The translations under genes and the position numbers were made by a program. A DNA stretch of 64,000 bases from Geothrix limicola (GTDB lineage Bacteria; Acidobacteriota; Holophagae; Holophagales; Holophagaceae), in NCBI RefSeq assembly GCF_030268085.1, contig NZ_BSDE01000006.1, forward strand, positions 62,491 through 126,490. The letters run 5' to 3'. Within the stretch, counting starts at the first letter, position 1; every line of letters begins with the position of its first letter. The notes below the pieces were generated by a model. The model was not told the DNA's origin, made no database searches, and was given only the letters and a program-made list of their open reading frames with translations. Positions 1-64,000 of this stretch are shown one piece after another.

Positions 1-588
1 GAGCCGGCCGCCGGCCTTCAGCACGCGATGGGCCTCGCGGAACACGCGGGGTTTGTCCGTCGTCAGGTTCACGACGCAGTTCGAGATGATGGCGTCCACC
101 GTGCCATCGGCCACGGGCAGGGTTTCGATGTCGCCCAGGCGGAACTCGACGTTCGCGTAGCCGTGGGTCTTCGCGAGGCCGGTGGCCCGCTCGATCATCT
201 GGGGCGTCATGTCGACGCCGATGACGCGGCCTTCGGGACCCACACGCTTCGAAGCGAGGAAGGCGTCGAAACCCGCGCCCGAACCCAGGTCCAGCACAGT
301 CTCGCCGGGCTGCAGCGAGGCCAGGGCGACGGGGTTGCCGCAGCCCAGGCCCAGGTTCGCGCCTTCGGGCACGGTTTCGAGATCCTGAGCCGCGTAGCCC
401 AATTCCAGGCTCGCCTCACCCGCCGAGCAGCACGAGGACGAGGAGGCTGGAGAGGCCGAGCAGCAGCTTGGCCGCGGCTCGGCCTGGGGGTCCGGGGGTG
501 TTTGCGCAGCGAGGGACCCCCGGAGGGAATTGGTCACGAAGCCGGCGTAACGCTCGCGGACGGCGGCCTTGATGGTTTGGGAATCCAT
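1..588 (-). CDS. arsM: Arsenite S-adenosylmethionine methyltransferase ArsM (3' part cut by window edge)
   Basis: Methylates As(III) using SAM. The frame runs from the ATG at 588 to the left edge without a stop (196 codons). Visible are the N-terminal ArsM cysteine pairs (SCCSAS and [10 protein letters not shown], Cys42-43 and Cys53-54), the family motif [14 protein letters not shown], the SAM-binding motif [10 protein letters not shown] and ISNCVVNL, which carries another conserved cysteine. Residues about 21-40 are an extra linker encoded by a dispersed two-hairpin element (453-523), sitting between the start of the protein and the first cysteine pair. It lies 66 bp downstream of an arsR gene on the same strand and is probably cotranscribed and arsenic-induced. 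The C-terminal third is outside the window. Confidence 0.93.
453..523 (-). repeat. Two-hairpin dispersed element, copy A, inside arsM
   Basis: Read on the minus strand: stem CCGGGGGT (523-516), 16-nt loop containing CTGCG, stem ACCCCCGG (499-492), then a CCCCC run and a second hairpin AGGCCGAGC/GCTCGGCCT (485-477 and 461-453). It keeps the arsM reading frame and codes for a proline-rich linker. It shares the invariant first stem and loop length with copies at 34177, 34292, 38049 and 49419. Confidence 0.75.
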
Positions 589-654
589 GGCGGTTCCTTT
601 CGACAGAGCTTTCCCGGGGACGCGAAGGCGTCCAGGACTCGGGAGGATGTGAGG

Positions 655-1014
655 TCAGTCCCTGCCGCAGCAGGGCGAAGGCTTGAGCTTGGTGCCGGAT
701 TTGGTTTCCGATTTGGACTCGGCGCCGCCGGAGCAGCAGTCCTGCCAGAGGTATTCGGTGAGGGCCCGCAGCGTGCCGAAGTCCGCGCGGTACCGCAGCG
801 TCGTGCCCTCCCGCGCCACCACGACGAGACCCGCCTCCGAAAGCGTGGCCAGGTGGTGGCTGAGGGTGGAGGCCGGGATGTCGAGGCGCGACTGCAGCTC
901 CCCGGCGGGCGTCCCCGCCTCGGGGCCCTGCACCACGCGGCGCAGGACGGACAGACGCACCGGATGCCCGAGGGCCTTCAGCTGCTCTGCCGCCTGTTCC
1001 ACGCGCCGGGTCAT
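655..1014 (-). CDS. arsR: ArsR-family arsenic-responsive repressor (with C-terminal cysteine pairs)
   Basis: Winged-helix ArsR/SmtB repressor, 119 aa. The recognition-helix region reads ASTLSHHLATLSEAGLV. It lacks the CVC motif of classical ArsR in the third helix but ends with DCCSGG and PCCGRD, two vicinal cysteine pairs in a C-terminal tail as in the Acidithiobacillus-type ArsR, so As(III) is probably sensed there. The ATG at 1014 is preferred over an upstream start because AGGAGG lies at 1020-1025. It heads a unit with arsM 66 bp downstream. An inverted repeat at 1065-1086 and a palindrome at 1031-1042 lie just upstream and are likely autoregulatory sites. Confidence 0.9.
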   Translation of the reverse strand: MTRRVEQAAEQLKALGHPVRLSVLRRVVQGPEAGTPAGELQSRLDIPASTLSHHLATLSEAGLVVVAREGTTLRYRADFGTLRALTEYLWQDCCSGGAESKSETKSGTKLKPSPCCGRD

Positions 1015-1030
1015 GGCTTCCTCCTGAGTT

Positions 1031-1042
1031 AATTCTAGAATT
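1031..1042. promoter_or_regulatory. 12-bp perfect palindrome upstream of arsR-arsM
   Basis: AATTCTAGAATT is a perfect palindrome in an A+T-rich patch 17 bp before the arsR start, just upstream of the Shine-Dalgarno sequence. It may be a secondary repressor site or simply part of the promoter. The role is inferred. Confidence 0.4.
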
Positions 1043-1064
1043 GTCGAAATAGTGTGCAAGATCT

Positions 1065-1086
1065 AATTTCGATTTTTTTCGAAATT
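1065..1086. promoter_or_regulatory. Putative ArsR operator upstream of arsR-arsM
   Basis: Perfect inverted repeat AATTTCGA-N6-TCGAAATT in an A+T-rich stretch, ending at the arsC stop codon and about 50 bp before the arsR ATG. Its core TTTCG-N8-CGAAA recurs with identical spacing at the start of the second arsR (4280-4297), which supports a shared ArsR operator. Confidence 0.6.
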
Positions 1087-1505
1087 CATGAAAGCCAGCC
1101 CCGCTGCTGCCCCAGGCCCTCGAGGCGAGAACGGACCTCGTCGCGGGCCCCACGGAACCGGGCCCTCAGATCCTCGGGCGTCAGCGCGGGATCCTCACTG
1201 GCCGGATCGGGGATGGGCCAGTGCAGCCGTTCGGCCCGGCCCAGGAAGGCGGGGCAGACTTCTTCCGCGCACAGCGTGATCACGAGATCCACGGTGGCGG
1301 GGTCGATGTCGGCCACGGACTTGGACTGATGGGTGGAGGCGTCGATGCCCAGCTCGGCCAGAGCTTCAATCGCATAGGGATTCACGCGGCTGGGGCGGCT
1401 GCCGGCGCTCTGGATGCGGAAGCCCGGGAAGAGCCGGCGCGCCAAGCCCTCGCCCAGCTGGGAGCGGGCGCTGTTGGCGACGCACAGGAACAGAATCGAT
1501 GCCAC
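1086..1505 (-). CDS. arsC: Arsenate reductase, low-molecular-weight phosphatase type (ArsC)
   Basis: Reduces arsenate to arsenite in the cytoplasm. It is a 139-aa LMW protein-tyrosine-phosphatase fold with the N-terminal P-loop C8-VANSA-R14 (CX5R) and a cysteine pair at Cys79 and Cys84 that can form the redox cascade of thioredoxin-coupled ArsC. The DP motif at 100-101 supplies the general acid. The start is GTG with GAGGTGA upstream, 9 bp after the preceding acetyltransferase stop. It is the last gene of the arsR-CMD-acr3-rhodanese-arsN-arsC unit; its product feeds arsenite to Acr3 and ArsM. Confidence 0.93.
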
Positions 1506-1514
1506 GGTCTCACC

Positions 1515-1997
1515 TCAGAGCAGCAGTTCCCAGAAGCCCACGTCGATCCACCGATCAAATTTCCGTCCGGCCTCCCGCATGTGGCCGGATTTCCGGAAGC
1601 CGAGCTTCTCGTGGAGCCGCACGCTGGCCTCGTTGGGCAGGGCCAGGCCGCCCAGGACCAGGTGGAAGCCGCGACGACGAAGCTCCTCCAGGAGGGCCTG
1701 GTAGAGCGCCGTGCCGCGGCCCTGGCCGCCCTGCCCCATGGCGAAGTAGATGGCCGTCTCCGTCGAGTGGCGGTAGGCCGCACGGCTGCGCCAGACGGAG
1801 CTGTAGGTGTAGCCCAGCACGCGGCCCCCTTCCTCCCAGACGAGCCAGGGATAGGTCTCGGTCACCTGGGTGATGCGCGCGGCCATGTCGGCGGCCGTGA
1901 CCGGAACCTCCTCGAAGGTGATGGTCGTGTCGCGGATGTAGGGGTTGTAGATGTCGGCCAGGGCCGGGGCGTCCTCGAGCGTCACGGGGCGGATCAT
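1515..1997 (-). CDS. arsN1: GNAT N-acetyltransferase, ArsN1/phosphinothricin-acetyltransferase type
   Basis: 160-aa GNAT protein of the PAT/Bar family: N-terminal MIRPVTLEDAPALADIYN, central substrate segment, acetyl-CoA loop GQGGQGRGTALYQ, and C-terminal LGFRKSGHMREAG. PAT-like enzymes encoded in arsenic operons (ArsN1) acetylate the amino group of arsinothricin, an organoarsenical glutamate analogue. That substrate is inferred from location and family. Its ATG overlaps the rhodanese stop (ATGA), implying translational coupling. A longer start at 2063 would run into the rhodanese gene and is less likely. Confidence 0.78.
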   Translation of the reverse strand: MIRPVTLEDAPALADIYNPYIRDTTITFEEVPVTAADMAARITQVTETYPWLVWEEGGRVLGYTYSSVWRSRAAYRHSTETAIYFAMGQGGQGRGTALYQALLEELRRRGFHLVLGGLALPNEASVRLHEKLGFRKSGHMREAGRKFDRWIDVGFWELLL

Positions 1998-2437
1998 GGC
2001 GTTCCTCGGTGGGCGGGTTCGTCGGACGGACGCTTCTTGCGGGGCCTCAGGACGCAGGGGCATTCCCCATGCAGGAGAGCCTCGGCGTCCGTGGCCACGG
2101 GCAGCCCCGCCTGGTCCCAGGCGAGCATGCCCCCGTTCAGGCAGGCGATCTGGGTGAAGCCGTGCGCCAGCAGCAGGTGCGCGGCCTCGCGAAGGTAGAC
2201 CCCCGAACTATCGGCCAGCAGCAGGGGCCGATCCGCTGGAAGGTGAGACCACAATTCCTCCAGATCCCGGTGGGGCACGTGCACGGTCTCCGGCACCTGG
2301 AAGGCCTTCATCTCCATGAGCTCATTCGAGCGCAGATCCAGCAGCACGGCGCCTTCGCGAAGGGTTTCGAGGGCCTCCTTCGGGGAGAGGAAGCGCAGTC
2401 CCTGGATCAGCATCCCCCTTCCCTCGAAGACATCCAC
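1994..2437 (-). CDS. Rhodanese-like protein with degenerate active site
   Basis: 147 aa with a single rhodanese fold (ALETLREGAVLLDLR, VHVPHRDLEELW, LLLAHGFTQIACLNGGM, WDQAGLPV). The catalytic loop that normally reads CxxGxR is DSSGVY here (position 76 onward), so both the sulfur-carrying Cys and the Arg are absent. The C-terminal tail instead has HGECPC. Sulfurtransferase activity is therefore unlikely; binding or scaffolding is possible. GGAGGT lies 9 nt before the ATG, overlapping the end of acr3. It is embedded between acr3 and arsN1 in the arsenic operon. Confidence 0.8.
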   Translation of the reverse strand: MDVFEGRGMLIQGLRFLSPKEALETLREGAVLLDLRSNELMEMKAFQVPETVHVPHRDLEELWSHLPADRPLLLADSSGVYLREAAHLLLAHGFTQIACLNGGMLAWDQAGLPVATDAEALLHGECPCVLRPRKKRPSDEPAHRGTP

Positions 2438-2440
2438 GAC

Positions 2441-3535
2441 TCACCTCCGGTTGGGATCCACGGTGGGACAGCAGGTGACGGCCGACACGTCGCCCCCCTC
2501 GCCTGGATACCAGCGCTTCTTCAGCCAGAGCGCCACGTTCACCAGGCTGATGAGCACCGGCACTTCCACGAGGGGACCGATGACGGCGGCGAAGGCCGCG
2601 CCGTGGCCCAGGCCGAAGGTGGCCACGGCCACGGCGATGGCCAGTTCGAAGTTGTTGCTGGCCGCCGTGAAGCTCAGCGTCGCGCTCTGCGGATAATTGG
2701 CACCGGCCTTTTTCGACAGCCAGAAGCTCAGCAGGAACATCACGAGGAAGTAGATGAGCAGCGGCAGGGCCACGCGCAGCACGTCGGTCGGTCGCGCGAG
2801 GATCTGGCGGCCCTGAAGGCTGAACATGGCGACGATGGTGAAGAGCAGCGCGATAAGCGTGATGGGGCTGATCTTCGGCACGAAGACGCGGTGGTACCAG
2901 TCGAGCCCCTTGATGCCACCCAGCAGCTTCCGCGTGAGGTAGCCCGCAATGAAGGGAATCCCCAGGTAGATGAAGACGCTGGTGGCGATCTGGCCGATGG
3001 TGATGTCCACCCGCGCGCCCTGCAGGCCCAGCCTGGGTGGCAGCACGGTGATGAAGAGCCAGGCGTAGACGCTGAAGAAGAGCACCTGGAAGATCGAATT
3101 GAAGGCGACGAGGCCCGCGCAGTATTCGGTATCGCCCTTGGCCAGGTCGTTCCACACGATGACCATGGCGATGCAGCGGGCCAGACCGATGAGGATGAGG
3201 CCCACCATGAGCTCGGGTCGGTCGCGCAGGAAGAGGATGGCGAGGCCCGTCATCAGCAGGGGCCCGATGATCCAGTTCTGCAGCAGCGACAGCCCCAGCA
3301 CCCGGCGGTTCTCGAAGACCAGGTGCAGTTCCTCGTAGCGCACCTTGGCCAGGGGCGGATACATCATCACGATGAGGCCGATGGCCAGGGGCACGCTGGT
3401 CGTTCCCACGTTCCAGGCGTTGAGGGCCGTGTTGAAGCCCGGCGCGAAACGGCCCATGAGGATGCCCGCCGCCATGGCCAGAAAGATCCACAGGGTGAGG
3501 TAGCGATCGAGGAAGGACAGCCGGCCCGTGGACAT
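2441..3535 (-). CDS. acr3: Acr3-family arsenite efflux permease
   Basis: Integral membrane As(III)/H+ antiporter, 364 aa with about ten hydrophobic segments. Family hallmarks are the conserved cysteine in [15 protein letters not shown] (Cys121) and the glutamate in [13 protein letters not shown]. Its C-terminal tail carries an extra vicinal pair ([10 protein letters not shown]). It lies 9 bp after the CMD-like gene and 3 bp before the rhodanese gene, so it is part of one operon. It expels arsenite produced by ArsC. Confidence 0.95.
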
Positions 3536-3544
3536 CGCAGCCTC

Positions 3545-3871
3545 CTAGTGGCAGTCGCAGTCTTCGCCGCAGTCGCCCTTCTGCCCCCCGGCATCCTCGC
3601 AGGCACATCCGCCGCCGCAGCATCCGCCGCCCTCGGTGAGCGTGGATTCCGCGAGCGCCATCATGATCGAGTGGGGGTCGCCCTTCACGCGCAAGGCCAT
3701 GTTCACGGCCTCGATCATGGTCTCCTTGGAGACGCCGAGGGCTTCCAGGCGCGACTGGTGGGCGCGGAAGGCGCGCTCGGCGTTGGAGCCGATGGCCGCG
3801 CCCAGGGCGATGAGGTTGAGGGTGATTTCGCTGAGGCCGGTCTCGAGCTGGGGATCGGTCTGGGTGGTCAT
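3545..3871 (-). CDS. Carboxymuconolactone-decarboxylase-like small protein with cysteine-rich tail
   Basis: 108 aa. Residues about 12-75 resemble the helical AhpD/CMD fold (GAAIGSNAERAFRAH, GVSKETMIEAVNMALRVKG). The redox CxxC expected inside that segment is replaced by residues such as N-A-E-R, so the usual peroxidase chemistry is missing. The last 25 residues hold seven cysteines (84, 85, 89, 91, 101, 105, 107) with glycine and acid spacers, resembling a metal or arsenite-binding tail. It lies between arsR and acr3. A role as an As(III) carrier or buffer is inferred from the cysteines and the location only. Confidence 0.78.
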   Translation of the reverse strand: MTTQTDPQLETGLSEITLNLIALGAAIGSNAERAFRAHQSRLEALGVSKETMIEAVNMALRVKGDPHSIMMALAESTLTEGGGCCGGGCACEDAGGQKGDCGEDCDCH

Positions 3872-3896
3872 GAAGGCTCCTTGGGACAGTGAAGAA

Positions 3897-4280
3897 TTAA
3901 GCGGGTTTGGATCTCGGCGCGGGGCAGCCGTCGGGATCGCAGGTCTCGCAGCGGAGGGCGCGCGCCTGGGCGCGATCCCGGGCCAGTTCCTCCCGGGCGG
4001 CGGCCATGAGGGGCCAGAGGGCCTCCAGCACGGGGCGGGCGGCGGCTTCTTCGGCGAGGGCCACGTGCACCCAGCGTCCCACCTTCCACTCGCGGACGAG
4101 GCCCGTGCGGCGCAGGCCCGTGAGGTGTTCCGAGACCGTGGAGGGCGCCAGGCCTAGCACTTCGGCCACTTCGCAGACACAGAGCTCGCCGTCACGCAGC
4201 AGCGCGAGGATGCGCAGGCGCACAGGGTGGGCCAGGGCCTTGAGGGTGCCCACGAGGGGGCGGAGGGTGTCCGTCGTCAT
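3897..4280 (-). CDS. arsR: ArsR-family arsenite-responsive repressor (CVC type)
   Basis: 127-aa winged-helix repressor with ELCVCEVAEVLGLAPSTVSEHL: the CVC pair in the third helix is the classical As(III)/Sb(III) sensing site. A second cysteine cluster, RCETCDPDGCP, is near the C-terminus. It is the first gene of the six-gene arsenic unit, 25 bp before the CMD-like gene. The putative operator TTTCG-N8-CGAAA (4280-4297) overlaps the start codon, so repression and translation initiation share the site. The Shine-Dalgarno sequence is weak. Confidence 0.92.
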   Translation of the reverse strand: MTTDTLRPLVGTLKALAHPVRLRILALLRDGELCVCEVAEVLGLAPSTVSEHLTGLRRTGLVREWKVGRWVHVALAEEAAARPVLEALWPLMAAAREELARDRAQARALRCETCDPDGCPAPRSKPA

Positions 4281-4297
4281 TTCGCACTTTTCCGAAA
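4280..4297. promoter_or_regulatory. Putative ArsR operator at second arsR start
   Basis: Inverted repeat TTTCG-N8-CGAAA overlapping the first base of the arsR start codon. The same half-sites and spacing occur in the 1065-1086 operator upstream of arsR-arsM. Between here and 4380 lies the divergent promoter region shared with the peptidase gene. Confidence 0.5.
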
Positions 4298-4380
4298 CAA
4301 TTCCAGGTTACGCCAAATCCAGATCCTTGTCATACCTCAAAATGTGATGTTAGCTAGGGGCACCCCTCCCAGGAGTTCCC

Positions 4381-5880
4381 ATGCCGCGGTTCCCCTCCGC
4401 CCTGCTCGTGGTCGCCGCGAGCCTGGCTCTCCAGGCCCAGGCCCCTGGCCGGATCACGCCGGCCCCGGCCCCCTCGCCGGTGCCCCTGCTGGCCAGCTAT
4501 CCCGACACACCCGCCGGCCGGCTCATGAAGGAGATCAAGGAGCACGCCGAGCTGGTGGCCTACGTGGAGTACCTCACGGATCAGATCGGGCCTCGCCTCA
4601 CGGGCTCCGAGCAGCTGCGCGCCGCCCAGCGCTGGGCCATGGCGGAGATGAAGAAGCTCGGCGCCGAGCAGGTGCACGAGGAGGCCTACGAGTTCGGCCT
4701 GGCCTGGAGCCGCGGCGTGGATTCCGCGCGCCTGCTCACCCAGAACGGCCTCCGCTTCCGCGTGGATCAGCAGGCCTGGACCCCCGGCACCCGCGGTCCC
4801 CTGCAGGGCGAGCTGATGCTCGTGGACGCCCGCAACCTCGACGAACTGAAGGCCTACCATGGGCAGCTCAAGGGCAAGATCCTGCTGCGTTCGAACCCCT
4901 TCGACAAGCGCCCGCCCATGCCCCGGCGCAATGGCGGCGACATGCTGGCCTTCCAGGCGGAGCGGGACGCCATGACCCAGTTCCTGCTCGAGGAGGGCGC
5001 CCTGGCCGTCCTCTCCATGTCACCCCGGAAAAACGGCCTGAGTTTCACCACCAGCGGTCCGGGCCGCGATCCCAAGAAGCCCGCCCTTCCTTCGGCCACC
5101 GTACCCCAGGAGCCCTACAAGATGCTGCTGCGCCAGGTGGCGGCCAAGGAGCCCGTGCGGCTCGAGCTCAACCTGGGCGGTGCGTTTTCGGCCAAGCCCG
5201 TCCAGGCCACCAACGTGATCGGCGAGATCCGCGGCAGCGAAAGGCCCGATGAGATCGTCGTGGTCGGCGCCCACCTGGACAGTTGGGATCTCGGCACCGG
5301 CGCCACGGACAACGCCACCGGCAGCTCCGTCTGCCTGGAGGTGCTCCGCGCCTTCCAGGCCACGGGCCTGAAGCCCAAGCGCACGATCCGCGTCGTGCTC
5401 TTCAGCGGTGAGGAGGAGGGCCTCCTCGGTTCGCGCGCCTACGTCGAAGCCCACAAGGCCGAACTGGATGCCATCCAGGCCGTGCTCGTCCACGACATGG
5501 GCACCGGCATGGTGCGGGGTTTCGATCTGCAGGCCCGCGAAAACGCCCGCGGCCTCATGGCCCAGGCCATCGCCCCCGCCAACGATCTGGGCGTGCGCGA
5601 GCTATCGCTGCGCGTCATGAACAGCACGGATCACGCGCCCTTCGACCGCGCCGGCGTGCCCGCCTTCGCCGCCATCCAGGATCCCGTGGACTACTTCGAA
5701 GGCACCCACCACAGCCAGATGGACTACGCCGACCACCTGCAGCCCGACCAGCTCGTGCAGGGCGCCCAGGCCATGGCCGCCACGGCCTGGGAGCTGGCGA
5801 ACATGGAGGCCCGCCTGCCCCATGGCGTCGTGCCGCGCCCCGCCCGCCCGGCCGCGGAAGCGCCCCAGACCGCGCACTGA
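4381..5880 (+). CDS. Secreted M28-family zinc metallopeptidase
   Basis: 499 aa with an N-terminal signal peptide (cleavage near ALQAQA), a PA-like insert and an M28 peptidase domain. Visible zinc-site motifs are GAHLDSWDLGTGATDNATG, SGEEEGLLGSRAY, VLVHDMGTG and THHSQMDYADH. It is probably an exported aminopeptidase or carboxypeptidase degrading peptides in the periplasm or outside. AGGAG precedes the ATG. It is divergent from the arsenic operon and stands alone; substrate unknown. Confidence 0.9.
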   Translation: MPRFPSALLVVAASLALQAQAPGRITPAPAPSPVPLLASYPDTPAGRLMKEIKEHAELVAYVEYLTDQIGPRLTGSEQLRAAQRWAMAEMKKLGAEQVHEEAYEFGLAWSRGVDSARLLTQNGLRFRVDQQAWTPGTRGPLQGELMLVDARNLDELKAYHGQLKGKILLRSNPFDKRPPMPRRNGGDMLAFQAERDAMTQFLLEEGALAVLSMSPRKNGLSFTTSGPGRDPKKPALPSATVPQEPYKMLLRQVAAKEPVRLELNLGGAFSAKPVQATNVIGEIRGSERPDEIVVVGAHLDSWDLGTGATDNATGSSVCLEVLRAFQATGLKPKRTIRVVLFSGEEEGLLGSRAYVEAHKAELDAIQAVLVHDMGTGMVRGFDLQARENARGLMAQAIAPANDLGVRELSLRVMNSTDHAPFDRAGVPAFAAIQDPVDYFEGTHHSQMDYADHLQPDQLVQGAQAMAATAWELANMEARLPHGVVPRPARPAAEAPQTAH

Positions 5881-6216
5881 CACCAACGCTCATGCGGTGC
5901 TGAGCCTCTCACGGAACCGCTCCGCAGAGGCGCGGCTCGGCCGAGGTGATTCGGAGGCAGAGAAAAACCATTCAGAGCATTTGAATATCTGGCGTTGACG
6001 CGGCTATGATTCCGGCATTCACGGAATACCGTGCATTCTTTTACCAATTTCAGATCGTTGGGTTTCCTTCGCCGGCCGAACCCGTGGGCCTGCGGTGAAA
6101 ACCACGTTTCCCCCGACGCTCGTCAGGGCGAAAGAAGCCCTTCTGTACCTGCCGAAGGGTCGTCGGCCCGCCCACCCCTCGAGAGGCCAACACCCCGTTG
6201 ATCCACGGAGGATCCC
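5881..6216. other. 336-bp intergenic region upstream of the patatin-like gene
   Basis: No gene is supported here. It holds a plausible sigma-70 promoter, TTGAAT then 18 bp then TATGAT (ending at about 6010), followed by a small hairpin CACGG-AATA-CCGTG at 6020-6033. The rest is a leader of about 190 bp up to the patatin-like gene, whose function is unknown. Confidence 0.4.
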
Positions 6217-9200
6217 ATGGCTAGCCAACAGCCGCATCAGCCAAGGCGCCTGGTGAAAGTCTCCGCCTCCCCGGCCTGCTACACCTCCGCCGGTTGGGGG
6301 GCCTTCCCGGCCCGGCTTCGCCTCAGGGAAGCTCGGCTGCTCGTGAAGCGCCGCCGCCTGGCCTTTCCCGATCTGTCCAAGGCGGAGTGCAAGGCCCTTC
6401 CCCGCGTGGGACTGGCCCTCTCCGGCGGGGGCATCCGCAGTGCGACCTTCTCCCTGGGCATCCTGCAGGCCCTGGCCCGCCTGGGACAGATTCCGCGGGT
6501 GGACTACCTTTCGACCGTGAGCGGGGGCGGCTATGTGGGCACCTTCCTGGGCGCCCTCTACCAATCGCGCCATCCCGACGCCAAGAAGGCCCCCGTGACG
6601 CGCTGGAACAGCCCGGATCTCGTCCAGAAACAGCTCCTGCGGACCCGGGACATGCCCATCCGTTTCCTGCGAGAAAATGGCCGCTACCTCACGCCCGGCG
6701 GCTCGGGCGACGCGCTGCTGGCAGGCGGCGTCACCCTCCGCAACTTCGCCGCGCTGCAGCTGGTGCTGGGCCTCTTCGCCCTGATGGTGTTCCTGGGCAT
6801 GGACCTGTTCAGGATTTCCTTGGACCTGTCCGCGAGCCGGCTTCCCGCCACGGTCCAGAGGCTCGCGGCCGGAAGCGTGATCACGGGGGCCTTCTGGTGG
6901 AGCCCCTGGTTCCTGTTTCCTGCCCTCATCTTCCTGATTTGGGTGGTTCCCACAGGGTGGGCCTACTGGCTGGTGCACCGCTGGAAGGTCCAGCATCCAG
7001 GCTGGCCGCCCCTGCTCACGATGACGGGGATCGGGCTCCTGGGCGCCCTCGCCATGGCGCCTGGTCACCCATGGCTCACCTCGAACCTCGCCGCGCTCTT
7101 CGGCGGAAACACGCGGCTCGTCTGCAGCGTGGTGACCGCCACATCCCTCCTCACCCTGGGTTATTTCGGCGCCGCCACGGGACTGGCGCTCTGGCGGAAC
7201 GCCAGGGATAAGGAGCCCGATGAGGACCTCATTCTCGGGCCGCGTCGCCGCCTGTCGGAATGGCTGAGGCTCGGCCTCCTGGCCACGCTGCTGGGCCTCT
7301 ACGCCGCGAGCTTGGATTCCTTGGCACAGAGCGCCTACGCGGCCGTCGCCATCGAAGCCGAGCGTGCGAGCCACGGGATGTGGCGTGCCCTGGTGGATCT
7401 CGGCGGGCAGTGGATCGCCATGCTGGCCGCGCCCCTGGCCTTCCTCATCGCCAAGGGCCGACCCATCGTCGAGTTCATGGAGAAGCGGATCCTTCCGAAG
7501 GACCGCACGCCATCCGTGCCCTGGGGCCTCGTGGCCGGCCTGGGGGCCATCCTGCTGGCCACCGTCCTCCTCCTGGCCGTGGCCTTCACGGAGAAAGGCA
7601 TCGCCTGGGGCTGGAAGTCCCCCCTGATCAAGCCGGAAGAAACCCACCAGCGGCTGCCCACCCCCGAAGCCAAGGAGAGCCACAAAGCCATCTCCCTCCA
7701 TCCCAAATTACGAAAGCCTGCCGGCCCTCCCGTCGAGGCGCCTCAGCTCGTTCCCGCTCCTCAGCCCGTTCCCAATCCAGAGCCGACAGAATCCCAACCC
7801 ACCGTCGACCGCATGCTTCCGGCTCCCCTGACGGTCGCCTTTGTCATCGTCCTGCTGTTGAGCCTGGCCGTGGGCCACACCTACGAATTCCTCAACCTCT
7901 CCTCGCTTGGGCCCTACTACTCCTCGATGCTCACGCGGGCCTATCTGGGCGCTTCCAACTGGGTCCGGCATGCCGAGCGCAGAAACCCCGGTTTCGTGGT
8001 CGCGGGCGATGACATCTTCCATGAGGGTCTTCCCGATTGCACGGGCTACGCGCCGCACACCGCCGGCGGGCCCCTGCACCTGGTCAATGTGTGCTTGAAC
8101 GAGACGTTCGGTGGTGAATCGGACGTGAATCAGCGGGACCGCCATGGCCTGGGTCTGGCGGTGGGTCCGGCATCCTACAGCGTGGGCGTGAATCACCATG
8201 CCATTCAGCTCCGCCACCACGCCGATGCCGGCCTGGACGAGCGCCCCGAAGGTGCCTTCGGCGTGTTCCACGTGAAGGAAGGTTGCTTCAGCCCGGAAAT
8301 CCTCACCATGGGACGCTGGATGAGCATCTCCGGAGCCGCGGCCAGCACGGGCATGGGCATGCGGACGAGCCCCGGGCTCAGCCTCCTCTGCGGCGTCTTC
8401 AACGTGCGGCTGGGGTACTGGTGGGACAGCGGCGTGGGCGCCGGCAATCGGGAAGGCGAGATCTGGCGCTTGCGCTGGTCCACGATTCCCAGGCTCCTCT
8501 TCCCGGTCCAGTGCCACCTCCTCGATGAATTCGCCGCCCACTTCCCCGGCACCTCGCGCCAGAAGTGGTACCTCAGCGATGGCGGCCACTTCGAAAACCT
8601 CGGAGCCTACGAACTCATCCGCCGGCGCATCCCCTTGATCATCGTGGTGGATGCCAGCGCCGACCCCGACTACGCATTCGAAGACCTGAACAACCTGGTC
8701 CGCAAAGCCCGCACCGATTTTGGTGCCGAGATCAGCTTCCTCGATTCCGGAGAACTGGATCAGCTGAAGGAGAACCCCGCGATGGAAGGCTGGTCCTGCA
8801 TCGGCCCCCTCGAACATCTGCGCCGCGGGAAAGAGAAAGAAGGTGTCTTCCAGTCCGACCAGAAGGACGTTTCCAAGGTCCATGCCGCCTTGGCGCGCAT
8901 CCGATACGACACCCCGCTGCCCGGCCCGGCCCTCGGAGCCTGGGAAAAGGTTCAGCGGGAGACCTGCCACGCCGACGGCGCCTGGATGCTGTACATCAAG
9001 CCCACACTACGGAAGGACGCGGATCTGCCGTTGGACGTCATCCGCTACCACGAAACCCACGCCGCCTTCCCCCACGAAACCACGGGGGACCAGTTCTTCG
9101 ATGAAGCCCAGTGGGAAAGCTACCGACGCCTGGGTGAATTCATCGGTCTCCACGTGCTGGGCGTGGGCCGGGAGGAGGATTCGAGTTCCTGGACCCCGGG

Positions 9201-9303
9201 CCCCTTCTGGAACCTGGGCCCCACGTGCCATCCGCCCGGCAAGGAGGCCCAGGCCTCCAAACATGCCCACGGCCTCGAGGCGTCAAGCCCTAGCGGCTGC
9301 TAG
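6217..9303 (+). CDS. Large membrane protein with split patatin-like phospholipase domain
   Basis: 1028 aa. The patatin oxyanion-hole motif SGGGIRS lies near residues 69-75 and the nucleophile elbow STVSGGGYVG has Ser102. The catalytic Asp is Asp788 in LSDGGHFENLGAYEL, so the Ser-Asp dyad is split by roughly 600 residues. The intervening part has several hydrophobic segments (about residues 180-560) and a proline-rich linker. Expected activity is acyl hydrolysis of membrane lipids. GGAGG lies upstream of the ATG. Its 3' end overlaps the convergent channel gene by 14 bp. Membrane attachment and length far exceed soluble patatins (about 300 aa); physiological role unknown. Confidence 0.85.
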   Translation: MASQQPHQPRRLVKVSASPACYTSAGWGAFPARLRLREARLLVKRRRLAFPDLSKAECKALPRVGLALSGGGIRSATFSLGILQALARLGQIPRVDYLSTVSGGGYVGTFLGALYQSRHPDAKKAPVTRWNSPDLVQKQLLRTRDMPIRFLRENGRYLTPGGSGDALLAGGVTLRNFAALQLVLGLFALMVFLGMDLFRISLDLSASRLPATVQRLAAGSVITGAFWWSPWFLFPALIFLIWVVPTGWAYWLVHRWKVQHPGWPPLLTMTGIGLLGALAMAPGHPWLTSNLAALFGGNTRLVCSVVTATSLLTLGYFGAATGLALWRNARDKEPDEDLILGPRRRLSEWLRLGLLATLLGLYAASLDSLAQSAYAAVAIEAERASHGMWRALVDLGGQWIAMLAAPLAFLIAKGRPIVEFMEKRILPKDRTPSVPWGLVAGLGAILLATVLLLAVAFTEKGIAWGWKSPLIKPEETHQRLPTPEAKESHKAISLHPKLRKPAGPPVEAPQLVPAPQPVPNPEPTESQPTVDRMLPAPLTVAFVIVLLLSLAVGHTYEFLNLSSLGPYYSSMLTRAYLGASNWVRHAERRNPGFVVAGDDIFHEGLPDCTGYAPHTAGGPLHLVNVCLNETFGGESDVNQRDRHGLGLAVGPASYSVGVNHHAIQLRHHADAGLDERPEGAFGVFHVKEGCFSPEILTMGRWMSISGAAASTGMGMRTSPGLSLLCGVFNVRLGYWWDSGVGAGNREGEIWRLRWSTIPRLLFPVQCHLLDEFAAHFPGTSRQKWYLSDGGHFENLGAYELIRRRIPLIIVVDASADPDYAFEDLNNLVRKARTDFGAEISFLDSGELDQLKENPAMEGWSCIGPLEHLRRGKEKEGVFQSDQKDVSKVHAALARIRYDTPLPGPALGAWEKVQRETCHADGAWMLYIKPTLRKDADLPLDVIRYHETHAAFPHETTGDQFFDEAQWESYRRLGEFIGLHVLGVGREEDSSSWTPGPFWNLGPTCHPPGKEAQASKHAHGLEASSPSGC

Positions 9304-10348
9304 CCCCGCCCCGCGCGAGGCCGCTGAGGGTGGCCAGGGCCTCCGAGGGCCCCATGATGAGCAGTTCGTCGCCCGCCTGGAACTGCTCGTCGCCTGACGG
9401 ATTGAAGCGCAGCACGGCGCCCGGATGCACGAGGCCCACGAGGAGGGCGCCGGTGGCGTGGCGCAGGCGCGCCTCGCGCAGGGTCTGCCCGACGAGGATG
9501 CTGCCCTTGGCGATGGTGATGCGTTCCAGGCCCAGTTCCAGCTGCTCCTGCTGCACGACGATGTCGAAGAAGTTCATCATCTCCGGATTGAGCAGCAGAC
9601 CCGCCATGCGGCGCCCGCCGATCTCGTAGGGACTCACGATGTGGTCGGCCCCGGCGGCCCTCAGCTGGCGCTCGGTGCCCAGCTTGGCGCTGCGGGCGAC
9701 GACGGGCAGGTCGGGGCGGATTTGCTTGACCGTGAGGGTCACCAGCACGTTGTCCGCGTCCGTCGTCAGCGCCGTGATGAGGCCCTTGGCTCGGCGGATG
9801 CCGGCGCGCTCGAGCATCAGTTCGTCCATGGCATTGCCGTAGAGGATCAGCTCGCCGGCGAATCGCGGGCTGCGGCCCTTGGTGTCGTCCTGCTCGATGA
9901 TGACGAAGGATACGCCGGCCTTCTTCAGCTCCCAGGCGGCCTGGAAGCCCATCTTCCCGAAGCCGCAGACGATGACGTGATCCTTGAGGTCGTCCAGGCG
10001 CTTCTGCATGCGGCGCTCCATGAGATAGCCCCGGAGGTCGCCCTCGAGGAGCAGGGCCGTGAGGTTCGAAATGGCGTAGGTGGCCACACCCAGGCCGATG
10101 ATGAGGTAGAAGATCGTGAAGATTTTCGTGCGGGCGTTCACCTCGCCCAGCTCGCGGAAGCCCACCGTGAACAGCGTCGTGATGGCCATGTAGAAGCTGT
10201 CGAGCGCGTTCAGCTTCGATAGCAGGTGGTAGCCGATAGCCCCCGCCAGGATGACCGCCGCCAGCAGGGCCAGGGCGTAGCGCAGGCGCTGCAGGGGTCC
10301 GTCCGTGTGGTGATCGCGAACCTGCGGAAAGGGGACGTTCACCCGCAC
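9290..10348 (-). CDS. Two-TM potassium channel with RCK/TrkA domains
   Basis: About 352 aa. Two transmembrane helices flank a pore segment ITTLFTVGFRE, a variant of the TVGYG selectivity filter. An RCK-N Rossmann domain (HVIVCGFGKMGFQAAWELK) and a TrkA-C domain (ILVGQTLREARL) follow, giving an MthK-like ligand-gated K+ channel. The likely start is the GTG at 10348, one base after the thioesterase stop; upstream in-frame starts overlap that gene. GFRE in place of GYGD is unusual and may alter selectivity. It is cotranscribed with the thioesterase gene. Confidence 0.85.
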   Translation of the reverse strand: MRVNVPFPQVRDHHTDGPLQRLRYALALLAAVILAGAIGYHLLSKLNALDSFYMAITTLFTVGFRELGEVNARTKIFTIFYLIIGLGVATYAISNLTALLLEGDLRGYLMERRMQKRLDDLKDHVIVCGFGKMGFQAAWELKKAGVSFVIIEQDDTKGRSPRFAGELILYGNAMDELMLERAGIRRAKGLITALTTDADNVLVTLTVKQIRPDLPVVARSAKLGTERQLRAAGADHIVSPYEIGGRRMAGLLLNPEMMNFFDIVVQQEQLELGLERITIAKGSILVGQTLREARLRHATGALLVGLVHPGAVLRFNPSGDEQFQAGDELLIMGPSEALATLSGLARGGASSR

Positions 10349-10349
10349 A

Positions 10350-10793
10350 TCAGCCGCCGATGCCGTGCTTGATGGCGAAGTTCGCCGTGCAGATGGCCAC
10401 GAGGTGATCGCCGCAGCTGAGCCGGCATTCGAGGATGGCACCGCGGCCCGAGAAGCGGATCACCTTGGCTTCGCCGATCACCTCGCCCTTCGCGGGCTCC
10501 AGGTACCTGATGTGCAGGTCCGAGGTGGCGAAGGGCATGGCGCCATCGAAGGCCGTGCTCAGCGCCAGGGCCCCTACCATGTCCGCCATGGTGGCCAACA
10601 CGCCGCCGTTCACCGTGCCGCGCGATCCGTTGATGACGGCCTTCGTCGGCATGAGGCGCATGGTGGCCGCGCCCGGCGTGGCCGATTCAATGGTGAGGCC
10701 CCAGTCCTTGATGAGCTCCCAGGGATGGAAGCGCGCGCGCAGGCGCTCCAGAAGATCCGGAGCGAGGGTCTCTGGGATCTGCGGCTTGGCCAT
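10350..10793 (-). CDS. Hotdog-fold thioesterase, PaaI/YdiI type
   Basis: 147 aa. The hotdog-fold signature INGSRGTVNGGVLATMADMVGAL and the strand SDLHIRYLEPAKGEV match the PaaI-like acyl-CoA thioesterases (normal length 130-150 aa). It probably hydrolyses an acyl- or aryl-CoA in the cytoplasm. It lies immediately upstream of the K+ channel gene and divergent from the PstS-like gene. Substrate not predictable. Confidence 0.86.
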   Translation of the reverse strand: MAKPQIPETLAPDLLERLRARFHPWELIKDWGLTIESATPGAATMRLMPTKAVINGSRGTVNGGVLATMADMVGALALSTAFDGAMPFATSDLHIRYLEPAKGEVIGEAKVIRFSGRGAILECRLSCGDHLVAICTANFAIKHGIGG

Positions 10794-10900
10794 GGTTCAG
10801 CATAGCCGCAGCACAGTCGCGATGGGTGTCACAGCGATGGATCCGGCCCTTCACGGTGGCGTCACGCTCCCGTGAGGCAATCGGGACTGGAGGTTCCACC

Positions 10901-11908
10901 ATGTCCCTGCGCGTGCTCGTTCCGGCTTCCCTGCTGATCCTCGGCCTGGCCTGCCAGACCCCCGAGGCGGTGCCGACCAAGCAGGCCGCGGCACCGGCGC
11001 CCGCGGCCAAGGAGAAGGAGGTGGCGCTCCCGGCCTATGCGGCGGAACGTCCCGTGTCCGGCGAACTCAAGAGCATCGGCTCGGATTCCATGGAACCCCT
11101 GATGGCCCTCTGGGGCGAGGACTTCAAGAAGTTCCACCCGCGCGTCAACACGCTCTTCGTTTGCAAGGGCTCGGCCACGGCGCCCAAGGCGCTCATCGAA
11201 GGCAGCGCCATCATGGGCCAGATGAGCCGCGAGATGACCGAGCAGGAGCAGGCGGCCTTCCAGGCCAAGTTTGGCTACGCCCCCACCCGCATTCCCGTGG
11301 CCGTGGATGCGCTGGTGGTCTACGTCAACGCCAACAACCCCATCAAGCAGCTGCGCATGGAGGAGATCGACGCCATCTTCTCCACCACCCGCAAGGGCGG
11401 CGCGAAGAACGACCTGCTCACCTGGGGCGACCTGGGCCTCGGCGGTGACTGGAAGCAGCGCGACATCCAGGCCTACGGCCGCGACGAGAACTCGGGCACG
11501 CGCGCCTTCTTCAAGGAGCACGTGATGAAGAAGGGTGACTTCAAGCCCGCGGTGAAGGCCCTGATGGACCAGTTCGCCGTGGTCGAGGCTCCGGCGGTGG
11601 ATGGCGGCGGCATCAGCTACGGCCCGCTGCAGTACGCCAACCGCATGGTGAAGGGCGTGCCCGTGGCCTCCTTCAAGAGCGACCGCTTCATCGAGCCCAC
11701 CCTGGAGACGATCCAGAAGGGCACGTACCCGCTGACGCGCTTCCTCTACATCTACGTGAACAAGGCCCCGGGCAAGGCCCTGGATCCGACCGTGAAGGAA
11801 TTCCTCCGCTTCGTGCTTTCGAAGGAAGGCCAGGCCGGTGTGTCCAGCTTCGGCGCCGTCCCCGTCCCCGGCGACTTCGCCGCCATGAGCGTCGGCAAGC
11901 TCAACTGA
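10901..11908 (+). CDS. pstS: PstS-like phosphate-binding lipoprotein
   Basis: 335 aa. It has a lipoprotein signal (LLILGLACQ, lipobox LGLAC) and a PBP-like fold with phosphate-binding-type signatures SIGSDSMEPLM, FVCKGSATAPKALIEG, GQMSREMTEQE and GRDENSGTRAFF. It binds phosphate or a related anion outside the cytoplasmic membrane. GGAGG precedes the ATG at 10901. No pstCAB genes follow; a strong terminator ends the unit, so it either serves a transporter elsewhere or acts as an orphan binding protein. Confidence 0.87.
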   Translation: MSLRVLVPASLLILGLACQTPEAVPTKQAAAPAPAAKEKEVALPAYAAERPVSGELKSIGSDSMEPLMALWGEDFKKFHPRVNTLFVCKGSATAPKALIEGSAIMGQMSREMTEQEQAAFQAKFGYAPTRIPVAVDALVVYVNANNPIKQLRMEEIDAIFSTTRKGGAKNDLLTWGDLGLGGDWKQRDIQAYGRDENSGTRAFFKEHVMKKGDFKPAVKALMDQFAVVEAPAVDGGGISYGPLQYANRMVKGVPVASFKSDRFIEPTLETIQKGTYPLTRFLYIYVNKAPGKALDPTVKEFLRFVLSKEGQAGVSSFGAVPVPGDFAAMSVGKLN

Positions 11909-11955
11909 AAACCGCGAAAGGCGCGAAACGCCCTCCCGGGCGCGCGAATAGAATC

Positions 11956-11991
11956 AAGGCAAAGGCCGCGACGTTGCGCGGCCTTTGCCTT
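11956..11991. terminator. Bidirectional terminator between pstS-like gene and apbC
   Basis: A perfect 15-bp inverted repeat (11956-11970 and 11977-11991) with a 6-nt loop, followed on the plus strand by T-rich sequence. It separates the convergent genes and can serve both. Confidence 0.8.
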
Positions 11992-12045
11992 GTAAGTCAT
12001 TTTCGTTTTTTCGCGCCCATTCGCGTCATTCGCGGTTCCAGGCTT

Positions 12046-13080
12046 TTAGAGCTTGAGCACGCCCTTGAGCTCTTCGGCCATGCCCTGGAACACCTTGGTC
12101 TGGATGCTGTCCGGGTGCTCGGCCACGAAGGGCTTGCCGCTGTCGCCGCCCTCGCGGATGGCGAGGTCGATGGGCACTTCGCCGAGGAAGGGGATCTCCA
12201 TGCGGATGGCCGCGGCCTTCACGCCGCCATGGCCGAAGATCTGGGTCTCCTCGCCGCAGCTCGGGCAGATGAAGCTGCTCATGTTCTCGATGATGCCGAG
12301 CACGGGCACCTTCACGGTGCCGAACATGCCGATGGCTTTTTTGGCGTCAAGGAAGGCCACGTCCTGGGGCGTGCTGACGATGACCGCTCCGTCCACCTGG
12401 GCGTTCTGGATGAGCGTGAGCTGCACGTCGCCGGTACCCGGCGGCAGGTCGATGAGCAGCACGTCGAGGTCACCCCAGGCCACGTCCTTCAGGAACTGCT
12501 GGAGGGCCTTGTTGAGCATGGCGCCGCGCCAGATGACGGGGCGGTCCTCCTCGATGAGCACCCCCATGGACATGACCTTGATGCCGAACTTCTCGAGGGG
12601 CAGGATCTGGCCGTCCGGCGTGGCCAGCGGCGAATCCTTCAGGCCCAGCATCATGGGGATCGAGGGGCCGTAGATGTCCGAATCCAGCAGGCCCACCTTC
12701 AGGCCCTGCTGGGCCATGGCCACGGCCAGATTCACCGTGACCGTGCTCTTGCCGACGCCGCCCTTGCCGGATCCCACCACCACGCAGCGCTTGATGCCGG
12801 GGATGAGGTTCTTGAACTCCACCTGGGCGGTCTTCTCCCAGCCGATCTCCACCTCGGCCGAGGCGACGCCCGGCTGCTGGAGGATGAGCGCCTCCAGGGC
12901 CTCCTTCATGGCGGCAACGCGATCTCGGTAGGACTCCATGAGCTGCAGCAGGACCGTCACCTTGCCCTCGGTCACATCGATGCCCTTCACGGCCTTGAGG
13001 GTGGCGAGGCTGGCGTTGGTCCCGGGCACGGTATAGGCATTCAGGGCTTCGAACAGGGCGGCGCGGCTGATCTTGGTCAT
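12046..13080 (-). CDS. apbC: Mrp/ApbC-family iron-sulfur carrier P-loop ATPase
   Basis: 344 aa. An N-terminal MIP18/DUF59-like domain (residues about 1-85) precedes a ParA-like ATPase with the deviant Walker A motif GSGKGGVGKST, LLDSDIYGPS, LLIDLPPGTGD and the Fe-S binding ICPSCG. It loads Fe-S clusters onto apoproteins in the cytosol. The start ATG at 13080 has GGAG upstream and fits the family N-terminus; the upstream 23 codons are not conserved-looking. Convergent with the PstS-like gene. Confidence 0.93.
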   Translation of the reverse strand: MTKISRAALFEALNAYTVPGTNASLATLKAVKGIDVTEGKVTVLLQLMESYRDRVAAMKEALEALILQQPGVASAEVEIGWEKTAQVEFKNLIPGIKRCVVVGSGKGGVGKSTVTVNLAVAMAQQGLKVGLLDSDIYGPSIPMMLGLKDSPLATPDGQILPLEKFGIKVMSMGVLIEEDRPVIWRGAMLNKALQQFLKDVAWGDLDVLLIDLPPGTGDVQLTLIQNAQVDGAVIVSTPQDVAFLDAKKAIGMFGTVKVPVLGIIENMSSFICPSCGEETQIFGHGGVKAAAIRMEIPFLGEVPIDLAIREGGDSGKPFVAEHPDSIQTKVFQGMAEELKGVLKL

Positions 13081-13149
13081 GCGTGTCTCCAGCCCCCCAG
13101 TTTGACATGGGGCCGATGGAGGTCGAGACAAGGATGGGCCGAGGCCCAT

Positions 13150-15819
13150 TCACGTCGAGGCGGTCGTCTTCGTCGAGGCGGTCAGGGCCGCGATGGCGCG
13201 ACGCAGGGCCGCGAGGGTGTAGGGCTTCTCCAGCACCCCCACCCGCGCCAGGGGCACCGCGGTTCCCGCGTCCTCCCCCTGGTAGCCGCTGGACAGGAGC
13301 ACCGGCAGGTCCGGGTGGGTGATCCGAAGGCGCCGAAGGGTTTCCGTGCCCGTGAGGCCTGGCATGTTCTGGTCCAGGATCACCAGGTCCACCGGCGGAT
13401 CCGAACCCAGGCGTTCCAGCGCCTGCAGCCCGCCCTCCACGGCTTCCACCGTCAGGCCCAGCCCCTCCAGGAGTGCCGGAACCGTCAGCCGGAGGAGGTC
13501 ATTGTCGTCCACGAGGAGCACGCGGATCGGCGGCAGCGCCTCCGCGCCATCCGCCGCCGCGTGGACCTCCCCGGCCTCGCCCCGCACCGGCGGGAAGGAC
13601 AGATGCACGGTCGTTCCCACGCCCACCTGGCTCTGCAGATCCACCGTGCCGCCGTGGGCCTTTATGGTGCCGTAGACCGTGGCCAGGCCCAGGCCCGTCC
13701 CCTTGCCCACGGGCTTGGTCGTGAAGAAGGGATCCAGCGCCCGGGCCAGCACCTCGGGCGCCATGCCCGTGCCGTTGTCCTCGATGCTCAGGCGCACGCC
13801 TCCGGTGGCGAGGGCGCGGGTGCGCAGCGTGATGCGCCCCCCGCGCGGCATGGCGTCCAGCGCGTTGATGCAGATGTTGATGATCGCGTTGCCGATCTCG
13901 GAGGCCTGTCCCATCACCGTGGGCAGCGGGTCCTCCAGATCCAGCACCCACTCGGCCTTCTTGAGCGTCGTCCGCTCCAGAGTGTCCTTCTCATCGCGCA
14001 CCAGGGCATTCAGATCCAGGGGCTCGGGCTGCTCCATCTGCTTGCGCGCGAACTGGGTGAGGCGGCGCACGAGCTCGGCGCCGTGGGTGCAGGCCTTCTT
14101 GATGGTCTCGCATTCGCGGCGTTCCGGGGCGTCCTCCGCCAGCCGCGCCGACTGGAGTTCAACGAGGTTCAGGATGACGGCCAGGATGTTGTTCATGTCG
14201 TGGGCCACGCCGCCCGCCAGGTTCCCGAGGCTGTCCAGGCGCTGGAAGTGGTGGACCTCCGTCTCCAGGCGGCGCCGCTCCTGCTCGGCCTTCGTGCGCT
14301 CGGTGACGTCGGTGAGGCTCGACCGGCTGTAGAGGTACGTGCCGTCCGGAGCGTTGATGGCCGTGGCGCTCAGAAGCACCGAGAACAGGGTGCCGTCCTT
14401 GCGCTGCATGTCGAATTCGAGGTCGTTCACCCAGCCCCGTGCCTTGAAAGCCGCGAAATTCTCCTGGAACACGTGGCGGCTCGACGGCGCGATCAGATCA
14501 AGGAACACCACCTTGCCCACGAGCTCCTCGCGGGCATAGCCGAGCCATCGCAGCTCCGTGTCGTTGATGCGGAGGATGGTGCCATCCGGCCCCAGCGAGT
14601 GGTACCCGCAGGGGGCGTTCTGGTAGAGGTCCTCCAGTTCATCGAGGGCCTTCCGCAGCTGGTTCTTCGCCTGCTGGCGCTCGCTGATGTCGATCATCGC
14701 CACCAGGATCCGATGGACGCCGCCGGCTGCGTCCAGTTCGGGAAAGGCGTTCAGGAGGAACCACCGCATCGGATCGACGCCGCCCCTCCGGAAGCCGATC
14801 ATGCTGCCGTGGATGGCCGCCCGCTGACGCAGGACGCAGGCCAGGGGCTGGTCTTCGACCGGAATGAGCTGCCCATCTTCCCGGAAGAGGGGGCCCGTCA
14901 GTTCGGGAAAGGATTTCCCGAGGATCTGCTTCGGCGCCAGGCCGAAGAGCCCCCGGGCGGCGGGATTGCCGAACTCGACGGTGCCGTCGGCGCCGTGCAC
15001 CAGCGCGATCACGGGCAGGTGCTCCATCATATCGTGGAGAAAGCGCTCCTGGAGGCACAGGTCGCGGACCCGCAGGTCCAGCTCCTGAGTGAGCCGGTCG
15101 AAGGCCTGACCCAACTCGCCCAGCTCGTCCAATCCCGGCGCCGCGGGGGGCGCGGGCTTGGTCTCCGGATCCGCCTCCCGGGCGAGGGAGACGAGCCGTT
15201 CGAGGCCCCGGGCGAGGCGTCTGGAGATCAAATGCGAGGCCAGGGCCCCGAGCCCCAGGGCCAGAAGGGTGAACAGGGCCCCATCCCGCATGAGGGTCCG
15301 CAGGCTGGCCGCGACGGCCTCCTGGCCGAGGCCCACCCGCACCCAGCCCACGGGCCGACCCTCGGCAAGAATGGGCGCGGCCACGTCGATGAGGCGATCC
15401 GTGCGCGCCAGGGTGGCGGTCTGGCGCGAACTCGCCAGCCAGCGTCGGCCCGCATCATCCACGACGAACTCGCCCGCCCGCGAGCGTTCCGTGTGCGCGA
15501 GGATCCGCCCGTCGAGCGACAGGATCATGGCGTAGCGGAGCTCGGGAACCTGGGAGACGGAATCGAGCAGCTCCCTCATGCCCTGCACATCCCGTTCGAG
15601 GGTTTCGGAGATGGCGCTGACGGCCAACGTCCGCGCCAGGGAACGTGCGTTGACCTCGCTCTGCTGCAGCAGGTCCCGCCGCTGGGTAAACACGGCGTGG
15701 GAGATGAACACGAGCATCACCGAGCCGATGGACAGGAGCATGCCGGCGAGCAGCCGATGACGGAAGGACCGAGGCCCGAGACGGAGCAGCGGCTGAAGGT
15801 GTCGTCCGATCCAGCTCAC
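13150..15819 (-). CDS. Hybrid sensor histidine kinase partnered with a PhnD-like binding protein
   Basis: 889 aa. TM helices at about 22-42 and 180-198 bracket a periplasmic sensing domain. HAMP-like linker follows, then PAS domains at about 263-380 and 390-508, a HisKA phosphoacceptor His540 (GGVAHDMNN), HATPase ([28 protein letters not shown]) and a C-terminal receiver with Asp816. The ATG overlaps the stop of the upstream lipoprotein by 4 bp, so the pair is coupled and the binding protein probably delivers the ligand signal. No separate output regulator is adjacent. It is paralogous to the kinase at 23519-25765. Confidence 0.92.
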   Translation of the reverse strand: MSWIGRHLQPLLRLGPRSFRHRLLAGMLLSIGSVMLVFISHAVFTQRRDLLQQSEVNARSLARTLAVSAISETLERDVQGMRELLDSVSQVPELRYAMILSLDGRILAHTERSRAGEFVVDDAGRRWLASSRQTATLARTDRLIDVAAPILAEGRPVGWVRVGLGQEAVAASLRTLMRDGALFTLLALGLGALASHLISRRLARGLERLVSLAREADPETKPAPPAAPGLDELGELGQAFDRLTQELDLRVRDLCLQERFLHDMMEHLPVIALVHGADGTVEFGNPAARGLFGLAPKQILGKSFPELTGPLFREDGQLIPVEDQPLACVLRQRAAIHGSMIGFRRGGVDPMRWFLLNAFPELDAAGGVHRILVAMIDISERQQAKNQLRKALDELEDLYQNAPCGYHSLGPDGTILRINDTELRWLGYAREELVGKVVFLDLIAPSSRHVFQENFAAFKARGWVNDLEFDMQRKDGTLFSVLLSATAINAPDGTYLYSRSSLTDVTERTKAEQERRRLETEVHHFQRLDSLGNLAGGVAHDMNNILAVILNLVELQSARLAEDAPERRECETIKKACTHGAELVRRLTQFARKQMEQPEPLDLNALVRDEKDTLERTTLKKAEWVLDLEDPLPTVMGQASEIGNAIINICINALDAMPRGGRITLRTRALATGGVRLSIEDNGTGMAPEVLARALDPFFTTKPVGKGTGLGLATVYGTIKAHGGTVDLQSQVGVGTTVHLSFPPVRGEAGEVHAAADGAEALPPIRVLLVDDNDLLRLTVPALLEGLGLTVEAVEGGLQALERLGSDPPVDLVILDQNMPGLTGTETLRRLRITHPDLPVLLSSGYQGEDAGTAVPLARVGVLEKPYTLAALRRAIAALTASTKTTAST

Positions 15820-16733
15820 GGGCGCTCCTCCATGTTCAGCGGGTGCACCCGCGCTTCGAACTGTTTCAGGAAGGTCTGGACCGGCGCGTAGGTGCGATCT
15901 GTGGCGGGCTCGAAACGGGAGAGGGGGATGCGCGCCAACGCCTGTCGCCCTTCCGCATCCTCGTGCAGGGAGAACAGCACCTGCTCGACCCGATGCAACA
16001 CCGGCTCGGGCACATCATCCCGAACCACCAGGCCGTTGTTGGGCAGACTCTCGGTCTGCCAGCGCACCACCAGCGCCTTGGCCTCCTCCGGATGATCCTT
16101 GCAGAAGGCCATCCACGGCACGGGCCAGGTGGCGCCCGCGTCCGTGAGCTTGAGGTAGACGTTCATGATCACGGATTCCTGGGTCCGGACGTACAGGCTC
16201 TTCGTCTCCCGCGCCACGTCCAGTCCGCGGGTCTGCAGGAAGTACTGGGGCATCATCGTGGCGGCGAGGGCCGTCGGCGCCGGATAGCTGATGCTCCGGC
16301 CCCTCAGGTCTTCGATGGCCTGGATGCCGCTGTCCCGGCGGACGAGCAGGATGCCCCGGAAATGATCATCGTCGCCCATCTTCCCGAAGATCCGGTACCC
16401 CTGGGCGCGGCAGCGCAGCGTCTGGTAGGGATTGGGCAGGGCGAAGTGAACCCGGCGCTCGGCCAGCTTCCGCTCGAAGGCGGCGTAGTCATGGGAGGCC
16501 TCGAACCGGAAGGTTAGCCCTGGGTTCTGCGCGTTCAGACGGTCGATGATCGGGCCGTAGACGGCGGCCAGGCGCTCAGGATTGTGAAGCGGATGCACCG
16601 CGAACACGAATTCCTGCACGGGCCTGCGGACATAGGCCGGTCCTTCCTCTCGCCCGCCCCCGCGGCCACAGGCCACCGCCAGCCCGACCAGCAGCCCGGT
16701 CAGGGAGCCCAGCCATGGTGCGTGAATTCTCAA
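15816..16733 (-). CDS. PhnD-like phosphate/phosphonate-binding lipoprotein, sensor partner
   Basis: 305 aa. The lipobox lies in GLLVGLAVACGR. The PhnD/phosphate-phosphonate periplasmic fold is shown by YGPIIDRLNAQNPGL, RVHFALPNPYQTL, EDLRGRSISYPAP and ALVVRWQTESLPNNG. The start is TTG with AGAGGTCGGGG upstream; the only nearby ATG is out of frame. It lacks any phnC/phnE neighbour and instead overlaps a hybrid histidine kinase (ATGA), which suggests a sensory and not a transport role. Ligand could be phosphate, phosphonate or another oxyanion. Confidence 0.85.
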   Translation of the reverse strand: MRIHAPWLGSLTGLLVGLAVACGRGGGREEGPAYVRRPVQEFVFAVHPLHNPERLAAVYGPIIDRLNAQNPGLTFRFEASHDYAAFERKLAERRVHFALPNPYQTLRCRAQGYRIFGKMGDDDHFRGILLVRRDSGIQAIEDLRGRSISYPAPTALAATMMPQYFLQTRGLDVARETKSLYVRTQESVIMNVYLKLTDAGATWPVPWMAFCKDHPEEAKALVVRWQTESLPNNGLVVRDDVPEPVLHRVEQVLFSLHEDAEGRQALARIPLSRFEPATDRTYAPVQTFLKQFEARVHPLNMEERP

Positions 16734-16868
16734 CCCCGACCTCTTTCATGAGTCGACCCCTGCAAGGTACTTCTCGACCTGCACCGACACCACGAAAACG
16801 GCCCCCTATCTTTGTCTGCGGCCGATTATGAGTTCTGGATTCATCCTCACCTGGCGCGGAAAACCCGC

Positions 16869-19001
16869 TCAGATGTCGGAATCCAGGGGCCCCAGCTTCT
16901 GGGTCAGGGAACCCACGCCGCTGGCCAGCAGGGTGTGCTCGTAGATGCGCAGCTGGCTGCGCAGGGGCGGGTCCTGCGGATCGAGGCCGCGGCGGAGCAC
17001 CCCGCCGTCGGGCCCCAACACACGGCCCTTCAGAGTGTCGTGCAGCTGCAGCTCGACCATTTCCATGACCTGGGCCGCCAAAAGCGGATCCACCAGCGGG
17101 AAGGCCAGCTCCACGCGGCGGTCGAGGTTGCGCGGCATGAGGTCGGCGCTGGACAGCAGAGTTTCGGGATCGCCGTCGTTGGCGAAGTGGTAGATCCGCG
17201 CATGCTCGAGAAAGCGGTCGAGGATGGAAAGGGCGCGGATGTTTTCGGAAAGCCCGGGCACGCCGGGCCTCAGGCAGCAGGTGCCGCGCACGATGAGATC
17301 GACCTTCACGCCTTCGCGGCCGGCCTCGTAGAGCATCTGGATGAGCTGGGGATCCACCAGCGCGTTCATCTTGAGCACCATGCGGGCGGGTCGGCCCGCC
17401 CGGGCGTGGCCGATCTCGCGGGCGATGCGCTCCTTCAGGGCCTTCTTCATGTGCTGGGGCGCGAGAAGGATCCGGTGGAAACGGGGCGGCCGCGTGTAGC
17501 CCGTGAGCATGTTGAAGAGGTTCGAGAGGTCCTCGCCGAATTCGGGCCGGGCCGTGAGCAGGCCGATGTCCGAATAGAGGCGGCTCGTGCGCTCGTTGTA
17601 GTTGCCCGTGCCGAAGTGGCAGTAGCGCTTGATGCCCGCCGCCTCCTGGCGAACGACGAGACAGGCCTTGCAGTGGATCTTGTGGTTGGGCAGGCCGTAG
17701 ACCACGTGCACGCCGGTCTTTTCGAGGCGCCGGGCCCAGGCGATGTTGGCGGCCTCGTCGAAGCGGGCCCGCAGCTCCACGATGGCCGCCACCTGCTTGC
17801 CGCGCTCCGCGGCGCGCTCCAGGGCCGCGGCCACGGGGCTGCTGGCCGTCACGCGGTAGAGCGTCATCTTGATGGCGAGGACCTTCGGATCCTCCGCCGC
17901 CTCGCGCACGAAGCGCACGACGCTGTCGTCGAAGCTCTGGTAGGGGTGGTTCAGCAGGATGTCGTTGCGGGAGATGGCGTCGAAGATGTTGCCGACCTGA
18001 TCGAGCTGGGGCACGGGCAGGGGCGGCAGCGGCGTGTCCTTGAGATGGGGCAGGTCCAGGTGGCCGTAGAGCTGCATGAGGTCCGAGAAGGCCGTGAGCC
18101 CCTGGCAGGGGTAGAGGTCCTCGGGGCTCAGTTCCATCTCCTCGATGAGCATGTCCAGCACGGCGGAAGAGAGGCCGTGTTCGTACTGCAGGCGGACGAC
18201 GGCGCCGCGGCGACGGTCGCGCAGGCTCTCCTCCACGGTCTTTAGCAGATCCTCGGAAGGATCCTCTTCCACCGGCAGGTCGGAATCCCGGGTGACGCGG
18301 ATGGCGTGGCAGCTCCTCACGGTGTAGCCGAGGAAGAGCCGTGACAGGTGGTGCCGAACCACGTCCTCGAGCATGACGAAGGCGTGCGTGCCGGGCGCCG
18401 AGGGCACCCGCAGGAAGCGCGAGGCGAGGCCCGTGGGGACGTGGATGAAGGAGAGCTCCGAGGCGGGCAGGTCGCCGTCCAGCTGGTCCTCGTCGGGCTC
18501 CAGTTCCACCACCAGCACCAGGGCGCGGTTGCCCAGGCGGGGGAAGGGATGGCCCGTGTCCACGGCCAGGGGCGTGATGAGGGGCAGCAGGCTCTGTTCG
18601 AAGTAGTCCAGGGTAAAGGCGCGCTGGGCCTCGTCCAGACGCTTCGGATCCAGGATGCTGATGCCGGCGGCTTCCAGCTGGGGTTCCAGGATCGCGTGGA
18701 ACAGTTCGTGCTGCCGCGCGGAATAGGTGTGGATGCGGGAAGAGACCCGCTCCAGCAGCTGGCGGGGCGTCAGGCCGTCGGGGCCGGGCTGGGTGATGCC
18801 GGCATCGATCTGCCGCCAGATGCCCGCCACCCGCACCATGAAGAACTCGTCCCAGTTGTTGGAGACGATGCTGAGGAACTTCACCCGCTCCAGCAGGGGC
18901 ACGGTGGCATCCTCGGCCTCCTCCATCACCCGGGCATTGAAATCCAGCCAGCTCAACTCGCGGTTGAGCAGCTCCTCGGGACGGGGGATGGGATGGAACA
19001 C
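16869..19001 (-). CDS. ppk1: Polyphosphate kinase 1
   Basis: 710 aa from GTG 19001 (CAGAGGTC upstream), the usual PPK1 length. It has an N-terminal domain (RELSWLDFNARVMEEA), head domain, and two C-terminal PLD-like catalytic domains with the autophosphorylated histidine region YGLPNHKIHCK and HFGTGNYNERTSRLYSD. It polymerises the gamma phosphate of ATP into polyphosphate at the membrane. It neighbours the PhnD-like sensor module, hinting at phosphate-linked control. Confidence 0.96.
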   Translation of the reverse strand: MFHPIPRPEELLNRELSWLDFNARVMEEAEDATVPLLERVKFLSIVSNNWDEFFMVRVAGIWRQIDAGITQPGPDGLTPRQLLERVSSRIHTYSARQHELFHAILEPQLEAAGISILDPKRLDEAQRAFTLDYFEQSLLPLITPLAVDTGHPFPRLGNRALVLVVELEPDEDQLDGDLPASELSFIHVPTGLASRFLRVPSAPGTHAFVMLEDVVRHHLSRLFLGYTVRSCHAIRVTRDSDLPVEEDPSEDLLKTVEESLRDRRRGAVVRLQYEHGLSSAVLDMLIEEMELSPEDLYPCQGLTAFSDLMQLYGHLDLPHLKDTPLPPLPVPQLDQVGNIFDAISRNDILLNHPYQSFDDSVVRFVREAAEDPKVLAIKMTLYRVTASSPVAAALERAAERGKQVAAIVELRARFDEAANIAWARRLEKTGVHVVYGLPNHKIHCKACLVVRQEAAGIKRYCHFGTGNYNERTSRLYSDIGLLTARPEFGEDLSNLFNMLTGYTRPPRFHRILLAPQHMKKALKERIAREIGHARAGRPARMVLKMNALVDPQLIQMLYEAGREGVKVDLIVRGTCCLRPGVPGLSENIRALSILDRFLEHARIYHFANDGDPETLLSSADLMPRNLDRRVELAFPLVDPLLAAQVMEMVELQLHDTLKGRVLGPDGGVLRRGLDPQDPPLRSQLRIYEHTLLASGVGSLTQKLGPLDSDI

Positions 19002-19216
19002 GGGTGACCTCTGGGCTAAGAGCTTAATGCCCACGTGTAACAGACTGATGGTACAGGCGATGGATTGTCAGACCCGAAGAACTTCCTTTGTTTTCGAGGC
19101 TTTTTCGGGCAGAATCGATGGTTCGGCCCTCCACCGGGAGGCCCCGAGCGGTCCGCCCGGACCCATCCCAACGAGAGGGCAGCCGCCCAAGAGGCGCTGC
19201 CAGGTAGGAGGAAGAA

Positions 19217-19855
19217 ATGTCCCAGGAAGTCCTGATCGTCCCCAAGCGCGACGCCTTCGGCAAGGCCGCCATCCGCGAGCTCAAGAAGAGCGGCATGATC
19301 CCCGCCGTCGTCTACGGCCTCAATGAGCCCCCCGTCGCCATCGCCATCAGCCCCAAGGCCGTGGCGCGCGTGCTCGCCAGCGACACCGGCATGAACTCCG
19401 TGATGTTCCTGCAGCGTGAAGGCACCGACATCAAGCGCCACGTCATCATCAAGGACCTGCAGCGCGATCCCATCACCAGCCGCCTGCGCCACGTCGACTT
19501 CATGCGCGTGGACATGACCCTCAAGGTCCGCGTCAAGGTTCCCGTCCGCCTGAACGGCACATCCGTCGGCGTGAAGAGCCAGGGTGGCGTGCTTGACTTC
19601 GCCCACCGCGAGATCGAGGTCGAATGCCTGCCCAGCATCATCCCCAGCCACATCGACGTGGACATCACCAACCTGGCCGTGGGTGACAGCGTCCGCTTCG
19701 AGCAGCTGTCCCTGGCCCCCAACGTCGTCTTCACCGGCGATGCTCACCAGGTCGTCTGCTCCGTGCGCGGCAAGGCCGCCGAGGAAGAGGCTGCCGCCAC
19801 TCCCGCCGCCGAGCCCGAAGTGGTCAAGAAGGGCAAGAAAGACGAGAAGAAGTAG
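19217..19855 (+). CDS. rplY: 50S ribosomal protein bL25, CTC form
   Basis: 212 aa: an N-terminal 5S-rRNA-binding L25 domain (LKKSGMIPAVVYG, HVIIKDLQRDPITSRLRHVDF) plus the C-terminal TL5/CTC extension (VRVKVPVRLNGTSVGVKSQG) and a charged lysine-rich tail. Binds 5S rRNA in the large subunit. GGAGGAAG precedes the ATG. It pairs with pth downstream, a common arrangement, though a hairpin lies between them. Confidence 0.96.
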   Translation: MSQEVLIVPKRDAFGKAAIRELKKSGMIPAVVYGLNEPPVAIAISPKAVARVLASDTGMNSVMFLQREGTDIKRHVIIKDLQRDPITSRLRHVDFMRVDMTLKVRVKVPVRLNGTSVGVKSQGGVLDFAHREIEVECLPSIIPSHIDVDITNLAVGDSVRFEQLSLAPNVVFTGDAHQVVCSVRGKAAEEEAAATPAAEPEVVKKGKKDEKK

Positions 19856-19880
19856 TTCCTTGGTCTTGATTGCATCTGTG

Positions 19881-19910
19881 CGACAAACGCGGCTTCGGCC
19901 GCGTTTGTCG
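19881..19910 (+). terminator. Hairpin after rplY
   Basis: A perfect 13-bp stem with a TTCG tetraloop (19881-19893 and 19898-19910), followed by a second hairpin CGCGCGAGC-GAA-GCTCGCGCG (19915-19935). There is only a short T run, so it may act as an attenuating or processing structure between rplY and pth. Confidence 0.65.
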
Positions 19911-19950
19911 TTATCGCGCGAGCGAAGCTCGCGCGCATGGGACTGAATCC

Positions 19951-20520
19951 ATGTGGACGCTCGTACCCCTCGGGAATCCCGGCCCTGAATACCAGGACAC
20001 CCGCCACAACCTGGGCCGCCTCCTGCTCCAGCGCTGGATGGCGGACCGGAACCTCGCGCCCGCCCCCAGGAAGCGCTTCCCCTCGGGCTCGCTCTACCCG
20101 CTGTCGGAGCACCTGCAGGCCCTCGTGCCCAGCACGTACATGAACCTGTCGGGCGAGGCCTGCGCCCAGGCCGCGGCGGCGGGCCTCTACCCCCGGCGCA
20201 TGGTGCTGCTCTACGACGACAAGGACCTGCCCCTGGGCCTGGGCCGCTTCCGCCTGGATGGCTCGGACGGCGGCCACAACGGCCTGCGCTCGGTATTCGG
20301 CTGCCTGGATACCCAGGACGTCGCCCGGCTGCGGCTCGGCATCGGCCCCTTCCAGCGGCCCCTGGTGGACTTCGTGCTGGAGCCCTGGACCGATCCCGAG
20401 TGGGAGCGCATCGACGCCCTGGACAAGCCCTTCGCCCGCTTCCTCGAGCTGCTGGGCGCCACCGAGGACCTGGGCACCCTGGCGAACCAGGTGAACCCGG
20501 CGGAGTTCTGGGGCGCATGA
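19951..20520 (+). CDS. pth: Peptidyl-tRNA hydrolase
   Basis: 189 aa. It releases tRNA from stalled peptidyl-tRNA. Family motifs: LGNPGPEYQDTRHNLG with the catalytic His, PSTYMNLSGEA, DDKDLPLG with the Asp, and GSDGGHNGLRS. The ATG at 19951 gives the normal N-terminus. It follows rplY by about 95 bp, with hairpins in between. Confidence 0.95.
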   Translation: MWTLVPLGNPGPEYQDTRHNLGRLLLQRWMADRNLAPAPRKRFPSGSLYPLSEHLQALVPSTYMNLSGEACAQAAAAGLYPRRMVLLYDDKDLPLGLGRFRLDGSDGGHNGLRSVFGCLDTQDVARLRLGIGPFQRPLVDFVLEPWTDPEWERIDALDKPFARFLELLGATEDLGTLANQVNPAEFWGA

Positions 20521-20550
20521 ACGCAGACTTTCCGTTGATCTTCCTGGCTT

Positions 20551-20588
20551 TTCGCGCGAAACTATCCGTTCGCGTCCTCCGTTGGAGG
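20551..20588 (+). promoter_or_regulatory. Leader of rpsF-rpsR with palindrome and hairpin
   Basis: The upstream region of rpsF contains the 12-bp palindrome TTTCGCGCGAAA (20551-20562) and a hairpin CCTCC-GTT-GGAGG (20576-20588). Autoregulatory S6:S18 leaders are known for this operon in many bacteria; whether this is one cannot be decided by eye. Confidence 0.3.
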
Positions 20589-20642
20589 GCTCTTCCTTGC
20601 TCCCTGGAACCATAGGGGGCTTCACATCCACAAGGAGGAATG

Positions 20643-21032
20643 ATGCGTCGATACGAGACCATCTTCATCGCCTCCCCCACGCTGACCGACGAGCAGAGCG
20701 ATGAGCTCGTCAAGCAGTTCGAGGGGATCATTGCCGAGCAGGGTGGCGAACTGCTCAAGACCGACAAGTGGGGCCGCAAGAAGCTGGCCTACGAAGTCCA
20801 GAAGTTCAGCGAAGGCTACTACACGCTCTTCGAAATGAACGCCGGCCCCGATCTCATCCACGAGCTCGAGCGTCGCTTCCGCAACAACGACGCCGTGATC
20901 AAGTACCTGAGCGTGCGCATGGACGAGGCCGAGAAGGCCGCCGGCCGCACCAAGCAGCGCATCGAGCGCGAGGCCAAGCGCAAGGCCCAGGCTGGAATCA
21001 AGGAACGTTCCGCTGAAGAGGTGATGGGATGA
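20643..21032 (+). CDS. rpsF: 30S ribosomal protein bS6
   Basis: 129 aa with the S6 ferredoxin-like fold: [36 protein letters not shown], and [16 protein letters not shown]. Of the two adjacent ATGs, 20643 has the better spacing from AAGGAGGA. The C-terminal tail is lysine/arginine rich. It overlaps rpsR by 4 bp (ATGA). Confidence 0.96.
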
Positions 21033-21295
21033 AGCGCCGCGCCGATGCCAAGAAGGGCAAGCCCAAGAAGAAGAAGGCTTTTGGGGGACGACGCGCGAAG
21101 TTCTGCAAGTTCTGCGTCGAGAAGTCCCTCATGATCGACTACAAGGACGTGAAGACCCTCCAGGCCTTCACCCCCGAGCGCGGCAAGGTGCTGCCCCGCC
21201 GCACCAGCGGTGTCTGCGCCATCCACCAGCGCGAGCTCGTGGAAGCGATCAAGCGGGCGCGCAACATCGCGCTGCTGCCTTTCGCCACGGACTAG
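21029..21295 (+). CDS. rpsR: 30S ribosomal protein bS18
   Basis: 88 aa, basic. [20 protein letters not shown] is the S18 core and retains the zinc-type cysteines of the C+ form; [20 protein letters not shown] follows. Forms a heterodimer with bS6 on the platform of the small subunit. Translationally coupled to rpsF and followed by a terminator. Confidence 0.96.
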
Positions 21296-21322
21296 TCGTT
21301 CTCTTCGTCCCTGACGAATGTT

Positions 21323-21346
21323 GAAGGCCGCCTCCGGGCGGCCTTC
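21323..21346 (+). terminator. Terminator of rpsF-rpsR
   Basis: A perfect 10-bp stem GAAGGCCGCC/GGCGGCCTTC with a TCCG loop, followed by a T/G-rich tail. Confidence 0.75.
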
Positions 21347-21490
21347 GTGTTGTTGATCCTGCCAACAATCAACTCCGTGGCCCCCGGGGTCGAAAAGCAG
21401 GCACCCACATCCGTCTGACCCTCATCGCGACTGGATACACGAAGGGAGGCTCCCCTGACCGTTCCCAGCACCGGCAAGGACCCCGCGGTC

Positions 21491-23500
21491 GTGCTTTGCG
21501 TGGACGATGATGCCGCGTCCCGCACGCTGCTGTTGCGCATCCTCGAGCAGCGCTTCGCCAGGGTGCTGGCCGCGAAGGATGGCGCCGAGGGGTTGGACCT
21601 CTTCCGGCGGCACGGCCCGGCCTTTGTCATCACGGACATCCAGATGCCGGTCATGGACGGCATTGCCATGGCCCGCGCCATCAAGGCCGAGGCGCCCGCC
21701 ACGCACATCATCATCACGACCTCCTTCGGCGACGCGGAGCTGATCCTTTCGGCCGTCGACGTCGGCATCGTCGATTACGTCGTGAAGCCGGTCTCGGCCG
21801 AGCGGCTCGATGCCTCCCTCGACAAGTGCCTCCGGATCGCCACCCTCGAGCGGCGCCTTCGCCTCGAGAAGGTCCGGACCGAAAGCATTCTGGAAAGCAT
21901 CGGCGATGCCTTCTTCGCCTTGGACAAGGATTGGCGCTTCACCTACGTCAACCACAGGGCCGAGGATCATTTCCGGATGCGGCGGACCGAACTCCTCGGA
22001 AGAGGCTTCCAGGAAGTGTGGAAGGGCCCCCAGGACACCCAGCAGGCCTTCGAGGAGGCCATGAGATCCCAGGAGAAGCGATCCGTCGAGCAGTTCTCGG
22101 AGTCGCTCGGGATCTGGCACGAGGTCAGCATCTTCCCCTTGGACGGGGGGATTTCTGTCTACCTCCGGGACGTCACCGAAAGGAAGCGGCACGAAGACGA
22201 AATCCGCTTCCTCGCCTTCTACGATCCGCTCACGGAGCTGCCGAACCGCACCCTGCTGAAGGAGCGCCTGGCGAGCGCCATCACGCGCTGCAAACGGAGC
22301 GGGCAGCGTGGGGCCGTGCTCTTCCTCGATCTGGACCGCTTCAAGAACATCAACGATTCCCTCGGCCACGAGGTCGGCGACCTGATCCTCAAGGAGGTGG
22401 CCCAGCGGCTCCGCACCACCCTGCGGGATTCGGACACGGTGGCGCGGCTGGGGGGCGATGAATTCATCATCCTCCTGGAGGAGTTCAGTCACCCCGAGAA
22501 CATCCACTCCATCACGCACCGGTTGCTCTTCTCCCTGGCGCAGGAGATCGCCCTGCAGGGCTATTCCCTCCACATCACCTGCAGCATCGGGATCAGCTTC
22601 TTCCCGACGGACGGAGAGACCGTGGAGGATCTGCTGAAGGCCTCGGATACCGCGATGTACTTCAGCAAGAGCAAGGGACGGAACACCTATCAGTTCTATT
22701 CCGCCGACATGAACAGCAAGACGCTGCGCTATCTCGAGATGGAGAACGCGCTGCGAAAATCCATCCAGAATCAGGATTTCCTGCTGCACTTCCAGCCCCA
22801 GGTCGATCTGCGCACCCGCGCCGTGATCGGCTTCGAGGCCCTCGTGCGCTGGCGCCACCCGGAGCTGGGGCTGGTTCCCCCCGACGAGTTCATTCCCCTG
22901 GCCGAGGAGACAGGCCTCATCCTCCTCCTGGGCGACTGGGTGCTGGAATCCGCCTGCCGGCAGGCGCGCGCCTGGCTGGACCGCCACACCACCCCGCTTC
23001 ACGTGGCGGTGAACCTTTCCAGCCGCCAGTTTTGGCAGGGCGATCTGGTGGATTCCATCGCGAGCGGGCTGACGCGCTCGGGTCTACCCGCACAGCACCT
23101 GGAGCTGGAGATCACCGAAAGCATGGTGATGCGCGAGGCCGACGTGGCCATCGGCAAGATGCGGGAGCTGGCGGACATGGGCGTCCGGCTTTCCATCGAT
23201 GATTTCGGCACGGGCTACAGCTCCCTGGCCGCCCTCAGGCAGTTCCCCATCCACACCCTCAAGATCGACAAGTCCTTCGTCCGGGAAGTCACCACCAACG
23301 CCAACGACGCCGCGATCGCCGCCTCCATCGTCGCGCTGGCGCACACCATGAACCTGCTCGTGGTGGCCGAAGGCATCGAAGGCGAGGAGCAGGCGGCCTT
23401 CCTCCTCGGGAAGGGCTGCGAGATCGGCCAGGGCTACCTGTTCGGGAAACCCATGCCCTCGCATGAAGCCGAGGTCATGCTCTGCGGGCCGCAGAGCTAG
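21491..23500 (+). CDS. Response regulator with PAS, GGDEF and EAL domains
   Basis: 669 aa from GTG 21491. Receiver with Asp49 (VITDIQMP) and DDD at the N-terminus, PAS at about 125-230, GGDEF with intact GGDEF at 321-325, and EAL with intact EAL at 449-451 plus DDFGTGYSSL and LKIDKSF. Both cyclic-di-GMP synthesis and hydrolysis are possible. The only strong Shine-Dalgarno sequence (AAGGGAGG, 21442-21449) sits 5 nt before an in-frame CTG at 21455, which would add 12 residues; CTG initiation is possible. It could be the output of the neighbouring hybrid kinases, which lack their own. Confidence 0.93.
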   Translation: MLCVDDDAASRTLLLRILEQRFARVLAAKDGAEGLDLFRRHGPAFVITDIQMPVMDGIAMARAIKAEAPATHIIITTSFGDAELILSAVDVGIVDYVVKPVSAERLDASLDKCLRIATLERRLRLEKVRTESILESIGDAFFALDKDWRFTYVNHRAEDHFRMRRTELLGRGFQEVWKGPQDTQQAFEEAMRSQEKRSVEQFSESLGIWHEVSIFPLDGGISVYLRDVTERKRHEDEIRFLAFYDPLTELPNRTLLKERLASAITRCKRSGQRGAVLFLDLDRFKNINDSLGHEVGDLILKEVAQRLRTTLRDSDTVARLGGDEFIILLEEFSHPENIHSITHRLLFSLAQEIALQGYSLHITCSIGISFFPTDGETVEDLLKASDTAMYFSKSKGRNTYQFYSADMNSKTLRYLEMENALRKSIQNQDFLLHFQPQVDLRTRAVIGFEALVRWRHPELGLVPPDEFIPLAEETGLILLLGDWVLESACRQARAWLDRHTTPLHVAVNLSSRQFWQGDLVDSIASGLTRSGLPAQHLELEITESMVMREADVAIGKMRELADMGVRLSIDDFGTGYSSLAALRQFPIHTLKIDKSFVREVTTNANDAAIAASIVALAHTMNLLVVAEGIEGEEQAAFLLGKGCEIGQGYLFGKPMPSHEAEVMLCGPQS

Positions 23501-23518
23501 GATCTGCCCCTGGGAGGA

Positions 23519-25765
23519 TCAAAGGTCGTGCAGGTGGCGCAGGAGGTCATTCCGGTCGAAGGGCTTGGCCAGCAGCGTGACGCGCGGGTAGGCCTCGATG
23601 AGGGCCAGGGCGGCCTGATCCACCTGGCCCGTGGCGAGCAGGATGGGCACCTCGGGCCTCAGGGCGCGAAGCCGCGGCAGCGTTCCGGCCCCGCTCAGGC
23701 CCGGCATGTTCATGTCGAGGATCACCAGGTCGGGACGCGCGCCACTCTCCAGTTCGGCCAGGGCCGCTTCGCCGCTGGGTGCCGCCAGGGCCGCGTGGCC
23801 GAGGGATTCCAGAAGGGCCTGGGTGGAGGCCCGCACCAGATCGTCATCATCCACGAGCAGGACGGACAGGGCCTGGGAGGGCCCCGTCCCCCCCTCCGGC
23901 AGGGCACCGGTTTCGTTCCGCGAGGGTTCCGCGGCGGGGAAACGCAGGCTCACGCGCGTCCCCAGCCCGGGCTCGCTTTGGATCTCCATCTGGCCATGGT
24001 GAGCGTTCACCGTGCTGTAGACCATGGAGAGGCCCAGGCCCGTGCCTTTGCCCGCGGGCTTGGTGGTGAAGAAGGGATCCAGCGCCTTCTTCAGAACGTC
24101 CTCGGGCATGCCGCAGCCCGTGTCCCCCACTTCGATTTCGATCCAGCCGGAGTCGAGGTTCCGGGTGCGCAGGGTGAGGGTGCCCCGGTCCGGCATGGCG
24201 TCCACGGCATTCACACAGAGGTTCATCAGGGCGTGGGAGAGCGCGCTGGCATCGCCCCGGATGGGACGGAGAGCCGGATCCAGGGTCATCTCCAGGCGAA
24301 CCTTGGCGAGGGTGGTGCGCTCCAGCAGGCTGGTCTCCTCCCGCAGGATGGTGTTCATGTCGAGTTCCTGCTCTTCGGCGGGGTTCTGGCGCGCGAAGCT
24401 CAGCAGACTCTTCACCATCTTCCCGCCGCGCTCCGCGGCCTTGATGATCGTCTCGAAGGCGCGCCGGGTGGGGCTCCCCGGGGGCTGGTGCTCCCCGTGG
24501 GCGGAGGCCAGTCCGAGGATGGCGCCCAGCACATTGTTCATGTCGTGGGCGACGCCCCCCGCGAGGCTGCCCAGGCTTTCCATCTTCTGGGTCTGTTGCA
24601 GCTGGGCCTGGAGCCTGGCCCGCTCGGATTCGGCCCGCCGGCGGTCGGTGATGTCTTCCGCGATGCCCAGCAGATAGCGGGGCGTGCCCTGGGCGTCCAG
24701 GAGGGGGATCTTGCGGGTGTGGAGCAGACGCTCGCCACGCGACCTGGTCTGGATGCGCTCCAGCGGGATGTCCAGGAGCCGCTTCTCCGCCAGGACCGCC
24801 CGATCCTTGGCCCCGAAAAAGGCCGCCTGGTCCGGCGGGAAGAAATCAGAGTCACTCTTGCCGATCATCTCTTCGCGGGGCCGACCGAGCAGTTCCTCGC
24901 CGGCCTTGTTGAGCCGCACGTAGCGGAGGTCCCGGGCATCCTTGACGAAGAGGATGATCGGCAGGTTCTCCAGGATGGCATCGAGGAATTCCCGGCTTTC
25001 CCGCAGCTCGGTCTGGTTCGCGGCGATCTGGTCGAGCAGCTGGTCGAAGGCTCCCCCCAGGCGGGAAAGCTCGTCCCCTCCTTCAAGCCCCGAACGGGCC
25101 TTCAGGTCCCCGCCTTCGATCAGGCCCATGGTGTGGAGCAGGCGGTCCACCTTGCGGGTGATCAGCGCATCCAGCAGCAGGAACAGGAGGACCGCCGCGA
25201 GCAGCCAGAGACCCACGATCCAGGCGGCCTGGATCCGCATCTGATGGCGCGCCTGGGCGAAGGTGAGCGATAGATCGTAGGCCACGAAGAGCCGGCCCCG
25301 GTGCTGGGCCCGCAGGGATCCCGAGCCCACCCCGAGATCGATGGGGAAGGCGCCGATCAGCCGCGTGTCGGCCACGGGATGAAGGCGGCCCGGATCGGTA
25401 GGGGCTGGAGACACCTTCGCATCGCGAAATCCCTCCAGGGCTTCGGCCGGGCTTCCGATCCACTGGCGCTCGGTGGAAAACCGCACCTTGTCTTCCGGAT
25501 CGACCAGCACCATGGCCTCGACGCGAGGATCCAATGCGGCCTCCATGAAGCGCCGCTCCGCCAGTTCCCAATCACCGCGAGCGGCGAGGTCTGACAGGGA
25601 ATTCCGCAGGACGAAGGTCTGTACCTCCAGGCTCTCGGCAGTCTGGGTCCGAACGAGGGCCATTTCCTGCCGGAGGTAGAGGGACATGAACAGGAGGGAA
25701 CTGGCCACGGCCATCCCCCCCAGGAGCAGGGGGACGATCAGGCGGAGGCGGAAGGAGGCGCTCAT
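23519..25765 (-). CDS. Hybrid sensor histidine kinase partnered with an SsuA/NitT-like binding protein
   Basis: 748 aa. TM helices at about 8-30 and 181-200 enclose a periplasmic domain; HAMP-like segment, one PAS (about 262-372), HisKA with His407 (GGVAHDMNN), HATPase ([28 protein letters not shown]) and a C-terminal receiver ([12 protein letters not shown]). The start overlaps the upstream lipoprotein stop by 4 bp. The kinase core and receiver closely resemble the kinase at 13150-15819, so the two modules are paralogous with different sensing partners. Confidence 0.92.
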
Positions 25766-26703
25766 GGGCGGCCCGGTCCCGGAAAGAGGCGTGCCGGATC
25801 CACCGGACGCCGCAGCAGCCCCTTCTTGAGCATGAGGTCCGCCAGGCGGCGAGCGGGAGGCAGCAGCTCTCCGCCCCGCATCCGCGCCTCGGCGCGCGCA
25901 TCCGGAAAGGCCAGTCCATCTAGCGTCCGAAGGAAGGCCTCGGGTTCCTGCCCTTCGCGCGGCGCCATCCGCCGGGCGGCCTCCCGGGGTTGGGCGCGAA
26001 GGTAGGCCAGGGCCCTGAACCAGGCCTCCCTCAGCTGGGCCACGGCCTCCGGACGCTGCCGGGCCACGCTGCCGCGAACCACCAGCACGTCGAAAATCTC
26101 ATTCGGAATCTGGCTGCTGTCGAACAGGATCCTCGCCCCCTCCCCCAGGAGCCGCGTCCGTACCGGTTCCAGGGTCACGAGCGCATCGACCGTCCCGTTC
26201 CGGTAGGCCGCCACATGGGCCCCCTCGCTCAGGGGCACCACGTGGATGTCCTCAGGCCCGAGGCCGGCCTTGTCCAGGGCGCGACTGAGAAGGTAGGCGC
26301 CCACCGCTGACGTCTCCAGGCCCACGCGCCGCCCCTTCAGATCGGCCAGGGTGTGGACCTTGGGTCCCCCCAAAAGGACGTCGGCCCCGTGGGACACATC
26401 CATCACGAGCACGACCTGGAGATCCACCCCGTCCTGGAGCACCGTGAAGGCCTCATCCAGCGTCATCGCCGCCGCGGACACCCGGCCGGACTGGAAAGCT
26501 CGGATGCAGTCGCTGGTGGTGGGCATCTGCAGCAGCCGGCAGGTCTTGGCGTCCAGCGCCCCCAGTTGCCGCGCCAGGAAGAGGGGTTCGTAGCCGGGCC
26601 AGACGCAGGTGGCCACCTGGAGGGGCGGTTCGGGAGGTCGCCCGCAACCAGTCGACAGGACCAGCAGCCAGGTCAGACAGAGCAGGCGCAGGGGGCGGAT
26701 CAT
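25762..26703 (-). CDS. SsuA/NitT/TauT-like solute-binding lipoprotein, sensor partner
   Basis: About 313 aa from ATG 26703, which places the lipobox (LLVLSTGCGR) at the normal distance. ABC-type sulfonate/nitrate/thiamine-precursor-binding fold: VWPGYEPLFLARQLG, FQSGRVSAAAMTLDEA, LKGRRVGLETSAVGAYLLSRAL and NGTVDALVTLEPVR. No permease or ATPase gene is adjacent; the downstream gene is a hybrid kinase with ATGA overlap. A sensory role is inferred. Ligand not predictable. Confidence 0.85.
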   Translation of the reverse strand: MIRPLRLLCLTWLLVLSTGCGRPPEPPLQVATCVWPGYEPLFLARQLGALDAKTCRLLQMPTTSDCIRAFQSGRVSAAAMTLDEAFTVLQDGVDLQVVLVMDVSHGADVLLGGPKVHTLADLKGRRVGLETSAVGAYLLSRALDKAGLGPEDIHVVPLSEGAHVAAYRNGTVDALVTLEPVRTRLLGEGARILFDSSQIPNEIFDVLVVRGSVARQRPEAVAQLREAWFRALAYLRAQPREAARRMAPREGQEPEAFLRTLDGLAFPDARAEARMRGGELLPPARRLADLMLKKGLLRRPVDPARLFPGPGRP

Positions 26704-26775
26704 GGGGATGGAATCCGAATTCCGAATACCCCACTCCCTTCGGCCATCGATGGGCAGAAGCGTAATTCCACTCAA

Positions 26776-26817
26776 GACAGGCAGGGCCTCCCACCATTCG
26801 GGAGGGCCCTGCCTGTC
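26776..26817 (-). terminator. Terminator downstream of coiled-coil lipoprotein gene
   Basis: A near-perfect 17-bp stem (26776-26792 and 26800-26817, one bulge) lies about 30 bp after the stop of the minus-strand gene at 26848 and before the binding-protein gene. Confidence 0.7.
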
Positions 26818-26847
26818 ATGGTTCCGGGCAAGGCCCGTCCAATACGT

Positions 26848-27990
26848 TCAATCCGTGACGGCGAAGACCACGCGGTCATTCCGCAGCCGTTCAGGATCCA
26901 GGATGCGGATGGTGGCGTACTTCCGGTCCTCGGCCAGAGTCACGGTGTAGTGCTGGTTCTTTACCAGGGATCCTGGCACCACGTTCACCTTGCTGATCTT
27001 GGTCAGACCCATGTCCGAAGCCTGGATCTGCAGCTCGGGGTTCGGCCCGTCCAGGGGCAGGTCCTTCACGAAGCGGGCAGCCACGGCCTTGGGGCCCATG
27101 CGGTCCTTGGCGAAGATGGGCACGACGATCACGCCTTCCTCCTCCAGCTGTTTCCGCTGGCCGACCAGGTAGTGCAGCGAATTCAGCCGCGCTTTCTGAG
27201 CCTGGCTCAGGTTGGTGAGTTCACCCACCTGGGACATCAGGGTGGTCTTCTCCGTGCGCAGGGCATCCACCTCCTCCTGCACCTTGGTCTTTTCGGCCAC
27301 GAGGCCCACCACCTGGTCGTTCAGCTCCTTGGCCTTGGCCAGGCTGTCATCGCGATCGTGCTCCAGCGCCGCGCGCTGGTTATGGAGATACTCCGTGGGA
27401 CCGATCATGGCCTTGCCCTGGGTGACGGCCGTGAGATAGGTGCCACCCACGTACTGGTGGTAGACATGCCAGCCAGGCTGGAGATCCTCAATGATGTTGG
27501 CCTTGGCCGCGAGGGTCTTGGCCTTCTCTTCCGACAGGCCGCGGCCCTTCAGGTAGCGCACGGCCATGGCGAAGTGGTTGTCCTTCTCCGTGGCGATCTG
27601 GGGCTTGGGCAGTTCGGACTGCAGCCGGGCCACCTTCGCCGTGAGCTCGCCGATCTGCTTGTCGCGATCCAGGATTTCCTGGAGCAGGGCCGCGGTGCTG
27701 TTGTCCTTCTCGTCCTTCACCCGCGCTTCGAGCAGGGTGCGCTGGGCCGGCGTCAACTGGACGCCCGCGGCATTGGGTTGCAGCCCGGCCTTGGCCATGG
27801 CATCGGCCTGGGCCTTGGCCGCGCCCTGGGCCTGGCTTTCCGCCTTCTCGGCCTCGGCCACCTTGCCGACCAGATCCTTGGATTCGGTGGATTCAGTCTG
27901 GGATTTCCGGTCGCAGCCCATGGGCAGGGCGAGCATGAGGGGCACCGCCGCGAGGGCGGCCCCGAGAGCAATGGGCCTAAGCAGCTTCAT
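26848..27990 (-). CDS. Coiled-coil lipoprotein of unknown function
   Basis: 380 aa. Signal with lipobox LALPMGCDRK; AAGGAGG precedes ATG 27990. Long Ala/Glu/Lys-rich helical stretches (residues about 40-130 and 195-280) predict coiled coil. A middle segment (NHFAMAVRYLKGRGLSEEKA, PGWHVYHQYVGGTYLTAVTQG) and a C-terminal beta-rich part (KVNVVPGSLVKNQHYTV) are conserved-looking, but I recognise no family. Probably periplasmic or outer-membrane anchored. Monocistronic with its own terminator. Confidence 0.8.
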   Translation of the reverse strand: MKLLRPIALGAALAAVPLMLALPMGCDRKSQTESTESKDLVGKVAEAEKAESQAQGAAKAQADAMAKAGLQPNAAGVQLTPAQRTLLEARVKDEKDNSTAALLQEILDRDKQIGELTAKVARLQSELPKPQIATEKDNHFAMAVRYLKGRGLSEEKAKTLAAKANIIEDLQPGWHVYHQYVGGTYLTAVTQGKAMIGPTEYLHNQRAALEHDRDDSLAKAKELNDQVVGLVAEKTKVQEEVDALRTEKTTLMSQVGELTNLSQAQKARLNSLHYLVGQRKQLEEEGVIVVPIFAKDRMGPKAVAARFVKDLPLDGPNPELQIQASDMGLTKISKVNVVPGSLVKNQHYTVTLAEDRKYATIRILDPERLRNDRVVFAVTD

Positions 27991-28242
27991 AGACACCTCC
28001 TTGGGGTGGGGGTAACGCCAAACGCAGAGAGTGGTGCTTCTTGCGCCGCTCCGCAAGCTCAACCACCTACACCGATGGGACTACTATTTACCAATCAGAC
28101 CGGACGGGTGCTTGATTTAAGAGCCATGACGCCATTCTTAAACGAGGCTCTCGGGGGAGCCAAACACCCTCACTTTTTTTAAACTTTTTTCGCACCAGGG
28201 GCCGGATGACCGGGCCAATCCGGCCTGAGGTAGTCTGGGGGC

Positions 28243-28743
28243 ATGACCGATGCGAACCCGACCCTGAAGCTCCCCATGCCCCTCCGCAGGCAGAAGGCCC
28301 TCAAGGCCGCCTGGAAGCCCCTGCTCCTGCAGTGGCTGGTGCCGGGTGCCGGCTACTGGCTCATCGGCGAAAAGGGCCGCGCCAAGGTCTTCTTCGGTGT
28401 ATGGGTGCTGTTCTGCGTGCTCGGCGCCCTGCAGATGCAGTACGGCGCCGTGGCCGGCGTGAAGGGTGGTGTCTTCGTGCCCGTGCAGGGTTCCTGGCTG
28501 CCCACCCTCGGCGCCTTCGGCACGGCGGGCATCGGTCCCGTGTACGGCGCCTTCGCCTGGGCCTTCGGCGGCGCGGGCACCGAGCCCGTGCGCACGCTCA
28601 CGCAGGAATACGGCGCCACCTACGTGATGGTGGCCGGCCTCCTGAACTGGCTCTGCTGCTTCGACCTCTGGGACCGCATCACGGGCCGCTGGGTGTTCCG
28701 CCTGGCGAAGGACGAGCAGATCCAGATCGCCAAGGGCGAGTAG
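28243..28743 (+). CDS. Small membrane protein (DUF6677/TM2-like)
   Basis: 166 aa with three or four hydrophobic segments. The N-terminal part LLLQWLVPGAGYWLIGEKGRAKVFF resembles the turn found in TM2-type and DUF6677 membrane proteins. No catalytic motif is visible and function is unknown. The last 31 bases of the gene plus 10 bases beyond the stop are duplicated 163 bp downstream (28873-28913). Confidence 0.75.
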   Translation: MTDANPTLKLPMPLRRQKALKAAWKPLLLQWLVPGAGYWLIGEKGRAKVFFGVWVLFCVLGALQMQYGAVAGVKGGVFVPVQGSWLPTLGAFGTAGIGPVYGAFAWAFGGAGTEPVRTLTQEYGATYVMVAGLLNWLCCFDLWDRITGRWVFRLAKDEQIQIAKGE

Positions 28744-28750
28744 GCGCGTC
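28710..28750 (+). repeat. 41-bp direct repeat, first copy (3' end of membrane protein gene)
   Basis: Identical to 28873-28913. This copy contains the last ten codons and stop of the 28243 gene. Confidence 0.9.
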
Positions 28751-28872
28751 CTTCTGGCCGCTGGGCGCGCCTTCGGCTGCGCACGCGGCCCTGGCAGCCC
28801 GCGATCGGACGTGCCGCGGGCACGTCCTCCCACTCACGGGGCTGAACGCCCCGTTCGCGGAGCGGGGCCCCC

Positions 28873-28913
28873 GGACGAGCAGATCCAGATCGCCAAGGGC
28901 GAGTAGGCGCGTC
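28873..28913 (+). repeat. 41-bp direct repeat, second copy
   Basis: Perfect copy of 28710-28750 in the intergenic region. The 122 bp between the copies is G+C-rich and contains hairpins GACGTGCC-GCG-GGCACGTC and GGGGC-TGAAC-GCCCC. This resembles a partial tandem duplication or an insertion with a long target duplication. Confidence 0.9.
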
Positions 28914-28967
28914 GCTGGCTGCACGAGAGGGTCCGTGCCACAGTGGAGGCACCCCCTCGGAGTGACC

Positions 28968-31058
28968 ATGGAACCGCCTCGCCAGGCCTCGGCTGAAGCG
29001 TCCCTGCGCCTGCCTGCGGCCACGATCTTCCTGAGCGCGTTCCTGCTCTTCCAGGTGCAGCCCATGGTCGGGAAGCTGGTGCTGCCCTGGTTCGGCGGCA
29101 GCGCCGGGGTCTGGACCACCTGCCTGCTCTTCTTCCAGACCCTCCTGCTGGCGGGCTACCTGTACGCCCACATGGTGATGCGCCACCTGACCCATCGCCA
29201 CCAGGTGCGCCTGCATGGCGCGCTTCTGCTGGTGGCCTGCCTGAGCCTGCCCCTGCGCCTGCACCCCTGGTTCAGGCCCACGGGCGGCGCCGAGCCGCTG
29301 GGCCGCCTCCTGGGCCTCCTGATGCTTACCGTCGGCCTGCCCTACCTGGTGCTCTCCACCACGGGCCCCCTGGTGCAAGCCTGGGTGGCGCGGCGGGGCC
29401 AAGTCCCCTACCGCCTCTTCGCCCTGTCGAACCTGGCCTCCATGCTGGCGCTCCTCAGCTACCCCATCTGCGTGGAGCCCTTCCTTCCGCTTAAGACGCA
29501 GTCCTGGGGCTGGTCCGTGGGATTCGTCGCGTTCGCGGCGCTGGTGTTCAGCCTGGCTCGGCGCCACGCATCGGAAGGTCCAGCCCTTTCCCTCCCCCAC
29601 GCCGAGGCCGCGCCCTCTTCGCCGCCGGTACAAACATGGCTCTGGGTCGCCTTCGCCGCCCTGCCCTCGATCCTGCTCATGGCCGTCACCACGCACCTGA
29701 GCACCAACGTGGCGCCGATCCCCTTCCTCTGGGTGCTGCCCCTGGGCCTCTACCTGCTCAGCTTCATCCTCTGTTTCGACGGGACGCGCTGGTACCGGCG
29801 CGGCCTCTTCCTGGGGATGCTGCCCCTGCTCCTGACGCTCATGTCGATGTCGCTGAGCCCGGATTTCCGCTACGCCGACTATCGCTTCGAGGCCCTGAGC
29901 GCGGCCGCGGGCTGGCTGGGTTCGGTGAGGGGCCAGGTCGCGCTGTTCAGCCTCGGCTTGTTCGTCGCCTGCATGGTGGCCCACGGCGAACTGGCCCGGC
30001 GGCGCCCCCATCCGCGCTTCCTCACGGGCTTCTACCTGCGTCTCAGCCTGGGCGGCGCCCTGGGCGGCATCTTCGTGGCCTGGGCCGCGCCGCACCTCTT
30101 CACGACCTACCTGGAACTGCCCCTGGGACTCGCCGCCGCGGCCGCCCTGGCGGGGCTGGCCCTGGCCTGGGATCCGGGCCCCCGCTCCCGTTGGAAGGTC
30201 GTATCGGCTGGCGCCTTAGGCCTGCTCACCGCCGGTCTGGGAGTCCATGCGCTCCGGCTGGATCGGGACGCGGACCGCATCACCGTCGCCCGGGGCCGCA
30301 ACTTCTACGGCACCCTGGCGGTCTTCGACAACCCCGAACGGACCTGGCGCACCCTGGCCCACGGCACCATCACGCATGGCGGGCAGTTCCTGGATCCCGC
30401 CAAGGCGGATCGCCCCTCGACCTACTATGGCCCGGATTCCGGCGTGGGTCTCGCCATCGCCAGCCTGGGCGAAGGTCCCCGGAAGCTCGGCGTGGTGGGC
30501 CTGGGCGCCGGCAGCCTCGCGGCCTATGGGCGCGCCGGTGACCGGCTGCGCTTCTACGAAATCAACGCCATGGTCGAACCCTTCGCCCGTAAGCACTTCA
30601 CCTACCTCGGACACGGCCGGGCCGCCGCAGACATCGTGCTCGGGGACGCCCGCCTCAGCCTGGAGGCCGAAGCGCCGCAAGGCTACGACCTGCTGGCCAT
30701 CGACGCCTTCTCCAGCGATGCGATCCCCGTGCACCTGCTGACCCGCGAGGCCTTCGCGCTCTATTTCCGGCACCTGAATCCGGGGGGGATCCTGGCGGTC
30801 CACGTCTCCAACCGCTACCTCGCGCTGCAGCCCGTGGTGCGGGCCGCCGTGGACGCCTTCGGATGGCAGGCCCGCGTGGTGGACACGGAATCGGACCAGG
30901 ACGAGGGCACCTACGGCTCCACCTGGGTGCTGGTCACGCGGGACGGATCCTTCTTCGATCGCCCTGCCTTCCAGGACAACGAGGATGTGAAACCCCTCCC
31001 CGCCGCCTCGCTGGTCTGGCGGGACGACTTCAGCAACCTGTTCCGCGCCCTGAAGTGA
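28968..31058 (+). CDS. Fused multi-TM membrane/spermidine-synthase-like protein
   Basis: 696 aa. The N-terminal ~430 residues hold about 10-12 TM helices (start MEPPRQASAEASLRLPAATI). The C-terminal domain is a spermidine-synthase-like Rossmann fold: KLGVVGLGAGSLAAYG, DRLRFYEINAMVEPFA, DIVLGDARLSLE, YDLLAIDAFSSDAIPVHLLT. Polyamine aminopropyltransferase activity is possible but not assured for this fusion family. The start ATG 28968 with CGGAG upstream is chosen over an upstream extension that would run through the duplicated region. Confidence 0.87.
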   Translation: MEPPRQASAEASLRLPAATIFLSAFLLFQVQPMVGKLVLPWFGGSAGVWTTCLLFFQTLLLAGYLYAHMVMRHLTHRHQVRLHGALLLVACLSLPLRLHPWFRPTGGAEPLGRLLGLLMLTVGLPYLVLSTTGPLVQAWVARRGQVPYRLFALSNLASMLALLSYPICVEPFLPLKTQSWGWSVGFVAFAALVFSLARRHASEGPALSLPHAEAAPSSPPVQTWLWVAFAALPSILLMAVTTHLSTNVAPIPFLWVLPLGLYLLSFILCFDGTRWYRRGLFLGMLPLLLTLMSMSLSPDFRYADYRFEALSAAAGWLGSVRGQVALFSLGLFVACMVAHGELARRRPHPRFLTGFYLRLSLGGALGGIFVAWAAPHLFTTYLELPLGLAAAAALAGLALAWDPGPRSRWKVVSAGALGLLTAGLGVHALRLDRDADRITVARGRNFYGTLAVFDNPERTWRTLAHGTITHGGQFLDPAKADRPSTYYGPDSGVGLAIASLGEGPRKLGVVGLGAGSLAAYGRAGDRLRFYEINAMVEPFARKHFTYLGHGRAAADIVLGDARLSLEAEAPQGYDLLAIDAFSSDAIPVHLLTREAFALYFRHLNPGGILAVHVSNRYLALQPVVRAAVDAFGWQARVVDTESDQDEGTYGSTWVLVTRDGSFFDRPAFQDNEDVKPLPAASLVWRDDFSNLFRALK

Positions 31059-32165
31059 CTAGCCGTCGGTCTTGAGGCTCTTGGCCAGCAGCTGGGTGCG
31101 GATGAAGGCGTCGATGTCGCCGTCCAGCACCTTCTGGGTCTGGCTCGTCTCTTCGCCGGTGCGGTGGTCCTTCACCATCTGGTAGGGCTGCAGCACGTAG
31201 CTGCGGATCTGGCTGCCCCAGGCCACGTCGGCCTTGTCGCCGCTGGCGGCGGCCACCTTCTCCTGGAACTTGCGTTGCTCCAGCTCGTAGAGCCGGCCCT
31301 GCAGCACCTTCAGGGCCGTCGCGCGGTTCTTGATCTGGCTGCGTTCGTTCTGGCAGCTCACCACGATGCCCGTGGGCAGGTGGGTGAAGCGCACGGCGGA
31401 TTCGGTGCGGTTCACGTGCTGGCCACCGGCGCCGCTGGCGCGGAAGACGTCGATCTTCAGATCCTTCTCGGGGATGTCGACGTTGATGGTGTCGTCCAGC
31501 TCGGGGCTCACGTAGACGGCGGCGAAGCTGGTGTGGCGCCGCTTGGCGGAATCGAAGGGGCTGATGCGCACGAGGCGGTGGACCCCGGCCTCGGCCCGCA
31601 GGTAGCCGTAGGAGAAGGGCGCATCGACGATGAAGGTGGCGCCCTTGATGCCGGCCTCCTCCCCGTCCTGGTAGTCGATCATCTCGGTCGCCCAGCCCTT
31701 GGATTCGCAGAAGCGCAGGTACATGCGCAGCAGCATGGCCGCCCAGTCCTGGCTTTCGGTGCCGCCGGCGCCGGGCGCGATGGCGACGATGGCGTGGTTG
31801 TTGTCCAGTTCGCCGCTGAGCATCATGCGCAGTTCGGCATCCTCGATGGCCTTGCGAAGGTCGCCCTCGACGGCTTCGGCCTCCAGGAGCATGTCCGCAT
31901 CCTCCCGGGCCAGCTCCAGCCCGGTCTCCAGATCCTCCAGCCCACCGGTCAGGCGCTTGGCCAGGGCGATGTCGTTGCTGATGGTGCCCCGCTTCTGCAG
32001 GAGGGGCTTGGCCGCCTCGGGGTCGTCCCAGAAGCCCGGGGCCGTGGTCCGCTCCTCGATCTGTTCCAGTTCCAGAGCCTTCCGCTCGGGGTCGAGGTGG
32101 GCGACCAACTGCTGGACGCGAGGCTCCAGCTCGTTCTTGGCGCGCACCAGACTCTCGAAATCCAT
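31059..32165 (-). CDS. prfB: Peptide chain release factor RF2, without programmed frameshift
   Basis: 368 aa. GGQ motif in GAGGQHVNRTESAVRF and the RF2 stop-codon recognition motif SPF in RISPFDSAKR. The start ATG 32165 aligns with the normal RF2 N-terminus, with GGTGGAG upstream. The region where many prfB genes carry the in-frame UGA and +1 shift (around VAHLDPERKALEL) reads straight through, so autoregulatory frameshifting is absent here. Terminates translation at UGA and UAA. Convergent with the membrane-spermidine-synthase gene. Confidence 0.96.
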   Translation of the reverse strand: MDFESLVRAKNELEPRVQQLVAHLDPERKALELEQIEERTTAPGFWDDPEAAKPLLQKRGTISNDIALAKRLTGGLEDLETGLELAREDADMLLEAEAVEGDLRKAIEDAELRMMLSGELDNNHAIVAIAPGAGGTESQDWAAMLLRMYLRFCESKGWATEMIDYQDGEEAGIKGATFIVDAPFSYGYLRAEAGVHRLVRISPFDSAKRRHTSFAAVYVSPELDDTINVDIPEKDLKIDVFRASGAGGQHVNRTESAVRFTHLPTGIVVSCQNERSQIKNRATALKVLQGRLYELEQRKFQEKVAAASGDKADVAWGSQIRSYVLQPYQMVKDHRTGEETSQTQKVLDGDIDAFIRTQLLAKSLKTDG

Positions 32166-32248
32166 CGTCAGCATCTCCACCCTGGCTTCCAGGGAACCTT
32201 TGAGTTTAAGGCAATCGGAGATCTCCAGGCCCACGGTATTCTGGATGG

Positions 32249-33244
32249 ATGCCCGGTTTCATCCCCGTGATCCCCGCCGACCTGGAGCCCACCATCCGTG
32301 GGGTCCTGACCGGCCATGGGGGCGTCCCCCTCGCCTGGGCCCGCTGGGAGCACCCGGAACCCAAGGGCCGGGTGGTCATCTCCCACGGCTATGGCGAGCA
32401 CGGCGAGCGCTACCGGCACACGGCCCACTGGCTGCACAGCCTCGGCTGGTCCGTCTCCAGCATGGACCACCGCGGGTTCGGCCGTTCCGGCGGGATCCGC
32501 GGGGATGCGGTGGGCATCCGGGCCTTCGTGGATGACCTCGCCCTCTTCCTGCGCCAGGAGCGCCGCTACGACGCCGAGCGCACGGGCGCCAAGGCCCGGG
32601 TGGTGGATGGCGTGCCCATGCCCCCCCTGGCCGTCTGCCCCCAGGTGGTGCTGGGCCACAGCTTCGGTGGCCTGGTCGCCCTCCTCACCCTGCTCTGGCA
32701 CGCCGACACCCTGGACGGCCTCATCCTGTCGGCCCCCGCCGTGGCGGTGCGCTCGAACTCCAAGCTGCTGGTGATCCTGTCCCGCTTTCTCCGCTGGTTC
32801 ATGCCCCATCGGCCCCTGCACCTGCATGGCGACAAGAGCCAGGTCTGCTCCGACCCCGTGATCGTCCAGCGCTATGAGGCCGACCCCCTCTGCCACCGCT
32901 GGGCCACCGCCGCCTTCGGGGCCGCCCTAGACGAGGGCCGGGCCGAGGTGCTGCCTTTGGGCCACGAGCTGGACCGCCCCATGCTCCTGCTGGAATCCGA
33001 GACCGACACCATCGTCGATCCGGACGCCTCGGAGGCCCTGTGGTCCGCGGTGCGGCCGGGGCTCCTGGAACGCCACCGGCTGCCCGGCTTCTACCACGAG
33101 ATCTTCCACGACCGGCTCCGCGCCCAGGCTCAGGCCCTGGTGGAGCCCTGGCTCGAGAAGCTGCGCGGGGCCTGGAACCCTTCCCCGCGGAACTCTTCAC
33201 ATCGTCCCGCCATGTCTGTAGTGCTGTCTCCGGAGTCCGCATGA
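32249..33244 (+). CDS. Alpha/beta hydrolase, monoacylglycerol-lipase/lysophospholipase type
   Basis: 331 aa. HGYGEHGERYRHTAHWL and the nucleophile elbow LGHSFGGLVAL are typical of the serine aminopeptidase S33/MGL group; the acid is in LLESETDTIVD and the histidine in PGFYHEIFHD. Probably cleaves monoglycerides or lysophospholipids. Its stop overlaps the start of the BamD-like lipoprotein (ATGA), so they are cotranscribed. Confidence 0.88.
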   Translation: MPGFIPVIPADLEPTIRGVLTGHGGVPLAWARWEHPEPKGRVVISHGYGEHGERYRHTAHWLHSLGWSVSSMDHRGFGRSGGIRGDAVGIRAFVDDLALFLRQERRYDAERTGAKARVVDGVPMPPLAVCPQVVLGHSFGGLVALLTLLWHADTLDGLILSAPAVAVRSNSKLLVILSRFLRWFMPHRPLHLHGDKSQVCSDPVIVQRYEADPLCHRWATAAFGAALDEGRAEVLPLGHELDRPMLLLESETDTIVDPDASEALWSAVRPGLLERHRLPGFYHEIFHDRLRAQAQALVEPWLEKLRGAWNPSPRNSSHRPAMSVVLSPESA

Positions 33245-34170
33245 AGCGCATCCTCACCGCCCTCACCCTGACCGCCGCCCTGGCGGGTCTGGGCCTGGGC
33301 TGCCGCAAACCGAAGACCGTCGACACCAGTGTCTCGGCCGCCCAGCTGCTGGCCACGGCCGACAAGCAGATGAAGCAGGGCAAGTTCACGGATGCCCGCA
33401 CGACCCTGCGGCACCTGGAGCAGTACCTGCCTGGATCCGCAGAGTTCCCCAAGGCCAAGCTCATGCTGGGCGACAGCTTCTTCTTCCAGGGCAGCCCCAG
33501 CTATCCCGAAGCAGAGGTGGAATACAGCAGCTTCCTGAATTATTTCCCCCGCCATGAACTGCGGGACTACGCGATGTACCACCGCGCGCTCTGCCACTTC
33601 TCCTCCATCGAAAGCGCCGAGCGCGACCAGGCCGAAACCCGCAAGGCCCTCGCCGGCTTCCAGGAGCTGCTCACGGAATCCCCGGGCAGCCCCTACGCCG
33701 GGGAGACCCGGGCCAAGATCCTGCAGTGCTGGCGCCGCATCGCCGAGCACGAGCTGGTGGTGAGCATCTTCTATGTCAACACCTACTACTACCCGGGCGC
33801 CGAGCGGCGCCTGAAGAGCCTGCTGGAGACCTACCCCGACTACGTGGATCGCGAGCGGGCCTATTACTACCTGGGCGAGGCCATGCGTCAGCGGCTCGTC
33901 ATGCCGGATGAGCTGGTGGTATTCGGCAAGGAATACGCCGCCAAACTCCAGAAGGAGGACCTGAAGGACCTCACGAAGGAGCAAACGCAGGAATACGGCA
34001 AGGAACTTCTCGTCTTCATCAAGTCCCGCAATGATGGTTACCGGGCCGAAGCCAAGAGCTACTACCAGAAGCTGGTGGAAAGCTATCCGGGCTCCGAGTG
34101 GGCCCGCAAGGCCGCCGACCGCCTCATCACCATGGGCACCAGCGGCGTGAAGGAAGACCTCGACAGTTAA
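33241..34170 (+). CDS. bamD: BamD-like outer membrane assembly lipoprotein
   Basis: 309 aa. Lipobox LAGLGLGCRK followed by TPR-like repeats: YLPGSAEFPKAKLMLGDSFF, YPEAEVEYSSFLNYFPRHE, YYPGAERRLKSLLETYPDY, YYQKLVESYPGSEWARKA. These match the BamD/YfiO five-TPR architecture, which anchors the BAM machine on the periplasmic face of the outer membrane. Slightly longer than E. coli BamD (245 aa). A two-hairpin element begins 7 bp after the stop and probably terminates transcription. Confidence 0.87.
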   Translation: MKRILTALTLTAALAGLGLGCRKPKTVDTSVSAAQLLATADKQMKQGKFTDARTTLRHLEQYLPGSAEFPKAKLMLGDSFFFQGSPSYPEAEVEYSSFLNYFPRHELRDYAMYHRALCHFSSIESAERDQAETRKALAGFQELLTESPGSPYAGETRAKILQCWRRIAEHELVVSIFYVNTYYYPGAERRLKSLLETYPDYVDRERAYYYLGEAMRQRLVMPDELVVFGKEYAAKLQKEDLKDLTKEQTQEYGKELLVFIKSRNDGYRAEAKSYYQKLVESYPGSEWARKAADRLITMGTSGVKEDLDS

Positions 34171-34176
34171 TGCTGT

Positions 34177-34283
34177 CCGGGGGTTCCCCCCGCCACGCAT
34201 GCGTGGCGGGGATCTAGTGACCCGCTGCGCGGACACCCCCGGGCCCCCGCGGCCGGGTCGAGGTAAACTCGCCCCGGCCTTTT
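34177..34283 (+). repeat. Two-hairpin dispersed element, copy B, after bamD
   Basis: CCGGGGGT (34177-34184) and ACCCCCGG (34235-34242) flank an enlarged loop that contains an extra perfect 24-nt palindrome (about 34187-34210) before the usual CCGC-TGC-GCGG apex. The second hairpin (34251-34279) is followed by TTTT and looks like the bamD terminator. The last ~60 bp are near-identical to copy C. Confidence 0.8.
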
Positions 34284-34291
34284 CGATTCTC

Positions 34292-34364
34292 CCGGGGGTT
34301 CCCCGCTGCGCGGACACCCCCGGGCCCCCGCGGCCGGGTCGAGGTAAACTCGCCCCGGCCTTTT
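34292..34364 (+). repeat. Two-hairpin dispersed element, copy C, before aldo/keto reductase gene
   Basis: CCGGGGGT (34292-34299), 16-nt loop with inner stem CCGC-TGC-GCGG, ACCCCCGG (34316-34323), then CCCCCGCG and a second hairpin ending in a T run. In tandem with copy B. It sits 20 bp before the next start codon. Confidence 0.8.
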
Positions 34365-34383
34365 CCTTTTCTCCGGAGGCGCC

Positions 34384-35373
34384 ATGGAACTCAGCAGCCT
34401 CGGCCTCGGCACCTACCTGGGGGCCTCCTCAGATGCGGCGGATGCGGCCTATGTGGAGGCGGCATCCGCCTTTTTCGCCACGGGCGGAAACGTCTTCGAC
34501 ACGGCCGCGAACTACCGTGATGGCCGTTCGGAACGGGCCCTGGGCGCGGCTTTCAAGGCCTTCCGCCGCGAGGATTTCTTCGTCTCCACCAAGGCGGGCT
34601 ACATCCCCATGCCCGAACCCAATCCCGACGAGGGGCCCCGGGCCTGGTTCCACCGCGTGCTCGAGGGCCCGGGCATCCTGTCCGTGGACGATCTGGTGGA
34701 CGGCTGCCACGCCATGACGCCCCGGTACCTGGCCCACCAGCTGGACATCAGCCGCCAGGCCCTGGGCGTCGATACCCTCGACCTCTTCCACCTGCACAAC
34801 CCCGAGCAGCAGCTGGCGCACCTGGGGCCCGAGGCCTTCTACGCCCGGATCGAACAGGCCTTCGAAGCCTGCGAGGGATTCGTCGCCGCAGGGAAGATCC
34901 GCGCCTACGGCGTGGCCACCTGGAACGGCTTCCGCGTGCCACCGGGATCCGACGGACACCTGAGCCTCGCCCGCCTGCTCGAGGCCGCCGCACGAGCAGG
35001 CGGGAAGGACCATCACTTCCGCTGGATCCAGCTGCCCCTCAACCTCGCCATGCCCGAAGCGTTCCTCGCGCCCACCCAGGAGCTCGGCGGCGAGACGATG
35101 ACGATCCTGGCGGCCGCGCAGGCCTCGGGCCTCTCCGTGCAGACCTCGGCTTCCATCATGCAGGCGCGCATCCTGCGCCAGCTGCCCGACGGTTTCGCCG
35201 AAGCCCTCGGACTGCAGACCCCAGCCCAGGCGGCGCTCCAGTTCACGCGCTCCTGCCCGGGCGTGACCACCGCCCTCTGCGGCATGGGCCGCGCGGCGCA
35301 CGTGGCCGAGAACACCGCCGTCATGGCCCACCCGAAGCTGGATCCCATCGCCCTGGAAAGCCTGTTCGGATGA
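34384..35373 (+). CDS. Aldo/keto reductase
   Basis: 329 aa TIM-barrel oxidoreductase. DTAANYRDGRSERALGAA contains the catalytic Tyr, FFVSTKAGY the Lys, and LDLFHLHNPE the His; the NADPH-side segment appears near the C-terminus (QAALQFTRSCPGVTTALCGM). Substrate unknown. TCCGGAGGC precedes the ATG. Overlaps the following ThiE-like gene (ATGA). Confidence 0.9.
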   Translation: MELSSLGLGTYLGASSDAADAAYVEAASAFFATGGNVFDTAANYRDGRSERALGAAFKAFRREDFFVSTKAGYIPMPEPNPDEGPRAWFHRVLEGPGILSVDDLVDGCHAMTPRYLAHQLDISRQALGVDTLDLFHLHNPEQQLAHLGPEAFYARIEQAFEACEGFVAAGKIRAYGVATWNGFRVPPGSDGHLSLARLLEAAARAGGKDHHFRWIQLPLNLAMPEAFLAPTQELGGETMTILAAAQASGLSVQTSASIMQARILRQLPDGFAEALGLQTPAQAALQFTRSCPGVTTALCGMGRAAHVAENTAVMAHPKLDPIALESLFG

Positions 35374-35927
35374 TGCTCATGGCCATCACGCCGGGCCGTG
35401 GATTCGAGGCGCCCGCCTGGCGCGTCGTCCTGACCAGCGGCATCGACGCCTTCCTCATCCGCGAAAAGGAACTTTCCGCACGACGGCTTCTGGAGGCCGC
35501 CCGGTGGTGCCAGGACACGGCGCCATCCGTGACACTCTGGGTGGCGGGACGCCTCGACGTGGCCTTCGCTGCCGGCTGCGGACTCCACGCCCCCGAGGCC
35601 CATCCCGATCTGGAACCCGGCCTGGTGCCCCTTTCCCGCCCGCTGCATTCCGAGGACCAGTGGCTGGCCCGACAGATGGCGGACCAGTTGCTGATCTCCC
35701 CCGTGTTCGCCAGTCCGGGCAAGGGCGAGCCCTGGGGCGTCGAGCGCTTGCACCGCTTCCTCGATGGACTCCCCGAGGCAGGGCCGCGCCTCCTGGCCCT
35801 CGGTGGCGTCGATCCCACTAGGGCACAAGCGCTGCGCCACCCCCGCCTGGCGGGCCTCGCCGCCATCCGGCCCTTCTGGGAAGGCGACCCGCGCCGCAGC
35901 GTGGCCGACTTCCGCGCGGCGGAGTGA
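35370..35927 (+). CDS. ThiE/TenI-like thiamine phosphate synthase family protein
   Basis: 185 aa. The ThiE/TenI barrel is suggested by FLIREKELSARRLLEAARW, VAGRLDVAFAAGCGLH, ISPVFASPGKGEPWGVERL and LLALGGVDPTRAQAL. Shorter than ThiE (about 210 aa) and the phosphate-binding end is weak, so it may be a TenI-type enzyme or a degenerate member. Coupled to the aldo/keto reductase gene by overlap. Confidence 0.8.
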   Translation: MMLMAITPGRGFEAPAWRVVLTSGIDAFLIREKELSARRLLEAARWCQDTAPSVTLWVAGRLDVAFAAGCGLHAPEAHPDLEPGLVPLSRPLHSEDQWLARQMADQLLISPVFASPGKGEPWGVERLHRFLDGLPEAGPRLLALGGVDPTRAQALRHPRLAGLAAIRPFWEGDPRRSVADFRAAE

Positions 35928-35956
35928 TCGGCACCCATTGCGCGTATCCTCATCCC

Positions 35957-37381
35957 ATGTTTCGTGACTTGAGAGAGAAGGTCAGCGCGCCGCGCCGCAC
36001 CGTGGCCTGGATCCTTTTGGGCCTCCTGGTGCTCGCGGCGGCCTTCGTGCTGCCCCGGATCACGCCCCACCCCGCCGTGCATCGCGCGGCCGACGTGATC
36101 CTCTGGTCCGCCCTGGCCTACGGCGCCATCCGGGTGATCTCGTTCCTGCTGCTCGACCCGCTGCTGAGCCAGCGCCAGACGGCCACGCCGGGCTTCGCGC
36201 GGGATCTCCTCGTTGTCGGACTGTATCTCGTGGCCGTGGGCGGCATCCTGCGCGAGGTCCTGCAGGTGAGCCTGGGCCAACTGCTGGGCACCGGCGCCAT
36301 CGCGGCGGCCGTGGTGGGCCTCAGCCTCCAGGAGGTGCTGGGCAACCTCTTCGCAGGCATCTCTCTGCACCTTGATCCGGCCTTCGAGGAGGGCGACTGG
36401 CTGGAGATCACCGGCAATCTGCGCGGCGGGCCGGGCCGCGAAACGCTCATCGGCCAGGTGGAAGCCATGACCTGGCGCACCGTGCAGCTGCGCACCGAGA
36501 ACGGCGACATGGACATCCTGCCCAACCGCGTCATCGCGCAGGCCGTCGTCACCAACCTCTACGTGCCCTCGGGCCTGCACCGGCGCACGTCCAAAATCAT
36601 CGTCGAACCCCGGCCCGACCTGCACGTGGGTCTGGGCGCCCTCACCCGGGCCCTCGCGGGGCTCCCGCACCTGGCCCATCACCCTCCCGAGGTGGTGGTG
36701 CACAGCTCCGACATGGGGGGCGCGGTGCTCGAAATGCGATTCTGGGCCCTGGGCTTCCGCCACGGGCGCCAGGCCACCTTCCAGGCCACGCGCCTCGCCG
36801 CCAGCGTCCTGCCCCGGGAGGGGTTCCGCCTGATGGGGCCCCACGGCCCCACTCCCCTCGTCGTCCATTCCGAAAGCCTTCCGAGCGCCTCGCTCATGGC
36901 CGAGATCGTCCGCGAACTGGGCCTGCCCGAGCACTGGATCGAGGATCTGCGCCCCCATCTGAAGCGGCACCTGCTGGCCCCCGGCGAAGGCGTCATCCGC
37001 GAGGGCGATCCGGGGAATTCGCTCTTCGCCGTCCACCGCGGCACGCTGCAGGTGGTGCGCGCCGAGGAGCGGCAGGCGCCCTACACGGGCCTCTTCTGGA
37101 AGCCCCTGGCGGATCTGGGGCCGGGCCAGTGGTTCGGCGAGGCCAGCCTGCTGACGGGCGCGCCCCGCAATGCGACGGTGGTGGCCCTCACGGAAGCCGA
37201 GATCCTCGAACTGCCCAAGGAGGCCTTCGAGGCTTCCCTCAAGCGGGAGCCCGAACTGCTGGAGCGCCTCGTGGATCTCATGGATCGCCGGGAGCGCGAA
37301 ACCGCCGAGGTGAGCGCGCCCAAGGAGGGCCGCCGCACCCTGTGGGCGCGCCAGGTGCGCGCCTGGTTCGGTCTCGGTTGA
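35957..37381 (+). CDS. MscS-family mechanosensitive channel with cyclic-nucleotide-binding domain
   Basis: 474 aa. Several N-terminal TM helices, then the MscS pore-lining helix and beta domain (GTGAIAAAVVGLSLQEVLGNLFAGISLHLDPAFEEGDW, cut here as separate motifs GTGAIAAAVVGLS and LQEVLGNLFAG). The C-terminus is a cNMP-binding domain (GEGVIREGDPGNSLF, QWFGEASLLTGAPRNATVVA). Such fusions (bCNG-type channels) may couple osmotic gating to cyclic nucleotides or be insensitive to tension. The FGEASL..APRNATV cassette is close to the cNMP phosphate-binding consensus. Confidence 0.88.
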   Translation: MFRDLREKVSAPRRTVAWILLGLLVLAAAFVLPRITPHPAVHRAADVILWSALAYGAIRVISFLLLDPLLSQRQTATPGFARDLLVVGLYLVAVGGILREVLQVSLGQLLGTGAIAAAVVGLSLQEVLGNLFAGISLHLDPAFEEGDWLEITGNLRGGPGRETLIGQVEAMTWRTVQLRTENGDMDILPNRVIAQAVVTNLYVPSGLHRRTSKIIVEPRPDLHVGLGALTRALAGLPHLAHHPPEVVVHSSDMGGAVLEMRFWALGFRHGRQATFQATRLAASVLPREGFRLMGPHGPTPLVVHSESLPSASLMAEIVRELGLPEHWIEDLRPHLKRHLLAPGEGVIREGDPGNSLFAVHRGTLQVVRAEERQAPYTGLFWKPLADLGPGQWFGEASLLTGAPRNATVVALTEAEILELPKEAFEASLKREPELLERLVDLMDRRERETAEVSAPKEGRRTLWARQVRAWFGLG

Positions 37382-37443
37382 ATCCAAGCGAAGCTTCCGC
37401 GGTCTGCGCTGGAAGCCCGCGCTATCCTGGACGGGGAGGAGCC

Positions 37444-37704
37444 ATGGACTTGCCAGAGAATCTGCATCAGCTGGTGAGCGAACTGGGCGATTCCCTGCTC
37501 AAGGCGCTGGCCGAGGACGACCATTGCCGCGATCTGGCCTTCCAGATCCAGGCCAAGGGTTATGGTCTGATGCTGATCCTCGAGGCCTCGCCCATGAGCC
37601 TCGGGCCCCGGGAATTCCCCGAAAGCGAGGAGGGCGATGCGTCGCTGCCCTTCTCCGAGGATGACCTGCGCCTGATGAAATCCTTCAAGATCAAGATGGA
37701 CTGA
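37444..37704 (+). CDS. Small acidic protein of unknown function
   Basis: 86 aa, helical N-terminal half (MDLPENLHQLVSELGDSLLK) and an acidic C-terminal half (FPESEEGDASLPFSEDDLRL). GGGGAGGAG precedes the ATG. It ends 3 bp before rlmN and is probably cotranscribed. No family recognised. Confidence 0.72.
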   Translation: MDLPENLHQLVSELGDSLLKALAEDDHCRDLAFQIQAKGYGLMLILEASPMSLGPREFPESEEGDASLPFSEDDLRLMKSFKIKMD

Positions 37705-37707
37705 GGC

Positions 37708-38889
37708 ATGGCGGCCCTGTGGGATCTCCCGGCGCCCGAGGCCGGTAGCACCGCGCGCCCCAACGCCGCGGGCCTGGGTCGCGAGGAACTGGCCGCGCTT
37801 CTCGCGGGCATGGGCGAACCCGCCTGGCGCGGCAAGCAGCTATTCTCGGGCCTGCTCCGCCAGCGCTGGACCCGCTGGGAACAGTTCTCGAACCTTGCGA
37901 AAGCCCTGCGCGCGCGCCTGGAAGCCGAGGTGGATCTGGCTTGGCCCGCCATCATCCAAAGTCAATCGTCGGCGGACGGCTCGACGAAGCACGTCTTCGA
38001 GTTGAAGGACGGAAAGCAGGTCGAGGGCGTGCACATGCCCTACGCAGCCCGGGGGTCCGGTCTGCGACCTACACCCCCGGAGCCCCCGCGCCAGACTCAG
38101 GCGCAGCCTGAGTCTGGCTTCGAAGATCTCGATCGCGTGACGCTCTGCCTGTCCAGCCAGGTGGGCTGTGCCATGGGCTGCACCTTCTGCGCCACCGGTC
38201 AGATGGGCATCATCCGCAACCTCAGCGCCGCGGAGATCGTGGGCCAGGTGGTGGCCATGTTGAACCATCACGCGCATCCGCTGGACCGCCCCGTCAACCT
38301 GGTGTTCATGGGCATGGGCGAGCCCCTGCACAACTTCGATCACCTCATGGCCGCCTTCGCGACGCTCACGGATCCCGAAGGGCTCGCCATTCCCCCGCGC
38401 CGCATCACGGTCTCCACGTCGGGTCTCGTGAGCGCCATCGAGCGGCTGGGCACCTACGCCCGGAGGCCCCGACTGGCCCTCAGCCTGAACGGCACCACCG
38501 ACGAGCACCGCTCGCGCATCATGCCCGTGAACCGCGTCTGGAACCTGGAGGCTCTGGCCAGCGCGCTGAGCCGCTTCCCGCTGCAATCCGGCGAGCGCAT
38601 CACCCTCGAATACGTCCTGCTGAAGGGCGTCACCGACAGCCTCGAAGATGGTCGGCGCCTCGCCGCCTTCGCGCGGCGCTTCCCCGCCAAGGTGAATCTG
38701 ATCCCGTTCAATCCCCACGAGGGATCGGGCTTCGAAGCCCCGGAGGAATCGCGCATCAGCGCCCTCTGTCGCCTGCTGTCGGAGGCGGATCTGCCCGTCA
38801 GCGTGCGGCGCAGCCGGGGCCAGGATGTGGCGGGCGCCTGCGGTCAGCTCGTGCGCGAGGGCCAGTCCCGCCATCCGAAACGGATCTGA
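37708..38889 (+). CDS. rlmN: Dual-specificity rRNA/tRNA (adenine-C2)-methyltransferase RlmN
   Basis: 393 aa radical-SAM enzyme that methylates C2 of A2503 in 23S rRNA and A37 of some tRNAs. CxxxCxxC cluster at Cys154, 158 and 161 (CAMGCTFC), VFMGMGEPLHN, STSGLV, and the C-terminal catalytic cysteine in VAGACGQL. Residues about 113-140 (from after VHMPYA to FEDLD) are an extra proline/glutamine-rich insert just before TLCLSSQVGC, encoded by two-hairpin element copy E. The insert falls in a surface loop region before the first cluster strand, so activity is probably retained. Confidence 0.95.
   Translation: MAALWDLPAPEAGSTARPNAAGLGREELAALLAGMGEPAWRGKQLFSGLLRQRWTRWEQFSNLAKALRARLEAEVDLAWPAIIQSQSSADGSTKHVFELKDGKQVEGVHMPYAARGSGLRPTPPEPPRQTQAQPESGFEDLDRVTLCLSSQVGCAMGCTFCATGQMGIIRNLSAAEIVGQVVAMLNHHAHPLDRPVNLVFMGMGEPLHNFDHLMAAFATLTDPEGLAIPPRRITVSTSGLVSAIERLGTYARRPRLALSLNGTTDEHRSRIMPVNRVWNLEALASALSRFPLQSGERITLEYVLLKGVTDSLEDGRRLAAFARRFPAKVNLIPFNPHEGSGFEAPEESRISALCRLLSEADLPVSVRRSRGQDVAGACGQLVREGQSRHPKRI
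38049..38117 (+). repeat. Two-hairpin dispersed element, copy E, inside rlmN
   Basis: CCGGGGGT (38049-38056), 16-nt loop with inner stem GGTC-TGC-GACC, ACCCCCGG (38073-38080), CCCCCGCG, then a perfect 11-bp hairpin (38091-38101 and 38107-38117). 69 bp, exactly 23 codons, preserving the rlmN frame. Confidence 0.78.
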
Positions 38890-39007
38890 TGTGAACGAAG
38901 GGGGACCGCCCGGACGCATTGCGCCCCCTGCGTCCCCCCTCGTGCACCCCCACGTGGCCTCCGGGCCGAGCCCGGCCACCACGTCCGACTTCGGTCATGC
39001 TGGTAGG

Positions 39008-39610
39008 GTGTCCCCCGCGCCGAAACCCTTTTTCGAAACCCTCCACGCCCTCCTCGACATGGAGGGCGAGATCACGCTGGGCGAACTGCTGGACGCGGCC
39101 GGCGAACAGACCTATGGCCTGCTCACCCTGCTCCTTTCGCTGCCGAACCTCATCCCTGGGCTCAACATCGGCCTGGCCCCCGTGGGCGGCATCGGGCTCA
39201 TGGCCCTCGGGGCCCAGCTGGCCTGGGGCGAGTCGCACCCCTGGGTGCCCCGGCGCGTCCAGACCCAGCCCATCCACAAGGGCCGCATCAAGGACGCCCT
39301 CGCCAAGTTCGAATTCCAGCTCAACCGCTTCCGCTGGCGGGGTGCCGAGCAGCGCCCCCTGAACCACCGGTGGATGGGCGCGCTCATCGCCTGGACGGGC
39401 TTCCTCCTCGCCCTCCCCGTGCCCCTTCCCTTCGGCAACCAGCTACCCGCGGCGATCCTCTGCCTGCTGGGCGCGGCCCTGCTCGAAGAGCGGCCCGCCT
39501 GGGCCTGGATCGGTGCCGCGGGCACCTTCGGCAACACCCTGTACTTCGCCTCCAGCTTCGGCCTCATCCTGCGCGCCTTCACGAAGGCCTTCCACGCCCT
39601 GGTGCACTGA
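39008..39610 (+). CDS. ExoD-family membrane protein
   Basis: 200 aa. It matches the exopolysaccharide-synthesis ExoD family by FFETLHALLDMEGEITLGELLDAAG, LLTLLLSLPNLIPG and several C-terminal hydrophobic helices. Probable GTG start at 39008 (AGG upstream); longer in-frame extensions run over G+C-rich hairpin sequence after rlmN. Cellular role of ExoD is poorly defined. Stop overlaps the trmD start. Confidence 0.8.
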   Translation: MSPAPKPFFETLHALLDMEGEITLGELLDAAGEQTYGLLTLLLSLPNLIPGLNIGLAPVGGIGLMALGAQLAWGESHPWVPRRVQTQPIHKGRIKDALAKFEFQLNRFRWRGAEQRPLNHRWMGALIAWTGFLLALPVPLPFGNQLPAAILCLLGAALLEERPAWAWIGAAGTFGNTLYFASSFGLILRAFTKAFHALVH

Positions 39611-40401
39611 TGCGCTTCGATGCCCTCACCCTCTTTCCGGAATTCTTCGAGGCCGCCCGCCTGGGCATCACGGGTCGCGCCTTCCGCGACTTGGGCCACA
39701 CCCTCCACACCCACAGCTACCGGCCCTTCTCGGGCAACGCCTTCGGCCACGTGGATGATTCCCCCTTCGGCGGCGGGCCGGGCATGGTGCTGCGACCCGA
39801 GGTGCTGCGGGACACCCTGGCCTCCCTGCCCCGCGAAGGACTCGGTCGCGTCATACATTTCACGCCGGCCGCGCCGCCCCTCACCCACGCCAAGGTGCTG
39901 GAACTGGCCCGCCTGGACCAGCTGATTCTCGTCTGCACGCGCTACGAGGGGCTGGATCAGCGGGCGGTGGACCACTGCATCGACGAGGAGTTCAGCATCG
40001 GTGAGGCCGTCCTCAGCGGGGGCGAACTGCCCGCCCTCTTCCTCATCGATGCCGTCTGCCGCTGGCTGCCCGGCGTGCTGGGCAACGAGGCCTCCGCCGA
40101 GCAGGACAGCTTCGCCACGGGTCTGCTCGATCACCCCCACTTCACCCGCCCGGCGGTGTTCGAGGGGCTGGAGGTGCCCCCCGTCCTCCAGGGCGGCGAC
40201 CACGGGGCCATCCGGCTGTGGCGCCTGCGCGAAGCCATGGCCCGCACGAAGCGCCTGAGGCCCGACCTCTGGGCCGCCTTCCTGCGGGACCGGCTGGCTG
40301 GCCTGGACCGCCCGGCCCAATGGTGCGCCTGGCAGGTGGAGCACCCCCAGGACTGGGAACGGCCCAAGCCCCGGGGCTGGAAGGGGTGGAAATCCCAATG
40401 A
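39610..40401 (+). CDS. trmD: tRNA (guanine-N1)-methyltransferase TrmD
   Basis: 263 aa SPOUT methyltransferase making m1G37. MRFDALTLFPEFFEAARLG, DDSPFGGGPGMVLRPEVL, CTRYEGLDQRAVDH, SIGEAVLSGGELPALFLID form the trefoil-knot and SAM-binding signature. Its ATG overlaps the previous stop (TGATG). Followed by rplS, the conserved trmD-rplS order; rpsP and rimM, often upstream, are absent here. Confidence 0.96.
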   Translation: MRFDALTLFPEFFEAARLGITGRAFRDLGHTLHTHSYRPFSGNAFGHVDDSPFGGGPGMVLRPEVLRDTLASLPREGLGRVIHFTPAAPPLTHAKVLELARLDQLILVCTRYEGLDQRAVDHCIDEEFSIGEAVLSGGELPALFLIDAVCRWLPGVLGNEASAEQDSFATGLLDHPHFTRPAVFEGLEVPPVLQGGDHGAIRLWRLREAMARTKRLRPDLWAAFLRDRLAGLDRPAQWCAWQVEHPQDWERPKPRGWKGWKSQ

Positions 40402-40508
40402 GCTCTTCCCTTTTCGGGGCATTCCGATAGACTGGTGGACTCCCCGTCTGGGGACTTTCGAGCCATGTCCGCCGATCTCGGTGTGGGACCGCTGGCCCAG
40501 GAGCCCAC

Positions 40509-40868
40509 ATGAGCCACATCATCGACCAACTCGAAGCCAGCCTGCTTCGGTCCGATCTGCCCCGCATCCAGCCCGGCGACACCGTCAAGGTGCACGTCAA
40601 GGTGAAGGAAGGCGAAAAGGAGCGCATCCAGCTCTTCCAGGGCATCATCATCGGCATCAAGGGCGGCGGCATGCGCACCTCCTTCACCGTCCGCAAGGTC
40701 GCGAGCGGTGTGGGTGTGGAGCGTATCTTCCCCCTCAACAGCCCCACCATCGACAAGCTGGAAGTCGTGCGCCACGGCAAGGTCCGCCGCGCCAAGCTCT
40801 ACTTCCTGCGCGAGAAGCTCGGCAAGGCCGGCCGCCTCAAGGAGCGCCGCACCGAGAACGGCGAGTAG
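40509..40868 (+). CDS. rplS: 50S ribosomal protein bL19
   Basis: 119 aa. [41 protein letters not shown] and [19 protein letters not shown] match L19 throughout. AGGAG precedes the ATG. Terminator directly downstream. Confidence 0.97.
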
Positions 40869-40886
40869 ACCCTGCTGCTTCGATCC

Positions 40887-40912
40887 AAGGCGCCCGCAAG
40901 GGCGCCTTTTTT
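40887..40912 (+). terminator. Strong intrinsic terminator after rplS
   Basis: 9-bp stem AAGGCGCCC-GCAA-GGGCGCCTT followed by a T tract (40907-40912). Confidence 0.92.
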
Positions 40913-41075
40913 ATTGTCCCATAAAATGCATGTCGCGAGAACTAACCCTTGCTAGATCTTTATTTCTAATTTGTTTTTTGGGTGACTAAAAAAGATCGGC
41001 GCTACGCCTTCTGTGGAAAAATGAACTCGGATGCCCCGACCGGTCAATCCAGGGCGACCATCCCCAGGAGGAACC

Positions 41076-41606
41076 ATGAAGACCCCGACCCTCAGCGCCC
41101 TGGCCTTCCTGACCGCCGCCCTCTCGCTTCAGGCGGAGGCCCCCCGCTACGGCGTGCAGGGCCTCGTGAACCTCCCCCTCGGCGACCTCAAGACCTACGT
41201 CGACAACAACCCGGGCCCGGGCTTCGGCGTCCACGGCACCTTCGATCTGGGCGACGGCCACATGCTGCGCCCCCGCCTGGACTACAGCATCTACCCCGAA
41301 GCCTCTTTCACCACCATCAAGCAGACCGCCCACAACCTCAGCCTGGGCGGGGACTACCTCTACTTCATCGCCGAGAAGCCCGAGGGCCTCTACGTGACGG
41401 CCGGCCTTTCGGCGGTCCGGTGGTCCTTCGAGCACAAGGACCCCACGTCGAAGGTCACCAGCACCACCACCAAGGTCGGCCTGGCCGCCGGCCTCGGCTA
41501 CCAGTGGAACGCCACCGTCGGCACTGAGCTCCGATGGCTGCACTCCCCCGTCTCCAGCGCGTTCAAGGGCGATGCCGTGCAGGTCGGCGTCACCATCCGG
41601 TTCTAG
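41076..41606 (+). CDS. Outer-membrane beta-barrel protein, paralog 1
   Basis: 176 aa with a signal peptide (cleaved near LSLQAEA) and alternating beta strands: YGVQGLVNLPLGDLKTYVDN, GFGVHGTFDLGDGHMLRPRL, LYVTAGLSAVRWSF, and a C-terminal phenylalanine (VQVGVTIRF) typical of barrel insertion signals. OmpW/porin-like eight-stranded barrel expected. AGGAGG precedes the ATG. The upstream 150 bp is unusually A+T rich, consistent with a strong or transferred promoter. Related to the next gene. Confidence 0.82.
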   Translation: MKTPTLSALAFLTAALSLQAEAPRYGVQGLVNLPLGDLKTYVDNNPGPGFGVHGTFDLGDGHMLRPRLDYSIYPEASFTTIKQTAHNLSLGGDYLYFIAEKPEGLYVTAGLSAVRWSFEHKDPTSKVTSTTTKVGLAAGLGYQWNATVGTELRWLHSPVSSAFKGDAVQVGVTIRF

Positions 41607-41812
41607 ACGCATTCAGACGCCCACGCCGAGATCTGTGCGGAGTGGCCGCCCCGGGACTGGTGTGGAATGCCGCGCCAGGTGAGGCAGTTCGCCACAGAAA
41701 TGGCAGAGCCCTCGGCTCATGTGGCGCGGTACATGGGGATATTCATATCGGCACGGCCCCTGCCTAGATGAGCCAACGCTCGATGTGCCGAGCCTTATCT
41801 CAAGGAGCTGCC

Positions 41813-42388
41813 ATGCCCCTCCCCCGCGGTCTGTACCTGCTTCCGCTGGCCCTCGTCGGCCTTGGCCTCGCCGCCGAGGACGCCCCCGAGAAGGCCCCCA
41901 AACCGCGCCGTTGCGAAGCCTTCGGCGCCAGCATCCAGGCGAACCTTCCCCTGCGCGACCTGCAGGACGATCTGGACCATCGCACGGGCCTCGGCCTGGG
42001 CCTGCAGTGGACCCATGACCACGGCGACTTCCACGCCAGCCGCACGCGCTTCGAATGGAACGTCTTCCCCGAAAGCCATCCCGTGGGGCCCCTCGGCACC
42101 ACGACCTACGCGAAGAACCTGGTGCTGAGCTTCGATCACCTGTGGCGCCTAAGTGACGGCCCCACGGGCGTCTACCTCGTGGGCGGCCTGGGCGGCGTGC
42201 GCTGGACCCTCGATCAGAAGACGCCGACGGCCTCGTCCGATCTGCAGACCACCAAGCTCGCCGTCACCGCCGGTGTCGGCCTGCAGGTGGCCCGGCACCT
42301 GAGTCTCGAAGGCCGCTACGTCTTCAGCGGCATCCAGAAGACCTTCGATGCCAACACCGTGCAGATGAGCCTGGGCTGGCGTTTCTAG
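41813..42388 (+). CDS. Outer-membrane beta-barrel protein, paralog 2
   Basis: 191 aa, signal peptide ending near GLGLAAEDA. Same layout as the preceding gene (LPLRDLQDDLDHRTGLGLGLQW, GVYLVGGLGGVRWTLDQKTPTA, QMSLGWRF with terminal Phe). Likely a tandem duplication of the upstream barrel gene. AAGGAG precedes the ATG. Its last bases overlap the convergent ubiD stop. Function unknown. Confidence 0.8.
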   Translation: MPLPRGLYLLPLALVGLGLAAEDAPEKAPKPRRCEAFGASIQANLPLRDLQDDLDHRTGLGLGLQWTHDHGDFHASRTRFEWNVFPESHPVGPLGTTTYAKNLVLSFDHLWRLSDGPTGVYLVGGLGGVRWTLDQKTPTASSDLQTTKLAVTAGVGLQVARHLSLEGRYVFSGIQKTFDANTVQMSLGWRF

Positions 42389-43857
42389 CTCAGCCCATAT
42401 TCCTTCCAGCGCCGCGCGATCCGCGCCTGGATCTCATCCGGGAACGTGAGGTCGCGCGGCCACTCGCGCGGATAGCCGTCCCAGGGGCGGTTCTTGCGGG
42501 TGGCGTCGATGCCCACCTTGCTGCCGAAGGCGAAGCGGTCGGCGGCATGGTCCAGCACGTCGAGCGGGCCTTCGGTGAAGAGCATGTCGCGCCGTGGATC
42601 CACATTGCTCGTGAGGCGGAAGAGCACCTCGTTCAGATCGTGGGGATCGATGTCTTCGTCCACCACGACGATGCCCTTGGTGAACATGATCTGGCCCGTG
42701 CCCCAGATGGCGTTCATCACCTTCTGGGCATGGCCGGGGTATTCCTTCTTCATGCTCAGGATCACGAGATTGTGGAAGGCGCCGGCGGCGGGCAGGTGCA
42801 TGTCGCGGATCTCGGGCAGCACCATGCGCAGAAGGGGCAGGAAGATCCGCTCGGTGGCGAGTCCCAGGTAGGCGTCCTCCTGGGGCGGACGACCCACGAT
42901 TGTCGCTGGAAACACTGGATTCTTGCGCATGGTGACGGCTTCCACGTGCAGCACGGGGTAGTCGTCGGCCAGGGAATAGTAGCCCGTGTGATCGCCGAAG
43001 GGCCCCTCGCGGCGCAATTCCCCGGGGTTCACGTAGCCTTCGATGACGAGTTCGCTGTTGGCGGGCACCTCGAGATCGTTCGTCACGCAGGAGACCATGT
43101 CCATGCCTTCGCCACGGAGGAAGCCCGCGAACATCACCTCGCTGAGGAAGGGCGGCAGGGGCGCCGTGGCGGCGTAGGTCAGCGCCGGATCGCCGCCGAA
43201 GCTCACGGCCACGGGCATGCGTTCGTTGCGATCGTAGCCGTGACGGTTCCGTGCGCCGTCGTGGTGCAGCTGCGTGTGGAAGCCCAGGGTGCGGTCGTCG
43301 TAGACCTGCAGCCGGTAGAGGCCCACGTTGCGGTGCCCCGTCTGCTTGTTGCGCGTGTGGCTCATGCCGAGCGTGATGAAGGGGCCACCGTCCTCGGGCC
43401 ATGTGGTGAGCACGGGCAGGTCCGTGAGCTTCACCTGGTCGCCCTTCAGCACGATCTCCTGGCAGATGCCTTTACGCACGGTCTTGGGCATCCAGTTGCT
43501 CACTTCCGCCAGCACCGGCAGCTTGGCCAGCTTTTCGAAAAAGCCCGTGCCGGGCTTGGGCATGGCCTCCTGCACCAGCTTGTCGATGCGGTCCGCGATG
43601 GCATCCAGGCCGCGCGGTTCCTTGTCCACGCCCAGGGCCATCTCCATGCGCTTGAGGCTGCCGAAGACGTTCATGGCCACGGGCATGGCCTTGCCCGTGG
43701 GCCGTTCGAAATACAGAGCCTTGCCGCCGCCGGGTTGCTTCGACACGCGATCCGCGATGGCTCCCATTTCGAGGTTGGGATCCACCTCGGTCTTGATCCG
43801 CGCCATCTCGCCCGAGGCTTCGAGCTGTTTGAGGAAGGACTGGAAGTCATGGCTCAT
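42385..43857 (-). CDS. ubiD: UbiD-family prenylated-FMN decarboxylase
   Basis: 490 aa. UbiD signatures: TWPEDGGPFITLGMSHTRNK, GRNVGLYRLQVYD-like segment HRNVGLYRLQVYD, RREGPFGDHTGYYS (with the catalytic Glu/Arg region), and VDEDIDPHDLNEVLFRLTSN. It acts with UbiX-made prFMN, probably in menaquinone or aromatic acid metabolism. Start ATG 43857 gives the canonical N-terminus MSHDFQSFLKQLEASGEMAR. Divergent from the LytS-like kinase; convergent with the barrel gene. Confidence 0.93.
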   Translation of the reverse strand: MSHDFQSFLKQLEASGEMARIKTEVDPNLEMGAIADRVSKQPGGGKALYFERPTGKAMPVAMNVFGSLKRMEMALGVDKEPRGLDAIADRIDKLVQEAMPKPGTGFFEKLAKLPVLAEVSNWMPKTVRKGICQEIVLKGDQVKLTDLPVLTTWPEDGGPFITLGMSHTRNKQTGHRNVGLYRLQVYDDRTLGFHTQLHHDGARNRHGYDRNERMPVAVSFGGDPALTYAATAPLPPFLSEVMFAGFLRGEGMDMVSCVTNDLEVPANSELVIEGYVNPGELRREGPFGDHTGYYSLADDYPVLHVEAVTMRKNPVFPATIVGRPPQEDAYLGLATERIFLPLLRMVLPEIRDMHLPAAGAFHNLVILSMKKEYPGHAQKVMNAIWGTGQIMFTKGIVVVDEDIDPHDLNEVLFRLTSNVDPRRDMLFTEGPLDVLDHAADRFAFGSKVGIDATRKNRPWDGYPREWPRDLTFPDEIQARIARRWKEYGLS

Positions 43858-43948
43858 GCGCCATGATCCCATCCCCGTTGGTACGGCGAAAGCCACCGTT
43901 GGTTCAAATTCCTGGACCCTCAACGGAGCGCGGGTCGATCCTGGGGAC

Positions 43949-44938
43949 ATGGCGCGCCAAAGCTTCATCCGCACTTCACCCCTTCGGTGGGCCCTCCAGG
44001 CCATCCTCCTGGGGGCAGCCGTCGGACTGGCGCTGGCCCTGGCCTTCGGCACCAAGAACTGGCATCCCCTTCAGTCCATGCTCGTGGGCGTCATCTTCAG
44101 CGTGGTGATGTGGGGCGGCTTCGATCTGCTGCAAACCCCCTTCGAGCGGCTGCCCGCCCATTGGCCGCCCGCGCGGGTCGGGCTCTTCGCCTCCCTTTGG
44201 CTGCTCCTGCTGTACCTCGTGCTCCTGGGCATCGCGGTGGGATTGGTTTGGCTCTGCACGGGCATCAACCTCGTCAGTTCGCGACTCGTCCTCATGCTCA
44301 CAGGCATGGCGGGACTGGCGGCCTCGGGCGTCATCGCCACCAAGGAGACCGTCGAACATCAGGTGCAGATCGAACGGAATCTCGTCAAAGCAGAGGCCCG
44401 GGCCAGCTTCCTGGGCCTGCAGGCCCAGTTGCAGCCGCACACGCTGTTCAATGCACTCAACACCATCGCCGCGCTCATCCCTGAAGATCCCCAGCGCGCC
44501 GAGGAGGCCACCGAGCGCCTGGCCCAGCTTCTGCGCCGCATCCTGGGCGCCCTGGAACATCCCGAGTGGAGCCTGCGGGAGGAGTTCCTGCTGCTGGAAC
44601 ACCTGCTCCGCCTGGAGGAACTGCGCTTCGGCGATCGCCTGCATTTCGAGCTGCGGCTGGATCCCGCCATGGCCGAGGTTTCCATGCAGCCCCTGCTCCT
44701 GCTGCCGCTGGTGGAGAACGCGCTCAAGCACGGCTTCCGGCCCAAGGTGGGGCCCTGCCACCTGAAGGTCGAGGCCAAGAAAGGGAGCATCCGCATCGAG
44801 GACGACGGCGTGGGCCGCTCCTCGCAGGCGCCCGAAGGCCTGGGCCTGCGCACGGTGCGCGAGCGCCTTCTGGCCGCGGGAGGATCCCTCCATTGGCCCG
44901 AGGTCGCGACGGGCTGCGCCGTGGAAGTGAGGCTCTGA
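43949..44938 (+). CDS. LytS-type membrane sensor histidine kinase
   Basis: 329 aa. Four N-terminal TM helices (about residues 12-125), then a LytS-like His_kinase domain with phosphoacceptor region LQAQLQPHTLFNALNTIAAL and an ATPase with LLLPLVENALKHGF and GLGLRTVRERL. The ATG at 43949 has GGGGA upstream. Its stop overlaps the start of the LytTR regulator (TGATG), so they form a two-component pair. Confidence 0.9.
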   Translation: MARQSFIRTSPLRWALQAILLGAAVGLALALAFGTKNWHPLQSMLVGVIFSVVMWGGFDLLQTPFERLPAHWPPARVGLFASLWLLLLYLVLLGIAVGLVWLCTGINLVSSRLVLMLTGMAGLAASGVIATKETVEHQVQIERNLVKAEARASFLGLQAQLQPHTLFNALNTIAALIPEDPQRAEEATERLAQLLRRILGALEHPEWSLREEFLLLEHLLRLEELRFGDRLHFELRLDPAMAEVSMQPLLLLPLVENALKHGFRPKVGPCHLKVEAKKGSIRIEDDGVGRSSQAPEGLGLRTVRERLLAAGGSLHWPEVATGCAVEVRL

Positions 44939-45693
44939 TGGCCCTGCGCTACGCCCTCATCGAGGACGAACCCCCGGCCCGGTCGCGCTTGAAGCGCCTG
45001 GTGGCGGAACTGGACCCTTCGGCCCAGTGCATCGGCGAGGCGGGGGATGGCGTGGCGGGCCTCACACTGCTGCAAACCACCCAGCCCGACCTGCTCTTCC
45101 TCGATATCGAATTCCCACCCGAGGGCGCCTTCGGGCTCCTTCGCAAGGCGCGCGACCTGGGGCTTGCCCTGCCCCCCATCGCCTTCGTCACCGCCTTCGA
45201 TCAGCACGCCCTGGAGGCCTTCCGCTGGGCGGCCTGCGATTACCTGCTGAAGCCGCTGGAGCGGGAACGCTTGGCGGAAACGCTAAATCGCACACGGCCC
45301 AAGGAAGCAGGGTTAGATCTCGGACTCCTCATGCAGGCCCTGGAAGCCACGCGGCGCAAGGAAATGCCGGAGCGCTTCACCGTGCTGGTGAAGGGCCGCA
45401 TCCTCGTGCTGGCCTGGGCCACCGTGAGCCACCTGCGCACGGAAAACCGCCTGCTCTTCGTGCACACGCCCGAGGGCCGATTCGTGCTGGACCGCAGCCT
45501 GGATGAGTTGGAAACCCTGCTGGCGCCCCGCTTCTTCCGCACCCATCGCTCGGCCATGGTGGCCATGGACGCCATCCAGGAGCTGGTACCGGATCCCGGC
45601 GGCACGGGCGAACTCCGTCTCCGCGATGGCGCACGGGTGCCCGTGAGCCGCGAGCGCATGCCCGACCTGCGCGCGCGACTGGGAACGGCCTAG
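44938..45693 (+). CDS. LytTR-family response regulator
   Basis: 251 aa. Receiver (YALIEDEPPARSRLKRLV, DLLFLDIEFP with the acceptor Asp) plus a LytTR DNA-binding domain (VLVKGRILVLAWATVSHLRTENR, LDELETLLAPRFFRTHRSAMVAMDAIQEL). Regulates by binding direct repeats; target unknown, but the two genes directly downstream on the same strand are candidates. Confidence 0.92.
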   Translation: MALRYALIEDEPPARSRLKRLVAELDPSAQCIGEAGDGVAGLTLLQTTQPDLLFLDIEFPPEGAFGLLRKARDLGLALPPIAFVTAFDQHALEAFRWAACDYLLKPLERERLAETLNRTRPKEAGLDLGLLMQALEATRRKEMPERFTVLVKGRILVLAWATVSHLRTENRLLFVHTPEGRFVLDRSLDELETLLAPRFFRTHRSAMVAMDAIQELVPDPGGTGELRLRDGARVPVSRERMPDLRARLGTA

Positions 45694-45797
45694 CGCCATT
45701 CGTCCGGGATTTTCCCCCGCTCGTGCGCTCGCCTCCACGGGAAGACCCGGCAGGATCAACAGTGGCTCCAGCGCCCTCGCGCCTTTCGGAGCCACCC

Positions 45798-46508
45798 ATG
45801 CGATGCCTGTTCGCCGCCCTTCCCGCCGTGCTCTGCTTCGCGCAGGACACCGACCTGCCCGCGCAGCTTGCCCGTCTCCAGCGCCTTCCCACCGAGCAGG
45901 TGCGTTCGATTCAGGCCAGGCTGGCCATGGATCCCGCCCCCGCAGACAAGAAGGCCTACCAGGAACTGCATCTCGCCTACGTCCTGGCCAGCCGCACGAG
46001 CAAGGAGGATCCGAAGGGAAGCAAGGAGCTCGTCGAGCGCACGCTCAAAACCTTTGAGACCTCCCGAGATCCCGAGTCCCAAGCCCTCCTGGGCGCCCTG
46101 ATGGGCCTCAAGATCAACGCTTCGCCCATGTCGGCCATCACCCTCGCGCCCAAGGCCATGGGGATGTTCAACGAGGCCCAGGCCAAGGCGCCCGCCAGCC
46201 CCCGCGTGGCGCTGCTGCGGGCCATCCACCTGATGCACACGCCCGCCTTCGCGGGCGGCGGTGTGAAGGTGGCCCTGCCCCTGATGGAAGCGGCCGTCAC
46301 CCTGGCCGAGAAGGAAGCCGCACCCACGGATCCCTGGGCACCGGCTTGGGGCCGCATCGAAAGCCTGGGCTGGCTGGCCTATGCCCAGGTAGAGGCCGAT
46401 CAGCTAGGGGCCGCCCGGAAGACCGCAGACCGTGCCTTGGCCCTGGATCCCGGCAACGGCTTCGTCACCCGCATGGTGCTGCCCAAGCTTCAGGAGAAGG
46501 CCCAGTGA
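45798..46508 (+). CDS. Secreted TPR-like helical protein
   Basis: 236 aa. Short signal peptide (MRCLFAALPAVLCFAQ), then helical repeats (AYQELHLAYVLASRTSK, AWGRIESLGWLAYAQVEADQLGAARKTADRALALDPGNGF), the last being TPR-like. Its stop overlaps the TonB receptor start (TGATG). Probably a periplasmic helper of the receptor; function inferred from context only. Confidence 0.76.
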   Translation: MRCLFAALPAVLCFAQDTDLPAQLARLQRLPTEQVRSIQARLAMDPAPADKKAYQELHLAYVLASRTSKEDPKGSKELVERTLKTFETSRDPESQALLGALMGLKINASPMSAITLAPKAMGMFNEAQAKAPASPRVALLRAIHLMHTPAFAGGGVKVALPLMEAAVTLAEKEAAPTDPWAPAWGRIESLGWLAYAQVEADQLGAARKTADRALALDPGNGFVTRMVLPKLQEKAQ

Positions 46509-48634
46509 TGCTGGCCACCCTGTTTCAAGCCGCCCTCGAACTCAGCGGCGTCATCCTCGGCCCCGGCGGCAAGCCCATCGCGGGCGCCCAGGTGCTGGTG
46601 GGCGCGCACAAGGTTCAGACCGATGCCAAGGGCCGGTTCACGATGTCCCTCGAAACCACGGGCCCCGTGGAAGTCCGCATCAGCGCCGCGGGCATGGATG
46701 GCCAGACCCGCATGGGGCAGCCCGGCGAGCCGCTGCTGGTGCTCCTCACGCCCACGCCCCAGGGCGCCCTGGTGGAAGTGGTGGAGGGCAGCGGCTACAG
46801 CAGCGAGGAGGGCGCCACCTCCACGCTTTCGCGCATGGAGATCTACACCACCCCTGGGGCCGCCGCCGATGTGATGCAGGCCGCCAAGGGTCTTCCGGGC
46901 GTGAGCAACGCCAGCGAGGGGGCCGAGCTGTTCGTCCGCGGAGGCAAACCCGAAGAGGTGGGCATCTGGCTGAACGGCGGCCACCTCACGCGCCCCTTCC
47001 ACCATCCCAACACGCAGGGCGGCATCTTCTCCGCCGTGGACACGGCCCTGGTGACCCGCGTGGACTTCGTGCCCGGCGCCTTCTCCGCCCGCTACGGCGA
47101 TGCCCTGTCCGCCGTGATGGACATCTCCACCGATCAAACCACACCGGCCGTTTCGAACACCCTGCTGATCACCCTGCCCACCCAGGGCTTTGCGGCCGAG
47201 CGCCCCCTGGGCGCGGGCCTGCTGCGGGCCTCGATCCGCCGCTCGGACCCCGTGCTGCTGGACAAGTGGTATGGCCTGGCACCCTCCTTCGAGGAATCGC
47301 CCCTCTCCCACGACGCGCAGCTCAACTGGCAGCAGCCCCTGGGCAGCGGGCGGCTCGTGGCCACAGGCCTCTTCTCCAAGGATCACCTGGCCACCGACGT
47401 CACCATCGCCAACCTGAGGGACAGCTACCGCAACCAGAGTGAGACCCGCTTCGGCGCCCTGCAGTGGACGGGCACCTTGGGCGACCGTGCCGGGTTGTCG
47501 CTGTCGGCGTCGGACAGCCAGACCCACATCGCCTGGACCTTCAATCACTGGGGCATCGATCAGCAGGAGCGAAGCCGATCGGCTCGGGCTGAACTGACCC
47601 TGCCCTTTGGCGAACTCTTGACCCTGGAAGGCGGTCTGGATGTGGACCGCAGCCACGTGGATCCCCAGGGCCAGGTGCCCTTCGACCTGGCCAACTGGAA
47701 CCCGGCCTCGGCCTCGCGTACCTTCGCCTACGGTTTCGACACCCGCCGCGACGGGGCCTACCTCACGGCCCGCCTGCGGCTCTCGCCCCAGTGGGGCCTG
47801 TCCCTGGGGGGACGCCAGGATCGCTACGGCCTGGAGGGAGAGACCACCCGCGACTTCCGCGCCACCTTGTCCTACCTGATCCGTGAAGGCATCACCTTCC
47901 GCCTGGCGGGCGGCACCTTCCATCAGGCCCCATTGACGAGCCAGATCGATCCCCACGCGGGGAACCCGGACCTGGCCATCCAGCGGGCCACCCATGCCCT
48001 GGCCTCGCTGGATGCCGCCTGGAAGGGAGCCGTGGCCTGGAACCTGAGGCTGGAGGCCTACCGCAAGGACTACGATCACCTCGTGGTGCAGGATCCGGTG
48101 CTGCGCTACGTATCCACCGGCCGGGGCTACGCCCAGGGCGTGGACCTGCTGCTGAAGGCCGCCGTCCCCGGCTGGCGGGGCTGGATCGGCTACGGCTACC
48201 TGGACACCGAACGCAAGGAGGACCAGCAGCCCCTCCTGGGCCCCGCCCCCACCAGCGTGCCCCACAACCTCACGGCGGTTTCGAGCCACACGCTGGCCCC
48301 GGGCTGGGAACTGGCGGGGACCTTCCGCTATGCCAGCGGATCCCCCGTGACCCCGATCCTAGGGGCCACCCCCAATCCCGGGGGCGGCTGGGACCCCATC
48401 GAAGGGGCCCGCTACTCGGATCGCCTCCCCCTCTACCACCGCCTGGACCTCCGCCTCACCCACCTGTTCAGCCTCCGGGGCGTCAACTGCGTGGTCTTTG
48501 GCGAGGTCATGAACCTGCTGGCCCGCCACAACGCGGCGTCCTATGCCTACACGCCGGACTACAGCGAGCACCGGGTCAGCGAGAGCTACTTCAGCCGCCG
48601 CATCCTGGTGGTGGGGGCCAGCCTGAATTGGTGA
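46508..48634 (+). CDS. TonB-dependent outer-membrane receptor with carboxypeptidase-regulatory-like N-terminal domain
   Basis: 708 aa. N-terminal CarboxypepD_reg-like beta sandwich (LSGVILGPGGKPIAGAQVLV), plug domain (VMQAAKGLPGVSNASEGAELFVRGGKPEEV, split: LPGVSNASEGAELFVRGG) and a long barrel ending in strands with FSRRILVVGASLNW. The leader MLATLFQAALELSG is short. It imports a siderophore, vitamin B12-like or other ligand with TonB energy. Coupled to the upstream TPR-like gene. Confidence 0.88.
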   Translation: MLATLFQAALELSGVILGPGGKPIAGAQVLVGAHKVQTDAKGRFTMSLETTGPVEVRISAAGMDGQTRMGQPGEPLLVLLTPTPQGALVEVVEGSGYSSEEGATSTLSRMEIYTTPGAAADVMQAAKGLPGVSNASEGAELFVRGGKPEEVGIWLNGGHLTRPFHHPNTQGGIFSAVDTALVTRVDFVPGAFSARYGDALSAVMDISTDQTTPAVSNTLLITLPTQGFAAERPLGAGLLRASIRRSDPVLLDKWYGLAPSFEESPLSHDAQLNWQQPLGSGRLVATGLFSKDHLATDVTIANLRDSYRNQSETRFGALQWTGTLGDRAGLSLSASDSQTHIAWTFNHWGIDQQERSRSARAELTLPFGELLTLEGGLDVDRSHVDPQGQVPFDLANWNPASASRTFAYGFDTRRDGAYLTARLRLSPQWGLSLGGRQDRYGLEGETTRDFRATLSYLIREGITFRLAGGTFHQAPLTSQIDPHAGNPDLAIQRATHALASLDAAWKGAVAWNLRLEAYRKDYDHLVVQDPVLRYVSTGRGYAQGVDLLLKAAVPGWRGWIGYGYLDTERKEDQQPLLGPAPTSVPHNLTAVSSHTLAPGWELAGTFRYASGSPVTPILGATPNPGGGWDPIEGARYSDRLPLYHRLDLRLTHLFSLRGVNCVVFGEVMNLLARHNAASYAYTPDYSEHRVSESYFSRRILVVGASLNW

Positions 48635-48650
48635 GTGGCAGGAATTTCCC

Positions 48651-48679
48651 TTGAGTGGACAGGGAATTTCCCGCATACT
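48651..48679 (+). promoter_or_regulatory. Predicted sigma-70 promoter of rplU-rpmA
   Basis: TTGAGT (48651-48656), 17-bp spacer, CATACT (48674-48679). The sequence GGAATTTCCC occurs twice around the -35/spacer (48640 and 48663), a possible regulator site. Confidence 0.55.
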
Positions 48680-48694
48680 GATCGACCTTGCCCT

Positions 48695-48740
48695 GGCCAT
48701 GGGCTCCCAAGCGCGTCCGATGGAATGCCGCCCATGTGCC
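48695..48740 (+). promoter_or_regulatory. Candidate ribosomal protein L21 leader hairpin
   Basis: GGCCATGGGC (48695-48704) can pair with GCCCATGTGCC (48730-48740), 20 bp before the rplU start. L21 leader structures are known upstream of rplU in other bacteria; correspondence is inferred. Confidence 0.3.
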
Positions 48741-48759
48741 CCAACCTAAAGAGGTTTTC

Positions 48760-49071
48760 ATGTTCGCAATCATCAAGACCGGCGGGAAGCAGTACCGCGT
48801 GGCCGAGGGCGATGTCCTCCGCGTGGAGCTGCTCGAGAAGGATCCCAAGCAGGCCGTGACCTTTGAGGAAGTCCTCCTCATCGACAACAACGGCGATCTG
48901 AAGGTGGGCAAGCCCACCGTGGCCGGCGCCAAGGTCGAGGCCGAGGTCATCACCCATGACCGCGCCAAGAAGGTGATCATCTTCAAGAAGAAGCGCACCA
49001 CCACCTACCAGCGCACCCAGGGCCACCGCCAGGGCTACACGGAAGTCCGCATCAAGGCCATCAAGGCCTAG
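48760..49071 (+). CDS. rplU: 50S ribosomal protein bL21
   Basis: 103 aa, full-length L21: MFAIIKTGGKQYRVAEGDVL, VLLIDNNGDLKVGKPTVAGA, and the conserved C-terminal TTYQRTQGHRQGYTEVRI. AAAGAGG precedes the ATG. Begins the rplU-rpmA-obgE-nadD-rsfS block. Confidence 0.97.
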   Translation: MFAIIKTGGKQYRVAEGDVLRVELLEKDPKQAVTFEEVLLIDNNGDLKVGKPTVAGAKVEAEVITHDRAKKVIIFKKKRTTTYQRTQGHRQGYTEVRIKAIKA

Positions 49072-49096
49072 GTTTTCGCCGCAGGCGAAAACCTAG
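49068..49096 (+). terminator. Hairpin between rplU and rpmA
   Basis: A 13-bp perfect stem with a GCA loop (49068-49080 and 49084-49096) starts in the rplU stop codon. It has no clear T tract; it may attenuate or protect the upstream mRNA end, and rpmA is likely still transcribed. Confidence 0.6.
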
Positions 49097-49151
49097 TTGC
49101 GATATCCGTTTCTTCCGATCCATTCGACATCCAAGCTGAAGAGGTTCTTCC

Positions 49152-49412
49152 ATGGCTCATAAAAAAGGCGTCGGTTCCAGCCGCAACGGTCGTGATTCCC
49201 ATTCCCAGCGCCTCGGCGTGAAGGAATTCGGCGGTGAGCAGGTCACCGGCGGCTCCATCCTCGTCCGCCAGCGCGGCACCAAGTTCAAGGCCGGCATCAA
49301 CGTCGGCATGGGCAAGGACCACACCCTGTTCGCCCTCATAGACGGCAAGGTTCGTTTCCAGGACAAGGGCCAGAGCGGCCGCTTCATCCACATCGATCCC
49401 ATCGAGGGTTGA
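49152..49412 (+). CDS. rpmA: 50S ribosomal protein bL27
   Basis: 86 aa. [20 protein letters not shown] and [20 protein letters not shown] are diagnostic. The N-terminus reaches the peptidyl-transferase centre. AGAGG precedes the ATG. Confidence 0.97.
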
Positions 49413-49418
49413 TGTTGT

Positions 49419-49487
49419 CCGGGGGTTCCGCGCTGCGCGCACACCCCCGAGACCCCCGCGCATAGGCCGGGCGTAGCCCGGCCTATG
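49419..49487 (+). repeat. Two-hairpin dispersed element, copy D, after rpmA
   Basis: CCGGGGGT (49419-49426), 16-nt loop with inner stem GCGC-TGC-GCGC, ACCCCCGA, CCCCCGCG, and a perfect 12-bp hairpin (49461-49472 and 49476-49487). It begins 6 bp after the rpmA stop; hairpin 2 is the likely rpmA terminator. Confidence 0.8.
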
Positions 49488-49524
49488 CTTATGCCTCCCC
49501 GATCTTCCGCAACCAAAGGTTCAA

Positions 49525-50574
49525 ATGTTCCTTGATCACGTCCAGCTTCGCGTCGCCGCCGGTCACGGCGGTTCCGGCGCCATGAGCTTCCGCCGCGAGA
49601 AGTTCGCCCCCGAGGGCGGGCCCGACGGCGGCGACGGCGGCAAGGGCGGCTCCATCCTCTTCCGGGCCAACAAGGCCTTGAACACCCTCAATCCCTACCG
49701 CCACAAGCGCGAGTACAGCGCCGAGCGCGGTCGCCAGGGCGAAGGCTGCATGCGCCACGGCAAGGACGGCCTGGACATCGTGCTGGAAGTGCCCCTCGGC
49801 ACCGTCATCCGCGACAGCGACACCGGCGAGATGCTGGCCGAGCTGATGGCCCACGGTGAAGAGGTCTGCGTGGCCCGCGGCGGCCGCGGCGGCCTGGGCA
49901 ACACGAATTTCAAGAGCTCCACCAACCGTACACCCCGCCACCACCAGCCCGGCGAGGACGGTGAGGAGCGCAACCTCGATCTGGAGCTCAAGCTCATCGC
50001 AGACGTAGGCCTGGTGGGCTTCCCCAATGCGGGCAAGAGCACCCTGGTGAGCCGCCTCAGCGCGGCCCGGCCCAAGATCGCCAACTACCCCTTCACCACC
50101 CTGGAACCCCAGCTCGGCGTCGTGAGCCTGGATCGCTTCGGCGGCGACCTCCTGGATTCCTGGGTCATCGCCGACATCCCCGGCCTCATCGAAGGCGCCG
50201 CCAGCGGCGCGGGACTGGGCATCCAGTTCCTCCGCCACGTGGAGCGCACGCGCATGCTGCTGCAGCTGGTGGATCTTTCCGATCCCGTCGAAGAGCCCGC
50301 CGATGCCATCCGCATCATCGAAGGCGAGGTGGAGGCCTTCAGCCCCGTGCTGGCCGCCAAGCCCCGCTGGCTCGTGGGCACCAAGCTGGACGCCCTCCAG
50401 GACGACAGCCGCCGCGAGGCCTTCGTCGCCCTCTGCGAGGCCCGGGGCCAGAAGCCCATCTTCATCTCCGGCGTCACCGGCGAGGGGCTCCGCGAGCTGG
50501 CCTTCGCCGTGGATGATGCCCTCAAGGTCATGGCCGGCCAGAAGGAAGCGGCCCCCAAGGACGAGGCCTGGTAG
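49525..50574 (+). CDS. obgE: GTPase ObgE/CgtA
   Basis: 349 aa. Glycine-rich Obg domain ([30 protein letters not shown]) then a G domain with GFPNAGKST (G1), DIPGLIEGA (G3) and GTKLDAL (G4). Ribosome maturation and stress GTPase. The ATG at 49525 follows AAAGG. Overlaps nadD by one base. Confidence 0.97.
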
Positions 50575-51188
50575 TGCGCATCGGCCTACTTGGGGGAGCA
50601 TTCAACCCTCCTCACGAAGGCCACCTCAAGCTGGCAAAGCTGGCTTTGGATCACCTGGACCTGGACGAACTGCGCTTCGTGCCCACGGCCCTCAGCCCCC
50701 ACAAGCCCGACCCCGGCGGACCCGGCGCCGAGGCCCGCCTGCGCCTGCTTTCCGAGGCCCTCGAAGGCTTCGATCGAAGGTGCAAAATTGAGTCCGTGGA
50801 GCTCGAACGCGGCGGCACCAGCTACACCGTGGACACACTGGAGACCCTCTCGGCCCGCGAACCCGACGCCGCCTGGATCCTCATCATGGGCAGCGACCAG
50901 TTGCCGGGCCTGCCCGGCTGGCGCTGTCCCGAGCGCATCTTCGAACTGGCCTCGGCGGCCGTGGCCCTGCGCCCCGGCGCGCCCTTCCAGGCCCCCGAGG
51001 TGCGCGGCCTCCGGCCCGTCCCCGCCTGGAGCGGCCGGCCCGGCGAACTGGTGGCCCTGCCCGCCACCGAGCTGGACCTGGCCTCCAGCGACCTCCGCAC
51101 GCGCCTCCAGGCCGCGCCCCACGAGGATCCCGGGGGCCTGCCCCCTCAAGTTCTAGGTACCATCCGTTCTGAAAACCTGTATCGTTAG
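50574..51188 (+). CDS. nadD: Nicotinate-nucleotide adenylyltransferase
   Basis: 204 aa. GLLGGAFNPPHEGHL (nucleotidyl-transferase HxGH-type motif), FVPTALSPHKPD, and ELDLASSDLRTRL (SSTxxR-type motif). Converts NaMN to deamido-NAD. GTG start overlapping the obgE stop. Followed by rsfS after 17 bp. Confidence 0.93.
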   Translation: MRIGLLGGAFNPPHEGHLKLAKLALDHLDLDELRFVPTALSPHKPDPGGPGAEARLRLLSEALEGFDRRCKIESVELERGGTSYTVDTLETLSAREPDAAWILIMGSDQLPGLPGWRCPERIFELASAAVALRPGAPFQAPEVRGLRPVPAWSGRPGELVALPATELDLASSDLRTRLQAAPHEDPGGLPPQVLGTIRSENLYR

Positions 51189-51205
51189 CCTGCTCTGGAG
51201 CCCGC

Positions 51206-51580
51206 ATGACCCTTGATTCCCGGCTCGCGACCGTCGTCGACGCCGCCCGGTCCAAGAAAGCCTTCCGCATCCGACTCGTGGACGTGAGCGGCATCGCCAG
51301 CTTCACCGACACCTTCGCCTTCATGAGCGGCGGCAGCGACCGCCAGAACCGCGCCATCGCCGAGGCCATCGAGGATGCCCTCAAGCTGGCCGACGAGCGC
51401 CCCATCTCCCGCGAGGGCGAGGCCAACGGCAACTGGGTCCTGCTGGATTACGGCAACCTCGTGGTCCACGTCATGGATGAAGAGACCCGCCGCCACTACA
51501 ACCTCGAAGGCCTGTGGAACGCGGGCCGCGAGCTGGAACTGCCCGAAGAGACCCATCCCGCGACCGACGCACGTCCGTAG
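51206..51580 (+). CDS. rsfS: Ribosomal silencing factor RsfS
   Basis: 124 aa. DVSGIASFTDTFAFMSGGSDRQNRAIAEAIE and GNWVLLDYGNLVVHVMDEETRRHYNLEGLW (core motifs SDRQNRAIAEAI and DYGNLVVHVM) are the RsfS/Iojap family signature. Binds uL14 and blocks subunit joining under starvation. Completes the standard obgE-nadD-rsfS block. Confidence 0.95.
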   Translation: MTLDSRLATVVDAARSKKAFRIRLVDVSGIASFTDTFAFMSGGSDRQNRAIAEAIEDALKLADERPISREGEANGNWVLLDYGNLVVHVMDEETRRHYNLEGLWNAGRELELPEETHPATDARP

Positions 51581-51592
51581 GAGAAGACCTCC

Positions 51593-52846
51593 ATGCCGAC
51601 CACTCCGAACAACGCCTTCGAGGCCATGCAGGCCCGTCTCCGCGTCGCCTCCCAGCTCTACGGACTGGACGACGCGCTCTTCAAGGTGTTCATGGCGCCC
51701 AACCGCTCCATGATCGTGAGCCTGCCCGTGCTCATGGACAACGGCCAGTGGGAAGTCTTCACGGGCTACCGCGTGCAGCACAACGTGGCCCGCGGTCCCG
51801 CGAAGGGCGGCATCCGCTACGACCTGAACGTCAGCCTCGACGAGATCAAGGCCCTCAGCGCCTGGATGACCTGGAAGTGCGCCGTGGTCGACGTGCCCTT
51901 CGGCGGCGGCAAGGGCGGCATCGTCTGCGATCCCAGCCGTCTCAGCCTCGGTGAGAAGGAGCGGCTCACCCGCCGCTACATCGCCGAGATCATGGACATC
52001 ATCGGCCCCGACCGCGACGTGCCCGCGCCGGACATGGGCACCGACGCGCAGACCATGGCCTGGGTGCTCGATACCTATTCCATGCACGTGCGCCAAACCG
52101 AGAACGCCGTCGTCACCGGCAAGCCCCTCGGCCTGGGCGGCAGCCTCGGCCGCACGGAAGCCACGGGCCGCGGCATCCTCATCACCGCGCGCGAAGCCAT
52201 GCAGCGCCTGGGCAAGCCCCTGGCCGGCGCCACGGTGGCCATCCAGGGATTCGGCAACGTGGGCAGCCAGGCCGCGCGCCTGCTCCATGAGGCCGGCGCC
52301 CGCATCGTGGCCGTCAGCGATCTCAAGGGCGCCATCAAGAACGACCGCGGCCTCGACATCCACGCCCTGCTCAAGCACGCCGCCGAGGCCCGCACCGTGA
52401 CCGGCTTCAAGGGCTCCGAGCCCATGGAGCCCGCGGCCCTGCTCACGCACGCCGTGGACATCCTGGTGCCCGCCGCCACGGAGAACCAGATCACCGAGGA
52501 GAACGCCGCCCAGGTGCGCGCCAAGATCATCGTGGAAGGCGCCAACGGCCCCACCACGCCCGAGGCCGATCCCATCCTGCTCGAGCACGGCGTCCTCGTG
52601 GTGCCCGACATCCTCGCCAATGCCGGCGGGGTGACCGTCAGCTACTTCGAGTGGGTGCAGAACCGCCAGGGCTTCTACTGGCGCGAGCGCGAAGTGAACG
52701 AGCGCCTGGTGGACTACATGACCCACGCCTTCCAGGCCACCTTCGCCACCACGGACAAGTACAAGACCAACCCCCGCATCGGCGCCTACATCCTGGCCCT
52801 CGACCGCGTCGCCCAGGCCATGCGGTACCGCGGCTTCTACGCTTGA
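51593..52846 (+). CDS. gdhA: Glu/Leu/Phe/Val-family glutamate dehydrogenase
   Basis: 417 aa. N-terminal catalytic domain (RGPAKGGIRYDLNVSLDEIK, MTWKCAVVDVPFGGGKGGI with the catalytic lysine) and C-terminal Rossmann domain (VAIQGFGNVGSQAARLLHEAG). Interconverts glutamate and 2-oxoglutarate plus ammonia with NAD(P). GGAGAAG precedes the ATG. Its stop overlaps the TTG start of the next gene. Confidence 0.94.
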   Translation: MPTTPNNAFEAMQARLRVASQLYGLDDALFKVFMAPNRSMIVSLPVLMDNGQWEVFTGYRVQHNVARGPAKGGIRYDLNVSLDEIKALSAWMTWKCAVVDVPFGGGKGGIVCDPSRLSLGEKERLTRRYIAEIMDIIGPDRDVPAPDMGTDAQTMAWVLDTYSMHVRQTENAVVTGKPLGLGGSLGRTEATGRGILITAREAMQRLGKPLAGATVAIQGFGNVGSQAARLLHEAGARIVAVSDLKGAIKNDRGLDIHALLKHAAEARTVTGFKGSEPMEPAALLTHAVDILVPAATENQITEENAAQVRAKIIVEGANGPTTPEADPILLEHGVLVVPDILANAGGVTVSYFEWVQNRQGFYWREREVNERLVDYMTHAFQATFATTDKYKTNPRIGAYILALDRVAQAMRYRGFYA

Positions 52847-53799
52847 GACTGCGCGCCACCTGGGTCGCCGCCCGGCGCGCCTGGATCCTGAGCGCCGGCG
52901 TCTATCAGGCCGAAGGCCTGCTCCGGCGTGTGAAGCAGAACCTGCGTTGGGCTGCCATCGCAGCCGCCCGGCCCCTCGAGGCCCTCGGCTGGTTCACCAA
53001 ACTTCAATCGCAGGACCTGCAGCCCTTCGCCGAAGCCAATCCCCTGCTGCCCCTCAAGCCCATGCGCACCTATCTCTCGGCGCGGTGGGGCCTCGTGCGC
53101 CGTACGAAGGTCATGCGCGAGACCTATTCCTTCGTGCTCTGGCGCGGCGGTGCGATCCGTGAGGCCCTGCTGCAGCAGGAAGGCGAAGGCGTCGTCCTCG
53201 CCTCGGTCCAGCTCGGGGATCTCGGCCCCGCCGAGCTCTGCCTGGGCTTCGACAACCGCTTCCGCAAGGAGGGCGAGTTCGCCATCACCCTTCGCTGCCC
53301 GCAGCAGGGCGGGCGCATCTCGTCGCTCTCCTTCGCCCTGGAATGGCAGCGGAACGGGCTGGTGATGTACGCCGGCTGCGTGCAGGGCCGCTCCGAAGGC
53401 GAGGACGGCTTCATGAAGGCCCTGCAGAAGGCGATGTTCGGCCTCCGCCCCAAGGCGCTGGTGGTCTTCGCCGCGCAGGAGATCGCCCGGGCCCTGGGCG
53501 CCCGGGAATTCCTCGGCGCCGGCAACAGCATTCAGGTGCACCGGAAGAAGCATCTGATCCACCTGGCCTGGATCCACGAACTGACCTTCGACTACGACGC
53601 GTTCTGGACCGAGCTGGGCGGACATCCTGCCATGGATGGTTGGTTCTACCTGCCGCGCAAGGCCCACCGGCGCACGCGGGAGGAGATCAAGCCCAACAAG
53701 CGGACCATGTACACGCGCCGCTACGCTCTGATGGACGACCTCGCCGCCCAGATCAGGAGCGCCCTGGCCCAGTCCGTACCGCCCGCGGAAGGCGCCTGA
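52843..53799 (+). CDS. VirK/YbjX-like DUF535 family protein
   Basis: 318 aa from TTG 52843 (TTGA overlap with the gdh stop). The C-terminal half carries DUF535 features: FLGAGNSIQVHRKKHLIHLAW, FDYDAFWTELGGHPAMDGWF, IKPNKRTMYTRRYALMDDL, GDLGPAELCLGFDN. The family includes VirK and YbjX, linked to envelope or virulence traits, biochemistry unknown. Translationally coupled to gdh, an association I cannot explain. Confidence 0.8.
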   Translation: MRLRATWVAARRAWILSAGVYQAEGLLRRVKQNLRWAAIAAARPLEALGWFTKLQSQDLQPFAEANPLLPLKPMRTYLSARWGLVRRTKVMRETYSFVLWRGGAIREALLQQEGEGVVLASVQLGDLGPAELCLGFDNRFRKEGEFAITLRCPQQGGRISSLSFALEWQRNGLVMYAGCVQGRSEGEDGFMKALQKAMFGLRPKALVVFAAQEIARALGAREFLGAGNSIQVHRKKHLIHLAWIHELTFDYDAFWTELGGHPAMDGWFYLPRKAHRRTREEIKPNKRTMYTRRYALMDDLAAQIRSALAQSVPPAEGA

Positions 53800-53858
53800 A
53801 GCTTCACCAACCTTTAAGGTTCGTACGGCATGATGAAGGTTCAGACGGACGACTTCAC

Positions 53859-55268
53859 GTGCCCCATCCTTCCCAACTCAGCCGCTGGTTCGCCCTGCTG
53901 GGGCTGGCCACCGGGCTGTCTTTGGAAGCCCAGAGCCCCATCGGTACGCTGATCTCGGAACAGTCCCGCACCAACTTCACCGTGCAGGGCGCCGGGGCCC
54001 GCGCCATGGGGCTCGGCGGCGCCTTCATCGCCGTGGCCGACGATGCCACGGCCGTCTCCTTCAACCCCGCCGGGCTCGCCCAGCTGCTTCATCCCGAGGT
54101 CAGCTTTGTGGCGCGGGGGACCCAGCGTTCCGTGAGCTACCAGGACTTCGAGACCTCGAACCGGGGGCGCGTCCTGGCCGTCGGCGATTCACTCGTCAGC
54201 GGCACGCGCGTCGACCCCCTCTTCTTCTCGGCCACGGCGCCCATGCAGATCGCAGGGCGGAACCTCGTGCTCCAGATGTCGGTGCAGCGCGCCTTCGCAC
54301 TGACGGATCACGCGCGCCGCGACCTGGTGGAGACCCCCACGAGCAGCTCCGGACTGCCCACCCACCTCGTCCAGGACGTCAGCCAGGCGGGGCAGATCGA
54401 CCTCTACTCCCTGGCCGCCGCCTACGAAGTCTCCCAGCGCCTCCTGCTGGGCTTCTCCTACAACCAGTGGCGCGGCCGCTGGGACCTCACCTCGGACAGC
54501 CTCAACACCACCGGGGCGACCTCCACCTCCGTGGCCTTCCGTCAGACCAACGCCATGGACGGCGGCAACTACAACCTCGGCCTCATCTGGCGCTGGCCCA
54601 CCTGGAGCCTCGGGCTCATCCGCCGCACCGGCTTCCACGCGGACTACACCTTCGCCACCACCCTGGCCACCAACCTGCCCCAGGGCGGCTTCAAGGCCAA
54701 CCCCATGAGCACCGGACTCCACTGGCCCTCGGGCACCGGCATCGGCTACGCCTACCGCCCCACGGACCAGTGGCTCTTTACGGCGGATCTCGCCCACACC
54801 CTCTGGTCCACCACCCGCTACATGTCCGATTCGGCGCGGCTCAACGGGCAGAGCTTCTTCGATTTCGACAAGGGCGATCGCACGCCCAACGCTACCGACC
54901 TGCACCTGGGCGTCGAGTACCTGCACATCACCGCCAGCGGATCCGTGATTCCGCTCCGCGCGGGCCTCAGCCGCGAACCCCAGCCCGTGGTCGATGCCGT
55001 GACCGGCGTCCAGCGCGTGATGCAGCGCGTCTCCATCGGCAGCGGCATCAAGCGCGGACCCGTCGGCCTGGACCTCGCCTACCGCTACGGATGGTCCTCC
55101 CGACGCGCCTCCCAGTCCCTCGACGTGGGCCAGATCCTCGCGCGCACCGGCTCACCGTCCGTGGGATCCGAGCGCATCCGCGAGCACCGGCTCGATTTCT
55201 CCGCCATCTTCCAGTTCCAGCGCCAGCCCCTGGAACGCGCCGTCCACTTCCTCTTCGTGGGAGATTGA
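53859..55268 (+). CDS. OmpP1/FadL-like outer-membrane transport protein
   Basis: About 469 aa from GTG 53859. Signal peptide then GAGARAMGLGGAFIAVADDATAVSFNPAGLA (motif GLGGAFIAVADDA), the hallmark of OmpP1/FadL/TodX barrels for hydrophobic substrates, followed by repeated amphipathic strands. The Shine-Dalgarno sequence is weak and the start is the least certain part. It lies 1 bp before the receptor kinase gene; the two are probably cotranscribed. Confidence 0.83.
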   Translation: MPHPSQLSRWFALLGLATGLSLEAQSPIGTLISEQSRTNFTVQGAGARAMGLGGAFIAVADDATAVSFNPAGLAQLLHPEVSFVARGTQRSVSYQDFETSNRGRVLAVGDSLVSGTRVDPLFFSATAPMQIAGRNLVLQMSVQRAFALTDHARRDLVETPTSSSGLPTHLVQDVSQAGQIDLYSLAAAYEVSQRLLLGFSYNQWRGRWDLTSDSLNTTGATSTSVAFRQTNAMDGGNYNLGLIWRWPTWSLGLIRRTGFHADYTFATTLATNLPQGGFKANPMSTGLHWPSGTGIGYAYRPTDQWLFTADLAHTLWSTTRYMSDSARLNGQSFFDFDKGDRTPNATDLHLGVEYLHITASGSVIPLRAGLSREPQPVVDAVTGVQRVMQRVSIGSGIKRGPVGLDLAYRYGWSSRRASQSLDVGQILARTGSPSVGSERIREHRLDFSAIFQFQRQPLERAVHFLFVGD

Positions 55269-55269
55269 A

Positions 55270-56847
55270 GTGCGCCGCCGGTTCCCGTTGCTCCTGATAG
55301 CCCCCCTGCTGGCCGCCCAGTCCCAGCCCACCTTCTACGCCGCCTACCAGGACGGCCTCGACGCCGAGCGCTCGGGCCAGTGGGCCACCGCCGCAGCGGC
55401 CTACCGCCGCGCCATCGAGCTGAGGCCCGCCTCGGCGGCGCGCATCGTCATCTACGGCAACAACCTGCTCAAGGACTACACGCCCCACACCCACCTCGCC
55501 CGCTGTCTCCTGGAATCCGGTGATCTGGAGGGCGCCCAGGCTGCCCTCGGTCGGGCAGCCCAGTTTGGCGAACCCGCAGCCGAGCGGGAGACTCTGGCCC
55601 AGGCCCTCATCCGGCGCAAAATCCAGGCGCCCCCCGCACCGAAGGAAGTCCCCGCCCAGCCCCCGACCGAGCCCGCCTCGAAGCCCCATGCGGCCGCGGA
55701 ACCCGCGCCCAAGCCCCCGGCTCCGGTGGCATCGGAATCCTGGTCCGAGACCGGGACCCAGCCCTGGCTGCCCTCCGCCTCGGCCCCGGCCACGACACCC
55801 GGCACAGTCGCTCAGCCCAACCCGGGCCCCAGGGAGGCCCGGTCTCAGGCCTTGCCCGTGGGTGTCTCCGCCCCCCAAGTCGCGCCTCCCTCCCCCGCCG
55901 CGACACCCAAAACTCCGCATCCGGTCCGCACCCTCGCCTGGTCCCTCGGAGCCTTTGCCGGCCTCGCGGCGGCGCTCTTTCTCCTGCGGCGCAGGCGGCG
56001 GACCACCGGAGAGACGTCCTTCAGCGATCCGAAGCAGCTCGGGCCCTACCGCATCGAGCGCCTCCTGGGCCGGGGCGGCTTCGCCAGCACCTTCCTCGCA
56101 CATCACGACGCCACCGGTACGCCCGTGGCCCTCAAGCTCCTCCACCCCTACCGCCACGACGATCCCGAGTTCCTCCGTCGCTTCCGGCAGGAGGCCCGGC
56201 TCGGGGCCATGCTGGATCATCCCAACCTGGTGCGCATGCTCGATCCCGGCCCCGAAAGCGGGCCGCCCTGGCTGGCGATGGAATACATCACGGGCCGCCG
56301 CCTGGATCAGAAGCTGCGCGAGGACGGGCCGCCCCCCCTCGCCGAATGCCTGCGCATCGCACTCCAGATCGCCGGTGCGATGGCGCACGCCCACGCCCTC
56401 GGCATCGTCCACCGCGACCTGAAGCCGGGCAACGTGATCTTCGAGGGCGACCAGGCCAAGGTCATGGATTTCGGCATCTCACGCATCGTCGATTCCAACA
56501 CGCTGACCACCACGTACGCCTTCCTGGGCACGCCGGCCTACGCCGCGCCCGAGGCCCAGCTCAAGGTCCAGGTGGGTCCCGCGGCGGACCGCTATTCCTT
56601 CGGCATCATCCTCTTTGAAATGCTCTCGGGGCATCCGCCCTTCAACGGCGAAACGCCCTTCGAGATCCTGGACAAGCACCAGCGGGCGCCGCTTCCGGAT
56701 CTGGCGGCCCTACGGCCCGACCTGCCCGCCCCCCTGGTGGATCTCGTCGCGCGCCTCTGCCGGAAGGATCCCGCGGCTCGTCCGAGCGATGACGAGGTTA
56801 TGGACGTGCTGTCGGAGCTGGCCCGTAGCGCCTCTCCATCCGCTTGA
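55270..56847 (+). CDS. Membrane Ser/Thr protein kinase with N-terminal periplasmic TPR and C-terminal kinase
   Basis: 525 aa. Signal-like N-terminus, TPR-like segment (about 21-110), Pro/Ala-rich linker (about 115-215), TM at about 222-240 followed by RRRRR, then a Hanks-type kinase: LLGRGGFASTFLA, Lys289 in VALKLL, HRDLKPGN with Asp383, MDFGIS with Asp400, GTPAYAAPEA. The kinase is C-terminal and cytoplasmic, the reverse of PknB-type kinases, with the sensor module outside. GTG start one base after the porin gene. Confidence 0.9.
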   Translation: MRRRFPLLLIAPLLAAQSQPTFYAAYQDGLDAERSGQWATAAAAYRRAIELRPASAARIVIYGNNLLKDYTPHTHLARCLLESGDLEGAQAALGRAAQFGEPAAERETLAQALIRRKIQAPPAPKEVPAQPPTEPASKPHAAAEPAPKPPAPVASESWSETGTQPWLPSASAPATTPGTVAQPNPGPREARSQALPVGVSAPQVAPPSPAATPKTPHPVRTLAWSLGAFAGLAAALFLLRRRRRTTGETSFSDPKQLGPYRIERLLGRGGFASTFLAHHDATGTPVALKLLHPYRHDDPEFLRRFRQEARLGAMLDHPNLVRMLDPGPESGPPWLAMEYITGRRLDQKLREDGPPPLAECLRIALQIAGAMAHAHALGIVHRDLKPGNVIFEGDQAKVMDFGISRIVDSNTLTTTYAFLGTPAYAAPEAQLKVQVGPAADRYSFGIILFEMLSGHPPFNGETPFEILDKHQRAPLPDLAALRPDLPAPLVDLVARLCRKDPAARPSDDEVMDVLSELARSASPSA

Positions 56848-57340
56848 ACTCGACGCGGAGCTCTTCGAAGTCGTGGAATACGGGGCCCGTGACCTCGTAG
56901 CCCAGGTCCGTGTAGAAGCGGATGGCGCGGGCATTTCCCGTGTAGACCACGAGCCAGGCGGACCCGGCCCCGCCTTCGAGCATGCGCGCCTCCCCGGCCC
57001 GCATGAGCTGGCCTCCGAGGCCGCGCTGGATCAGGTCCGGATCGATGTAGAGCTTCTGTACCTGCCAGGCCGCCCCGGGCTGTGCCACCTTCAGCTTCAG
57101 GAAGCCCCGTACCGCACCTTCAACTTCGGCCACCAGGTACAGGTTGGCGGGCTTCGACAGGCTACCGGCGATCTTCCCCACGGCGTACGTGGCCTCCAGG
57201 TAGCGCGCCAATCCGGCCTCCTGGTAAAGGTGCCCGAAGGCCCAGGTGAAACTCCGGCGGCCGATGTCGGCGATGGCCTCGACATCGGCCGGCCGCGCCT
57301 CGCGCACCAGGATGGTCTGTTCTTTCGCCGGATCGCTCAT
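56798..57340 (-). CDS. GNAT-family N-acetyltransferase
   Basis: 180 aa. VREARPADVEAIADIGRRSF at the start, acetyl-CoA loop QRGLGGQLMRAGEARML, and NARAIRFYTDLGYEVTGPVFHDF. Start ATG 57340 has GGGAGGCGGG upstream. Convergent with, and overlapping, the kinase 3' end by 50 bp. Substrate unknown. Confidence 0.85.
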   Translation of the reverse strand: MSDPAKEQTILVREARPADVEAIADIGRRSFTWAFGHLYQEAGLARYLEATYAVGKIAGSLSKPANLYLVAEVEGAVRGFLKLKVAQPGAAWQVQKLYIDPDLIQRGLGGQLMRAGEARMLEGGAGSAWLVVYTGNARAIRFYTDLGYEVTGPVFHDFEELRVEFKRMERRYGPAPTARP

Positions 57341-57407
57341 GCCCGCCTCCCATTCCAGCATGAGGAACCGGGCCGAGATCTGCGACCCGCTTCTTGCGGT
57401 GATCCGA

Positions 57408-58190
57408 TCAGGAGATCCGCCGGCCCTCGTCCTCCAGGCGCCCGATCAAGCGCAGCAAGCCATCCAGGATCGTGAGGGGATGGGGCGGACAGCCGGGGAT
57501 GAAGAGGTCCACGGGCAGCACGCTGGAGGCGCCGCCCAGCTGCTCGTCGCGCTTGTAATAGGGCCCGCCCTGGATGGCGCAGGCGCCAACGGCGATGACG
57601 ATCTTGGGCCCGGGCACGGCGTCGTAGGTCTTCCGCACCGCCAGTTCCATGTTGCGCGTGACGGGGCCCGTGATGAGCAGGCCGTCCGCGTGGCGTGGCG
57701 AGGCGACGTACTGGATCCCGAAGCGCCCCAGGTCCCAGGCCAGGGTGCCCAGCACGTTCACGTCCACCTCGCAGCCGTTGCACCCGCCCGCGCTCACGAC
57801 GCGCAGCTTCAGGGAGCGACCCAGGAGGCGCTTGAGCTCGCCGCCCAGCGCCTCGGCCCGCCGCAGGTCCGCACCCGGCGCGAGGATCAGGTCTTCTCGC
57901 GTGCGCGTGGCCAGGCGGTGATCCCCCGTGAAGGCGATGGCGCCTTCGGGGCAGGCCTCCACGCAGGCGGGACAGAAGACGCAGCGGCCCAGATCCAGTT
58001 CCGGGCCGCCCGCGCCCAGGCGGATGGCTTCGGTGGGACAGGCCTCCACGCAGGCTTCGCAGCCCGCCTTGCAGCGCTCTGCCTGGATATTCGGCAGGCC
58101 CTGGAAGCGCTCGGACAGGGCCGGGATTTCTTTGGGGTAGGGCAGCGTGCGGTGGCCCTGGCGCCAGCGGGACAGCAGGATGTGCATCAT
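57408..58190 (-). CDS. Fused ferredoxin/NuoB-like subunit of Ehr (hydrogenase-4-like) complex (HyfH-HyfI fusion)
   Basis: 260 aa. N-terminal half has two 4Fe-4S ferredoxin motifs: CKAGCEACVEACP and CVFCPACVEACP. C-terminal half is the NADH-quinone oxidoreductase 20-kDa/hydrogenase small subunit: SAGGCNGCEVDVN, ITGPVTRNMELAVRKTYDAV, VGACAIQGG and PGCPPHPLTILDGLL, with all four cluster cysteines kept. In E. coli these are separate genes (hyfH, hyfI). Its ATG overlaps the large-subunit stop. Last gene of the operon. Confidence 0.9.
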   Translation of the reverse strand: MMHILLSRWRQGHRTLPYPKEIPALSERFQGLPNIQAERCKAGCEACVEACPTEAIRLGAGGPELDLGRCVFCPACVEACPEGAIAFTGDHRLATRTREDLILAPGADLRRAEALGGELKRLLGRSLKLRVVSAGGCNGCEVDVNVLGTLAWDLGRFGIQYVASPRHADGLLITGPVTRNMELAVRKTYDAVPGPKIVIAVGACAIQGGPYYKRDEQLGGASSVLPVDLFIPGCPPHPLTILDGLLRLIGRLEDEGRRIS

Positions 58191-59692
58191 AGGTCGTGCC
58201 CGCAGTAGGAGAGGTTGAAGCTCTTGTTGCACAGGGGGAAGTCGGAGATCTGCTCGCCACGCAGGGCCAGGGCCAGGCCGAACCAGTTGTGGAAGGAGGC
58301 ATCGACGATCTTGTAGCGGACGAAGCGCCCTTCGCCGTCCGTCACCGCCAGGTGCAGCACCTCGCCGCGCCAGCCTTCGGTGAGCGAGACGCAGAGGCTA
58401 TCCGCCGCCAGCTTGGGAAGGCTGGTCGGCTTCGGATCGCAGGGAGACGCGGCCAAATCCGCCAAGGCCTCGGAGATCAGGCGGTGGCTTTCGAACAGCT
58501 CACGCCACCGCACCCAGGCCCGGCTATGGACGTTGCCGCTTTCCGCCAGGGCGGGCACGGCGGGGTGCGTTTCATAGGGCCCGAAGGGATGGTCCCGCCG
58601 CACGTCCATGGGGATGCCGCAGGCCCGCGCGGGCACGCCCACGGCGCCGATCTCGCGGGCCTGGGCAGGCCCCAGGTGGCCGGCGGCCTCGAAGCGGATC
58701 ATCACCGAGGCCGCACCCCAGAGCAGTTCCACCGCGTCGCGGGTTTCAACCCAGGCGCGATCCACCCGCGGAAGCATCCGCTCCGCCAGGCGCGGATCCA
58801 GATCCTGCTGCAGTCCGCCGGGGCGCAGCCAATTGCGGCCCAGGCGGCTGCCGCAGCCCTCGGCGCTGAGGTTCAGCCAGTCACCGCGAATGCGCCCGCA
58901 GAAAGAAGCCGTGGGCAGAAATCCCACATCGCCCGACAGGGCACCGAGATCCCCCACGTGGTTGGCGGCCCGCTCCAACTCCAGGGCCACGCCGCGCACT
59001 CGGTCCGCGCGGGCGGGAACAGAGAATCCCGCCAGGCCTTCGAGGATCCGGCAATGGGCCCAGGTGTGAGCTATGCTCGTGTCCCCCGCCGCCGTTTCCG
59101 CCTGCTTGAGGCTCAGGGGATGGGGGCCGCCCTCGAGGGCCTGCTCCACCCCGCGATGCTGGTAGCCCAGCGCGATCTCCAAGTGGAAGACCTGCTCGCC
59201 GTGGCACTGGAAGCGGAAGTGGCCGGGCTCGATGACGCCCGCGTGCACGGGCCCCACGGCCACCTCGTGCACCTCGTCGCCTTCCACGCGGTAGAAGTCG
59301 AGGGCGCCGGGCGTGGGCTGGGGTGAGGCCTCACCACCGATCCAGGATTTTTGGAAGCGCAGGGGCTTGAGCCAGGGATGGCCCTCGGGCTGAAGGCCGT
59401 ATTGCTCGGCCATCTCGCGCTCGAAGAGATGCGCCTGGGGGCATTCCGGCGTGAGGGCCGCGTAGCGCGGCTGTTCCAGGCGAGTGCGGGCGACGCGCAG
59501 GGTGCGCCCGGCGTCGTCGGCGAGCACCGCGAACATCCGCAGCTGGGCGTCGGCACAGAGGCAGGCCAGGCGAAGTCCCTGGCGCACGGCGCCGAGCACC
59601 GTGTCGCGGAAGAAGGCGAAGGGCAGCTCGGAAAGATCTGCCAGGGCCACGGCCTGGCCGTTCTTCAGGACCGGAAGGGCCAGGTGGCTCAT
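58187..59692 (-). CDS. Large subunit of Ehr (hydrogenase-4-like) complex, HyfG/HycE-like, lacking NiFe ligands
   Basis: 501 aa. N-terminal NuoC-like 30-kDa region and C-terminal NuoD/HycE-like domain (FHLEIALGYQHRGVEQALEGG, RIRGDWLNLS, RRDHPFGPYET). At the first NiFe ligand site, where HycE has ERICGIC, this reads ETAAGDT; at the second, HycE DPCYSC aligns with NLSYCG. So both ligand pairs are lost, as in energy-converting hydrogenase-related (Ehr) complexes. It should not bind NiFe or make H2. Start overlaps the upstream HyfF-like gene (ATGA). Confidence 0.88.
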   Translation of the reverse strand: MSHLALPVLKNGQAVALADLSELPFAFFRDTVLGAVRQGLRLACLCADAQLRMFAVLADDAGRTLRVARTRLEQPRYAALTPECPQAHLFEREMAEQYGLQPEGHPWLKPLRFQKSWIGGEASPQPTPGALDFYRVEGDEVHEVAVGPVHAGVIEPGHFRFQCHGEQVFHLEIALGYQHRGVEQALEGGPHPLSLKQAETAAGDTSIAHTWAHCRILEGLAGFSVPARADRVRGVALELERAANHVGDLGALSGDVGFLPTASFCGRIRGDWLNLSAEGCGSRLGRNWLRPGGLQQDLDPRLAERMLPRVDRAWVETRDAVELLWGAASVMIRFEAAGHLGPAQAREIGAVGVPARACGIPMDVRRDHPFGPYETHPAVPALAESGNVHSRAWVRWRELFESHRLISEALADLAASPCDPKPTSLPKLAADSLCVSLTEGWRGEVLHLAVTDGEGRFVRYKIVDASFHNWFGLALALRGEQISDFPLCNKSFNLSYCGHDL

Positions 59693-61224
59693 GGGCGCAC
59701 CTCCTGTGCGGAAACCGCCGCGGGCACGAGGGCCGGCGCCTGCCCGAACAGGGGCCGCACTTCGCGCACGGCGGGCGCGTGCCCCTCCACGGTTTGCGCG
59801 GCGCCCTCCAGCATCGATCGCATGGGGCCGGGCAGCCACAGGCCCAGGCCCAGCGCGAGGGCCAGGGCGAGGATCAGAGGCGCCGTGGTGGCGAAGGAAT
59901 CCTTGTAGGGCGTGCGCACCCGCTGGGGACTCGGCACGCCGAAGACCACCTGCATGACCGTATCGCTCATGGTCAGGAAGATGCCCCCCAGCAACACGAG
60001 GAAGGCCGCGCCCGCAAAAACGTGGCCCGTGGTGAGCGCCGAGGAGGCGATGTTGAACTCGCTGACGAAGGGCGCGAAGGGGGGCAGGCCCGTGATGGCG
60101 AGGAAGGCCAGGAAGAAGAGCCCCGCAGATACCGGCGTGCGCCGGATGGCGCCCGTCACGTGGGGCAGCTGCTTGCTGGCGTAGCTGCGGTGGATGTTGC
60201 CCGCCGAGAGGAAGAGCACGCTCTTGACCAGAGCATTGGCTGCCAGGTGGAAGAGGGCGAAGCGGGCGGCCAGGCCCCCCAGGCCGATGCCGAAGACGAG
60301 GATGCCCATGTGCTCGACGCTGGAGTAGGCCAGCAGGCGCTTGAAATCCACCTGCCCCACCATGAAGACGAGGGCCCAGACCATGGACAGCAGCCCGAAA
60401 CCCACGAGGATCTCGCGGGCGAAGACGCCTTCGCCCGCCGCGGCGACGATGGCGTATATCCGCAGCAGGGCGAGGAAGGCGCAGCTGGTGACGCCGCCCG
60501 CCAGCAACGCGCCCACGATGCCCGGCGTCTCGCCGTAGGCGTCGGGCTTCCAGCTGTGCAGCGGGGCCAGCCCCATCTTGGTGCCGTAGCCCACCATCGT
60601 GAGCACAAAGCCCGCGCGCAGCCAGGGTCGCGAAAGGCGGCCCGCCTCCGCCATGAGGCGCGTGTACTGCAGCGGCTCCTCCACGCCGCCCATGTGGGCC
60701 GCGTAGGCCACGAAGAGCGTGCCCAGCAGGGCCAGGGCGATGCCCACGGAGCCGATGACGAGGTACTTCCAGGTGGCCTCGATGGAGCGGCGGTTGCGGT
60801 TGAAGTAGATGAGCGGCGCCGTCGTCAGCGTCATGGTCTCGATGGCCACCCAGGCCATGCCCGGGTGCCGCGACTGGGCCAGCAGCGAGGCGAGCCCCAG
60901 GAAGGCCAACAGGCATGCGGTGAAGAGCCGGTGGTCGCGGTCGGGGCGCAGGGCGAGGTAGGACGGCGCATAGAGGGCGACGATGGTGAACAGGGTGCTG
61001 ATGACCAGCAGCACCCATCCGCCCAGGGCATCCAGGCCCAGCCAGGCGCCATGGGGCAGATCGCGCCAGCCGCGCACCTCGATGATCAGCAGGAGGAGGT
61101 GCAGCAGCCCCATGGCCGGCAGCAGCCGCACCCGGATCCGGGGCGACCGGATGAACCAGGCCACGGCCGCGGCCAGCAGGGGCAGGAAGATGAGCAGCAG
61201 GGGGGAGAGAAGCAGGCGCGCCAT
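59689..61224 (-). CDS. NuoL/N-like antiporter subunit of Ehr complex (HyfF-like)
   Basis: 511 aa with about 14 TM helices of the Mrp/NuoN proton-pump type: TKMGLAPLHSWKPDAYGETP (lysine and histidine of the channel), FKRLLAYSSVEHMG, ANALVKSVLFLSAGNIHRSY, ITGLPPFAPFVSEFNI. Most like HyfF. It pumps ions coupled to the redox module. 3 bp after hyfE-like; overlaps the large subunit gene. Confidence 0.9.
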   Translation of the reverse strand: MARLLLSPLLLIFLPLLAAAVAWFIRSPRIRVRLLPAMGLLHLLLLIIEVRGWRDLPHGAWLGLDALGGWVLLVISTLFTIVALYAPSYLALRPDRDHRLFTACLLAFLGLASLLAQSRHPGMAWVAIETMTLTTAPLIYFNRNRRSIEATWKYLVIGSVGIALALLGTLFVAYAAHMGGVEEPLQYTRLMAEAGRLSRPWLRAGFVLTMVGYGTKMGLAPLHSWKPDAYGETPGIVGALLAGGVTSCAFLALLRIYAIVAAAGEGVFAREILVGFGLLSMVWALVFMVGQVDFKRLLAYSSVEHMGILVFGIGLGGLAARFALFHLAANALVKSVLFLSAGNIHRSYASKQLPHVTGAIRRTPVSAGLFFLAFLAITGLPPFAPFVSEFNIASSALTTGHVFAGAAFLVLLGGIFLTMSDTVMQVVFGVPSPQRVRTPYKDSFATTAPLILALALALGLGLWLPGPMRSMLEGAAQTVEGHAPAVREVRPLFGQAPALVPAAVSAQEVRP

Positions 61225-61227
61225 CGT

Positions 61228-61863
61228 TCAGTCCTTCAGCTCGGCCAGGTGGCGCGTATCCGTGGAATCGAAGGCCGAACGGATGTGGTTGATGACGATG
61301 CCCATGACGAAGACGCCCACGAAGAGATCCAGCAGGATGCCCGTCTCCACGAGGATGGGCATCTCCTCGACCAGCAGCAGGCCGAAGAGGTAGATGCCGT
61401 TCTCCAGCACCAGGTAACCCGCCACCTGCGTGAGCGCCTTGCGCCGCGAGACCAGCAGCAGGAAACCCGTGAACAGCGTCGCCAGCGCCGCGGGCACGAG
61501 GAAGGTGGGCGAGGTTCCCGGCTTCAGCGGCAGGCCGTGGGCCAGCACCAGGCTCAGGCCCGTGCCCAGCGCGCAGAGCAGCAGCGACATCGTGTAGCCC
61601 ACGTAGGGATCCACCTCGCGGCGGATATGCACCTCGCGCAGGGCCCGGCGGAACAGGAAGGGGATGAGCCAGCCCTTCACCGCGATGGCCGACAGGGCCA
61701 TGAACAGGATGTGGAGGTGTCGGCCCAGGCCCATGGCGATGGGGATGAGGCCCAGCAGGATGCCCTGCACGACGACGAGCTGGATGGCCTTGTTCACGCG
61801 ACTCGTGGCCACCAGCGTGAAGTTGGTGAGCATGGTGAGGGCGATGAGGAAGTCGGGCGACAT
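61228..61863 (-). CDS. NuoK-like subunit of Ehr complex (HyfE-like)
   Basis: 211 aa, about six TM helices. MSPDFLIALTMLTNFTLVAT, ALREVHIRREVDPYVGY, YLVLENGIYLFGLLLVEEMP (conserved Glu), GVFVMGIVINHIRSAF match HyfE. Membrane arm of the complex. Separated from the HyfC-like gene by a 198-bp repeat-filled gap. Confidence 0.88.
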   Translation of the reverse strand: MSPDFLIALTMLTNFTLVATSRVNKAIQLVVVQGILLGLIPIAMGLGRHLHILFMALSAIAVKGWLIPFLFRRALREVHIRREVDPYVGYTMSLLLCALGTGLSLVLAHGLPLKPGTSPTFLVPAALATLFTGFLLLVSRRKALTQVAGYLVLENGIYLFGLLLVEEMPILVETGILLDLFVGVFVMGIVINHIRSAFDSTDTRHLAELKD

Positions 61864-61901
61864 AGGAACCCTTCAGGCGATGTGCGGCTCAAGGAAAAGA
61901 T

Positions 61902-62046
61902 CCACCACGGAGGCACTGAGCACACGGAGGGCACACCGAGAGGCGCACGGAGACAAGGTCCTGACCTCATGTCCACCTCGATCTCCCACCCCTTCTCCGT
62001 GTCTTTTTCTCCGTGCCATCTCGGTGCTCTCCGTGTCTCCGTGGTG
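61902..62046. repeat. Imperfect palindromic ACGGAG-rich repeat inside Ehr operon
   Basis: Two arms of about 55 bp (61902-61957 and 61990-62046) are inverted near-copies rich in CACGGAG/CTCCGTG words, starting with CCACCACGGAG and ending with CTCCGTGGTG. The pattern resembles CACCACGGAGACACGGAG-type interspersed repeats seen in many bacterial genomes. It fills the only large gap in the operon. Confidence 0.75.
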
Positions 62047-62061
62047 AATTCGTCGGGGTGC

Positions 62062-63012
62062 CTAGACCAGCAGCAGGAGGAAGGCGAAGGCCGAGGCCAG
62101 CACCCCCGCCAGCAGGAACTGCGGCACCTTGGTCATGCGGAAGCGCGCCGTCATGCTTTCCACCAGGCCCACGGCGAGGGCCAGGCCGCCGAGCCCCGCG
62201 AGGAACATCAGCCAGTTCATCCAACCGTGGGCGAGGCGCGGCAGCAGCAGGTCCACCAGCAGCGCGCCGAGCACCACCAGCTTGAGGCTGGCGCCGTAGA
62301 GCACGAGGGCGAAGGGGCGACCCGAATGATCCAGCACCATCACCTCGTGGATCATGGTGAGTTCCAGGTGGGTGTTGGGATCATCCACCGGGATGCGGGC
62401 GTTCTCGGCGAGGTAGACGATGGACCAGCCCGCGAGGATGAGGATCAGCGGCCCCGAGAGGTGCGCGGCGGTGCCCATGCCCTGCGCCTGCGGCGTCAGG
62501 CCGTGGCCGACCAACATGGGCGCCAGTGAAAGGCTGCCCGTGGCCTTGGCCAGGGCCGCGAAGCCGAAGAAGAGGGCGGGTTCAGCCAGGGCGCTGAAGG
62601 TGACCTCCCGCGCCGCTCCCATACCTTCGAAGGCCGAGCCCGTGTCCAGCGCCGAAAGCACCGTGAGGAAGCGCGCCAGGCCCAACAGGTAGGCGAAGAG
62701 GATCACATCCCCCTCGAAAGAGATCGGTGCCGGCGTGTGGCCGAAGGGCACCATCAGCGAGGCCACGAGCACCGCCGCCACGGTGCCCACGGGGCCCGCC
62801 AGGAAGATCCAGGTAGTCGTGCGGCTGAAGACGGCCTCCTTCCGCGAGAGCTTGGCCAGATCGTAGTAGAGCTGCAGCACCGGCGGCCCCGTGCGGCCCG
62901 CCATGCGGGCCTTCACCTTGGCGATGAGGCCCGGGATCAGCGGCGGCAGCAGCAGCACCGCGAGGGCGTGCAGCAGCAGGTTCAGGGCCGTGGACAGCAG
63001 GGGCTGGGACAT
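62062..63012 (-). CDS. NuoH-like subunit of Ehr complex (HyfC-like)
   Basis: 316 aa, about eight TM helices. KVKARMAGRTGPPVLQLYYD, LSRKEAVFSRTTTWIF, AENARIPVDDPNTHLELTMI are the quinone-site/ion-entry motifs of NuoH/HyfC. Anchors the peripheral module to the membrane. ATG at 63012 overlaps the HyfB-like stop (TGATG). Confidence 0.9.
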   Translation of the reverse strand: MSQPLLSTALNLLLHALAVLLLPPLIPGLIAKVKARMAGRTGPPVLQLYYDLAKLSRKEAVFSRTTTWIFLAGPVGTVAAVLVASLMVPFGHTPAPISFEGDVILFAYLLGLARFLTVLSALDTGSAFEGMGAAREVTFSALAEPALFFGFAALAKATGSLSLAPMLVGHGLTPQAQGMGTAAHLSGPLILILAGWSIVYLAENARIPVDDPNTHLELTMIHEVMVLDHSGRPFALVLYGASLKLVVLGALLVDLLLPRLAHGWMNWLMFLAGLGGLALAVGLVESMTARFRMTKVPQFLLAGVLASAFAFLLLLV

Positions 63013-64000
63013 CAAACCACCATCCAGATCAGGAGGAAGAGGAGCGTGAGCAGGACGTAGAGCAGGTACGAGGCCATCTGGCCGGTCTGGAAGAGGTGCA
63101 GGAGGGCGAGGCCCTTCGCGCCCAGCCGGAAGGCCGGATCCAGGGCCCGGTCCAGCACCGGATCGGGCACGTGGCTTTCGAAGCGGGTCCCCTTCGGGAA
63201 GAGGCCGCGCACCCGGGCCCTGTGGGTCACGGGCAGCAGCACGAAGCGCGCGCCTGTCACCAGGCTATCCGCCAGGGAGGAGGCCGTGTACTGGGCCCGG
63301 GGCGCGGTCTCGCCGTACCCGCAATCCCAGGTCGGCAAGTTTGCCGCCGCACCCTGCTGCCCTTTGAGCCAGCGCCCCAACGCCAGCGCCAGGGCCAGCA
63401 GCGCGAGGGCAAGACCCGTCAGGATGGGCAGCTTCGCCATGGCCGCGAGGGGCGGCATTCCCTCGCCAAGCCCCGCCACCACGCGATCCAGGAGGGGTGC
63501 CATAGCCACCGGGAAGACGCCGATGAAGACGCAGGTCGCCGCCAGCACGCCCATGGGCAGCAGCATGGCCCGCGGGGATTCGTGGGCCCGCTGCGCCGCC
63601 TCGGATCGCGCCGTGCCCAGGAAGGCCGCGCCGTGGGCCTTGGCGAAGCAGGCCAAGGCCAGGGCGCCGATGAGGGCCAGCGACGCGAGCACGCCCACGG
63701 ACCAGGGCCAGCGGGACAGCGCCATGGCACGGAAGGCGCCCAGGTAGATGAACCATTCGCTCACGAAGCCATTGAGGGGCGGCAGCCCGCAGATGGCCCA
63801 GGAGCCCGTCAGGAAGGCCGCCGACGTCCAGGGCATGGCCTTTCCCAGGCCGCCCATCTGCTCGAGGTTCCGCGTGCCCGTCGCGTGCACCACCGAGCCC
63901 GCCGCGAGGAAGAGCAGGCCCTTGAACAGGCCGTGGTTCAGCACGTGCAGGAGGGCTCCGGCGAAGCCCAGGGCCGCCACGACGGGATGCCCCGTGCTCT
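63012..64000 (-). CDS. NuoL-like antiporter subunit of Ehr complex (HyfB-like), 5' part beyond window
   Basis: Frame open to the right edge (329 codons seen). AALGFAGALLHVLNHGLFKG (split motif with conserved Lys), AGSVVHATGTRNLEQMGGLG, ICGLPPLNGFVSEWFIY, and a C-terminal half with further TM helices match HyfB. First visible gene of the operon. The N-terminal part is outside the window. Confidence 0.9.
   Translation of the reverse strand, partial: STGHPVVAALGFAGALLHVLNHGLFKGLLFLAAGSVVHATGTRNLEQMGGLGKAMPWTSAAFLTGSWAICGLPPLNGFVSEWFIYLGAFRAMALSRWPWSVGVLASLALIGALALACFAKAHGAAFLGTARSEAAQRAHESPRAMLLPMGVLAATCVFIGVFPVAMAPLLDRVVAGLGEGMPPLAAMAKLPILTGLALALLALALALGRWLKGQQGAAANLPTWDCGYGETAPRAQYTASSLADSLVTGARFVLLPVTHRARVRGLFPKGTRFESHVPDPVLDRALDPAFRLGAKGLALLHLFQTGQMASYLLYVLLTLLFLLIWMVV

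Follow-up and report, generated by a model that had tools for sequence, protein, structure and literature searches.

Two-hairpin elements behind stop codons in Geothrix and related genera

We describe a family of two-hairpin elements that is dispersed through Geothrix genomes and nearly always stands directly behind the stop codon of a gene, in the orientation of that gene. It was noticed in Geothrix limicola, in a stretch of 64,000 nucleotides that we call the window (contig NZ_BSDE01000006.1, positions 62,491 to 126,490). Pooled over all copies outside called genes, 162 of 166 have their upstream gene in sense and 91 of these 162 begin exactly 6 nt behind its stop, in counts that are not independent because the copies are partly orthologous and one was counted twice. 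We give about even chances to the reading that this is a spreading palindromic element, similar to REPs and RPEs, which is kept as a stop-proximal structure in 3' UTRs and between cistrons; we infer both the function and the movement. Interspersed palindromes are known in bacteria, and this family has a preferred stop-codon address, a near-fixed orientation, members in several genera and an in-frame copy in an rRNA methyltransferase.

Architecture and distribution

The preliminary description of this DNA placed five copies in the window, and we read all five there with the arm CCGGGGGT, a loop, the arm ACCCCCGG, a C run and a second hairpin (Table 1), except that the C-rich 3' arm of hairpin 1 in the copy at 49419 is ACCCCCGA in place of ACCCCCGG (arm end CCCCCGAG). 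The inner stems closed on TGC that it gave (CCGC/GCGG, GCGC/GCGC, GGTC/GACC and TCGC/GCAA) are there as well, as are the tandem arrangement, with 34292 a second copy behind 34177, and the extra 24-nt palindrome in the loop of the 34177 copy. Orthologous sites differ in several modules, of which this palindrome is one. The copies at 34177 and 49419 stand directly behind stop codons, and those at 453-523 (minus strand) and 38049 lie in frame inside genes.

Table 1. Parts of the five element copies in the window, with adjoining genes.
Feature	Position	Strand	Basis
Copy 1 hairpin 2, imperfect	453..485	-	sequence, fold
Copy 1 C-run spacer ACCCCC	486..491	-	
Copy 1 hairpin 1, in-frame part of an arsM-like gene (588-1 minus, incomplete at window edge)	492..523	-	
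Stop codon TAA of BamD-like gene (33241-34170) and 6-nt leader TGCTGT	34168..34176	+	sequence; YfiO family match
Copy 2 hairpin 1, long form, loop with 24-nt palindrome (34188-34211), then GATCTAGTGAC	34177..34242	+	sequence, fold
Copy 2 C-run spacer GCCCCCGC	34243..34250	+	
Copy 2 hairpin 2, then TTTT	34251..34279	+	sequence, fold
Copy 3 (tandem) hairpin 1, short form	34292..34323	+	sequence, fold
Copy 3 C-run spacer	34324..34331	+	
Copy 3 hairpin 2, sequence identical to that of copy 2	34332..34360	+	
Gene downstream of copy 3, aldo/keto-reductase-like	start 34384		
Copy 4 hairpin 1, in-frame part of rlmN (37708-38889 +), encodes RGSGLRPTPPE	38049..38080	+	
Copy 4 C-run spacer AGCCCCCGC	38081..38089	+	
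Copy 4 hairpin 2, 13-bp stem, 3-nt loop, translated in frame	38090..38118	+	
Stop codon TGA of rpmA (49152-49412) and 6-nt leader TGTTGT	49410..49418	+	
Copy 5 hairpin 1, between rpmA and obgE (49525-50574)	49419..49450	+	
Copy 5 C-run spacer GACCCCCGC	49451..49459	+	
Copy 5 hairpin 2, 13-bp stem without mismatch, loop GTA	49460..49488	+	

In the consensus, the stop codon is followed by the leader TGYTST (61 copies at 6 nt from the stop), hairpin 1, an unpaired RCCCC(C)GCG box, hairpin 2 and a T-rich tail. Hairpin 1 has the arms CCGGGGGT and ACCCCCGG, a G5/C5 stem, a variable apex and an inner GCGC-TGC-GCGC stem. Among 100 distinct copies, 61 have a hairpin 2 of 13 bp with a 3-nt loop; the arms of hairpin 2 covary and its triloop is NNA, with the terminal A in most copies. 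This loop and the CCCCGCG box are strongly conserved. Some C-type copies have CTGCCA-like tails behind hairpin 2.

The apex of hairpin 1 carries modules of several kinds: a 10-nt pentamer expansion, a GCATGC palindrome with ATCTARG (as at 34177), and a module of about 60 nt that is also found alone elsewhere. Modules of +10 and +34 nt shift the reading frame, and for this reason we dropped the idea of a conserved small ORF starting from an ATG that overlaps TGATG or TAATG. At some gene ends the element forms tandem arrays (L005, L008 and L015, with unit lengths of about 80, 93 and 128), and within each array the hairpin-2 arms are identical or nearly so.

In the 4.23-Mb genome (20 contigs) we found the pattern CCGGGGGTN{12,40}ACCCCCGG 24 times and a reversed-pattern control once. 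A covariance model of 21 copies from this genome gave 59 matches in it at E<=1, 51 of them at E<=0.002. In a sample of 41 genomes the pattern was found in this genome, in 24 of 24 other Geothrix and in 1 of 16 genomes of other genera, this last being an 11.6-Mb genome with two chance-like matches. The covariance model matched 47 of 47 Geothrix genomes with 4 to 53 matches each, numbers that are lower bounds since filters were stricter and at most 95 candidates were scored per genome. When we searched 297 genomes of the phylum, scoring at most 15 candidates in each, at least 23 matched: 21 Geothrix, G208 from another genus of the same family, and, weakly, G272.

Divergent forms of the element are present in three other genera of the family (G208, G169 and G320), the matches in G169 and G320 looking genuine by reading. 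Forms in G208 have hairpin-1 feet CC/GG, GT/AC or CT/AG and a box near CCCCGCG, from which one form (L295) deviates. A second model that included the G208 forms matched 4 of 25 genomes. Three further sampled genera of the family (G152, G230 and G328) gave no match, and we judged by reading that the weak matches in G272 and G065 are not family members. The preliminary description had proposed a dispersed family and a covariance-model search of the genome and its relatives as the way to check it; that search returned many more copies in both, with covarying pairs.

The window has no match in Rfam at the gathering score, so a known RNA family was dropped as a candidate. The copy at 49410-49496 had no match in phages and plasmids and one exact hairpin-1 sequence had none in viral contigs, and on these single-copy searches we also dropped carriage by phages or plasmids. 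We found no earlier description of the element in the Geothrix and Holophaga literature; this is weak evidence of absence, as subscription journals fell mostly outside the coverage.

Position behind stop codons

Gene contexts were taken from a simple gene caller of this analysis. The first set held 107 copies from the G. limicola genome, three syntenic 200-kb stretches and 28 loci elsewhere. The G. limicola genome gave 50 copies (of the 59 matches at E<=1 plus pattern finds); 29 of 32 listed matches were used, three fragments inside longer elements being dropped; L092 was left out, and G045 C3:75091 is the same as L095 and was counted twice. Outside called genes lay 105 of the 107 copies, and the upstream gene was in sense for 104 of these 105. 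Between stop codon and hairpin 1 there were exactly 6 nt in 61 of the 104, and from 1 to 12 nt in 90. Most of the remaining 14 stand second or third in a tandem array, and the 14 also include the arsM copy; this is really intragenic and was tallied as outside because the caller began the gene too late. For L058, L285 and L291, which were called inside a gene, the call was taken as is.

The same placement was seen in a new set of loci, for which 63 of 74 matches were used (39 Geothrix, 24 G208). The 39 Geothrix loci had 37 copies in sense, 20 at 6 nt and 34 within 12 nt, and G208 had 21 of 22 in sense, 10 at 6 nt and 15 within 12 nt. The four non-sense copies among the pooled 166 are three between divergent genes and one with an antisense upstream gene; two of the four (L327 and L345) show a stop triplet in the expected position, where the caller may have missed a gene. 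Candidates from a third and a fourth genus (L357 and L358) also start 6 nt behind a stop. The stop codon is the host gene's own: L27 has the same last residue in species without the element. The preliminary description was right that the copies are dispersed, and it overlooked the main regularity in their locations, which is that they stand in sense directly behind a stop codon.

Hosts in the G. limicola genome include S15, L24, L27, two EF-G-type factors, CysRS, citrate-synthase-like and succinyl-CoA-ligase-like proteins, and SecF-type, Fur and BamD-type proteins. Judged from this list, they look rich in translation genes. For this naming 30 of 33 upstream genes were scanned with Pfam (3 of the 30 without a match), L27 was named by NCBIfam and two short ones were left out.

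The gene downstream is codirectional for 64 of the 105 copies and convergent for 40, and 1 copy lies between divergent genes. These numbers bear on the idea that the element is an ordinary intrinsic terminator, made of hairpin 2 and the T tail with an accessory upstream hairpin, and present simply because transcripts end there. Such a terminator also has a GC-rich hairpin and then T-rich sequence at gene ends, and the sequence behind hairpin 2 is often T-rich (mean 3.93 T in 8 nt). In its favour are also the 40 copies between convergent genes. However, start codons of codirectional genes often follow hairpin 2 by 7-60 nt, the nearest by 7-29 nt, and copies sit inside rplU-rpmA-obgE, all of which argues against an obligate terminator. 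Other terminator-like hairpins of the same genomes differ from hairpin 2 in sequence and loop. Unlike intrinsic terminators, the element is a dispersed sequence family with an extra upstream hairpin, a preferred spacing from the stop and no G-U preference in hairpin 2 (see below), and a plain terminator would leave hairpin 1, the leader and the C box unexplained. We consider this explanation quite improbable.

In-frame copies and turnover between species

Clear in-frame cases number only 2 among the 50 copies handled from the G. limicola genome, and the in-frame copies are free of stops. The copy at 38049 is translated inside RlmN (TIGR00048, 330.4 bits, cut-off 290), shortly before the radical-SAM cysteines, and that at 453-523 inside a protein resembling arsenite methyltransferases (NF008823, 248.5 bits, slightly below the cut-off of 263; the gene continues past the window end).

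We read rlmN in those 30 of 47 genomes where it scored best, a selection biased towards filled genes, since the query itself includes the insert. In 13 of these genes the insert stands at one common place, and the sequence of the other 17 is continuous there (MPYxDR); of the 17 genomes beyond these 30, several have rlmN genes that look empty from match coordinates. In the rpmA-obgE spacer, 21 of the 30 species that we read contain the element and 9 have other hairpins or sequence instead, so the empty sites that the preliminary description had suggested looking for in relatives do exist. In the 9 filled rlmN genes for which we read the DNA, the inner stem is GGTC-YGC-GACC or a near variant, and this common stem makes a single origin of the rlmN insert likely. 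Six of the 13 filled genes have 2-4 tandem units of 26 codons, counted by hairpin 1. The type strain Geothrix fermentans DSM 14018 is one of the species whose rlmN carries an in-frame element. On an obgE tree of 20 rows, 14 with known rlmN state, that state changes 4 times, and at least 2 of the changes are forced by well-supported branches. The hairpin-2 arms in rlmN mostly still pair although the encoded residues differ. Split matches point to possible further in-frame inserts in rlmN, near residue 195 in G001, G009, G050, G054 and G057, and near residue 340 in G011, G014 and G048.

Turnover is also visible over a 200-kb syntenic stretch of three species (G006, G018 and G045). Most elements there are at common positions, with flanks mostly 90-98% identical, and a few sites are without the element in one or two of the species. 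At the same sites hairpin 1 varies in its apical modules, and both arms of hairpin 2 are often altered; in one case both arms have been replaced, and the flanks of the arm-exchanging species are 92-97% identical. Since most positions are common to the three species, the family is not simply hopping at random. The mobility suggested earlier therefore survives as presence and absence between species.

On the obgE tree, the rpmA-obgE spacer is element-free in one member each of the sister pairs G056/G057, G009/G054 and G011/G001, and the spacers of G001 and G043 hold the element. The 9 sites without the element have CACGGAG- or CACGAAG-type hairpins or other sequence. In G008, G009, G011, G020, G049 and G056 a large hairpin repeat (CCACGGAG..CACGGAG.. 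or CACGAAG type) takes the place of the element. At 49067-49096 of the window a different hairpin (CTAGGTTTTCGCC-GCA-GGCGAAAACCTAG) overlaps the end of rplU, in a spacer where other species have the element.

These observations can be read as the work of a selfish mobile palindrome, similar to RPEs or MITEs and without a host function, that inserts beside TRA-type sequences while selection spares the stop-proximal and in-frame copies. In-frame copies with empty orthologues, tandem arrays, the uneven copy number and other hairpins in its place in sister species would all fit. So would the shortage of TAG among the stops before the 61 copies at 6 nt (TGA 41, TAA 16, TAG 4) compared with 649 called genes (TGA 373, TAG 214, TAA 62), a shortage that is weaker in the new loci (7/34 and 2/15). 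However, a neutral inserter is expected antisense, between divergent genes and at random distances, and 3 divergent placements and 1 antisense among 166 copies are far from that. Most positions in the 200-kb stretch are common to the species, and the C box is kept across genera. We read empty and filled rlmN sites side by side and recognised no terminal inverted repeats or target duplications. We also found no linked transposase, the one family covered being Y1 (PF01797), which is in only 5 of 47 Geothrix genomes, so that we rejected mobilisation of the Y1/RAYT kind as a general cause; the G. limicola genome has no more than a partial match (profile 2-36 of 121). Taking both sides together, we hold a purely selfish element to be possible but somewhat unlikely. 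As to the Y1 (IS200-type) matches themselves, G055 has five of 130.7 bits and G020 has six of 126.9 bits and one partial; these copies are apparently unrelated to the presence of the element.

Known repeat classes share some of these features. Like small MITEs and ERIC sequences, the element is small, mostly non-coding, multi-copy and dispersed, but its orientation is strict and the terminal repeats and target duplications of those elements were not recognised. RPEs, as described in PMC10969869, are palindromic repeats that insert into genes without breaking the frame and are translated along with them. The Geothrix element resembles the Rickettsia RPE in its in-frame entry into unrelated protein genes (here rlmN and arsM, a minority of copies); unlike it, most copies lie outside genes behind stop codons. 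The encoded peptide is conserved within rlmN only, and a conserved peptide, which marks RPEs, is lacking elsewhere because apical modules shift the frame. The REP/BIME repeats of enterobacteria are also short dispersed palindromes in 3' regions, outside genes and often near stop codons. The REP hairpin foot has a GTAG/GGAG tetranucleotide head. The element has the leader TGYTST in place of a GTAG head, consists of two different hairpins around a C box and has no general link to Y1/RAYT. Proximity to the stop also differs, with 90 of 104 element copies within 12 nt and 446 of 4072 E. coli REPs within 15 nt according to PMC12306157, where such stop-proximal REPs are reported to stall ribosomes; an earlier study quoted there counted 260 of 496 REPs close to a stop.

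Pairing of the hairpins and possible roles

The five window copies were folded as RNA, and their z-scores lie between -3.48 and -4.64. For copy 1 the best fold has the G run paired with the C box and not with the 3' arm of hairpin 1. A switch in which the 5' arm pairs with the C box is possible in Geothrix; we did not adopt it, since the C run is shorter in many G208 forms.

In the alignment of 21 G. limicola copies, 94.2% of cells pair, against a shuffled mean of 80.1%, and at most 50.8% pair when the structures are slid by 1-3 columns. Changes on both sides are found in 14 of 25 pairs, with 11 of the 13 pairs of hairpin 2 among them, and there are 71 double-changed cells against 8 one-sided. 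The covariation that had been claimed for the window copies is therefore upheld, and it extends to 36 copies from two genera, in an alignment that was fitted to the covariance model, which favours pairing: 95.4% of cells pair, 18 of 25 pairs change on both sides, all three helices covary, and 162 cells are double-changed (44.2 in shuffles) and 7 one-sided.

If pairing in the sense RNA is what is selected, G-U should be tolerated above A-C. The 146 distinct hairpin-2 sequences gave 1191 Watson-Crick pairs, 24 G-T, 23 A-C and 76 of other kinds; for 59 further terminator-like hairpins from these genomes the numbers are 345, 33, 11 and 24, the family being scored over 12 pairs and the controls over 11. 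For G-T against A-C the two groups differ at p=0.03 (Fisher), with rows that are not independent. A smaller test went in the same direction (family 1 G-T and 13 mismatches, others 21 and 18). Pairing of hairpin 2 is thus upheld without a wobble preference, which fits upkeep or copying of the palindrome at the DNA level or a very strict selection for stability. For hairpin 2, upkeep at the DNA level is a serious alternative to selection on RNA. Of the earlier statement that the covariation indicates selection on RNA or DNA structure, the covariation stands and its sole reading as selection does not.

In its full form this alternative holds that the perfect pairing comes from a DNA process, such as template-switch correction of quasi-palindromes or copying from other elements, and not from selection on the hairpins. 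The large excess of double over one-sided changes in both alignments is in line with it, as are the lack of preference for G-T and the exchange of both arms between species with closely similar flanks. In the rpmA-obgE spacer the search pattern itself dictated the inner pairs, which leaves the four outer ones as evidence; all four are Watson-Crick in 21 of 21 species, although three of the four vary. Mutation does not, however, account for the stop-codon placement or the conserved C box, and the aligned rows are related and not independent. As an explanation of the family we think a DNA process alone very improbable.

This brings us back to the preferred reading, a spreading element kept as a stop-proximal structure. 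Its placement and orientation argue that it acts within the transcript as translation terminates. At 6 nt from the stop codon, a hairpin would be in contact with the site where mRNA enters the terminating ribosome. Hairpin 1 may therefore begin at that entry site, and the element could stall the ribosome or shield the 3' end of the reading frame. By analogy with stop-proximal E. coli REPs, it might also block 3'-to-5' decay and set the expression of the upstream cistron apart from that of the downstream one, and hairpin 2 would be a barrier or weak terminator that is not obligate. The element would spread, to judge from sites filled in some species and empty in others, by tandem multiplication and with occasional in-frame intragenic copies. 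Against such a role are the wobble-free pairing of hairpin 2, which is odd for a function purely at the RNA level, the best fold of copy 1 with its other partner for the G run, and the speed with which modules and arms are replaced at orthologous sites. With 4 to 53 matches per genome as lower bounds, no single copy need be essential.

We also entertain the idea, which we think unlikely, that these are members of a termination-coupled class, in which the structure, from its place 6 nt behind the stop, senses or modulates the ribosome as it terminates on many housekeeping genes. The palindromes would be kept free of mismatches and copied anew by a process that uses DNA or transcript as its template and itself targets gene ends. 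If so, a single machinery would account for the position relative to stops, for the strict orientation and for pairing without wobble. Whatever its role, the element is a clean natural experiment on how a hairpin behind a stop affects termination, mRNA ends and operon balance; it also lets the upkeep of perfect palindromes be tested, and a named type strain, DSM 14018, carries it.

A separate dispersed hairpin, CTCCNNNN...TCCCRCTCGC...GGANNNNGGAG and then CCTCC, is found at L175:6733-6991, L180:14925-15047 and L185:8950-9073, and it is also nested in hairpin 1 of long copies of the element.
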